Shown here: piece after piece, positions 1-38,573 of the stretch
How positions within the stretch are numbered: position 1 is the stretch's first letter
Layout of the letters: each line of letters opens with the position of its first letter
Source of the DNA: an uncultured Saprospiraceae bacterium
GTDB lineage: Bacteria; Bacteroidota; Bacteroidia; Chitinophagales; Saprospiraceae
Direction: 5' to 3'
Assembly: GCA_937927835.1 (NCBI GenBank)
Contig: CALGJS010000330.1
Location: 1 to 38,573, forward strand
Length of the DNA: 38,573 bases
Program-made: the position numbers and the translations under genes
The notes under the pieces: model-generated
What the model was told of the DNA's origin: nothing
The model's database searches: none
Seen by the model: the letters and a program-made list of their open reading frames with translations, nothing else

Positions 1-548
1 GTAAATACGGTCGTTTCCGAAATATTTAATTGATCCGCAATTTCTCTATCCTGAAGACCGGTAGCAATTAATTTTAGCACTTCCACTTCTCGCTTGGTTA
101 ATTGAATATTTGTTTTTGGTTTCTTGGATTTATTTTGGATATAATCCCAATAAATTTGTTGAACATCATGAGAAACGAAACGCTTACCATCATGAATGGT
201 ATGAATCGCATTAACCAATTCTTCTTTGCTTTTATTTTTCATCAAATATCCTTCGGCACCATTCGATAACATTTTATAAATATATTCTCCTTCTCCGAAG
301 GTAGAAACGACTAGTACCTTTGTTTGGGCAAAACGTTGCTTTAATTTCTGAATCGTTTCGTGTCCATCCATGCCAGGCATTCGAATATCCAGCAGTACAA
401 TGTCTACCATATTTTTTTCTAATATTTCTAGCACTTGAAATCCATCCAATGCTTCTCCGATCACTTCCATATCTGGCTCCTTTTCTAAAAAAGCCCGAAT
501 ACCATCTAGGAACATTTGGTGATCATCGGCAATTAATATTTTTATCAT
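1..548 (-). CDS. Response regulator, NarL/FixJ (LuxR) family, C-terminus cut by window edge
   Basis: The DNA-binding output partner of the sensor kinase encoded just upstream. The ATG is at 548 and 182 codons are visible before the reading frame leaves the window at base 1. The N-terminal receiver domain spans about residues 1-120, with the acidic pair D8/D9, the phospho-acceptor D54 in LLDIRMPG, and the conserved lysine in GYLMKNKS near 105. A LuxR-type helix-turn-helix starts near residue 148 (LTKREVEVLKLIATG, then DREIADQLNISETTV). Only the last helix and tail are missing. It starts 46 bp after the stop of the kinase gene on the same strand, so the two are probably co-transcribed as a two-component system. 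Its target genes cannot be inferred from this window. Confidence 0.93.
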   Translation of the reverse strand, partial: MIKILIADDHQMFLDGIRAFLEKEPDMEVIGEALDGFQVLEILEKNMVDIVLLDIRMPGMDGHETIQKLKQRFAQTKVLVVSTFGEGEYIYKMLSNGAEGYLMKNKSKEELVNAIHTIHDGKRFVSHDVQQIYWDYIQNKSKKPKTNIQLTKREVEVLKLIATGLQDREIADQLNISETTVF

Positions 549-594
549 AACGGTTTTTTTCTAAAAGTATGGTTTAGCAGTTCGTCAAAAATTT

Positions 595-2550
595 CTAAAG
601 TGGAACATCAATAGAAATAGTAGTACCACTCCCCTTCTTTGAATCAATAATAAAGGTTCCTTTGAGACCTTCCACTCGAATTTTAATATTGTCGAGTCCC
701 ATTCCCTTCTTTTCATTTGTTGAGTTGTTTTCCTCAAAACCGATTCCATTATCTTGGACCATTACATTGATGAGGTCTTCAAAATGATTTAATTCAATGC
801 TGACTTCGGTAGCCTGTGCATGTTTTAAAATATTGGTAATTAGTTCTTGAATAATCTGATACAATTGCATCTCTAATTGGTTATCCAAACGTTCATTCAT
901 CTCGTGAGCGACGACTTGAATATTAAGCTGTTTAGCATCTTTAATCCGATTGGCCAACACTTCCAATTCACCAACTAAACCAAGGCTAGTCAAACTAGGA
1001 GAAGCCATGTTGTGAGATATTCTACGTACTTCTTCGTACGCTTCATCTAAGATTTTATTTGCCTTTTGGTATTTGTCTTTTTCTTTCTCATCAAGGTTAT
1101 TAAGTTGTTGATCCATGGGCGCAAAGTAAAGTTTAGCCGTAGACAACATAACGCCGATTTTATCATGCAAGGCAGCAGCAATACGTTTTCGTTCTTGTTC
1201 TATTCCGTCCAGTCGAGCGGAAGTGGTTTTCAAGGCTTGATTACTGATGAGCACATCAATATCTTTTTTAGCAAGCAATACATTTTGTTCCGCCAACTGA
1301 CGTTTTTTACGATTTAAATAAAATAGAAATAAGGTAATCATCAAAAAAGAAGCAAAGGCAATTATGCCATTGGATATCATGGTTTTTCGTTCCAGATCTT
1401 TTTCGAATAATTCTCGCTCTTTTACATTTTTAATAGAAGCAAGTACCACGGTTTTCAGACTAGGTAATTTATTTTGATTAGCGATATCTAGGCATTTATT
1501 TAGATACGTATTCGCTTTTTCATAATCACCCATATCGAAATATACGTTTCCCATATCATTATAGAGATAAGCGATGTCTGTGGGTTTTTCCATATCTTGA
1601 AAGGACGCTAAAGCTTCTTTATAAATTTCCATGGCTTTTTCAAACTCGGACATTCCATGGTAAACACTTCCTTCATTTCTTGCGATAAAGAGAAGGTCTT
1701 CGTTAGACAAATAGTCACTTTTTTCTTTAGCCCTAGCATAATAAGCCATTGCTTTTTTAAATTTTTCTTGGTAGAAATATAAATTTCCAAAATTAATAAA
1801 GCATTTTGCTTTCAGTCCTATTTCTTCATGGAGGTCAAAAATATTCAAACTTTTGGATAGGTATTTTATGGATTTAGCGGTATCGATAAATTCTTCTTCG
1901 TAATATAAATTACCTAGATTCATGTAAGTTTTAGCTGCACTGACGGAGTCTTCTAAATCTTCACTTATTCTAATACTTTTTTCAAAATAATATTCCGATG
2001 TCTTAAATTCTCCTACTAATCGATTTGCTCTCCCAAGGTTTTTAGACATCTTAGCAATTTGCTTTAAAGGAGGATCTTCTTTTATATTTTCTAAAACCTC
2101 TAATCCGGATTTGTACCAGTCAATAGCTTTGAGAAGATTTCCTGTCTGTTCTGACAATCCACCTAAATTGCTATAAATTCGAACAATCCGTTTTGGGTTT
2201 CCTACTTCGATCCGTACTTTCAAAGCCTCATTAAAATACGCTTCGCTCTGTTCATAATTAAACCGTTCCTGTTCTACCAACCCTCTCATATTTAAGCTGG
2301 ATCCAATTCCTTTTTTATAATTTATTTTTTTTGCCAATTCGCCTGCCATCCGAGCATAATGTTCCGAAGAATCCAAATTTTCAAAAAAATACAAATAAGA
2401 AATTTCATCCAAAGTATCGACCTTCAAACTATTTTCACCAAGTTTTTTTAAGGATTGACATAGGCGATTAATCTCAGGACTTCTTTCTTGGCAAAAAGCG
2501 AAATTTAAGGTAAGAGAATAAAAAAAGAAAAAGGAAAATAATGTTTTCAT
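595..2550 (-). CDS. TPR-containing sensor histidine kinase (HisKA_3 / NarX-like class)
   Basis: A 651-residue membrane sensor kinase. A signal peptide (about 1-20, ending FAFCQ) is followed by roughly eight tetratricopeptide repeats (about 50-385), recognisable by recurrent YxNLGxxY/A signatures such as AYLYNDMGNVYFDMGDYEKA. These should lie in the periplasm. One transmembrane helix (about 393-413) leads into a short coiled coil and then the dimerisation/phospho-acceptor helix ERKRIAAALHDKIGVM with H462. The HATPase domain (about 550-651) has the N-box IIQELITNILKHA, a DNGIGF G1 box, GMGLDNI and GSGTTISI. This HisKA_3 architecture normally pairs with LuxR-type regulators, which agrees with the regulator gene 46 bp downstream. 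The input signal is unknown; TPRs suggest a protein or peptide ligand. Confidence 0.95.
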   Translation of the reverse strand: MKTLFSFFFFYSLTLNFAFCQERSPEINRLCQSLKKLGENSLKVDTLDEISYLYFFENLDSSEHYARMAGELAKKINYKKGIGSSLNMRGLVEQERFNYEQSEAYFNEALKVRIEVGNPKRIVRIYSNLGGLSEQTGNLLKAIDWYKSGLEVLENIKEDPPLKQIAKMSKNLGRANRLVGEFKTSEYYFEKSIRISEDLEDSVSAAKTYMNLGNLYYEEEFIDTAKSIKYLSKSLNIFDLHEEIGLKAKCFINFGNLYFYQEKFKKAMAYYARAKEKSDYLSNEDLLFIARNEGSVYHGMSEFEKAMEIYKEALASFQDMEKPTDIAYLYNDMGNVYFDMGDYEKANTYLNKCLDIANQNKLPSLKTVVLASIKNVKERELFEKDLERKTMISNGIIAFASFLMITLFLFYLNRKKRQLAEQNVLLAKKDIDVLISNQALKTTSARLDGIEQERKRIAAALHDKIGVMLSTAKLYFAPMDQQLNNLDEKEKDKYQKANKILDEAYEEVRRISHNMASPSLTSLGLVGELEVLANRIKDAKQLNIQVVAHEMNERLDNQLEMQLYQIIQELITNILKHAQATEVSIELNHFEDLINVMVQDNGIGFEENNSTNEKKGMGLDNIKIRVEGLKGTFIIDSKKGSGTTISIDVPL

Positions 2551-2587
2551 TAAGGTCTAATAATTTGGTTAGCTCCTACAAAAGGTA

Positions 2588-2634
2588 GGTCAATTACGAA
2601 AATTAATGATAAGAAATAATTTCCATAATTGACC
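2588..2634. repeat. Imperfect dyad (large hairpin) between hypothetical gene and sensor kinase
   Basis: Perfect 9-bp outer arms GGTCAATTA (2588-2596) and TAATTGACC (2626-2634), continued inward by GAAAATTA against TAATTTCC with two mismatches, giving an approximately 18-bp stem. It lies 18 bp after the stop of the 125-residue gene and 38 bp before the kinase start. There is no clear U-tract after it in the direction of transcription, so it could be a weak terminator, an RNA-processing hairpin or an operator. Confidence 0.5.
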
Positions 2635-2651
2635 CAAAAAAGGACGATTAA

Positions 2652-3029
2652 TTATCCAATTATTGGACGCTCAATTTCTTTAGAGTCTGAAGCTCGTACT
2701 GTTGTTTTTCCTTTAGGTTTCTTATCAGAAGCAAGAACACTATCAATGATAGTTACGTCAATGGCAAAATCTCCAGGAGGTAAGGTTCCCAAATCGATGG
2801 TGTGTACAATTGGAGTCGCAATGCATAAACATTCTAGATTCGGATCGATCCCATAATTAATATTAATAGGCAATATCCCATCAGCATTTAATTGCGACGG
2901 AATAGGATCATGGCCCATTGCAATATAATTGGATTGGTCTAACATGGTGGTTACGTGCAGAAAATACTTGTCTGCTTGATCCATGTGAGTTTCCTTTAGT
3001 AGGCTGACTTGCGGTTCGAAATAATTCAT
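2652..3029 (-). CDS. Hypothetical small protein of unknown function
   Basis: I do not recognise this 125-residue protein. It has no signal peptide or membrane helix. The second half carries a beta-strand-like pattern (TIDLGTLPPGDFAIDVTIID) that recalls the last strands of an Ig-like sandwich, followed by a Lys/Glu-rich tail. Two starts are possible. The ATG at 3029 sits after an A-rich tract. The ATG at 2984 (residue 16, MDQADKYFLHV) has AAAGGA 7 nt upstream and may be the true start. It lies 125 bp downstream of the atypical sigma factor on the same strand and upstream of the two-component genes, so it may belong to the sigma/CHAT locus. That link rests only on position. Confidence 0.55.
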   Translation of the reverse strand: MNYFEPQVSLLKETHMDQADKYFLHVTTMLDQSNYIAMGHDPIPSQLNADGILPININYGIDPNLECLCIATPIVHTIDLGTLPPGDFAIDVTIIDSVLASDKKPKGKTTVRASDSKEIERPIIG

Positions 3030-3154
3030 GTTTTTTGATTTTTAGTTTTTTGTTAAAAAATTATGTTAATAACTTCTCTCTTAAAATTAAGAATTCTTTT
3101 TTCATTTTACTCATTTATACTATTTTATTTTAATATAAATATTTTTGAATGTAC

Positions 3155-4075
3155 TCAAGCTACCTGACTGATAAAGAATTGTTTCTTCCATCGCTTAAGA
3201 GAATCATGTAATCGCTTGCGACAGGTAGCTTCTTTCAGGTGTAGTAATTTCCCAATTTCTTTGAATCGCAATCCTTCTTCAAATCTTAATCTCAATAATT
3301 CATGTTCGTCGTTATGAAAGGTTTCCAAGAGTTTTTTAAATACTTCTTTATTAGGGCCTTCTAAGAGTTTTTTGAGAATTGGGCAGATGATTTCATTTCC
3401 TGAATTAAAATAATCTTGGGAATCTTTGGGATTTAATTTGGTTTCAAAGTCCATCAAGTCAGGATAGAAAACAAGTCCTTTCATTTTATTTCCCAGAGCT
3501 AAATATTTGTTTCTAGCGATCAAGAAAAAATAGGTAAACAGTCTAGATCTCATTGGGAATTCCAATTTTCCTTGTTCGATATTATTTTTCAAAACCATGA
3601 TGGCTTCTCCATAAATTTCTAGTGGGGCCACACTAAAATAGGAACCATATTTATTATTTAAAATAACCATCGTAGGCTCCTTATATTGACTAAAAAGATA
3701 GTAAAGGCATCGAGTGTGGTTGGCCTGAATTAGTTGTACTAATATCTCACCAGCCAGATAAGGAGCCACTTTGTTCATTTGGTTTTTTGAATCAGGAGAA
3801 TTAAAAGAATTGCACCCCATTACTAATAAAAGAGAGAAAAGAGTTTGATTTAAATTAAGTGGGCTTTGATTTAGATTATTGATCAGTCTAGGAAAGACTT
3901 CCTCAAAAACAGCTTGGATCTGAGTGGAACTCAACGTCTGGTTTGATTGAAAATAATCAATAAAATTTTTATTAAATTTTTTAAACGTCAACTGCCAAAC
4001 CATATTAGATCGATCCGTTTTTTTCAATAAGGCAGCTAAAACCGTATCATCAATAAGATATTTTGAATTCATCAT
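3155..4075 (-). CDS. Atypical sigma-70-family (ECF-like) factor with two region-2-like modules
   Basis: 306 residues, versus about 160-200 for an ordinary ECF sigma. The C-terminus (about 245-300) is a clear region-4 helix-turn-helix (LLRLRFEEGLRFKEIGKLLHLK, continuing EATCRKRLHDSLKRW) for -35 recognition. The middle (about 105-205) reads as region 2: an N-terminal helix pair, YGEAIMVLKNNIEQGKLEF in place of the usual DAED-VQE helix, and RLFTYFFLIARNKYLAL, the conserved 'YLFTIARN' segment. The first 95 residues follow the same pattern in more diverged form (LAALLKKTDRSNMVWQLTFK, then IQAVFEEVFPRLINNLNQ, then TLFSLLLVMGCNSF), suggesting a duplicated region 2. It is transcribed divergently from the CHAT gene across a 493-bp region. 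The start is ATG-ATG; the first was taken. It may control the CHAT locus; this is inference. Confidence 0.8.
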   Translation of the reverse strand: MMNSKYLIDDTVLAALLKKTDRSNMVWQLTFKKFNKNFIDYFQSNQTLSSTQIQAVFEEVFPRLINNLNQSPLNLNQTLFSLLLVMGCNSFNSPDSKNQMNKVAPYLAGEILVQLIQANHTRCLYYLFSQYKEPTMVILNNKYGSYFSVAPLEIYGEAIMVLKNNIEQGKLEFPMRSRLFTYFFLIARNKYLALGNKMKGLVFYPDLMDFETKLNPKDSQDYFNSGNEIICPILKKLLEGPNKEVFKKLLETFHNDEHELLRLRFEEGLRFKEIGKLLHLKEATCRKRLHDSLKRWKKQFFISQVA

Positions 4076-4166
4076 TGGAGGTTAATTTTGGTTTTTTGTA
4101 ATCACTTTACAATTACAAAGGTCTCCCAAATAGGCTCCTCAAAACACCCTTAATTATGATGATTTT

Positions 4167-4188
4167 ATCTACTCAATTTTGAGTAGAT
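4167..4188. promoter_or_regulatory. 22-bp palindrome, candidate operator
   Basis: Arms ATCTACTCAA (4167-4176) and TTGAGTAGAT (4179-4188) are perfect inverted copies separated by TT. The 2-base spacer is too short for an RNA hairpin loop but fits a dimeric DNA-binding protein. It lies 92 bp upstream of the sigma factor start and about 380 bp upstream of the CHAT gene. No regulator with a matching site is known to me. Confidence 0.45.
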
Positions 4189-4545
4189 TCTTATGTCAAT
4201 GAACTTCCTTTTATTCACTTCAATCAATTCTTCTCACCTAGTTTATTGTCCAAACTTTCTTTTCGTTACCGATTTAAGGCCAAAAAATATTTTTTCAAAT
4301 TCTGGTAACGGAATATTAAAATTTAATATTAGACCGTGAAAGCAATTAAGTAGATAATTGAACTTTACCCCAAATCCAATTTAGAACTAGGTCTCTAAAA
4401 AATTACTTTTAGAGATTTTTCAAAATAATTAAAACATTAATTCCATATTTTTTGCAACCAAACACACATTATTAAAAATAATAATTTTTTTTTAAACAAA
4501 GACACTTAGTATATTCAAATTTTTCACTATATTTAGGATGCCAAA

Positions 4546-4561
4546 TAGTACATTAGTACTA
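4546..4561. promoter_or_regulatory. 16-bp dyad at the CHAT gene start
   Basis: TAGTAC (4546-4551), spacer ATTA, GTACTA (4556-4561), perfect arms, ending 7 bp before the ATG at 4569. If the -7-like TATATTTA at 4528-4535 is used, the dyad overlaps the first transcribed bases and could act as an operator or occlude initiation. Confidence 0.35.
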
Positions 4562-4568
4562 GATCCAA

Positions 4569-6110
4569 ATGTTTACTACAAAAAAAAACCTTACTGATAT
4601 GGATTATATATTCATCGCATTTGCTAACAGTCAGGAAAACAGTTTGATGCAATTAGAAAACGAAGACGATATCGTTTACCGGCATCTCAACATGGGAAAG
4701 AAGAAATTTGACTATCATATTTATCGCCAATCGATGTCTTCGATAGATAAAATAAGTCAAGCCCTCACTGATCATCAAGATGAAATATCGATCTTTCTTT
4801 TTAGCGGACACGCTGGACTTAAACACCTTCTTTTAGATGATCAAATGGCACGAGCCGAAGGCATTGCTCACTCCTTATCACTTTGTCCCAATCTAAAATT
4901 GGTAATGCTCAATGGCTGTTCCACGGTGGGACATGTCAACTCGCTGCTTGAAAAAGGTATTCCTGTTGTTATAGCGACTTCTGCTCCGGTAGATGACAAC
5001 CGCGCGTATATGTTTTCGAATATCTTTTTCCAGATGCTTTCCAAAGGAGAGACGATTGAAGCTTCCTTTGAAAAGGCCGTTGGCAATGCCATGATAAAAT
5101 CAGAATTGACCATCCACCGAAGCCTAGCATTGGTCGAAGACCAACCACCTGAAACACCTACCTGGGGAATTTTTTACAAAGAGGAAAATAAAGCATTACT
5201 GAACTACTCATTGCCCTTGAAGCAAACGGAGGCTATGGAGGGAGCCAGTCTACAAAAAACAATCGAAGCTACTCCGAACTTTACCGTTCCACCATTTGAC
5301 AAAGGGATTCCAAGATATAAAATTGATATTCTAAGTTTGTCCAGACACGATCAAGCAGACATATTTGAAATTAATTTTCATAAAAAAACGGGTAATGCCC
5401 AACACTATTTTATCCATGCTAATAATCTTCAACTACCGAATAGTTTTGGATATCGGCTGGTTTTTCAATTAGAATTATGGCTTAAAAAGCTAGATAAAAA
5501 CATGCATTATGTAGCGCAGAATAATCATTTTGTCAAAATAAAAAACTGGAAATTTTCTTCGGATATGGGTATTAGCCAACGAAGAATAAAAGCATATTTT
5601 GAAGAACTTTTTGAATTGTCATCTATAGATAGTTTAATTGAATTAAAAAAGGAATATCCGCTCATAAAAAAGTACGATTACATTTCTACCATTTTTAAAA
5701 TTCATCAAGAAGAATGGAATGAGAATGCGGCAGCGGTTTTAAAATGGTTTATCAATGATTTTTGTAAAACGAATAGTGAAAATTCTACGAAATTTTTATT
5801 CTTTTTTATTATTGAAAAACATGTAGTAGAACTCCCTAGCGAAGCCCAAGAACAAGAGATTAATAATACGCTTCAAGAGATTGGGAAAATGGAAAATTGT
5901 ACCGTTTTTTCAGAGCTTCAACCAGTTAAAAAACTTCAGATCTTAAGATGGTTCGGAAACTTTGTGGACAAGGAAACCGAAATAAATCGCATGGTCCAGC
6001 AAATCCTCGATAATTATTCTAACGAAGTATCCAAAGGCATCAACATGAGTCACCTCGAAGATCAACTCTCCGAAATTATTGAAAAAGAAACTAAATACAA
6101 AGTGAAGTAA
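4569..6110 (+). CDS. CHAT-domain (caspase-fold) protease-like protein with pseudo-STAND C-terminus
   Basis: 513 residues. The N-terminal 200 form a CHAT domain: a first strand YIFIAFANS, the catalytic histidine in IFLFSGHAG (H81) and the catalytic cysteine in MLNGCSTVG (C117), so the His/Cys dyad is intact. Residues about 250-510 look like the inactive-STAND type region: LSRHDQADIFEINF, then a strand and YRLVFQLELWLKKL, and later FLFFFIIEKHVVEL with LQPVKKLQILRWF. This follows the fold of STAND NTPases but no Walker A loop is visible. STAND regions usually sense or oligomerise, so the CHAT peptidase may be held inactive until triggered. The true start may be the ATG at 4599 (MDYIFIAFANS). It lies 44 bp upstream of the large membrane-protein gene and is probably co-transcribed. 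Its substrate is unknown. Confidence 0.85.
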   Translation: MFTTKKNLTDMDYIFIAFANSQENSLMQLENEDDIVYRHLNMGKKKFDYHIYRQSMSSIDKISQALTDHQDEISIFLFSGHAGLKHLLLDDQMARAEGIAHSLSLCPNLKLVMLNGCSTVGHVNSLLEKGIPVVIATSAPVDDNRAYMFSNIFFQMLSKGETIEASFEKAVGNAMIKSELTIHRSLALVEDQPPETPTWGIFYKEENKALLNYSLPLKQTEAMEGASLQKTIEATPNFTVPPFDKGIPRYKIDILSLSRHDQADIFEINFHKKTGNAQHYFIHANNLQLPNSFGYRLVFQLELWLKKLDKNMHYVAQNNHFVKIKNWKFSSDMGISQRRIKAYFEELFELSSIDSLIELKKEYPLIKKYDYISTIFKIHQEEWNENAAAVLKWFINDFCKTNSENSTKFLFFFIIEKHVVELPSEAQEQEINNTLQEIGKMENCTVFSELQPVKKLQILRWFGNFVDKETEINRMVQQILDNYSNEVSKGINMSHLEDQLSEIIEKETKYKVK

Positions 6111-6154
6111 AGCGAAGCGAACTAAATCAACTAATTCTCTACAAATAACCAGTT

Positions 6155-9100
6155 TTGAAACCAAATACTTCCTACCAAGAAAACTATAAAACGTTGCCAA
6201 TTGCTACCAAGTTGGCGTACTGGCCTTTTTTAATTGGTCCTATCTTATTGATTGCTGGCCTTTGTTTTTTATTCATCGATTCTTATTTTAAAACTGTTAT
6301 CATCGCTTCTTCACTGATTCTTGTTGGTTCCTACGAGGCATTTCGACGGTTTCGACTAAAGGAAATTAAGAAACAACGATATACAATTCAAAAACCTTAT
6401 GCTTGGCAAATCAATGCACCTGAGCACCGACAACATGCTGACTTTGAGATGCTCAAAAGGCAATTAATCGAGTTACAGAATACCACCAATAAGTCGATCC
6501 TTTTCATCATAGAACGAGTAACACCGGAAGACCATCAAGCACATCTTTATGAATCTATTTTTCAAGATTTAAAGAAAGAAAATATAGTCGTAGAACGTTT
6601 TTTCCAACGTGGAGAAAATGAATTATTTTGGACCGAAGGATATCCAGATGAAATTAGTGCGGAAGAATTAACTATGAAATATGGGAGTTGGTTGCCTATT
6701 TTTTGTACTGATGGATTGCGTTTAATTGATGCAAATATTGAATCGCTTTCTGATGCGGTATTTCCTTTTTATGCTTGGAAACAACCCATCTTATTAACCA
6801 ATCGACCGGCATTATCTTGGAGTTATGAAGAAGAACTTTTATCAGTAATATTCACCATCATTTCTTTTAATCTTCCGGGGGTGGATGCCATCTCAAAATT
6901 AATTGGACGACCCTCTGGGCTCTATCAATTTCATTTACCAAATGAAAAACCAGAACTTATTATTAAAGACGATGAGCAAGAAATACCACAAAAACTAGAA
7001 GCACATTTTGGAAAATCACTAACAAGATGGATTGCGGCTACAGCCTTATGTTCAAAACTTGATTGGGACTTGACCTTAAAAATTGGAAAGTATCTTTCTA
7101 AAAATCATGATACACCGACTGATCATACACAACTAAGACAACTAAGTCGACTTGGATGGTTTAGAGTGGGGGAAATGCCGGAACAAGTTAGAAAACAATT
7201 AATCGAATATCTCCCTATTTCTTTACAAAATGAAATTAGAAGACTGGTAGTTCAAGCAATGGAAGCCTCTGCCCCACCACAGCCTTCACACGCACACAAT
7301 AGTTACCGAATGGAATTGGTAAGTCATAAATTACTCATTCCCGACTTTCCACAAAAAAACTTAAAAGAAGAGTTTTTTGAATTAAAATCTATGGGATATC
7401 TGGAAGAGGTTGGTGCTTCAGAAATAGTAAATTTAGATACTGGGACTTTCCATAAATTTTTACCTCCATTATTAGCGGAACGACTCTACAATAACGGGAA
7501 TGCCATGCTTGGCTGGAATATGAAAATGTTCCTCCCTTTGATATTCCTGATAACTTCCGCTTCTGCCATGGTGATGGATTTAATTGTGGATCAGAGAGGA
7601 CCAAAATCACCTACCACTAGTCAATTGAGTGGAAACATTCAGGGTTTGTTTGGTAATAAGGTGGAAGGCGCCACCGTGGTTAGCGAATTTGATATGACTA
7701 CCACAGATTACAACGGGGATTTTAAATTAGACACTCCTAGTGATTTTGATGGGCAAGCATTCAACGTTATTACAAAAAAAGAAGGCTATTTTAATCAGTC
7801 CCAAACGATAGAACCGAATCAAGGTAAACCTGCCATTACCTTATTACCCACAACGGTAGAAATAAAAGTAATAGACCAGAATTATAGAACTCGAAAAATT
7901 AATGATGCGATCGTAACTTTATTAACCAATGCTTCATCAGATAACTCCGTTCTTACGAAAAATGGAATTGCCACCCTACCACTCAAAAATAAATATGATC
8001 CAGCAGATGAGTTTAATGTATTCATTGAAAAAGAGGGATTTAAAGGTGAAAGCAAAACATTTCAATATAAGGATAAAAATAAACTGGTCTATCTTAAAGA
8101 GGAGATCATAACTAATGTCCCAGATCCAGATATTTCAATTCGAGGAAGAGTTACCAATCAATGTAATAATCCAGTAGAAAAGGTCCGAGTAAAAGTAGCC
8201 GGCTATCCTTCTGTACGTACAGGTAGAGATGGATTTTTTAATCTTAAAATTCCTAATACCAACAATACGGAAGAACTTAATTTCAAATTATCAAAAGAAG
8301 ATTATTATAGTTATTCAAACAGCTATACTTCCGATCAGTTAGGTTCAACCTTAACTTTTAAATTAATACCGAAAACGATTAAAATCAAAGTCCTTGATAA
8401 GGATAACAAAGTTATAAAAGGCGTAAAAGTCAAACTCAACAACACGACCTCTAGAACTTCCAATAGCAATGGGACTTGTATTTTCCCACTGGAAAAAGAT
8501 ACTAGATGTAGAATAAGCATTCAAATTGATCACAATGGTTATCACCCAATTAAGGAAGCATTTGATCTTGATGAAAAAACGATTGTTGTTAACTTAGACA
8601 AGAAAGACACCCCTGTCTGTAAATTTATTGGACAGGTTCAAGACAATTGTAATAAGCCTGTAAAAGGAGCAACTATCAAATTTGCAGGTAGTTCCACAAA
8701 AGCGATCTCCTCGGCGAATGGCAAAGCTACCACTAATTTGCGTTGTAATTCAATTGGTAATAGATTCGAAATATCTATTTCTAAACCAGGTTTCCACACA
8801 GAGAAAAAGCTTATTTCTAAAAATCAATTGAAGCAGTCACAGAATGTAAAATTATCAAGAAGCAATATCAAGGTAAAGATTTTACATGCTGTTAATAAAC
8901 GAGAAATTGGAGGTGCAACAGTCTCTTTAAAAGATGGAGCAATAGGAAAGATGATACCGAATGGTCAGTATTATAATGTTCCAATAAAAAAAGGCATAGG
9001 CTGCCAACAAACCTTAATTGTAGACCATAAAGCTTATGAGCCTTTTAGCAAAAGAATAGATCTAGGTAAAGAAAATTTGACAATAGAATTAACACCCAAA

Positions 9101-10360
9101 AGGTCTTATCAATTTAAAGGAATAATCACCAATCAGTGTGGCGCAGTTTTAGGCGAAGCAAAAGTAAGTCTTAAGGGTTATCCAGGAAGTAAAAGAACCG
9201 CAAAGGATGGAACTGTGAACATTGGGTTTACTCCTCCTGCTAATAAAGATAAGGTAACCGTTGTGATTTCCAATGCTGGCTATCATACAGAAACTCTAGA
9301 GATTAAACTCAACAAGCTCAAAACGACCCAAATGATTCCGTTATCAAGATCAAAGATCACGGTCCTTGTAACCAATCCAAATAACAAAAGACTAAGCGGT
9401 GTTAGGTTGCGTTTAGGTAGCAATAAATCTGGAACCACAGACGATAATGGTGCGTACATTTTTAACTTAAAGAAAGGAGAAAATTGTCGTCAAGATTTAA
9501 CCGCAATCCGAAATGGATATGAGAGCTTTTCCGATGTTGTTAATCTTAGAAATGGAAGGATTTCAATCAAATTGAACGGAAAAAAACTTACGAAATATGA
9601 ATTCCAAGGAACGATCATTAATCAATGTGGAAAATCAATAGCAGAAGCAAGTGTTCAGATCAAGGACCATTCGCAAGCCAGAAGAACTTCTAAAGATGGA
9701 AAGATCTCCATCTCTTTTACTACCTCAAAAGACAAGGTCGATATTATTGTTAAAAAAAGTGGTTTTCATCGTGAAATAAAGACTATAAGCATTAGTGAAA
9801 TAATGCAACCACACCAGATAAAGATATCAAAGAGTAGCGCGACTATTCTAGTGACCGAATCAAAACCCAATTCAAAGAAAATCATTGGTGCATCAATTTA
9901 TGTTAATAATGTTAAAAAGGGAATCACCAATGAGCAAGGAGAATGTACAATCGCATTAATCAAAAATTCGGGTTGTCCTCAACAACTAAAAATCACTAAA
10001 AGAGGATATACAACCTATTCGAATTATGAAGATTTCACCAGTAATTTTAGAAAAATAAAACTAATTAATGAAAGAGAGGAGGCTAAACCAGATATTACTT
10101 TTGAGATAAATGTAATAGTAAAAAGTCAAGCACAGAATGAAAGAATTGCGGTTGATTATGCGGATGGCACTAAAAAGGTATCCTTCAAAAATATAAAAGC
10201 AGGTCTTTACAGGTTCACTTTAAAGCGATCAGTAGACCCAAAACTCTATGATTATATTGACAAAGGTGGAAAATTAAGAGCAAGAATTTTAAATAACATT
10301 AGATTTACAAGGTCTCAAAATTTAAGCAAAAGTAATCCAAAGGTATTATTTAGATATTAA
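6155..10360 (+). CDS. Large three-TM membrane protein with five tandem pairs of carboxypeptidase-regulatory-like domains
   Basis: 1401 residues from a TTG start; no in-frame ATG exists before codon 99, and in-frame TTGs at 6194 and 6212 are alternatives. Two membrane helices (about 22-62) precede a 390-residue region. Its parts FCTDGLRLID, ILLTNRPALSWSYEEELL, LDWDLTLKIG (after W292) and LSRLGWFRVGEMP (around W335) recall, from memory, the cytoplasmic region of large Bacteroidota conflict-system proteins. A third helix (about 458-478) leads to five units of about 163 residues (485-1325). Each unit has two Ig-like carboxypeptidase-regulatory folds, with GATV.., DGxF/NG and 'GY/GF' turns. Units 2-5 each carry one cysteine in the first fold (C670, C832, C995, C1158) and one in the second (C785, C950, C1111, C1274); unit 1 has neither. 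Predicted topology: N-terminal region cytoplasmic, repeats extracytoplasmic. Probably works with the CHAT protein. Confidence 0.8.
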   Translation: MKPNTSYQENYKTLPIATKLAYWPFLIGPILLIAGLCFLFIDSYFKTVIIASSLILVGSYEAFRRFRLKEIKKQRYTIQKPYAWQINAPEHRQHADFEMLKRQLIELQNTTNKSILFIIERVTPEDHQAHLYESIFQDLKKENIVVERFFQRGENELFWTEGYPDEISAEELTMKYGSWLPIFCTDGLRLIDANIESLSDAVFPFYAWKQPILLTNRPALSWSYEEELLSVIFTIISFNLPGVDAISKLIGRPSGLYQFHLPNEKPELIIKDDEQEIPQKLEAHFGKSLTRWIAATALCSKLDWDLTLKIGKYLSKNHDTPTDHTQLRQLSRLGWFRVGEMPEQVRKQLIEYLPISLQNEIRRLVVQAMEASAPPQPSHAHNSYRMELVSHKLLIPDFPQKNLKEEFFELKSMGYLEEVGASEIVNLDTGTFHKFLPPLLAERLYNNGNAMLGWNMKMFLPLIFLITSASAMVMDLIVDQRGPKSPTTSQLSGNIQGLFGNKVEGATVVSEFDMTTTDYNGDFKLDTPSDFDGQAFNVITKKEGYFNQSQTIEPNQGKPAITLLPTTVEIKVIDQNYRTRKINDAIVTLLTNASSDNSVLTKNGIATLPLKNKYDPADEFNVFIEKEGFKGESKTFQYKDKNKLVYLKEEIITNVPDPDISIRGRVTNQCNNPVEKVRVKVAGYPSVRTGRDGFFNLKIPNTNNTEELNFKLSKEDYYSYSNSYTSDQLGSTLTFKLIPKTIKIKVLDKDNKVIKGVKVKLNNTTSRTSNSNGTCIFPLEKDTRCRISIQIDHNGYHPIKEAFDLDEKTIVVNLDKKDTPVCKFIGQVQDNCNKPVKGATIKFAGSSTKAISSANGKATTNLRCNSIGNRFEISISKPGFHTEKKLISKNQLKQSQNVKLSRSNIKVKILHAVNKREIGGATVSLKDGAIGKMIPNGQYYNVPIKKGIGCQQTLIVDHKAYEPFSKRIDLGKENLTIELTPKRSYQFKGIITNQCGAVLGEAKVSLKGYPGSKRTAKDGTVNIGFTPPANKDKVTVVISNAGYHTETLEIKLNKLKTTQMIPLSRSKITVLVTNPNNKRLSGVRLRLGSNKSGTTDDNGAYIFNLKKGENCRQDLTAIRNGYESFSDVVNLRNGRISIKLNGKKLTKYEFQGTIINQCGKSIAEASVQIKDHSQARRTSKDGKISISFTTSKDKVDIIVKKSGFHREIKTISISEIMQPHQIKISKSSATILVTESKPNSKKIIGASIYVNNVKKGITNEQGECTIALIKNSGCPQQLKITKRGYTTYSNYEDFTSNFRKIKLINEREEAKPDITFEINVIVKSQAQNERIAVDYADGTKKVSFKNIKAGLYRFTLKRSVDPKLYDYIDKGGKLRARILNNIRFTRSQNLSKSNPKVLFRY

Positions 10361-10389
10361 TAATACCAACCCATTTTTCTTCTTTTAAA

Positions 10390-10418
10390 ATGCTGGAACA
10401 CTCGTTCTGGCATTTTTT
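10390..10418 (+). terminator. Rho-independent terminator after the large membrane-protein gene
   Basis: A 10-bp stem, ATGCTGGAAC (10390-10399) with GTTCTGGCAT (10404-10413), loop ACTC and two G-T wobble pairs, ends in a run of six T. It begins 30 bp after the stop codon at 10360 and has A residues on its left, so it may work in both directions. Confidence 0.8.
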
Positions 10419-10420
10419 AA

Positions 10421-10671
10421 ATGCTTTTCCTTACGCTGATTATTAGTGGTGCCGGATTCACTTTTGGTCAGGCATAAACCACTGCTATTTCAAAACAAGC
10501 TTCTTCAAAACTCTCGATAGGAATAAAAGGTGGTTATGATTATCCTTTGGAGGTGTAGACTTTGCTTACAAAGAAGTAAATCAAAATGTTAGCGGAGTTT
10601 GCGATGAATTCTTTTGGGCAACTGGAAATTATATGGAGGCTAGAAATTCCTCTTTAAAATTCTTCATTGAT
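10421..10671 (+). pseudogene. Decayed 5' fragment of an outer-membrane/porin-like protein gene
   Basis: From the ATG at 10421 the frame encodes a signal peptide (LTLIISGAGFTFGQ) and then stops at TAA (10475-10477), where CAA (Gln) would continue AQTTAISKQASSKLSIGIKGG. A typical beta-barrel first strand follows (LSIGIKGGYDYP). The frame is lost once more near 10542, where one base is missing: the +1 frame continues FGGVDFAYKEVNQNVSGV and then CDEFFWATGNYMEARNSS. Homology-like text stops at about 10671, where the convergent TonB receptor gene ends. So I see one nonsense change, one frameshift and 3' truncation. The gene starts directly behind a terminator and is probably silent. The rest of the gene is not in this window. 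Confidence 0.65.
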
Positions 10672-13071
10672 TTAGCGGCGTCTACGTCTTCCGGAAAATT
10701 CCATTGCTTCTCCTTTTCCAAAACCATAACTAAATCCAAGGGCAATAAACCGGCCTCGAATTCCATAATCATAAGAATAGAATTTTAACGCTGGTCGATC
10801 AGCGACTCTTTCACGAAAACGGGAAGCAAAAACATCTCGGACACTTAAACTAATCACGCCTTTTTTCTTAAATAATTTTTTACGGATTCCAAAGTCTGCA
10901 AATAAATTGGCGGAGTTAAAACCTTGAACCGTTTCCACCTTAGAACGATATTGACCAGTTACTTCAAAATCAACTCCAGCGGGCAACTTAAATTTTCCAG
11001 TTAATTTCGCACTCAATTGATCACTATCAAAATCAAAATTTCTTTCTTGAAATTCTCCATCTCGAGAAAAATAATTATAATTTAAATCACCCGTAAAAGA
11101 GATTTTTTTGTTGATTAAATACTTTAAATTTAACTCTACCCCAGTTGCATTATTGGTTCCCAAGTTGAATGGTTGAGAAATTCTAGAATTGTCATTCACA
11201 ATAGAAATATATTCAACAACCTGTTGCGTATAACGGTGATAAACGCCAAAATTAGCTGTCAATTTTCCCAATAAATAAATACTAGTAATTTCATAAGAAT
11301 CCGTATACTCTGGCAATAAATCTGGGTTACCTTTTCTAATGTTTGCCGGATTTCTAGGGTTAAAAAATGGATTTAAACTCCATAATCTTGGACGAGAAAC
11401 ACGACGAGAATATCCTGCTTGTAAAGAAATCTTTTCATTGATTTTATAAGAGGTATGCAGCGTAGGAAAGAGGTCCGTAAAGTTTTGTGGATCTTTTTGA
11501 TTCGTAGAAACCAATTCGGTTACCAAGTCCGTATTCTCTACACGCAATCCTAATTTCAAGCCCCATTTTGGTCCTTCGTACGCTCCGGTTGCATAGACAC
11601 CTAGAACATTTTGATTATACTCAAAAACATCTGTAAGCAACGGATCTTTCAACCAAATTCCATCTGTAAAATCAGACACTTCAAAATCATTACTCACTTC
11701 ATTTAGGACATATTGCAAACCCGTTTCCACCGTAAATCCATTTGCGAAAGGCTTGTTATAATCTAATTTGAAGGTTGTTTTTAAATCTTTAAAATCTGTC
11801 CGTGTTCGTTGTTCGCTATCAGGTCTGTCACCAAAAAGTGTTCGATTAAAAAACTCAGAAGATTGATCCTTGGCAAATAAACTACCCAAGGCACTAATAA
11901 TTAAAGTATGTTCTTTATGGTCTTTAAAATCTTTTTTATACTGTAACTCATACTGATATTTAGGATTGGTCGCTTCGGTCACCTCAGACCGATTCCACTG
12001 AGCAAGATCCTGACCGTTTGCGTCCTGAAAAATAAAATCTGTACTAGAAGGTTGATCCTCCACTTCATAAGCAAAACTTCCTGATAAGGTAATTACATTA
12101 CGCTTATTGATATGATAATCTGTTCCTAAAATGACATTATAAAACAACTCATTACGATCTTCAAAACCAGTTGACCTAGTCGAGGTATTGAAAAATTCTA
12201 AATTTTCTTCATCCAAATTTCGATTGATATTTTCTGTATCTCGTGGACTAACGCGATATCCTACACCTAATTGGCTAAAGAGATTAAATTTTTCAGTTCG
12301 ACGATTTAGGCTTAAACCAAAACTATGATTATGAGGAACACCAGTATTGATGGTAAAGGAACCATTCATCCCTTTTCGTTCTTCTTTTTTTAATACAATA
12401 TTGATAATTCCACTGGTCCCTTCTGCTTCGTATTTCGCGGATGGATTGGTGATCACTTCTACGCTTTCAATCATGTCGGCAGTGATGGTTCCTAATGCGC
12501 CTCCTTGTTCATTGGCGATTACCGATGGTTTTCCATTGATCAGAATCTGGACGCCTTGGCTTCCACGTAAACTGATAGCTCCTTCAATATCCACATTCAC
12601 AGATGGAACATTATTTAGTACTTCCAACGCACTGGCTCCCGTGGAACTCAAATCTTTTCCTACATTAAAAACCCTTTTATCTAATTTGAATTCGGTCTGT
12701 GAACGTTCGGCTCGAACTTCTACTTCGTCTAACATTTCGCTGTCTTCAGAAAGGGAAATTGTTCCTAGATCTACTTTCCGCTCTTTGATGGAAAATTCGG
12801 TTATTTTTTTAGCAGCATAGCCAATAAAAGTAATTTCAATATAAAAGTCCTTCCGCTTCGCCATTACGCTAAACATGCCAGTCTCATCAGTAGTTGTTCC
12901 AGCGATAGGTGTTCCGGTTGCCTTATCAGCTATCATAACGGTAGCAAATTCGACAGGCTGGTTATTTCCTGCTGTGACCTGTCCAATTATTTGAATACCC
13001 TTGGGTTGAGCAAATAAAGTGAGAGAAAAGCAATTCAAGAGTAAAAAGAGTAGAAAATTTTTCATTATCAA
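10672..13071 (-). CDS. TonB-dependent receptor-like outer-membrane beta-barrel protein
   Basis: 799 residues. Signal peptide 1-22 (ending LFAQ). A carboxypeptidase-regulatory-like domain spans about 26-105 (IIGQVTAGNNQPVEFATV, then TTTDETGMFSV, FIGYAAK). The plug follows (about 115-240), with ALEVLNNVPSVNVD and LRGSQGVQILINGKPSV, and then a large barrel with alternating aromatic strands and RRVSRPRLWSLNPFFNPRNP. This is the Bacteroidota 'outer membrane beta-barrel family' related to TonB receptors; the ligand cannot be read from the sequence. The C-terminus ends in GRRRRR rather than the usual aromatic residue. The next ATG is only two codons in. It faces away from the LytS/LytTR pair, 329 bp apart, which may regulate it. 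Confidence 0.93.
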   Translation of the reverse strand: MIMKNFLLFLLLNCFSLTLFAQPKGIQIIGQVTAGNNQPVEFATVMIADKATGTPIAGTTTDETGMFSVMAKRKDFYIEITFIGYAAKKITEFSIKERKVDLGTISLSEDSEMLDEVEVRAERSQTEFKLDKRVFNVGKDLSSTGASALEVLNNVPSVNVDIEGAISLRGSQGVQILINGKPSVIANEQGGALGTITADMIESVEVITNPSAKYEAEGTSGIINIVLKKEERKGMNGSFTINTGVPHNHSFGLSLNRRTEKFNLFSQLGVGYRVSPRDTENINRNLDEENLEFFNTSTRSTGFEDRNELFYNVILGTDYHINKRNVITLSGSFAYEVEDQPSSTDFIFQDANGQDLAQWNRSEVTEATNPKYQYELQYKKDFKDHKEHTLIISALGSLFAKDQSSEFFNRTLFGDRPDSEQRTRTDFKDLKTTFKLDYNKPFANGFTVETGLQYVLNEVSNDFEVSDFTDGIWLKDPLLTDVFEYNQNVLGVYATGAYEGPKWGLKLGLRVENTDLVTELVSTNQKDPQNFTDLFPTLHTSYKINEKISLQAGYSRRVSRPRLWSLNPFFNPRNPANIRKGNPDLLPEYTDSYEITSIYLLGKLTANFGVYHRYTQQVVEYISIVNDNSRISQPFNLGTNNATGVELNLKYLINKKISFTGDLNYNYFSRDGEFQERNFDFDSDQLSAKLTGKFKLPAGVDFEVTGQYRSKVETVQGFNSANLFADFGIRKKLFKKKGVISLSVRDVFASRFRERVADRPALKFYSYDYGIRGRFIALGFSYGFGKGEAMEFSGRRRRR

Positions 13072-13400
13072 TAATTGTGAATCAATTTTTTAATACAACT
13101 TCCATATACTAATAATACGGTAACTTTTAGAAAAATAGATATAGGGCCTATTTTTTACTGGTTGGCCTTTTTAGATTATCAAACAGAAATTAAAAAGTTA
13201 CCGCACCACTAATACACAAAATTACACCATATTTAAGCTCCAAACCTAAATAATCGGTCAACGACCATATAAACAGGATAACCGAAACATAAAGCGCTCA
13301 AAAGAATTGGTCAAACAGCTGAAGGAGTAATTCAGTCGTTGATCGAAAAATATGCTATTAATAAGAAAAACCCATTAACTTTGAACAAAGGTTAAACTAT
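13072..13400. promoter_or_regulatory. Divergent intergenic region between TonB receptor and LytS-type kinase
   Basis: 329 bp with no gene. It contains an 11-bp inverted repeat, CGGTAACTTTT (13118-13128) and AAAAGTTACCG (13193-13203), enclosing a small palindrome ATAGG-G-CCTAT, and a perfect TAnnTTTG-type -7 box (13376-13383) upstream of the kinase gene. Confidence 0.5.
13376..13383 (+). promoter_or_regulatory. Candidate Bacteroidota -7 promoter element
   Basis: TAACTTTG matches TAnnTTTG, 17 bp before the ATG at 13401. It implies a leader of about 10 nt. No convincing TTTG was found at the -33 position, so confidence is modest. Confidence 0.35.
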
Positions 13401-14417
13401 ATGAATAAACCATCATTTAGATTTTCAAAGGAACACGGTTTTTTAGCCTTGTTGTCCTTCATTTTATTCCTAGCCACTGTCTTTGACAAAAAGGCTCCCT
13501 CCTTGGCATTATCAGATTTTTGTTTTTTCTTGAACTATATAATAATCGCCTTACTTATTAGCTACCTCTACATTCCTAAATTTTTATACAAAAAAAAATA
13601 CCTACATTTTATTATTGCCCTATTACTCACCCTTGGCATTGGGCTTTATTTCGAAGAATTTATTTTAGAAAAGATATTTTTCGCAGACTCTAGAGGTAAA
13701 ACTTTTTTAGGGGTTATTCCTACGCTTTTTGATATTATTCCAGTAATCTCCATTTTTGTTGGGTTTAAACTTGGATGGGATGCGCAGGTTAAACAATCTG
13801 AAGTAGAACAATTGAACACCAAAATAGCCGAAAGCCAATTAGAATTTTTACAATCTCAAATCAATCCTCATTTTTTATTTAATAATTTAAATAACTTGTA
13901 TGCCTATACTTTAGAAAATTCTCCTAAAGCGCCAAAAATAATCCTTGGGCTATCGGGATTGTTGCGGTATATGTTATATGATTGTAAAGAGCGAATGGTA
14001 TTATTAGAAAAAGAAGTGAAATACTTAACCGACTTCATTCATCTAAATGAGTTACAACTTGAAGAAAAGGGAACGGTTGAATTTAATATCTCAGGAAATC
14101 TAAATGAACATCGAGTAGCTCCTTTATTATTTTTAGTATTTGTAGAAAACAGTTTTAAACATAGTTTGTCTAGTATGACAGAAAATATTTTGATTAAAAT
14201 TGACCTAAAAATTTTGGATAATAAATTGTACTTTTCCTGCTTAAATAATTTTTCTGAACAAACAAATACTGAAAAATTATCTCATGGTATTGGCTTAGAA
14301 AACGTACAAAACCGATTAGATTTATTGTATCCAAACGCCCATACTTTATCTATTCGAACTAATAATAATCAATACAGGGTTAACCTTATTTTAGAATTGA
14401 ATCCTAAAGAAAAATGA
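13401..14417 (+). CDS. LytS/YehU-type sensor histidine kinase
   Basis: 338 residues. Four predicted membrane helices (about 13-31, 40-58, 67-87, 106-127) are followed by a short coiled-coil linker and the His_kinase domain with LQSQINPHFLFNNLNNLYAY, where H157 is the phospho-acceptor. The C-terminal ATPase region is compact (FVENSFKHSLS as N-box, HGIGLENVQNRLDLLYP as G2 box). No extracellular sensor domain is present; sensing would be through the membrane segment. Its last four bases overlap the start of the LytTR regulator (ATGA), indicating translational coupling and a two-component pair. Confidence 0.95.
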   Translation: MNKPSFRFSKEHGFLALLSFILFLATVFDKKAPSLALSDFCFFLNYIIIALLISYLYIPKFLYKKKYLHFIIALLLTLGIGLYFEEFILEKIFFADSRGKTFLGVIPTLFDIIPVISIFVGFKLGWDAQVKQSEVEQLNTKIAESQLEFLQSQINPHFLFNNLNNLYAYTLENSPKAPKIILGLSGLLRYMLYDCKERMVLLEKEVKYLTDFIHLNELQLEEKGTVEFNISGNLNEHRVAPLLFLVFVENSFKHSLSSMTENILIKIDLKILDNKLYFSCLNNFSEQTNTEKLSHGIGLENVQNRLDLLYPNAHTLSIRTNNNQYRVNLILELNPKEK

Positions 14418-15118
14418 CGCGTTGTATCATAATCGAAGACCAATCTCCTGCCCAAAGAATTCTAAGCACCTATATTAGTGATGTTTCTCAATTACAATTG
14501 GTAGAAACTTTCGGTGACGCACTTGCTGCTTTAGAGTTTTTAAAAACCAATCCAATAGATCTGGTATTTTTAGATATTCATTTACCCAAGTTATCTGGAA
14601 TGGCCTTTTTAAAATTGTTGAGCCCTCGTCCAAAAATAATTTTCACAACCGCCTTTACTGAATATGCTATAGATGGATACGAATTAGATGCGGTTGATTA
14701 CTTATTAAAACCTTTTTCATTCGAACGTTTTTACAAAGCTGTTTCTAAAATAATTTTCCCCGATACTTCTAAAATTTCAGAACCCAATATTGCTGTTGAG
14801 AAAAATGATTTTATTTTTATTAAAACTGGGAATGATTTTTTAAAATTAGAAATTGCAGCCATCCAATTTATCAAGTCCCTAGGAGATTATACTCAAATTT
14901 TTACGACCAGTGGCAAACACCTTGTTTCCTACCCATTGAAATATTGGTCTGAAAACCTACCAACCAAATATTTCTGTCAAATTCATAAATCTTCGGTAGT
15001 CAATATCCGACATGTTGAAAAGGTATCAGGGAACCAGCTTTTTATCCAACAAGAAACTTTAACTATCGGTAGAACTTATAAAGAAACCTTTTTTAGAGAC
15101 TACTTAGAATCTTTTTAA
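14414..15118 (+). CDS. LytTR-family response regulator
   Basis: 234 residues. The receiver domain (about 1-120) has the acidic residues IIEDQS, phospho-acceptor D54 in LVFLDIHLPK and the lysine in YLLKPFSFERF. The LytTR DNA-binding domain (about 135-230) shows FIFIKTGNDFLKLE, IQFIKSLGDYTQIF, FCQIHKSSVVNIRHVEKV and LTIGRTYKE. It is the cognate regulator of the kinase whose stop codon it overlaps by four bases. LytTR proteins bind paired short sites; the nearest plausible target is the divergent promoter region at 13072-13400. Confidence 0.95.
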   Translation: MTRCIIIEDQSPAQRILSTYISDVSQLQLVETFGDALAALEFLKTNPIDLVFLDIHLPKLSGMAFLKLLSPRPKIIFTTAFTEYAIDGYELDAVDYLLKPFSFERFYKAVSKIIFPDTSKISEPNIAVEKNDFIFIKTGNDFLKLEIAAIQFIKSLGDYTQIFTTSGKHLVSYPLKYWSENLPTKYFCQIHKSSVVNIRHVEKVSGNQLFIQQETLTIGRTYKETFFRDYLESF

Positions 15119-15191
15119 GAAAACATTTTCATCTTTTCCGTGTTCTATTCTAATATTTAGAATCTCTAATTTTAAAAGAATAATTTCGCAT

Positions 15192-16115
15192 ATGAAAAGT
15201 ATTTTTGCATTCCTCTTGTGTATCTTCTCCCTCGCTTGCCAAACATCTGATTCCCAAAAAATCAATAGTCCTAACCAAGGATTTCCATTACAAACGGTAC
15301 AAACCAATACGGAATTCAACGATTATTGGTATGCCGGAAAAGCAGAAATTACCAGTTACGATTTGGAGCAATCTCGCTACGGTGAAATTCATCAGGGAAA
15401 GGCTGCTTTTATTTTTGTTACGGAACCTTTTTCAAAAAACAAACAAGTAAAACTAGATTACCCAGATGCTAAATCAAAAGACAATGTCTCTGTTTTAAAA
15501 ATGAATGCCACTAGAAAATTCAACACAGGCATCTATCCATACTCTACAATGCAATCCGTTTTTACGCCCATCAAATTCAAAGATCATCCGAACACCTTAA
15601 AAATTGCCACCAGTTCTCAAGAATGGTGTGGACATACTTTTGAACAGCTAAATTTAAAGAAGACGCATTACGATCATCAACTATTTTCTTATTTTGAATC
15701 AGAAGGTGACGCCACCAATAAACTCGACAAAGCTTGGCTAGAAGATGAATTATTTAATCGAATTAGAATTCAACCAAGTGCACTTCCTACCGGAGAAATA
15801 AAGATAATTCCTAGTACAATCTTTTCTCGTTTTCGACACATTGACTTAAAAGTAGAAAACGCCAACGCGACTTTAGAGAAAGGAAAAACAGAAGGGCAAA
15901 TGCGCTACCAAATCAACTACCCTAGTTTAGGTAGAACGCTCTCAATTTATTTCCAAAAAGAATTTCCATATGTCATTGAATCTTGGGAAGAAGCCTTTGC
16001 GAATAGTCCAAATTTAGTAACAAAAGCCTCTAGAATAAAAACGATTAAACTAGATTATTGGTCTAAGAATGGAACGGTCGATGTGAAGTATCGAAAGGAA
16101 CTTGGATTGGAATAG
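15192..16115 (+). CDS. Lipoprotein of a conserved Bacteroidota family, function unknown
   Basis: 307 residues with a lipoprotein signal peptide: hydrophobic core FAFLLCIF and lipobox FSLAC with C16 as the lipidated residue. The mature protein contains DYWYAGKAEITSYDLEQSRYG near the N-terminus, and QEWCGHTFEQLN in the middle. I recall proteins of this type being labelled 'septum formation inhibitor Maf' in some annotations, but no Maf nucleotide-pyrophosphatase motif is visible and I do not support that name. It follows the LytTR gene by 73 bp on the same strand, so read-through is possible. Probably outer-membrane or periplasm facing. Confidence 0.8.
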   Translation: MKSIFAFLLCIFSLACQTSDSQKINSPNQGFPLQTVQTNTEFNDYWYAGKAEITSYDLEQSRYGEIHQGKAAFIFVTEPFSKNKQVKLDYPDAKSKDNVSVLKMNATRKFNTGIYPYSTMQSVFTPIKFKDHPNTLKIATSSQEWCGHTFEQLNLKKTHYDHQLFSYFESEGDATNKLDKAWLEDELFNRIRIQPSALPTGEIKIIPSTIFSRFRHIDLKVENANATLEKGKTEGQMRYQINYPSLGRTLSIYFQKEFPYVIESWEEAFANSPNLVTKASRIKTIKLDYWSKNGTVDVKYRKELGLE

Positions 16116-16123
16116 TTGAGATG

Positions 16124-16201
16124 GCTTCTTGCTTCTTGCTTCTTGCTTCTTGCGACCTCAAAGCAACCGTAAAGTAATCGCTATTGAAGACGGCAAGAAG
16201 C
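16124..16201. repeat. Four 7-bp tandem repeats plus complementary arm
   Basis: GCTTCTT occurs four times in a row at 16124-16151. GCAAGAAGC at 16193-16201 can pair with GCTTCTTGC (16145-16153) or with slipped registers of the same array. It lies between two convergent genes (stops at 16115 and 16293) and may act as a terminator. Confidence 0.6.
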
Positions 16202-16292
16202 AAATGGCAAATGGCAAAAAGCAAAAAATCATTCCGACATAAAAAGAAAAAATTCGATTGGTTAATTAATCTATTTTCAAGTCCTGAACAAC

Positions 16293-19200
16293 CTATCTAA
16301 TCACTATAAAACTAGCAGATCCAAATCGCATAGGATGACCAGGTAAGATCACTCGGTACATTCCTGCATTTAGGTCTTTAGTTGGTAAAATTATTTCATT
16401 AAAACCATTAGATAGATCAAAACTTGTTCTTAAGACTTCAACGCCTAATTCATTATAAATCAATAAAGTCTGTTCTTTCGATTCAGGAAACGTTAAGGTC
16501 ATTCGAATATCTTTTTCCATGATTGGATTTGGATATAATTTTAGAATTTCTAAACGATCAGAATCAGTAATAATCGTAGAAGTCTCAATTGAATTTGTGC
16601 TGGCAGACGCTTCGGTAGAGATCGCTGTTTCATCATCTTCATTCACCGTTAGGGGCGTACCATTGTTTGGTGTGCTATCTAAATCATCTTCATTCATTGC
16701 GATCACTTCCGCATAATGATTGATTGGTGAATCCGTCAAAGAAAAATAGTTTAATTCGATCACAGCCGTTTCGCCAGCCGGAAGTTCGTCAAGCGTATAC
16801 AAGTTGTTATAAGAACTCATATCTCCCCGAGAAATCGAGAAAGGATTACTTCCTCGATAAACCGTACCATCGGGTTCAATGAAAGAAACTTCAATTCCCG
16901 TGGCATCTTCTGTTCCGTTATTTACCAACGTATAAACAACCGAGTAATTAGAATAAATATCTGGCGCATCGACACTTAAGGCTGAGGTTAATTCAAGGTC
17001 TACTCCATCTAAATTTGAAACATCTTCTAAACAATCTAAATCATAGTAACGGGTAATTTGGTTCGTTGCATCGTAAACCAAAAAGTAAATCACTCCTGAA
17101 ATTTCCATCATTCGAATTAAACCTCCTTCTAATTCAATCGTCTTGGAAAAAATCATCTCTCCGTTCAGAGTTCTCTCAACTAGTACCTGGTTTGGTCCAA
17201 AAGAAGTTCCTCCGGAAGCAACCACTCGTCCTCCATCCAAAGTATTCAAGATATTAGTGAAGGAAAAAGTATTAGGTTCACTCGGATTCGCTGGGTCGCG
17301 ATTATAGGTTCCATTTAAACTTTCTGAAATAAATTCACCATTAACAAAGTCACCTATCTCGGTTGAACCATAGTTACATTGTCCCATACAATTCGGCGTA
17401 AAAGCACTAGAGGTTACTTGATAATCACCGCAAATGGTTTGCTCGATATTTCCTGAAGAATACTGGTTACTGATTAAGAATTTTGCGCTCAACACTTCCA
17501 GAGCATCATTTATTACCAACAAAGAAGTAATGCTTCCTGCCTGTCCATTTCGTTCACTAAAAACAAAAGCTACTTGATCTGATGAAATTTGAATAGCTTT
17601 ATTAAGATCAGGAATGGTTAAAAAATTGCTTTGCGAAGGAATGAGGTTATTAGTAATTGGATTCAAATTTTCATCGGTTAAAATAGCAAATAGGCCAATC
17701 TCATTTCTTGCAAAAATCATAAATCCATCATTAAATGCGGTGGCTCCTAAAATAAGCTCATAATTATCCATGATCGAATTTGGGATCGTCTTATTCTCTA
17801 GTGGTATACCATTTTGTATTTTTTGTAGAATATTATTTTGATCCGTATCATTCACCGTCTGATAGGTTACCTCTCGTTCAATTTCACCCAAATCTCCACT
17901 GTCAATTAACTCTCCATTGGCATCTATTTCTTTAAAATTTGCATTAAAGGTTCCGTCTACATCTGTTGTAGCAAACTTGACAATTTTTCCTCCGTTCGGT
18001 GTATTTTCAATACAATTAAGACTTCCTACCCCAAGGTTTGTCGCACATTCAGGACCGGAACCTTCTGGCAAAATATTTACAGCGGTCACCACCACATTAT
18101 TATTTTCATTAGACTCCTCAATCGAATTATTATTGTCTACATTAAGAATAATATATCCAGGACCCAGCGGAATATTAAAGCTTTCTAAAAGAAAAATAAT
18201 ATCTACTTCATTTAACGAACCACCTGCACTTAGATTTGAAAATGACGCTTGTCCAATTTGTTGATCCCCTAGATTCAATTGATTGTCACTAGAATAGTAA
18301 TAATAAATATCGAAAGAACCTCCTGCAGTAGCCGTACCAAGATTTTCTAATCGATAATTAAACAATGTTTCTTCTCCTCTTCGAATAGTTGGAGGCATTT
18401 CTATTTGAGTAACTAATAAATCAGGTAAACCGATGATTATGTTGTCGTCTGTACTCGCTTCATCATCTTCAAACGGTGTAGGAGGCGTACCATTCCCTGG
18501 AGATGAGTCCGCATCTAGCTCCGTTGCAAAAATTACTTCAGCAAAAGCAACTTGATCTTCTTCTTCCAATAAAAAATAATTTAAACTAAGCGTCACCGTC
18601 TCATATGGAAGAACAGACTCGACAGCATAAACCCCTGAATAAGTACTAAATGTTCCTTTATTAGTTTCAAACGGATTTCCTCCTGAATATACCACACCTG
18701 CAGGTTCAAGAACATTGACTTCAACATTGGTCGCAGTAAGCGGAGAATTATTAAAAAGGCTTAATTCAACTGAATAAGTTGAATACTGTTCTGGTTGATC
18801 ATTCGGTTGATCAAGGGATAATTCCAGATCAATTCTATTAGGAAGAATAGTGGTAGCGAAGAATTCAGCAGAATTAGAAATATTGTTTTCCTCATTCGAT
18901 TCTACCACCGAATTATCATTGTCAATTACAACAAAAATATATCCTTCTCCAAGCGTAACGCCATCAGAACTCCTTAAAAATATGGTTCCAATTTCAACCA
19001 TTCCACTTCCTGCGGAAAAACTATTATAGGACTTTTGTCCCACTTGCGGATCTCCAAAATTTAATTGATTATCGGTAGAGTAATAAAAGTAAGCAGTAAA
19101 TGGTCCAACCGCATCCGCTTCTCCTAGATTCCTTAAACGATACTCAATTTCTGTAACATCTTCAAACTGAATTAAACTTGGAACTTCTAACTGATCTACG

Positions 19201-19724
19201 GTTAAATCTGGTAGATTCTGATTAACAACCTCATTAAAATTAAGAACTGCTTCGTCATCTTCACTTGGATTTGGAGGTGTTCCATTATCGGGTGTACTGT
19301 CAACATCTGCTTCATCAACCGACGATACTTCACCATATAAATCAACTTGATCTTCGGTAAGAACATAGATATTTAAGGTTAGCGTTTCAGAGGCACCAGG
19401 CGCTAAACTACTTAACTCCCAATTGCCAAAATAATCAGAATAACTCCCTCCTGTCAATTCAAAAGGATTACTTCCGGTCAATACAAAACCATCAGGTATT
19501 GGAATAGATATGGTTAGATTATTCGCAAGTTCACTTCCATTATTCGTAATTGTAAAACTAGCACTAGTTCTGTTATAAATAGCTGGATTTAAGTCCTGAG
19601 AATTTACATTCAATTCCAGGTCTATAGTATTAAAAACCGAAGAAGGACTTGGTAAATTCGTTGCCATAATACTTAGCATATTAAGGAAGAACAGGGTCAA
19701 AACTGTTATTTTTTTCATAGTCAT
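16293..19724 (-). CDS. Secreted multidomain CARDB/DUF11-type protein with T9SS sorting domain
   Basis: 1143 residues. Signal peptide 1-21. Domains in order: an Ig-like DUF11-type domain (about 30-165), a CARDB-like domain (165-295), a second DUF11-type (295-430), a second CARDB-like (430-555), a 350-residue probable propeller-like region, a third DUF11-type (905-1040) and a type A T9SS C-terminal domain (about 1065-1143; LYPNPI, IYNELG, LNAGMYRVIL). Each DUF11-type block ends in an acidic stretch of the form DxDSTPxNGTPPxPxEDDEA, probably calcium binding. CARDB blocks carry DNNSxxESNExNN. The sorting domain implies export across the outer membrane by T9SS and cell-surface attachment; adhesion is a guess. 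The start MTMKK leaves two close ATGs. Confidence 0.9.
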   Translation of the reverse strand: MTMKKITVLTLFFLNMLSIMATNLPSPSSVFNTIDLELNVNSQDLNPAIYNRTSASFTITNNGSELANNLTISIPIPDGFVLTGSNPFELTGGSYSDYFGNWELSSLAPGASETLTLNIYVLTEDQVDLYGEVSSVDEADVDSTPDNGTPPNPSEDDEAVLNFNEVVNQNLPDLTVDQLEVPSLIQFEDVTEIEYRLRNLGEADAVGPFTAYFYYSTDNQLNFGDPQVGQKSYNSFSAGSGMVEIGTIFLRSSDGVTLGEGYIFVVIDNDNSVVESNEENNISNSAEFFATTILPNRIDLELSLDQPNDQPEQYSTYSVELSLFNNSPLTATNVEVNVLEPAGVVYSGGNPFETNKGTFSTYSGVYAVESVLPYETVTLSLNYFLLEEEDQVAFAEVIFATELDADSSPGNGTPPTPFEDDEASTDDNIIIGLPDLLVTQIEMPPTIRRGEETLFNYRLENLGTATAGGSFDIYYYYSSDNQLNLGDQQIGQASFSNLSAGGSLNEVDIIFLLESFNIPLGPGYIILNVDNNNSIEESNENNNVVVTAVNILPEGSGPECATNLGVGSLNCIENTPNGGKIVKFATTDVDGTFNANFKEIDANGELIDSGDLGEIEREVTYQTVNDTDQNNILQKIQNGIPLENKTIPNSIMDNYELILGATAFNDGFMIFARNEIGLFAILTDENLNPITNNLIPSQSNFLTIPDLNKAIQISSDQVAFVFSERNGQAGSITSLLVINDALEVLSAKFLISNQYSSGNIEQTICGDYQVTSSAFTPNCMGQCNYGSTEIGDFVNGEFISESLNGTYNRDPANPSEPNTFSFTNILNTLDGGRVVASGGTSFGPNQVLVERTLNGEMIFSKTIELEGGLIRMMEISGVIYFLVYDATNQITRYYDLDCLEDVSNLDGVDLELTSALSVDAPDIYSNYSVVYTLVNNGTEDATGIEVSFIEPDGTVYRGSNPFSISRGDMSSYNNLYTLDELPAGETAVIELNYFSLTDSPINHYAEVIAMNEDDLDSTPNNGTPLTVNEDDETAISTEASASTNSIETSTIITDSDRLEILKLYPNPIMEKDIRMTLTFPESKEQTLLIYNELGVEVLRTSFDLSNGFNEIILPTKDLNAGMYRVILPGHPMRFGSASFIVIR

Positions 19725-20052
19725 ACTTTTTGTGTTGTGATACTCTAAATACCTATTGGTCAGCGTATTAAAGAAGCCAATCCTTAAGTATTAAAAAGAT
19801 AAAATGTTAGAGATAAAATTGGAAATGAGAGGAAATGCTGTCAACAGTGTGAAAGAATATCACGTTATTTTGTAGAAAAAAAATAACACGGGCCAAATTC
19901 CAGAACCAGATTAGTATAATGTAAAAGTACAAAATCTTTTTAAAAAATGTATAACATGTTTAGGGTATTTTAAAAATAAATCCGTAATTTTTTAATTCAC
20001 AAAAGTTATTTTAGGATTTCCCTTTAGGAGTCATTCTATTTTTTTTGACAAA
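19725..20052. other. Intergenic region, no gene seen
   Basis: 328 bp of AT-rich sequence between two genes of the same strand. It contains a short hairpin, GTTATTTT (19864-19871) with AAAATAAC (19880-19887), and presumably the promoter of the secreted protein gene to its left. No reading frame with coding character is visible. Confidence 0.4.
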
Positions 20053-20787
20053 TCAGCTATCTGCCATTTCTAATAATTCAGAAACTGTTTTAAAAATAAA
20101 TCCTTTGGCTTTTAACCCTTGAATGATCGGTTCTAGTGATTCCAGGGAAGCCTCTCTTCCATCGTTCATAGGATGCAATAAAATAATAGAACCATTTTTC
20201 GTTTGGTCAATTACAAATTGAGAAAGTTTTTTAGGATCCATATTTAAGGTAGGGTTACCTTCAGGAGAAACATCCCAAATAATTGTTTTGCGATTGTTTT
20301 GTTTTAAATACAAAGGAAGCATAAAAATTTTCATTCCATAAGGCGGTCTAAAATGGATATCTCCAACATAACCAGCTTCGCGCAATAATTTATCAGTAGG
20401 CTCAATTTCTTGACGGATGGTTTCATAAGACCGTAAACTTAAAATCCGATGGGTATAACTATGATTACCTAATTCGTGGCCCTCTTCCACAATTTTTTTA
20501 ATAGGCGAGAGATCCTCTTTCATTAACTTACCAATTGGAAAAAAGGTAGCTTTTACGTTATGATTTTTCAAGATGTTCAAGACGGTATCTATTTTTTCAT
20601 TGGGACCGTCGTCTAAGGTAAGCGCTACCACTTTTTGGTTGGTCTCGACACGTGCATAAATTTCTCCAAAGAGTTGGATGGTTCTTGCTCTATTCAACCA
20701 ATAGACACCAAAAGCAGCAAGCGCTAAAAGGAAAAAGAGGGTTATAATTTTTTTCAAGAAAAATAGTTTATGTGAGAGAAGGCTCAA
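20053..20787 (-). CDS. Polysaccharide deacetylase family protein (NodB domain, CE4)
   Basis: 244 residues as drawn. One N-terminal membrane anchor is followed by the NodB homology domain with its motifs: LTLDDGP (catalytic base D59 and metal ligand D60), HSYTH (metal ligands H109 and H113), RPPYG, WDVSPEGNP and IILLHP with the late histidine. These are the residues needed for metal-dependent removal of acetyl groups from N-acetylated sugars such as peptidoglycan; the substrate is not determined. No ATG start is available: the frame opens with TTG at 20787, and a second TTG at 20757 (giving MKKIITLFF...) looks like the more natural signal-anchor start. Confidence 0.92.
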   Translation of the reverse strand: MSLLSHKLFFLKKIITLFFLLALAAFGVYWLNRARTIQLFGEIYARVETNQKVVALTLDDGPNEKIDTVLNILKNHNVKATFFPIGKLMKEDLSPIKKIVEEGHELGNHSYTHRILSLRSYETIRQEIEPTDKLLREAGYVGDIHFRPPYGMKIFMLPLYLKQNNRKTIIWDVSPEGNPTLNMDPKKLSQFVIDQTKNGSIILLHPMNDGREASLESLEPIIQGLKAKGFIFKTVSELLEMADS

Positions 20788-20891
20788 AAGTACAAAGTTT
20801 TTCTAAAATAGAAAGACCCAAGGAATATTTCATCCTTAGGCCTCGCTACCCTTTTTGCTACTGGGAGTTTAAATAGTTAGTACTGCAATAA

Positions 20892-22607
20892 TCACTTTAA
20901 AATAATTTTACCACTCACAGCAGCAGCATCTTGGGTTTGTATTTGATATATATAAGTTCCAGTTGCCAAATCTTCCCGAGTTACCGTCACATTGGAAGAC
21001 TGGAGATTCTCTACTTTCCGAACCAATTTTCCATCCATTCGATAAAGACGGATGGTGGCGAAAGATTCGTTTTCGGACAATTGGAAATTAATAAGGTCGG
21101 TGGCAGGATTTGGAAAAACGGAAATTCCTATCTCTGCCATAACTTCCTCACTAATTCCAACCGTCAGGTTACAAAAACTATTGTTTAACGTGTTTGTGGG
21201 CACTGGCATATCTGCCGCCGCTATTAAAGCAGAAACATCTGGACAAGGTAAGGCTGGTTGAGGTTGAACTACTACGGCGAAGGTCATATTATTTGATTGG
21301 CCAGGAGACAACCTCATGGGGCCCATAGACATTAGAGATCGTTTATCTCCAATCGCAGTCTGTTCACTACACATAGACCATCCATTGGAAGCATCTGCCG
21401 GATTATCTGTGTAAAGAAAATTTGTAGGTTCATTATTTGGCGTCATAAAAGAACCACCATCGATTCTACGGCCAGTCAAAAACCTATAATATTCATAAGC
21501 TTGACTTGGATCAGTCCATCCAACGGGAGGTGGAGGAACAACCCCACCATTAAAATAAAAAATAGAACTATTCATCCCCAGTCTATCTGTTCCTTCTCTA
21601 TTTAATGGGCCTTCCAATAATTTCACCCCAAACAATGGTGGCTCCTCGTATGATTGCACACCGTTACAATTTCCACTTCCTTCCCCATCGATGGCATCAG
21701 CATTGTAAAAATAAGTTAGATTTTCTTCGGGTGCAGTTCCAATATAATCATCAACCGGACAACCCAAGTCCGCATCTAGCCAAATTCCAGCAAACATTGA
21801 ATCAATTGGCTCTACGCCTCTATTAATAAATTTTACATCATAAAAACTAGCATTGTTAATATTTTCCTCATTAGAATTATAAACATAGGCCAGAATTTGA
21901 ACTTCAATAGATATAGGATTTGCGTTAATATTATTAACATTTCCACCATCATGAAAAACCCACCAAACTGCCTGATCCGCACACTTTATTAGCGGATAAT
22001 CTCCGGCCATTGGATCATAAATGCCATCAAAATTTTGATCATAAAATGGTGCGAATCCACCCGCTAAGTCTGGCATCTCAAAGCCATAAACTGGATTAAA
22101 AAATGGATTGCCTTTGGCTGGCCAGCCGAGGATACTATTCGGCACTGGATTATCAATTTGTCCGTTGTCTTCAAAGTCTGTCCGAAAATCTTCAATCTCT
22201 ACACCATTTACTTTAAATAATCGATCCCAATTAGCACATAACTCAGAATCCGAGGATGGCGGATTCTGAGTATACGGCCCCGGCCAATATCCATTGGAAT
22301 CATCCGTAGCATAAGTTTTCGCGGCCAATTTTAAATTACCACCATCATCAAAACCACCAAACCATAAATTACCGGTGAATATCAATCCAGGCCCTTCACC
22401 AGTGGCTGTCTTTGGCCATTCATAAGCAGGCGTATTTCCACTAAGATCAAACGCCCATAGTCCAGAGCTACTTAAAGTGATGGTAGAATTAGCAGCGTCC
22501 AGCGTTTCCGTAGCAGTTCCAGCAGCACAGAATTGAGCATGATTGGTATTGATAATCCCAATAATGAAAATAAAAGATAAAAAAACGGAGAGGTGAAAAT
22601 TTTTCAT
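20892..22607 (-). CDS. Secreted protein with T9SS type A sorting domain (paralogue 1)
   Basis: 571 residues. Signal peptide about 1-24 (ending NHAQ). The mature protein begins FCAAGTATETLDAANSTITL and contains an aspartate-rich segment PFYDQNFDGIYDPMAGDYP, a calcium-loop-like pattern, followed by CADQAVWWVFHD and later a cysteine-containing core. The C-terminal sorting domain (about 495-571) has VFPNPATDLINFQLSE, IRLYRMDGKLV and ATGTYIYQIQT. It has no known enzymatic motif. It is a tandem paralogue of the next gene upstream, with the same order of motifs throughout. Likely a cell-surface protein secreted by T9SS. Confidence 0.88.
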   Translation of the reverse strand: MKNFHLSVFLSFIFIIGIINTNHAQFCAAGTATETLDAANSTITLSSSGLWAFDLSGNTPAYEWPKTATGEGPGLIFTGNLWFGGFDDGGNLKLAAKTYATDDSNGYWPGPYTQNPPSSDSELCANWDRLFKVNGVEIEDFRTDFEDNGQIDNPVPNSILGWPAKGNPFFNPVYGFEMPDLAGGFAPFYDQNFDGIYDPMAGDYPLIKCADQAVWWVFHDGGNVNNINANPISIEVQILAYVYNSNEENINNASFYDVKFINRGVEPIDSMFAGIWLDADLGCPVDDYIGTAPEENLTYFYNADAIDGEGSGNCNGVQSYEEPPLFGVKLLEGPLNREGTDRLGMNSSIFYFNGGVVPPPPVGWTDPSQAYEYYRFLTGRRIDGGSFMTPNNEPTNFLYTDNPADASNGWSMCSEQTAIGDKRSLMSMGPMRLSPGQSNNMTFAVVVQPQPALPCPDVSALIAAADMPVPTNTLNNSFCNLTVGISEEVMAEIGISVFPNPATDLINFQLSENESFATIRLYRMDGKLVRKVENLQSSNVTVTREDLATGTYIYQIQTQDAAAVSGKIILK

Positions 22608-22663
22608 AGCTTATATTTTTTGTTGATTCTATCTCAAGATATCTATATTCTTCCTACTAAACT

Positions 22664-22706
22664 AGGACCATTGTGTGAACGGGTCATTTGAGTATATGAA
22701 TAGTAA
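22664..22706 (-). promoter_or_regulatory. Upstream element shared by the two T9SS paralogues (copy 1)
   Basis: Written on the plus strand, CCATTGTGT (22668-22676), then AAC, GGTC, TTTG and TATGAA, ending near 22700, about 60-95 bp upstream of the ATG at 22607. The same words occur in the same order and at the same distance upstream of the paralogue (copy 2). Confidence 0.45.
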
Positions 22707-22735
22707 AGTTGAAATAGTAAGTGAAAATTCTATCA

Positions 22736-24436
22736 TTATTCTAAAATAATCTTACCACTCACCGAAGCTCCGGTTTTAGTTTGGATTTGATAAACATAAG
22801 TCCCAGTTGCCAAATCTTTTCGAAATATTCTCACGTTATAATTTTTCAAATTTTCCTCTTTCGTAACCAACTGTCCATCCATTCGATAAAGACGGATCGT
22901 GGCAAATGTTTCCTCTTCTGATAATTGAAAATTGATAAAATCACTGGCAGGATTCGGGAAGACCGACAGACCGATATCTTTAGTTAATACTGCATTAGTA
23001 CCAACCATCATATCACAATAATCACCGGGATTGGTAAACGTCCATAAATGCAAATTTGTATCATTGATCAGATCTGTAACACCGGGACAAGGCATACTAG
23101 GTTGTGGCTGCACGGTTACTGAAAAAGTCATTAGATTGGTAGTTCCAGGGGAAATATAATCAATTGGTCCAACAGATAAAAAAAAGCGTTGATCGCTGAT
23201 TGATGCCCCTTCACTACACATGGACCATTGATCCTCATTAGCAGGATTTCCAGGATACAGAAATTTTGTAATTTCGTTGTTTGGATTTAAGTAAGGAGCG
23301 CCATCTGCTCGAAGACCACTCATCACACGATAATATTCAAAAGCTTGGGTTGGATTAGGAGGAACCGGTGTGCTGCCATCTGGTAAAGCAATAAAACTAG
23401 AAATGGTATCAATATCTCCACCAAATTGATCAAGCGGTCCTCGTAACATTTTAATTCCAACCATCGGCGGCTCCTGCCCATAAGTAGAAATGCCTTGGCA
23501 GCTTAGACCAGACTGGCCGTCTACTGCATCCGCATTATAAACATAAACCAGATTTTCTTCTGGAACTACTCCCAAATAATCATCATAAGGACAACCCAAA
23601 TTTGGGTCTATCCATAATCCCATATAAACATCATTCAATGCTTCTTCTCCTCTGTGAATAGTTTTTATATCATAAAAGCTAGTGTTAGCAATATTACTTG
23701 ACGCTGATTCGTAGGCATAAGCCAATATCTGAACCTCAACTCCAATAGGATCTATATTTAAAAAACTAGTGTTTCCAATATCATTAAAAACCCACCAAAC
23801 TGCCTGATCAGCACATTTGATTTGTGGATAATCTCCTGCCATGGGATCATAAATATTATTACCATCCATATCATAAAATGGCGCAAGGCCTGAATCAGTT
23901 ACTGGCAAATCAAACCCATGAATATCAAAAAAGTGAGCGTTGTTCATAGCAGGCCAACCTAAAATATTGGCTGGAATTGGATCATCTAACTGATTGTTGT
24001 CATTATAATCTGCCAAAAAGCTTTCAATTTCACTTTGAGTCACTTTAAACAGTTTGTCCCAATTGGCACAGTCTTCATTATTAGTCGTTAAAGTGTTCGA
24101 ATGAATTGGGCCAGGCCAAAAGCCATTATTATCTCCTTGACCATATAGCTTTCCAGCCATTTTTAAATTTAAGCCATCATCATAACCACCCATCCAAAAA
24201 TTGCCTGTAGAAATTAATCCAGGTCCTTCAATCGGAATATCTTCATTATAAGGCCATTCATATGAGGTACTTCCAGAAGGGTCAAAGGCCCAAATACCCG
24301 TGCTACTGAGGGTTATTTTAGCATTGGTCGTATTGAGGGTTTCGGTGGCTGTTCCAGCTGCACAGTTTGGTTGTGCATTAATAAAATTTGCTTTTCCAAA
24401 TAGAATCAGGAAAATAATTAGGGTAAAATTTTTCAT
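22736..24436 (-). CDS. Secreted protein with T9SS type A sorting domain (paralogue 2)
   Basis: 566 residues. Signal peptide about 1-21 (ending INAQ). It matches paralogue 1 segment by segment: NCAAGTATETLNTTNAKITL, WAFDPSGS, PFYDMDGNNIYDPMAGDYP, CADQAVWWVFND, a C-terminal VFPNPASDFINFQLSE and ATGTYVYQIQT. The two genes lie head to tail with a 128-bp gap and probably arose by tandem duplication. The sorting domains are the most similar parts. No catalytic motif is visible; the Asp-rich loop suggests calcium binding. Surface or secreted function unknown. Confidence 0.88.
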   Translation of the reverse strand: MKNFTLIIFLILFGKANFINAQPNCAAGTATETLNTTNAKITLSSTGIWAFDPSGSTSYEWPYNEDIPIEGPGLISTGNFWMGGYDDGLNLKMAGKLYGQGDNNGFWPGPIHSNTLTTNNEDCANWDKLFKVTQSEIESFLADYNDNNQLDDPIPANILGWPAMNNAHFFDIHGFDLPVTDSGLAPFYDMDGNNIYDPMAGDYPQIKCADQAVWWVFNDIGNTSFLNIDPIGVEVQILAYAYESASSNIANTSFYDIKTIHRGEEALNDVYMGLWIDPNLGCPYDDYLGVVPEENLVYVYNADAVDGQSGLSCQGISTYGQEPPMVGIKMLRGPLDQFGGDIDTISSFIALPDGSTPVPPNPTQAFEYYRVMSGLRADGAPYLNPNNEITKFLYPGNPANEDQWSMCSEGASISDQRFFLSVGPIDYISPGTTNLMTFSVTVQPQPSMPCPGVTDLINDTNLHLWTFTNPGDYCDMMVGTNAVLTKDIGLSVFPNPASDFINFQLSEEETFATIRLYRMDGQLVTKEENLKNYNVRIFRKDLATGTYVYQIQTKTGASVSGKIILE

Positions 24437-24495
24437 GGTTTAAATTTTAGATTCAGAAGTTGAGCTGTTAAAATAACTAGATTTCTCAAGAAATT

Positions 24496-24534
24496 TAAGG
24501 CCATTGTGTAACCTGGTCTTTTGCTTGTATGAAG
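24496..24534 (-). promoter_or_regulatory. Upstream element shared by the two T9SS paralogues (copy 2)
   Basis: On the plus strand, CCATTGTGT (24501-24509), AAC, GGTC, TTTG and TATGAA, differing from copy 1 by one or two indels. It lies about 60-95 bp upstream of the ATG at 24436. Conservation of a non-coding block in otherwise diverged flanks suggests a shared promoter or regulator site. Confidence 0.45.
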
Positions 24535-24761
24535 GATGATAATTAACTATTTAAATAGGTAAAGGTCATGACTATTCAAAATCATTTAACCGTCGGAAAA
24601 TAAACCAGAGGGAATTCAGTTTATGTAAAAGGATTAATTAAATTTGCCCTTTTAGTACACTCTGTATTTAGATGAGCAATCATTAAAAAAATTAGACAAG
24701 CCTCTATATGGCAGTCGTACAAACTAAAAAGACTACCCAAATTCATTTCAAATTGATACTT

Positions 24762-25313
24762 ATGCTTCGTTTCTATATTATGTTTTTTTTTATGTTCTCC
24801 TCCTATTTCTTGCTGGCACAAGAAGGTTGGGAAACTAGACCTGATTTGCCGGAGGATTTTCCTAAGGTAGAAGAAACGGAAAAATTGTTATTTTACATTC
24901 AAAGAAATCGAAATAAGAATACGATTGTTTATGATCTCAATTTAAACCCAAATGGTAGTCTAAATACTAGAAATCCAATTGAAGTTTATTGGCGAAAGTT
25001 TCAAAATCATAATGGATTAAAAGATGATCTATCTTGGTTGGAATTGAAATTTGCATATGGATATCGTTCCCGTAAAAAAGACGTCAGCTATACCATTAAA
25101 TTAAAGGCTTATAATGAACGATACATTCAACTTACTTTTAAAGATGGAAAATGGACTCCCATAATCACTCTTAATGGTCAATCTTGTATTTTAAAAAATT
25201 TATATATTTTTGCGGATGAGTCTAGATTCTGGCCTTCCGTCAAATACGCAGACATCTATGGAGAAAGCATCTTGACGAAAGAATTGGTAAAGGAAAGGAT
25301 TTACAATAAATAA
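24762..25313 (+). CDS. DUF4833-like secreted protein
   Basis: 183 residues from the ATG at 24762, chosen because it opens a signal peptide directly (MLRFYIMFFFMFSSYFLLAQ). An in-frame ATG at 24708 would add 18 polar residues. The mature part starts EGWETRPDLPEDFP and carries LLFYIQRNRNKNTIVYDLN, VYWRKF and LELKFAYGY, which I recognise as the DUF4833 type; its function is unknown. No metal-binding or catalytic motif stands out. It is separated from its neighbours by about 180 bp or more, so it is probably transcribed alone. Likely periplasmic. Confidence 0.75.
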   Translation: MLRFYIMFFFMFSSYFLLAQEGWETRPDLPEDFPKVEETEKLLFYIQRNRNKNTIVYDLNLNPNGSLNTRNPIEVYWRKFQNHNGLKDDLSWLELKFAYGYRSRKKDVSYTIKLKAYNERYIQLTFKDGKWTPIITLNGQSCILKNLYIFADESRFWPSVKYADIYGESILTKELVKERIYNK

Positions 25314-25389
25314 AACAAAACGATTTATAAGACAATTAGATTACTGCTAACTTTTCCCTCTTTTCTTATTATCTCAAATCAAAAATATC

Positions 25390-25397
25390 TATATTTG
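25390..25397 (+). promoter_or_regulatory. Candidate Bacteroidota -7 promoter element
   Basis: TATATTTG fits TAnnTTTG, 99 bp upstream of the ATG at 25497, giving a leader of roughly 90 nt. No clear -33 TTTG was placed. It would drive the nucleotidase and aminotransferase genes. Confidence 0.35.
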
Positions 25398-25496
25398 TTT
25401 CTGCAATGAAACCATTGCGATCCATTTACTCCAGCCACACCAATTCTATATTTTAAAATAGAATCTATTTACTTGATCCTTTATCAAAGATTACTC

Positions 25497-27110
25497 ATGA
25501 AAAAGAATGTTCTTTCATTTCCATTTTTTTGGAAAAAACACTTAAGCCTTGGTCTTTTATTGCTAGTCCCAGTTTTATTATTAATTGGTGGCTGTAAGAC
25601 CAAGAAAAAGGTCATGACGGATACCAGCACTGATGACGGAATCATCCGCTTTAACTTTCTACAACTAAATGATGTGTATGAAATAGCACCGCTTGAAAAC
25701 GGTAAAGTCGGAGGTATGGCACGAGTGGCAACCTTACGTAAACAACTCACCAACGAAAATCCAAATACGCTGACCGTCTTAGCAGGTGACTTCCTTTCGC
25801 CTTCTCTAATCGGCACGATCAAGCGAAATGGAAAGCGAATTAAAGGAGCTCAGATGGTCGAAGTTATGAACGCTACAGGAATCGATCTAGTAACTTTTGG
25901 TAACCACGAATTTGATATTAAAGAACAAGAATTGCAAGATCGAATCAACGAGTCTGAATTTACTTGGCTCGGAACGAGTGTCCGACGAATCAATACCAAA
26001 ACTGGAAAAAAATCTAAGTTTTACCAAGAGACAGACTCAACCGTCAACTACGTTCCTGATACTTGGACTTGGGATATTTCGGATGAAGATGGTACTTCTA
26101 TTAAGGTCGGTTTTTTTGGAGCTACCTTGGATATGAATAAGGTCAAGTATGTCGAGTATTTGGATGTAACCAATACTTGCCTTGAAGCAGTACAAACCCT
26201 TTCTATGCAGACAGATGTAGTGATTGGTCTGACGCATTTAAACGTAGCAGAAGATCTTGAATTAGCGGCTAAACTACCACAGGTTCCGCTACTGATGGGT
26301 GGACATGATCACCATCATATCAAGGAAATGGTTGGCAATACGCACGTTTGTAAAGCGGATGCTAATGCTAAAACCGCTTATGTTCATACCTTAATTTATA
26401 ATAAAAATACCCGAAAAACCACCGTTTCTTCTAAGTTGATTGATATCAATGATCAACTCCATTCTGACGAAGAAGTAAAATCAATTGTAGATAAATGGAA
26501 GCGGATTATGGACGACAATTTGACGAAAGTTGTCGACCAACCTTATGCTGAAATTTACTATTCAAAAGTTCCACTCGACGCGCGGGAATCTGTGAATCGT
26601 AGTGAGCAAACCAATGTTGGTAGAATGATTAATGAGGCGATGATAAAAGTTGCAAAACGGGAAGTAGATCTTAGTTTTTTTAATAGTGGTTCGATTAGAA
26701 TTGATGATAAATTACAAGGTGCAATTACCGCAGTCGATGTGTTTAAGATTCTTCCGTTTGGTGGTTCACTAGCGGAAATTGATATAAAAGGTGATCTATT
26801 ATTGAAGGTGCTAGATGAAAGTAAATCTCGTATTGGGCAAGGTGCTTACCTTCAAAGAAAGAAAGTTTTTTATAGCGATAAAAAAGAAGCTTGGATGATC
26901 AACGGTGCTCCGCTAGATCCAGAAAAAGTTTACCACGCTATCACCACAGAATTTCTTTTGATGGGGATTGATTTAAAAACCCTACATGTAAATGATCCAG
27001 GCATTAAAAAGATTTTCCGACCTGATCCAGATGATCGTACCGACTTACGAAATAATGTCAACCTTACTTTTATTGACTACTTAATCAATCTTCCAAGTGA
27101 ACGAGATTAA
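25497..27110 (+). CDS. Lipoprotein 5'-nucleotidase / metallophosphatase (UshA-like)
   Basis: 537 residues from the ATG at 25497; the frame extends back to a TTG at 25473, but the ATG opens MKKNVLSF and a lipoprotein signal with lipobox LIGGC (C33). The calcineurin-like metallophosphatase domain shows LQLNDVYEI, LAGDFLSPS, TFGNHEFD, LTHLN and MGGHDHHH. The first motif has Tyr where UshA has His (NDxH), a variation I associate with this subfamily. The 5'-nucleotidase C-terminal domain (about 350-530) shows NVGRMINEAM, FFNSGSIR and LPFGGSLAEIDIKG. The expected reaction is hydrolysis of nucleoside phosphates or related esters in the periplasm. Its end overlaps the aminotransferase start by 14 bp. 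Confidence 0.92.
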   Translation: MKKNVLSFPFFWKKHLSLGLLLLVPVLLLIGGCKTKKKVMTDTSTDDGIIRFNFLQLNDVYEIAPLENGKVGGMARVATLRKQLTNENPNTLTVLAGDFLSPSLIGTIKRNGKRIKGAQMVEVMNATGIDLVTFGNHEFDIKEQELQDRINESEFTWLGTSVRRINTKTGKKSKFYQETDSTVNYVPDTWTWDISDEDGTSIKVGFFGATLDMNKVKYVEYLDVTNTCLEAVQTLSMQTDVVIGLTHLNVAEDLELAAKLPQVPLLMGGHDHHHIKEMVGNTHVCKADANAKTAYVHTLIYNKNTRKTTVSSKLIDINDQLHSDEEVKSIVDKWKRIMDDNLTKVVDQPYAEIYYSKVPLDARESVNRSEQTNVGRMINEAMIKVAKREVDLSFFNSGSIRIDDKLQGAITAVDVFKILPFGGSLAEIDIKGDLLLKVLDESKSRIGQGAYLQRKKVFYSDKKEAWMINGAPLDPEKVYHAITTEFLLMGIDLKTLHVNDPGIKKIFRPDPDDRTDLRNNVNLTFIDYLINLPSERD

Positions 27111-27933
27111 TGACAATGGCCGAGTAATAAACGCTACAGAAAAGCTCGCAGACAAAGACCATCGTGGTCTTAAATACGGAGATGGCTTATTCGAATCTAT
27201 TCGGATGTTGAACGGTAAAATGCCTTTTCTAACAGATCATCTTCGACGACTTTATCGTGGGATGAAATTTCTTAAAATTGAAAAGCCCAAACATTTTACC
27301 ACTGCTTTTTTCCGTAAGGAAATTAAACGGATTACAGGTAAGGAAAAAAACCTACGCATTCGACTATCTGTCTTTCGAGCACCCGGTAGCCTATACACTC
27401 CTACCAACAATAAATCATCATATCTAATTGAATGCCAATTAATTAAGTCAAATAACTGGAAGTGGTCAAAGAAGGGATTAACCCTAAAAATCTGCCCTAC
27501 GGTTCAACTGCCTATCACTCCTTGGTCGGGACTAAAAACCTCCAACGCCCTACCCTATATTCTGGCTGGACTTTGGAAAAAAGAAGCAGACGTGGATGAT
27601 TGTATCTTACTAAATCAACAAGGATTTGTGGCGGAGGCAAGTAGCTCAAATGTTTTTTATTTTAAAAATAAGATACTCTATACTCCAACGGATAATTCGG
27701 GAGCGATCCTAGGCGTTCTACGAAAACAGATCATAAAATTGGCAAAAGAAAAGGGAATAAAATTGGTTAAAAAGGATATTCTTCCGGAGGAATTATTGGA
27801 AGCAGAGGAGGTGTTTTTGACGAATGCGGTGCAGGGGATTCGATGGGTTAAGTCGCTGGAAAATGTGAGGTTTGGCAATAAAAATATTAAGGTGATTGCT
27901 GAAGGATTTTCTAAAAATTACTTGAAAATATAA
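27097..27933 (+). CDS. Class IV (fold-type IV) PLP aminotransferase
   Basis: 278 residues, starting with GTG at 27097 inside the 3' end of the nucleotidase gene. No in-frame ATG is nearer, and the residues just after (YGDGLFESIRM) are the family's N-terminal signature. PLP lysine K147 lies in LKTSNALPYILAG, followed by DDCILLNQQGFVAEASSSNVF with the conserved Glu and Asn, and a late TPTDNSGAILGVLR. The family includes branched-chain and D-amino-acid aminotransferases and 4-amino-4-deoxychorismate lyase (PabC). The short length and lack of specific motifs do not let me choose between them. The overlap implies co-translation with the nucleotidase, but no shared pathway is evident. Confidence 0.9.
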   Translation: MNEINDNGRVINATEKLADKDHRGLKYGDGLFESIRMLNGKMPFLTDHLRRLYRGMKFLKIEKPKHFTTAFFRKEIKRITGKEKNLRIRLSVFRAPGSLYTPTNNKSSYLIECQLIKSNNWKWSKKGLTLKICPTVQLPITPWSGLKTSNALPYILAGLWKKEADVDDCILLNQQGFVAEASSSNVFYFKNKILYTPTDNSGAILGVLRKQIIKLAKEKGIKLVKKDILPEELLEAEEVFLTNAVQGIRWVKSLENVRFGNKNIKVIAEGFSKNYLKI

Positions 27934-27938
27934 TTAAA

Positions 27939-27979
27939 CATATAGGCCAGATGGGAATACCGCGATAGCGATCGTGAAT
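27939..27979. repeat. Degenerate copy of a dispersed repeat (see 31078-31187)
   Basis: ACATATAGGC, followed after about 12 bases by CCGCGATAG, has the same order and spacing as CCATGTAGGC and TCGCGATAG at 31090-31120. The second arm of the hairpin is not recognisable here. It lies 6 bp after the aminotransferase stop. Confidence 0.35.
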
Positions 27980-28077
27980 TAGGTGTCGTACTTATTTGTT
28001 CATACTTTATTAAAAAATCAATAACGCACTCCAAACGATAATATGATCCCCAAACGCTCCATTTTAAGTCTATTTAA

Positions 28078-28191
28078 ATTCCCATTCTAATTCCCATTCT
28101 AATTCCCATTCTAATTCCCATTCCCATTCCCATTCCCATTCTAATTCTAATTCTAATTCTAATTCTAATTCTAATTCTAATTCTAATTCTC
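28078..28191. repeat. Hexamer tandem repeat, 19 units
   Basis: Nineteen consecutive 6-bp units beginning ATTC. They form three blocks: ATTCCC/ATTCTA alternating three times, ATTCCC four times, then ATTCTA eight times with a final ATTCTC. The array lies between the convergent stops at 27933 and 28211. No unit-length open frame or spacer structure is present, so it is a microsatellite, not a CRISPR. Confidence 0.95.
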
Positions 28192-28210
28192 ACCCCCATA
28201 AGCGTAAAGG

Positions 28211-30199
28211 CTATTTTTCGGTCTTATTTAAAATCATAATACCTTGTTTTAATTCTTTAATCAATTCATTAAATCCAGATCCTTCCTTGGGGAATGAGAT
28301 ATCGGTTGAAAAATACCTTTTTGTCAAATTATCATCAGAATCCATTGCCAGCTGCGTAACAAAAACACTAAATTCTCTTTTTTTACCAGTTGTCATATTA
28401 AAATAGTCGTCAATCTTTGAATCTGCGACTTTTAAATAACTTTCAATTGTATATTTTCCTTTTACCTTATCTTTATAAATACAATTAATAAATTGAATTT
28501 TATTAATTCCATATTTTTTGAATAACATCCAAAAATCAGGATCTAATTCGTGTAGTTTTAGTTTATTTCCTATCAATAAAAACCCCTGAAAGGAAAACTT
28601 ATCTGCATCGATAAATTTGATATAATCATCCAAATCATCTGCCTTAATATCATTCAAATATAAGTAGTTATTGCTATCTGACAATTCACCAACTCGCTTC
28701 TTGAGATCAGTATCATTCCTATCATTTTTAATCAAAACATAATCCGGCCCCTGTTTGATAATACCAATAAGATTATCAAAAACAAGAAGTGTGCTTTCCT
28801 CTAAATCACTGAATATATTTCCAGTAAGAAGTGATTTGGCATAAGTCTTATAGACGATCGAGTCATAAGACAAATATTTTTCCAACCAGATATTCATTTT
28901 ACTCGGGTCAAAGGACAAACTCAAGGCATTAGATAAATAGCATTCGGGTATATCAAGTAGCTTACTGATTTCAAAAAAGAATTGAAATGCTTGTTCATAT
29001 GTTTCAAATTTAGACTCGTCTTCCCAGTAAAATTTTGCTTCAATTCTTGCAAAATCACTTTCATCTAGGCACAAAAGATGATGTCTAAATTTATCAAAAA
29101 ATCCACCGTTAATTCTATTCTTACTACCTTCTCCCAGTCCCTCAGAAAATTCATAGTATTTATCAACTATAAATTTTTCCTTCCATTGATCTACATTAAA
29201 ATAACATAATCTTCTAATTGACTCCATTACATAATATACATAAGTTGGATTTTCAAGATCGTAAACATGATATTTAAATGCACTTTCTAAACATGCTTGA
29301 TAATTATAAGAAGATAGAAAAGCATTTAATTGTTCATATTTAGATTCTTGTTTGATGATTTCTAATGTAGAATTATCGACTATAAAATTCTTGCCCGTTC
29401 CATGTTTATTTTCAAGCCTGGATATTATATTTTTTAAACTTGATATTCTTTTCTCAGAATGTGGGTGTGTTGACTCTTGGACCTTATAGGTATAACCATC
29501 GATCAATAATTCTTTGTTTTCTAATCTTTTAGACAAACTAAATGCATCTAGTAAACCCTCAGAACTATAACCGGACTTGATTAAATATTGAGCAGCTAAT
29601 CTATCCGCATCTAATTCATTTTCTATAGAATATTTACTGATTGCCTTTTCGGAACTAAAAAATATTCGTGGCTCAAAATCCCCTTGAACTTCTTTCACAA
29701 AAGATTCAATATTGTGATTCAATTGATAGTGAGCTAACTCGTGAGAAAGAACCCCAGCAAGACTACTTTCATATTTCATCTCGTTTAGCATTCCGACCGT
29801 TATAAAAATAGCTCCTGATGGAGTCATAAACGCATTTGGATGTCCATCTCTGGTTATGTACACTTTTATATTATCCTTCTTTTCCAATCCAGATGATTTT
29901 TTTAAAACATCCAGAATTTTATTCAAATACTCACTTGCCAGAGGCCAATTATTATAAATTAAACCTTCTTTCAAAAACTGTGAAAAGTTCTGTGCAGCAT
30001 TATTAGAATACCGCATCAATGATCTGTCTGTTATTTCACCTCTATATTCTTTAGGTATACGATTATAAATTCCTTCTCTAAACGTTTCATAAGAAAAAAT
30101 CGAATCTTTAAAACTAGTGTATTTTTTACCGAAATTAACTTGAGACTGACTACTAGCAAGTATCGGGAATAAACAAAAAATTAATATTAATACTCTCAT
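28211..30199 (-). CDS. M48-family metalloprotease, secreted
   Basis: 662 residues from the ATG at 30199, which opens a signal peptide (MRVLILIFCLFPILASSQS). The frame extends to an ATG at 30247, but those 16 residues are polar. The peptidase domain (about 90-270) has the zinc site HELAH (H153, E154, H157) and the third ligand E195 in ENELDADRLA, with D199 conserved. The following 390 residues have no repeat pattern I can name, unlike the TPR tail of BepA-type members. The likely role is periplasmic quality control or turnover of envelope proteins. It is bounded by the hexamer array and appears monocistronic. Confidence 0.9.
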   Translation of the reverse strand: MRVLILIFCLFPILASSQSQVNFGKKYTSFKDSIFSYETFREGIYNRIPKEYRGEITDRSLMRYSNNAAQNFSQFLKEGLIYNNWPLASEYLNKILDVLKKSSGLEKKDNIKVYITRDGHPNAFMTPSGAIFITVGMLNEMKYESSLAGVLSHELAHYQLNHNIESFVKEVQGDFEPRIFFSSEKAISKYSIENELDADRLAAQYLIKSGYSSEGLLDAFSLSKRLENKELLIDGYTYKVQESTHPHSEKRISSLKNIISRLENKHGTGKNFIVDNSTLEIIKQESKYEQLNAFLSSYNYQACLESAFKYHVYDLENPTYVYYVMESIRRLCYFNVDQWKEKFIVDKYYEFSEGLGEGSKNRINGGFFDKFRHHLLCLDESDFARIEAKFYWEDESKFETYEQAFQFFFEISKLLDIPECYLSNALSLSFDPSKMNIWLEKYLSYDSIVYKTYAKSLLTGNIFSDLEESTLLVFDNLIGIIKQGPDYVLIKNDRNDTDLKKRVGELSDSNNYLYLNDIKADDLDDYIKFIDADKFSFQGFLLIGNKLKLHELDPDFWMLFKKYGINKIQFINCIYKDKVKGKYTIESYLKVADSKIDDYFNMTTGKKREFSVFVTQLAMDSDDNLTKRYFSTDISFPKEGSGFNELIKELKQGIMILNKTEK

Positions 30200-30565
30200 T
30201 TTAATTTGTTCACTTTTAAAATTTTTCAACTCATCTAAGTATCTCAATGGACCGACGAGTTAGAAGACCTTTCTCTAAATTTTCATATCTATACGAAAAC
30301 ACATCAACGAACGAGTACCGTTGAACTATCTTAACAGGGCCATCTTAACTTAACAATTAATTTTCATAAAAATAATATTTTTCATTTAGATCGACAAAAA
30401 ATACCACCATGATTTATGATTTTTCTTACATGTCATTTAGTGACCAAGAAGTCCTGATGGTTAGGGAAGGAAATAAATGGAAAGATGGATAAATACAATA
30501 CCTCGTTTCATCCCAAAAAAGTATCACAACCCTCAACCAATTCCCTACTCCCTTGTTTACTCCTC
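30200..30565. other. Intergenic region with one doubtful small ORF
   Basis: 366 bp between divergent genes. An ATG at 30409 opens a 27-codon frame ending at 30492 (MIYDFSYMSFSDQEVLMVRE, then GNKWKDG) that looks faintly protein-like, but nothing else supports it. The rest is AT-rich and presumably contains both promoters. Confidence 0.3.
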
Positions 30566-30982
30566 ATGGAAAATAAACATGAAAAACCCTGGATGGGAAC
30601 CGTCTTAAAACTTGCTGCTATTTACAATATTATCTGGGGATTATGGGTAGGTCTATTCCCGAATCATTTTTTTGAATTAACAGGAATGGCCTTACCGATC
30701 CACCCTACAATTTGGCAAGGCATGGGAATGGTTATCGGCGTTTATGGAATAGGATATTGGTTGGCAAGCTACGCGCCTATCCGACATTGGCCCATCGTCT
30801 TTGTTGGATTTTTAGGTAAAATATTTGGGCCAGCAGGATTTCTACTAAACTATCTTTTAGGTAAACTTCCAGGTGCTTTTGGCTATATGTTATTGACCAA
30901 TGATCTAATTTGGTGGATTCCTTTTGTTGGAATATTATTAGCCGTTCACAAGTCTGGTTGGAAATTAAGGAATAGTGATTAA
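30566..30982 (+). CDS. Small integral membrane protein, function unknown
   Basis: 138 residues from the ATG at 30566 (MENKHEKPWMGTVLKLAA). The frame opens at an ATG at 30485, but the added 27 residues are polar and look non-native. Three to four membrane helices are predicted: LAAIYNIIWGLWVGLFP, GMGMVIGVYGIGYWLASY, IVFVGFLGKIFGPAGFLLN and IWWIPFVGILLAVHK. A small loop GMALPIHPTIWQ follows the first helix. I recognise the general type (NIxWGxWV..FP, GxxxGVYGxGYW) as a conserved small membrane protein without known function. It stands alone between two intergenic regions. Confidence 0.75.
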   Translation: MENKHEKPWMGTVLKLAAIYNIIWGLWVGLFPNHFFELTGMALPIHPTIWQGMGMVIGVYGIGYWLASYAPIRHWPIVFVGFLGKIFGPAGFLLNYLLGKLPGAFGYMLLTNDLIWWIPFVGILLAVHKSGWKLRNSD

Positions 30983-31077
30983 ATAAATTGAGATTCTAGG
31001 CAAAGTATTTTTGAGTCAATTAAATTGATATAATCTTTAAATTTTTCTGTTTGCAAGTTATTCTAGAAAATGATGAT

Positions 31078-31187
31078 GCGTTTTTTTTTACCATGTAGGC
31101 ACATAGAAAAATCGCGATAGAAGAGCCGCGATAGAAGAGCCGCGATAGAAGAGCTATGTGCTCTATATGTTAAAAAAAAATACGATA
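31078..31187. repeat. Large hairpin repeat with three 14-bp tandem units in the loop
   Basis: The left arm (about 31078-31106) and right arm (about 31154-31187) are imperfect inverted copies: T9 with A9, CATGTAGGC with CTATATG, and a perfect core GCACATAG (31099-31106) / CTATGTGC (31154-31161). The loop holds CGCGATAGAAGAGC three times without change (31113-31154). It lies between the convergent stops of the small membrane protein and the kynurenine monooxygenase, so it may serve as a bidirectional terminator. Words in the left arm and the unit recur at 27939-27979, indicating a dispersed element. Confidence 0.75.
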
Positions 31188-31308
31188 AAATACCACAATA
31201 AAAAAGCAATATTTTCACAATCTCTATTTTTTAGAAACAGGAATTAAGGCTTTTAAAAAAACCGTATAACCTCTCGCCCTAGTAACCGTACTTCAATCAA
31301 GATGACAC

Positions 31309-32646
31309 CTACGATAAAGACCGAATCGCTTCCATCACCTTTTCCAAGTCAGGCGTTTCTTCTTTAGCGCAAAGTTCCATTAAAAATTCATCTTGTCGAC
31401 GACCACGCGCCATCGCTTTCGCGTAAGGCAATTGAGGTTGAAAAGTCACTAAAGAATATTTAGAATAATAATCAGAAAATTGGACTTCCAACTGACGTTC
31501 TAAATTACGTTTTTTGATAAAAACTTCATCATTCACCTTGTCTTGCATCTCATAGAAATTATCGAGGGCAAGATCCCCAATCGCTCTAGCATTTTCAATT
31601 CGAGCGGTCTGAAACTCTTTAAAGATCTTTTCCCAATCTCCTTCATTCGCTCCAAGAATATCATCAAAAACTCGAACGTCTTCAAAAGAAGCATTCATCC
31701 CTTGACCATAAAAAGGTACGATGGCGTGAGCCGCATCGCCCATCACTAAAGTACGGCCATAAGCTTGCCAAGGAGCACAACGAATGGTTCCGAGTGTCCC
31801 AGTTGGATTTTTAAAAAAGTCTTCCAAATAATCTGGTGTATGGGGAATCAAGGTTGGGAAAAACTTCTCAAAGAAAGCAGCCACTTTATCTTTCGTGGTC
31901 AAATTATCTAAACCATATTCACCACCATAAGGATGAAACATGGTGACCGTAAAACTTCCATCTAAATTAGGAAGCGCAATAATCATAAACTCATCCCGCG
32001 GCCAAATATGCAAGGCATTTTTTTCAATCCGATAAGAACCATTTGGTCCAGGAGGAATCGTCAACTCTTTATAACCATGTTCTAAAAAAGATTGCTCATA
32101 ATGGAATCGAAGTTTGGTTGTTTGCCCCATCATACTTCGACGAACCGAACTACCCGCTCCATCCGTTCCAATCACCACCGCACCTTCATCCGTAAAACTT
32201 TCGCCATTTTCTAGATTAACCAAATTAGCACTTCCAGCATCCAAATTAACACCATTACATTTATGATTAAACGTAATCGTTACATGATCCATCTTATCTG
32301 CTTCATTGAGCAACGCAATATTTAAACCACTACGCGAAACTGAATTTATATAGTCCGTAGATCGTCCACTATACGGCGAATTGAAACTCTGTCCAGCCAG
32401 GGTATGTATCTGTCTACCTTTCATCGGAATACAATATGCTCGAACAGCATCTGCCAATCCCGCTTGCTCTAAAGCCATCAATCCTCGGCTGGATAGTGCT
32501 AAGTTAATCGACCGTCCAGCTTCTACCCCTTCCTTTCTCATGTCTCCTCGCTTTTCGTACATCTGGACGTTATAGCCTCGTTGTCCTAGTCGAATGGCGA
32601 GTAAGGTTCCACAAAGACCGGCACCGATGATAATTATTTTTTGCAT
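31309..32646 (-). CDS. kmo: Kynurenine 3-monooxygenase
   Basis: 445 residues from the ATG at 32646; the frame extends 15 residues further but the FAD-binding strand begins MQKIIIIGAGLCG. This is an FAD- and NADPH-dependent hydroxylase converting L-kynurenine to 3-hydroxykynurenine in tryptophan breakdown and de novo NAD synthesis. Evidence: GAGLCGTLLA (Rossmann dinucleotide site), AGRSINLALSSRG, GTDGAGSSVR, EHGYKEL, HIWPRDEFMIIALP and LVMGDAAHAIVPFYGQGMN (the second FAD motif), all in family order. The C-terminal helix region is also present (VTFQPQLPYAKAMARGRRQD), so the protein looks complete. No other kynurenine-pathway gene is in the window. Confidence 0.95.
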   Translation of the reverse strand: MQKIIIIGAGLCGTLLAIRLGQRGYNVQMYEKRGDMRKEGVEAGRSINLALSSRGLMALEQAGLADAVRAYCIPMKGRQIHTLAGQSFNSPYSGRSTDYINSVSRSGLNIALLNEADKMDHVTITFNHKCNGVNLDAGSANLVNLENGESFTDEGAVVIGTDGAGSSVRRSMMGQTTKLRFHYEQSFLEHGYKELTIPPGPNGSYRIEKNALHIWPRDEFMIIALPNLDGSFTVTMFHPYGGEYGLDNLTTKDKVAAFFEKFFPTLIPHTPDYLEDFFKNPTGTLGTIRCAPWQAYGRTLVMGDAAHAIVPFYGQGMNASFEDVRVFDDILGANEGDWEKIFKEFQTARIENARAIGDLALDNFYEMQDKVNDEVFIKKRNLERQLEVQFSDYYSKYSLVTFQPQLPYAKAMARGRRQDEFLMELCAKEETPDLEKVMEAIRSLS

Positions 32647-33371
32647 GGTATTTTCTTTTTTTGCTACTTGATTTCTAAAGTATTTTGCCACAAAGTCGCT
32701 AAGGCTCTAAGATTTTTTAAATTCCTTTTAGTAGAGTGTATTTTCTTTTTAGTTATTTATTGATTAGAGACTCTTTCAAATTATGAATGTAAATGTACAA
32801 TAAGTTTTTGTTGGAATATGGATAGAAATCTAAAATTAAAGTCATTTTATATGGATTAAAGAAAGAAAGTACTACTCTATTTTTTGATCCTGTTTTAGGG
32901 TGAAAAAGGGGTCGAATATTTACGGATTTCTGGAATAAAGAATTCATAGTCGTGTGAAAATTTATCAATAATATAGACGGTCTAGAGACCTATTTTTACA
33001 TAGAGCTTTAATATATCCCGGTGAGATTTTGACCATAGATTTGAAAAGTTTATTAAAATATGGTGAACGATGACCTCAAAATATCCAATAAAGAAAATTT
33101 TAACTGAGTAAAATTTTTTATTGGAATAAATTCTGATCAAAATTATTATTCCGATTAATTTATATACGATACTCTACGGGATCTCAGGCTTATAGAGGAC
33201 GGCATAATCAGTTGATTAGATCGAACTCAACTTAGTTATCCTTTTTCTACCAATATTTATCAAGCATTCTAAAAATCTAAAAAAAATTTCTACCTTCTGT
33301 AACCTTTCAACAGTTCATGCGACTATAGGAGTGAAAGGTGGTTTGAACTTTATTTCTCAACTAAACATCAA
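32647..33371. other. Intergenic region, no gene supported
   Basis: 725 bp between divergent genes, strongly A+T rich. A 71-codon antisense frame (32753-32968) has no coding character. Promoters for both neighbours must lie here but no clear TAnnTTTG was found. Confidence 0.5.
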
Positions 33372-33914
33372 ATGTCAAAAACAAAGCAATCCAATTTTTT
33401 AAAGGCTTACGAAAGCTGCCATGAATCGTTGGTCCGATATTGTTCGGCGCTGGCCCATGGGAAGATGGATGCGGAGGACTTGGTGCAGGATGTTCTTTTG
33501 GCGGCTTATGCAAATTTCGATAAAATTAAAAATAAGGATCAATTACTTCATTACCTCCTCAGGGCTGCCCGAAATCGATCGGTCAGTAAATTTCGCAAAC
33601 AGAAATATAAAGCTACCCTATTAGAGAAACACACCGAGCGATTGGTGGCCCAGGAGGTATCTGCAGATACTATTTTAGAAATTCAATTATTGTATAAAAC
33701 CTTAGATCAATTGCCTGAAAAACAAAAAGATGCCTTGATTCTTTTTGAAATAAATGGTTTTAGCATGAAAGAAATTGCCGTGATTCAAGAGAAGTCAGAA
33801 GGAGCAGTAAAGACAAATATTAGTCGAGGACGACAAAAATTAAAAGAGATAATGACGGCAAAAAATGAATGGTTTACTCAAGTTTTCGGAACCATCAAAA
33901 CGATTACCTTATGA
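33372..33914 (+). CDS. ECF sigma factor (sigma-70 family)
   Basis: 180 residues, normal ECF length. Region 2 (about 10-80): ESLVRYCSALAHGKMDAEDLVQ, DVLLAAYANF, and HYLLRAARNRSVSKFRKQK, the promoter-melting and -10-recognition helices. Region 4 (about 105-160): LDQLPEKQKDALILFEINGF, MKEIAVIQEKSEGAVKTNIS, RGRQKLK. It overlaps the next gene by four bases (ATGA), the usual translational coupling of an ECF sigma with its membrane-bound anti-sigma. It is a single-module ECF, unlike the two longer sigma-like proteins in this window. Confidence 0.95.
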   Translation: MSKTKQSNFLKAYESCHESLVRYCSALAHGKMDAEDLVQDVLLAAYANFDKIKNKDQLLHYLLRAARNRSVSKFRKQKYKATLLEKHTERLVAQEVSADTILEIQLLYKTLDQLPEKQKDALILFEINGFSMKEIAVIQEKSEGAVKTNISRGRQKLKEIMTAKNEWFTQVFGTIKTITL

Positions 33915-35239
33915 AAAAGAAGATGGACGAAAATATAGATGCGCTTTTTCAAAAAGCAAAAGAGGTTCCAACGGAAATTCCATTTAAGCAGATGGAAAAG
34001 ATGATTCTAAATTTTCCTAATCATCCTATTCCGGTTACTGAAACACATTGGTTTGTAAAATTATTTAACTTAAAATATATTGCTATGACTATTATTCCAA
34101 TTATTGCGGCGCTTACTTTTTGGTGGGCACCCAAAGCCAATCAACCCGAACCTGTCAGCTCAATGATAGAAAACTCCATCAAAGAAAAACGGGAGATCTC
34201 CGCTATTTCATCCAAAGAACCAATCGTAGAATTAACCGAAGAAGTCGTTAGAAAACAAATAGAGAAACCTGCGACTACCTTACCTAAAACACCAATTCAA
34301 GCAACAGAAAAAACGAACTTAATTGCCGCTAACATAGCGTTGCCAAAAATAGAACCTTCCATACCTGAAGTAAAAAAAGAGCGTTTAGAATTACCGAAAA
34401 AAGAAAAGAAAATTTTCACCCAACCAAGTACTTTGATTAAGCCAGATTTGATTAAAACGGAACCTACTCCACTTTCGGATATTAGCAGTTTCCAGTTAAA
34501 AAAATTGAGAAGGACCTTATATAGAAATCTAGTCTCTGACGGAATTATTTCTAACAAACATGTATTGGTAGAAATGGAATTATTAGGAGATAAAATATTG
34601 GTAAACAATCAACCAATTCCAGCTAAATTTTTAATTAAATACCAAGACCTCACCAGTATCGTTGGTGTAGGCCCAGTTCGAAAAATTAAAATGAACACAG
34701 ATTTTGTGCTTGCCGGAGACTTTACGGAAGAAGGTTTTAAAGGTCATGGATTTGGTCGCTTCTCCGAAAAATTTATAGACCTAAATCCTAGTTTTTTCGA
34801 GTCTATTTCTCTAACTGAAGCACTGTCTCTAAAAGATGATTTATTAGACGAAGAAAGCAAGGCCTTAAACTCATTTGCCAACGACCTCTTAGATAAAACA
34901 CCAGAAGATGGTGGAAGAAAACGATTGTTTGCTCCAAATTTAAAGGGAAAAAATCCTGAAGACCTCCATCGAAAATTAACCATTCTGCTCGAAGAAGATG
35001 GGTTTATCAATTACTCCGATTTGTTTGGAATCATTCAATTACCAAAAAACAGTATTCGAATTAATGGGAAAGAACTTCAAGGGGAGCAATTTAAAAAATA
35101 TAAAAAATTGATTGATGAATATGGAATCAAACATGGAAGAAATAGAATGATCATGATCAGTGAACATCATTTAAGAGTTGGAAACTATTATTACGGAACC
35201 TTTTCTGGATTAGGACTTACTTTACCGCTCATCGATTAA
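33911..35239 (+). CDS. Membrane protein with anti-sigma-like placement and duplicated C-terminal module
   Basis: 442 residues from the ATG at 33911, which overlaps the ECF stop codon; an in-frame ATG at 33869 would reach into the sigma gene. N-terminal about 50 residues are cytoplasmic with a helical segment (DENIDALFQKAKEVP), then one membrane helix (about 54-73, YIAMTIIPIIAALTFWW), a Pro/Lys/Glu-rich linker and two related modules in the periplasm. The modules share the pattern L(R/H)xxLxxxLxxDGxI...(V/I)N: LRRTLYRNLVSDGII with ILVNNQPI, and LHRKLTILLEEDGFI with IRINGKEL. I infer an anti-sigma role from the coupling; no ZAS zinc motif is present. Its 3' end overlaps the convergent FAD oxidoreductase by 11 bp. 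Confidence 0.75.
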   Translation: MKKKMDENIDALFQKAKEVPTEIPFKQMEKMILNFPNHPIPVTETHWFVKLFNLKYIAMTIIPIIAALTFWWAPKANQPEPVSSMIENSIKEKREISAISSKEPIVELTEEVVRKQIEKPATTLPKTPIQATEKTNLIAANIALPKIEPSIPEVKKERLELPKKEKKIFTQPSTLIKPDLIKTEPTPLSDISSFQLKKLRRTLYRNLVSDGIISNKHVLVEMELLGDKILVNNQPIPAKFLIKYQDLTSIVGVGPVRKIKMNTDFVLAGDFTEEGFKGHGFGRFSEKFIDLNPSFFESISLTEALSLKDDLLDEESKALNSFANDLLDKTPEDGGRKRLFAPNLKGKNPEDLHRKLTILLEEDGFINYSDLFGIIQLPKNSIRINGKELQGEQFKKYKKLIDEYGIKHGRNRMIMISEHHLRVGNYYYGTFSGLGLTLPLID

Positions 35240-36278
35240 ACCGATCTAAATTTACGGAGGCGTCAATGGCGTCTCCGTAAATTAAAAATCGCACCATCGC
35301 CGAAGACCAATACGGCCCTAAAGATGCGCCTTTCGTTCCAAGGCCATTGAATAAAATTAAGTTAGAAAATTTCGGATGACTTCCTAAAGCAGGACGACGA
35401 TCTTTGATCGTTGGACGAATAGCCGCTTGATGATCAATGATTGTGTAAGGAATAGTGAGGTCGGCTTCAATTTTTTCAATCAACTCCGCTTTGCCCACTT
35501 CCGTCGGATTTCCATTTTCAAATTTCCAATCATAAGTTGCACCGACCCAAAAACGATCTCCGCCTAATCGAACAAAGGTTAAATTACTTTTATAAATTTC
35601 TTCTACCGATAGATTCGGAATATCTAAAATCACTACTTCTCCTTTTGCCAACACCATAGGAACAAAATTAAACCAAGGATTGTTAACAACTTGATGGCCT
35701 TCACAAAAAATAATTTTATCGGCACTCCAATCATTATATTTCACTTGATCAGATTCCACGATAAGCGATGCATAATCAAAATTAGTTTGTTCTAATAGTT
35801 GGCGATCTAAAAAATAGTTTTTCCATGCATGGATATAAGCAGGCAGGTCTACCCGACAGGCTTGCTTGATGATGCCTCGGGCCAAGGCTGGCTGCATACC
35901 TACAGGACTTCCAGGGATCAAATCCCGAGAAAGATAAGCGATATTGTCTTCATATCCGGATCGAGTAATCCACAGATTCTCCTCTGAGACTTCATTAATG
36001 GCTCGTTGTATCGGTGTTTGATAAAGAAAGTTTTTTTGGAGGAGTTTTTCTTGACGTTGATAAGTCTCAATCGCTTTAGGAATTAGCGCATCAATCATCC
36101 AAGATTTTACCAATCTTCGTCCTGTAATTGGATTGACAATCCCAGCAGCTACGGCCGAAGCAGCACCTTGATGATTGGCATCAAAGACTCGAATGGTTTT
36201 TCCAGCAGCCAATAATTCGGCGGCGAGTAAGGAACCCGCGAGTCCTTGACCAACGATAAAGAAGTCTACTTTATTCAT
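35229..36278 (-). CDS. FAD-dependent oxidoreductase (DAO superfamily)
   Basis: 349 residues. An N-terminal Rossmann FAD site FIVGQGLAGSLLAAELLAAG is followed by VFDANHQGAASAVAAGIVNP with the SxxAAGxxNP loop typical of DAO-type oxidases, and a C-terminal IRPTIKDRRPALGSHP and LFNGLGTKGASLGPYWS for FAD contact. It is related to glycine oxidase and the MnmC C-terminal domain; substrate unknown. Its ATG overlaps the stop codon of the MmcQ/YjbR gene (ATGA), so the two are coupled. A strong stem-loop (35249-35283) is encoded within its last codons. Confidence 0.88.
   Translation of the reverse strand: MNKVDFFIVGQGLAGSLLAAELLAAGKTIRVFDANHQGAASAVAAGIVNPITGRRLVKSWMIDALIPKAIETYQRQEKLLQKNFLYQTPIQRAINEVSEENLWITRSGYEDNIAYLSRDLIPGSPVGMQPALARGIIKQACRVDLPAYIHAWKNYFLDRQLLEQTNFDYASLIVESDQVKYNDWSADKIIFCEGHQVVNNPWFNFVPMVLAKGEVVILDIPNLSVEEIYKSNLTFVRLGGDRFWVGATYDWKFENGNPTEVGKAELIEKIEADLTIPYTIIDHQAAIRPTIKDRRPALGSHPKFSNLILFNGLGTKGASLGPYWSSAMVRFLIYGDAIDASVNLDRFNR
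35249..35283. terminator. Stem-loop at convergent gene ends, inside the FAD oxidoreductase coding sequence
   Basis: AATTTACGGAG (35249-35259) is the exact reverse complement of CTCCGTAAATT (35273-35283); GCG/CGT extend the stem to about 14 bp with a G-T pair, around loop TCAATGG. It starts 9 bp after the stop of the plus-strand gene. No long T-run follows on either strand, so it is an atypical terminator or an RNA-end-protecting hairpin. Confidence 0.55.
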
Positions 36279-36631
36279 AAATTTGCGAGGAGGTCTCGGT
36301 CGGATTTTTTCAATTTGGATACCACCAAATCATAAGAATGGTCAATTAATTTTATCAGCAACTCATCGTCGAGTCCATCTTCGAAAGACACCGTGTTCCA
36401 ATGTTTTTTATTCATATGAAATCCGGGTTGAATTTGATAATGGCTTTCTCGAAGTTCTTCGGCCCATTCCGGATCACATTTTAAGTTGACGGTAAATTCT
36501 TCTCGTTTTAAACTGGTGAGTGCGAACATTTTTCCCATTACCTTAAAGACCAAAGTTACCTCATCAAAAGGAAAAGTTTCCTCGACTCCTTTTTTAGCTA
36601 GGCAGTATTCGTGGAAGGCTTCAATGTGCAT
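36275..36631 (-). CDS. MmcQ/YjbR family protein
   Basis: 118 residues, the normal length of the family. It shows the expected N-terminal helix (IEAFHEYCLAKKGVEETFPF), then FKVMGKMFALTSL, VNLKCDPEWAEELRE, PGFHMNKKHWNTVSF and a final LLIKLIDHSYDLVVSKL. The fold is CyaY-like/DNA-binding-like; the biological role is not established, although the YjbR/MmcQ family is often labelled DNA-binding. It is coupled to the oxidoreductase by a four-base overlap and starts 87 bp after the stop of the TPR membrane-protein gene. Confidence 0.93.
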   Translation of the reverse strand: MHIEAFHEYCLAKKGVEETFPFDEVTLVFKVMGKMFALTSLKREEFTVNLKCDPEWAEELRESHYQIQPGFHMNKKHWNTVSFEDGLDDELLIKLIDHSYDLVVSKLKKSDRDLLANL

Positions 36632-36718
36632 GTTTTTTTAAAGCAAAGTTACTTTAAATTGAGGAAATTAAGATGGCAAAATTGAATAACTCAAACAAGA
36701 AGAAAACATTTAAAAAGG

Positions 36719-37468
36719 TTATTCGGCTTTCCGTTCGTCAATAACCTTCATTAAGTCCATTGCATCTTCCGCCATTTCTTGCTTTCCTTTATTTCCATTC
36801 CAAGTAGCTACTTTAGATAAATACACTTTCGCTTCATCGTATTTTTTTGCATCTGTAAGTGCTAACCCTAAATACCATGTGGCAATATCTTGATAATTAC
36901 TTGTTGGTCTATCAAGTAACGTTTTAAATTGCCTGGCGCTTTGATCCGGTTGCTTGTTATATAAATAGGAAAGACCGAGGTAAAAATAATCTTCCTGATC
37001 TACTCCACCTTCCGCAACTAATTGTTCTAAGGAAGAAATCGTGGTAGCATAATCTTTATTTTGATAAGCTGCGTACGCTTCACTTCTAAGCGCTAAAGTG
37101 GATCGAGGTCCTTTTAAAACATCTCTAGGAAATGGTTTTTCATAATGCGCACTTAAAAGTTGGTCAACAGGTCCAAGTTGATTTACTGTATTTCCAATAT
37201 TTACATAAAAGAACAAAAGTATGCTGGCAGCAACTGCCAAGGCGGTAATCAGCAGGATTCTTTTACCATTCTTTTTATTATCCACTTTTGGAGTCGCAGT
37301 ATTTTCGCTTTCTCCATAATTATGTTTTTCCTTCAGAATTTTTTTCCATCGATCTCGTAGCAATTCTTCTTTATAAAAATCACTAATTATTTCTTTAGTT
37401 ATATCATCTGACTCCATACTAGTATTTTGGTCTTTCAAATAATCGTTAAATTTATCTATTGGTTTCAT
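36719..37468 (-). CDS. Single-pass membrane protein with TPR-like periplasmic domain, paired with sigma factor
   Basis: 249 residues. Cytoplasmic helical N-terminus (about 1-65: DDITKEIISDFYKEELLRDR), a membrane helix (about 69-90: ILLITALAVAASILLFFYV) and a periplasmic part with three to four TPR-like repeats (AYAAYQNKDYATTISSLEQL, YFYLGLSYLYNKQPDQSARQ, WYLGLALTDAKKYDEAKVYL). It starts 43 bp after the stop of the atypical sigma factor and on the same strand. The arrangement of a cytoplasmic segment, one helix and a periplasmic sensor suggests an anti-sigma function, but no known anti-sigma domain is seen. Confidence 0.8.
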   Translation of the reverse strand: MKPIDKFNDYLKDQNTSMESDDITKEIISDFYKEELLRDRWKKILKEKHNYGESENTATPKVDNKKNGKRILLITALAVAASILLFFYVNIGNTVNQLGPVDQLLSAHYEKPFPRDVLKGPRSTLALRSEAYAAYQNKDYATTISSLEQLVAEGGVDQEDYFYLGLSYLYNKQPDQSARQFKTLLDRPTSNYQDIATWYLGLALTDAKKYDEAKVYLSKVATWNGNKGKQEMAEDAMDLMKVIDERKAE

Positions 37469-37511
37469 AACCGAATTTTATATTGAATTGATAATCTATT
37501 TACAAAAATTT

Positions 37512-38444
37512 TTAATGATTAATAAATTGTTTATAAAATTTCTCACCAATATATTTTTTTAGTTTTTCTCTACATCGAGAGGCCTGCTTTCTTACGGCAG
37601 GATGGCTTTTGTTCATCTGCTTAGCAATTTCGACCATTTTCTTTTCTTCAAAATAAAATTGTCGAAGGAGGGAAGAACAATCATCGCAAAGTTTTTTTAC
37701 TGCCTCCCGAACCATTTCTTTAAACTCTCTCTCTACCAACTCATCGGAATCTTCAAGCTCATCATAAAATTCGTAAGTCTCAGAAAGTTCCGTAAGGGTA
37801 ATTTTTTTCTTTTGTTCTCTCTTGTAAAATTTGTTGATCGCTCTGGTGGTAAAATAACTCTGTAGATTTCCATATCTTATTTTATCCCTCGTTAGATCTG
37901 TTCGTATTTCTAACAACGCATCAATCGTACAATCGTAAGCTATTTGTTTACTACAACTGGTTTGACTTGAAATAATCGCCACACATTTTTCCAAATGCGC
38001 CAAATAAACTTTTTCAATTAAATCCTCATTCCCAGATTTCAATTTTTCGACTGCCACTTTGAATTCATTTTTAGTCAAACCAAAATTCTTTTGGATATTG
38101 TCTTCCGTTGGCAGGCTAGCTTCGCATTCAATTTTTAGAAAGTTAATTGCCTTTACAAAAAGATCATATTCCTTAAAAGGAGCCTCCATCTTTTTTATAT
38201 TATTCCGAACCCTTCTAAGTACACCAATACTCAAATCCTCTATATCATCTTTAAGCGCCGGATAAAGTTTATTCAACCAAATTGGAACTTGTTCTTTTAT
38301 GGGTCCAGTGATAACTCTATCAAAGGATTCATATTGACGCTTTAAAAGGTCAGTCTGTATAATATTTAAATCTTCTCCGCTAATCAAAATCTTAATTTTC
38401 AATTCACTAATTATTTTACGGTATGCAATCGTAATGGGTTTCAA
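37512..38444 (-). CDS. Atypical sigma-70-family factor with a second region-2-like module
   Basis: 310 residues. Region 4 (about 245-300): LCDDCSSLLRQFYFEEKKMV, EIAKQMNKSHPAVRKQASRC. Region 2 (about 128-215): LKSGNEDLIEKVYLAHLEKC, IAYDCTIDALLEIRTDL, LQSYFTTRAINKFYKREQKK. An upstream block (about 30-105) reads as a further region 2: LKRQYESFDRVITGPIKEQV, PALKDDIEDLSIGVLRRVRN, YDLFVKAINFLKIE, with the DDIED acidic motif. The whole layout matches the sigma factor at 3155-4075. The start is TTG (38442-38444); no ATG occurs in frame between an upstream stop and residue 80. It is followed by the TPR membrane protein. I infer that the pair is a sigma/anti-sigma unit. Confidence 0.78.
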   Translation of the reverse strand: MKPITIAYRKIISELKIKILISGEDLNIIQTDLLKRQYESFDRVITGPIKEQVPIWLNKLYPALKDDIEDLSIGVLRRVRNNIKKMEAPFKEYDLFVKAINFLKIECEASLPTEDNIQKNFGLTKNEFKVAVEKLKSGNEDLIEKVYLAHLEKCVAIISSQTSCSKQIAYDCTIDALLEIRTDLTRDKIRYGNLQSYFTTRAINKFYKREQKKKITLTELSETYEFYDELEDSDELVEREFKEMVREAVKKLCDDCSSLLRQFYFEEKKMVEIAKQMNKSHPAVRKQASRCREKLKKYIGEKFYKQFINH

Positions 38445-38573
38445 GTTAAGAAAAGTTAAGGTAAAAAAATAGTGGGGAGATAAATTCTAAAATGAAATTA
38501 TTCGAAAGTCTATCACTACAAGTGTCGAGGAAGGAGTAAGTGTGACTGGATTTTGTGTTTTTTTTATTTTTTT

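What the first reader, a model, noticed from the sequence alone, without database searches (positions are those of the whole stretch)
3155..10360. Candidate undescribed system: twin-module sigma factor divergent from a CHAT/pseudo-STAND protein and a giant repeat-bearing membrane protein
Three unusual proteins share one locus. An intact CHAT His/Cys dyad is fused to a pseudo-STAND region. The next gene has two N-terminal membrane helices, a cytoplasmic region like that of large conflict-system membrane proteins, a third helix and ten extracytoplasmic Ig-like repeats. A sigma-like factor of odd design is divergent, with dyads between. CHAT and inactive-STAND domains are established parts of bacterial conflict and programmed-death systems; the use of a carboxypeptidase-regulatory array as the sensor side, with a dedicated sigma factor, is my inference. 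It would be an envelope-sensing protease switch.
Basis: partly seen in the sequence, partly recalled or inferred. Interest (0 to 1): 0.78.

Follow-up and report, generated by a model that had tools for sequence, protein, structure and literature searches.

The report
Membrane-tethered caspase-like defence switch, MoxR-less
A Saprospiraceae genome carries a caspase-like protease fused to a dead ATPase domain, next to a large membrane protein that could sense the cell envelope; it is a stripped-down relative of known but untested bacterial "suicide/defence" systems, beside an odd sigma factor whose relatives often sit near proteases of the same kind.

Summary
The three proteins are as described. 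P0002 (ORF 4569-6110, probable start 4599) is CHAT (His81/Cys117) plus a C-terminal domain without Walker A. Modelled, its halves match SAVED-CHAT and ORC/Cdc6 AAA+ proteins; PF19995 (iSTAND) hits 9 of 15 aligned rows at E<=1, not the window row. P0003 (6155-10360) has a TM hairpin, a degenerate CoxE-like vWA, a third TM and ten carboxypeptidase-regulatory repeats. In 30 of 41 loci holding its relatives a MoxR AAA+ gene is present, in 25 also iSTAND. This is the iSTAND-MoxR-vWA ternary conflict system of Kaur et al. 2020, so the core is not undescribed. The window is a variant: CHAT fused to iSTAND, no adjacent MoxR, and no ternary-type MoxR found in the (75% complete) genome or the 91% complete sister; it falls in a MoxR-less clade of six. 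The sigma factor has a fast-diverging degenerate sigma2-like N-module (44% against 86% identity). It is not seen with iSTAND/vWA outside the genus, but its nearest sigma relatives lie within 6 kb of a CHAT gene in 10 of 20 loci, against 0 of 20 controls. An envelope-triggered CHAT protease is likely; sigma release as its output is possible, unproven.

The parts
3155..4075 (-). sigma-70-like factor (306 aa): degenerate sigma2-like N-module (res 1-95), sigma2-like module (about 106-205), sigma4 (249-295)
   Evidence: PF08281 9e-7 over cut-off; TIGR02937 1e-10, just under its cut-off; module alignment; identity break 44%/86%
3791..4075 (-). fast-diverging N-terminal pseudo-sigma2 module
   Evidence: 44% identity to the sister species against 86% for the rest
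4167..4188 (.). 10+10 bp perfect inverted repeat with a 2-base centre, candidate operator of the sigma gene
   Evidence: core conserved at the same place in G004
4599..6110 (+). CHAT-iSTAND fusion protein (ORF open from 4569)
4599..5162 (+). CHAT caspase-like protease domain; His81 codon 4809-4811, Cys117 codon 4917-4919
   Evidence: PF12770 7e-7; 8tl0_D Z 12.5, 169 aligned; dyad 24 of 24
5313..6107 (+). inactive STAND (iSTAND) domain, no Walker A
   Evidence: 1w5t_A Z 12.4; PF19995 in 9 of 15 rows at E<=1, window row none; Walker A 0 of 29
6155..10360 (+). vWA-type membrane protein, 1401 aa, TTG start
6221..6346 (+). two-helix TM hairpin (about res 23-64)
   Evidence: model helices
6485..6889 (+). 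degenerate CoxE-like vWA domain (first MIDAS Asp replaced by Glu)
   Evidence: PF05762 in 18 of 32 aligned relatives at E<=1, best 1.6e-4, window row none; MIDAS column; MDN1-MIDAS Z 7.3 among equal-scoring unrelated rows
6890..7519 (+). conserved helical region of the vWA component (W-D-L-T-L, R-L-x-W-F motifs)
7520..7591 (+). third TM helix
   Evidence: model helix 455-478
7631..10024 (+). ten carboxypeptidase-regulatory/Ig-like repeats, predicted extracytoplasmic
2652..3029 (-). 125-aa protein without family match downstream of sigma, kept with it in the sister species (78%)

Best explanation
A two-gene, MoxR-less derivative of the iSTAND-MoxR-vWA ternary conflict systems. Shown by sequence or model: a CHAT protease with an intact dyad fused to an inactive STAND domain, adjacent to a membrane-anchored, degenerate vWA protein with a fast-diverging repeat array. 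Inferred: the array lies outside the inner membrane and senses an envelope insult or ligand; the signal passes through TM3 to the cytoplasmic vWA/helical region, which binds the iSTAND and holds CHAT inactive; on stimulation the iSTAND rearranges or oligomerises and frees CHAT to cut cytosolic target(s), giving dormancy or death or a protective response. Without MoxR, ATP-driven threshold setting would be replaced by direct mechanical or binding coupling. The sigma factor next door is most likely a CHAT-associated regulator, possibly downstream of CHAT, not a core part.
For: Linkage: 13 of 17 rows matching only the iSTAND part lie within 4 kb of a vWA-membrane match. MoxR-type AAA gene in 30 of 41 loci with the membrane protein, 25 of them also with iSTAND; Walker A in 30 of 30 such AAA ORFs. 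iSTAND: PF19995 in 9 of 15 aligned rows at E<=1, best 3.6e-9, and in the CHAT-iSTAND homologue L113 at 1.7e-10, over cut-off. VWA_CoxE in 18 of 32 at E<=1. Structure: CHAT and ORC-like halves, Z 12.5 and 12.4; Foldseek's own top rows for P0002 are AAA+ proteins. MoxR absence: CHAT-iSTAND and vWA ORFs lie 44 bp apart; best ternary-MoxR profile score 176 bits in G000 and 177 in G004, against 362-511 for ternary MoxR genes of G042, G067 and G115. MoxR-less clade: window, G004 and G115:C910 (support 1.0), joined to three more without adjacent MoxR (0.84). Divergence from G004: ectodomain 35%, vWA 76%, iSTAND 83%, CHAT 90%, as for a sensor. Patchy: P0003 relatives in 32 of 198 genomes, 2 of 7 in the genus, own genome counted.
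Against: The window's own iSTAND and vWA stretches do not reach these Pfam models at E<=1; membership rests on relatives and models. The vWA fold search is ambiguous: HGPRT, type II dehydroquinase and receptor rows score as high as MDN1-MIDAS or nearly so, and Foldseek gave no reliable match. The CHAT half of the model has low confidence (blocks of 29-72 pLDDT). hhalign of A5 to L113's region is moderate (P 4e-5, probability 70). G000 is only 75% complete, so a distant MoxR could be missed. Other loci outside the clade also lack MoxR (L107, L111, L135; L104 and L106 begin at or next to a contig end), so MoxR loss is not a clean clade mark. The 41 loci were fetched by the membrane protein, so their co-occurrence counts are conditional on it. 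No defence phenotype has been tested; PADLOC gave only one weak match.
Confidence: 0.62

Rival explanations
1. The sigma factor is the output. On sensing, CHAT cuts a sigma inhibitor, or the built-in degenerate sigma2-like N-module, and frees the sigma factor to run a protective regulon, as Csx29 (TPR-CHAT) cuts Csx30 to free CASP-sigma.
For: Relatives of this sigma lie within 6 kb of a CHAT ORF in 10 of 20 loci against 0 of 20 control sigmas (Fisher p 4e-4). All four genomes with a strong full-length twin sigma have a CHAT nearby: window 0.5 kb, G004 about 3.7 kb, G056 divergent from CHAT+nSTAND1, G036 one gene away from a CHAT-TPR gene. N-module diverges at 44% against 86%. Conserved dyad upstream of sigma. 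Craspase precedent (PMC10028731, abstract and passages).
Against: None of the 20 related sigma loci holds an iSTAND/vWA hit; a secreted tyrosinase-like gene separates sigma and CHAT in G004. Related sigmas often have their own TM protein like the window's 36719-37468 or its G036 counterpart, a putative anti-sigma (11 of 20 loci, 4 of the 10 with CHAT), but no such gene was found beside P0001. No substrate known.
Confidence: 0.22
2. The system still uses a MoxR encoded elsewhere (a general MoxR), so it is a normal ternary system with a split locus.
For: Each of five MoxR-less genomes has a MoxR-like AAA match of general level (best 115-180 bits in G000, G004, G078, G088, G093); G000 is incomplete.
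Against: Those scores are far below ternary MoxR (362-511 bits; other MoxR-like matches reach at most 221 bits, in G042); G004, G078, G088 and G093 are 91-99% complete and also lack one; MoxR is normally in the locus (30 of 41).
Confidence: 0.15
3. A decaying remnant or a non-immune envelope-homeostasis module: the degenerate vWA and missing MoxR mean loss of the conflict function.
For: First MIDAS Asp lost in 5 of 6 MoxR-less clade members against 8 of 36 others (p 0.007, not corrected for relatedness); close relatives in G088 and G078 appear without an iSTAND hit in the locus.
Against: CHAT dyad and reading frames intact and CHAT 90% conserved between two species; DxSxS is degenerate in the whole family, also beside MoxR.
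Confidence: 0.15

Closest known systems
iSTAND-MoxR-vWA ternary conflict systems (Kaur et al. 2020, PMC7159879)
   Same: iSTAND third component with an N-terminal caspase-superfamily peptidase; CoxE-type vWA component with N-terminal TM helices and a TM followed by further domains; reported in Bacteroidetes (passages)
   Different: MoxR missing; peptidase is CHAT (the word CHAT is absent from the main text, though 'caspase-like' could include it; supplements not seen); ectodomain is a carboxypeptidase-regulatory array; vWA MIDAS eroded
Craspase / CASP (Csx29-Csx30-CASP-sigma), type III-E CRISPR (PMC10028731, abstract and passages)
   Same: CHAT protease encoded near a sigma factor
   Different: CRISPR effector partner there; CHAT here is fused to iSTAND and not to TPR; no Csx30 search was made here
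SAVED-CHAT (PDB 8tl0)
   Same: CHAT fold, Z 12.5, 22% identity over 169 residues
   Different: input domain is SAVED (nucleotide sensing, recalled), not iSTAND plus membrane sensor
CHAT + nSTAND1 pairs of relatives (Pfam-scanned: L139, L142, L153)
   Same: CHAT domains 35-42% identical to the window's; one pair is divergent from a twin sigma in G056
   Different: separate nSTAND1 NTPase with TM/TPR, or WD40 in the next gene; no vWA-membrane hit in these loci
BREX BrxB-type iSTAND (PMC12839542, passages)
   Same: inactive STAND lacking Walker motifs, proposed sensor/regulator
   Different: partner is PglZ nuclease machinery, not CHAT/vWA

Membership tests
iSTAND-MoxR-vWA ternary system | iSTAND third component with eroded Walker motifs | tested here: met
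   ORC/Cdc6-like fold; no Walker A in 29 of 29; PF19995 in 9 of 15 rows at E<=1, window row itself negative
iSTAND-MoxR-vWA ternary system | vWA (CoxE-type) component | tested here: inconclusive
   PF05762 in 18 of 32 relatives at E<=1, window row none; fold search ambiguous
iSTAND-MoxR-vWA ternary system | MoxR AAA+ partner | tested here: not met
   no such gene between or beside; no ternary-type MoxR in G000 (75% complete) or G004 (91%). Hence filed as a derivative, not a member
iSTAND-MoxR-vWA ternary system | N-terminal peptidase/EAD/signalling domain on the iSTAND protein | tested here: met
   CHAT PF12770 7e-7 and 8tl0 match; in the family EAD on 13 of 29 and CHAT on 4 of 29 iSTAND ORFs
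CHAT protease | His/Cys dyad on caspase fold | tested here: met
   H81, C117; 24 of 24 aligned; 8tl0_D Z 12.5, on a low-confidence half of the model
Craspase-like CHAT/anti-sigma/sigma module | cleavable sigma inhibitor beside the sigma gene | tested here: inconclusive
   next gene downstream of P0001 is P0004, without family match; its role is unknown
Craspase-like CHAT/anti-sigma/sigma module | CHAT cleaves inhibitor and frees sigma | not testable with these tools
   needs biochemistry
ECF-type sigma factor | sigma2 + sigma4 | tested here: inconclusive
   sigma4: PF08281 over cut-off; whole: TIGR02937 41.3 bits against cut-off 42.9; no Pfam sigma2 hit on P0001, only 3e-4 on the G036 relative, under its cut-off
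Anti-phage defence | protects against phage | not testable with these tools
   PADLOC: only a weak Specificity_I match at E 0.0014, taken as chance

The most novel reading that the evidence does not exclude
P0001 is a one-piece sigma/anti-sigma: its degenerate sigma2-like N-module masks the real sigma2, and the neighbouring envelope-sensing CHAT-iSTAND protease (or CHAT proteases generally in Saprospiraceae) cuts the linker near residues 88-104 to release an active sigma factor. This would be a CRISPR-independent protease-to-transcription switch.
Probability: 0.1. Interest if true: 0.8.

Novelty: new variant of a known kind. Interest (0 to 1): 0.5.

Why it matters
In the published proposal MoxR-vWA is the threshold-setting switch of the ternary conflict systems (PMC8195603, passages). 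A clade that seems to lack MoxR, here with the protease on the iSTAND and the vWA in the membrane, offers a minimal two-protein system in which signal transfer could be studied directly. The enrichment of CHAT genes beside one sigma subfamily suggests that CHAT-controlled transcription, known from Craspase, may be wider than CRISPR.

Tried and rejected
Rejected: wholly undescribed system (published ternary core). Rejected: sigma factor as a core component. Rejected: Sigma70-type promoters as evidence (chance level). PADLOC Specificity_I hit on P0002 (E 0.0014) and RsbW NCBIfam hits on P0003 (E 0.05-0.1) taken as chance. No direct DNA repeats of 30 bases or more in P0003's gene, so no sign of recent array expansion. 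PDB sequence searches were empty or weak. The Chlorobi third components could not be united with this iSTAND (hhalign P 0.046, probability 1), although their MoxR and vWA genes match the profiles. CHAT rows added to A3 misaligned and were dropped in A5. A VMAP component and a Csx30 homologue were not searched for. Fold search found no vWA match standing clear of unrelated rows; that is not evidence against vWA. The sigma-CHAT linkage could not be computed because their listings were cut, so searches were used.

Limits of the linkage test: test loci were the 20 best non-twin rows; control loci were the first 20 rows from genomes with at least 10 CHAT matches, a rule of mine. The two sets come largely from different genomes, the CHAT content of most test genomes was not counted, and several loci of both sets reach contig ends. 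One search also holds a few weak matches that cover the N-module (G106:C56, G011:C39, G029:C121, G056:C147; E 6e-7 to 7e-5), which I did not follow. A8 was made and not used.
Full report
WHAT IS THERE. It is taken as Saprospiraceae because the same-genus contig G004:C42 has the length of CALFWZ010000042.1, titled uncultured Saprospiraceae bacterium, which carries the same genes. P0001 (3155-4075, minus) is a sigma-like protein; P0002 (ORF 4569-6110, plus) carries CHAT; P0003 (6155-10360, plus, TTG start) is the large repeat-bearing membrane protein. The sister-species protein starts at the position of window Met11, and its match upstream holds a stop, so 4599 is the likelier start of P0002.

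P0002. PF12770 CHAT reaches 7e-7, over its cut-off. His81 and Cys117 are present, and both columns are conserved in 24 of 24 CHAT ORFs of the iterative family. The AlphaFold model has mean pLDDT 63.9; blocks of residues 261-450 lie at 74-94, while the CHAT half lies at 29-72. In the second-look structural alignment residues 9-198 match SAVED-CHAT (8tl0_D, Z 12.5, rmsd 3.5, 169 aligned) and residues 249-513 match ORC2/Cdc6-type AAA+ proteins (1w5t_A, Z 12.4, rmsd 5.1, 241 aligned); Foldseek's own top rows are NSF-type AAA+ proteins. The C-terminal family lacks Walker A in 29 of 29 members, whereas 30 of 30 of the neighbouring AAA ORFs have it. Pfam's iSTAND model (PF19995) hits 9 of 15 rows of the alignment at E<=1, best 3.6e-9, though not the window row. 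It also hits the CHAT-iSTAND homologue L113 at 1.7e-10, over cut-off; A5, built without L113, aligns to that region with hhalign P 4e-5 and probability 70.

P0003. The N-terminal region (model of residues 2-490, pLDDT 78.9) has a helical hairpin, a Rossmann-like core, a helical region and a further long helix. Structural matches of the core do not single out one fold: MDN1-MIDAS (a vWA) scores Z 7.3 with the longest alignment of the 50 rows (161), but HGPRT rows score as high or higher. Sequence relatives say more: VWA_CoxE hits 18 of 32 aligned relatives at E<=1, best 1.6e-4, window row none. A Chlorobiaceae relative has a weak VWA_CoxE match (E 0.047) and an FGE-sulfatase domain (E 7e-63); an FGS domain is the commonest end that Kaur et al. 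report for this vWA component (that FGS is this domain is my reading). After the third helix come ten repeats at 493-1290. Against the sister species the ectodomain keeps 35% identity (624 aligned columns), the vWA region 76%, iSTAND 83%, CHAT 90%.

CONTEXT. Among 198 genomes (own included), P0002 has matches in 53, P0003's N-terminal region in 32 and P0001 in 28; many P0002 matches are to CHAT alone and most P0001 matches are weak sigma matches. In the genus 2 of 7 genomes carry each of the three. Of the 17 rows that match only P0002's C-terminal part, 13 have a P0003-type match on the same contig within 4 kb; the other 4 (G105, G037, G070, G113) do not. I read 60 loci plus the window; 40 of the 60 were fetched because of the membrane protein, 20 because of CHAT or the sigma factor. 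Of 41 loci with the membrane/vWA protein, 30 have a MoxR-type AAA gene on the same strand (29 within 1.2 kb), 25 of these also an iSTAND ORF, and 18 of these also a caspase, EAD or CHAT hit in the locus. iSTAND ORFs carry an N-terminal EAD in 13 of 29 and CHAT in 4 of 29: window, G004, L113, L114; three loci have a separate caspase-EAD gene. This is the architecture that Kaur et al. 2020 describe as the iSTAND MoxR-vWA ternary system, including TM helices at the vWA N-terminus in about 28% and a TM followed by PEGA/OmpA/PASTA domains (passages of PMC7159879). 'CHAT' does not occur in the main text of the 2020 paper, and in the 2021 paper only within an author's name; CHAT may be covered there by 'caspase-like', and I could not see the supplements. 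My searches (showing only their top rows) and the passages read showed no CHAT-iSTAND fusion; that is not proof of absence. PMC10907252 (passages) reports a CHAT in a DGR target of a related conflict locus.

THE VARIANT. In the window, CHAT-iSTAND and vWA ORFs are 44 bp apart with no MoxR gene. A profile of ternary MoxR scores at most 176 bits in the window's genome and 177 in the sister, against 362-511 bits for the ternary MoxR genes of G042, G067 and G115; G078, G088 and G093, which carry other MoxR-less clade members, have at most 134, 180 and 115 bits. Other MoxR-like genes reach 221 bits (in G042). On the tree, window, G004 and G115:C910 group with support 1.0 and join L112, L125 and L127 with 0.84, all without adjacent MoxR; of these three only L125 has an iSTAND hit. 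CHAT-iSTAND proteins fall in three separate places, suggesting repeated acquisition of CHAT. L107, L111 and L135 also lack MoxR and lie elsewhere; L104 and L106 start at or beside contig ends. The first MIDAS Asp is kept by 1 of 6 of the clade and 28 of 36 others (p 0.007, uncorrected for relatedness), yet the whole family has only a degenerate motif.

THE SIGMA FACTOR. The N-terminal about 95 residues align in register with the sigma2-like module (P 6e-4, probability 12) and diverge far faster (44% against 86%). Strong full-length twin matches occur in 4 of 198 genomes, five places, two of them on apparently duplicate contigs of G056. Each has a CHAT gene nearby, but only window and G004 have the iSTAND/vWA genes there. 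In G004 a secreted tyrosinase-like gene separates sigma and CHAT. Testing more widely, the 20 best other sigma matches have a CHAT ORF within 6 kb in 10 of 20 loci; 20 control sigmas from CHAT-rich genomes have 0 of 20 (Fisher p 4e-4); none of the 40 has vWA or iSTAND hits. In 11 of the 20 test loci there is a protein resembling the window's own 36719-37468 protein or its G036 counterpart, a possible anti-sigma; 4 of these are among the 10 loci with CHAT. A perfect dyad lies 92-113 bp upstream of the sigma start and its core is conserved in G004 at the same distance; there the divergent gene is not CHAT, so the dyad goes with sigma.

MECHANISM. Shown: domain make-up, linkage of iSTAND and vWA, lack of adjacent MoxR, relative divergence rates. 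Inferred: sensing by the ectodomain, transmission through TM3 and vWA to iSTAND, release of CHAT. Only inferred by analogy with Craspase (PMC10028731, abstract and passages): CHAT acting on a sigma inhibitor or on the sigma itself.

VERDICT. Observation confirmed; interpretation partly supported; a new variant of a known kind, with an open and testable CHAT-sigma link.

Noticed in passing
36719-38444: A second 310-aa sigma-like gene (37512-38444; sigma4 matches under Pfam's cut-off) followed by a TM protein (36719-37468) whose relatives lie beside sigma genes elsewhere.
   Followed up: partly
L113, L133, L170 (vWA membrane proteins): Some vWA membrane proteins carry a caspase (Peptidase_C14-type) region at the C-terminus (Pfam for L170).
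   Followed up: no
L123:4912-11130: Two tandem vWA-membrane genes in one locus with one MoxR gene.
   Followed up: no
L096:11075-13849: Secreted tyrosinase-like protein with SprB repeats and a type IX sorting tail between the sigma and CHAT genes of the sister species.
   Followed up: partly
L112:5198-7915: A vWA-membrane protein next to PorP/SprF and PKD-CHU_C genes, without an iSTAND hit.
   Followed up: no
L174-L189 (mostly Chlorobiaceae records): MoxR plus vWA-type pairs, mostly without TM helices, with a third component that could not be united with this iSTAND.
   Followed up: partly
2652-3029: 125-aa protein without family match, kept downstream of the sigma gene in the sister species.
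   Followed up: no
20892-24436: Two adjacent proteins (571 and 566 aa) that look alike by eye, apparently a tandem duplication.
   Followed up: no
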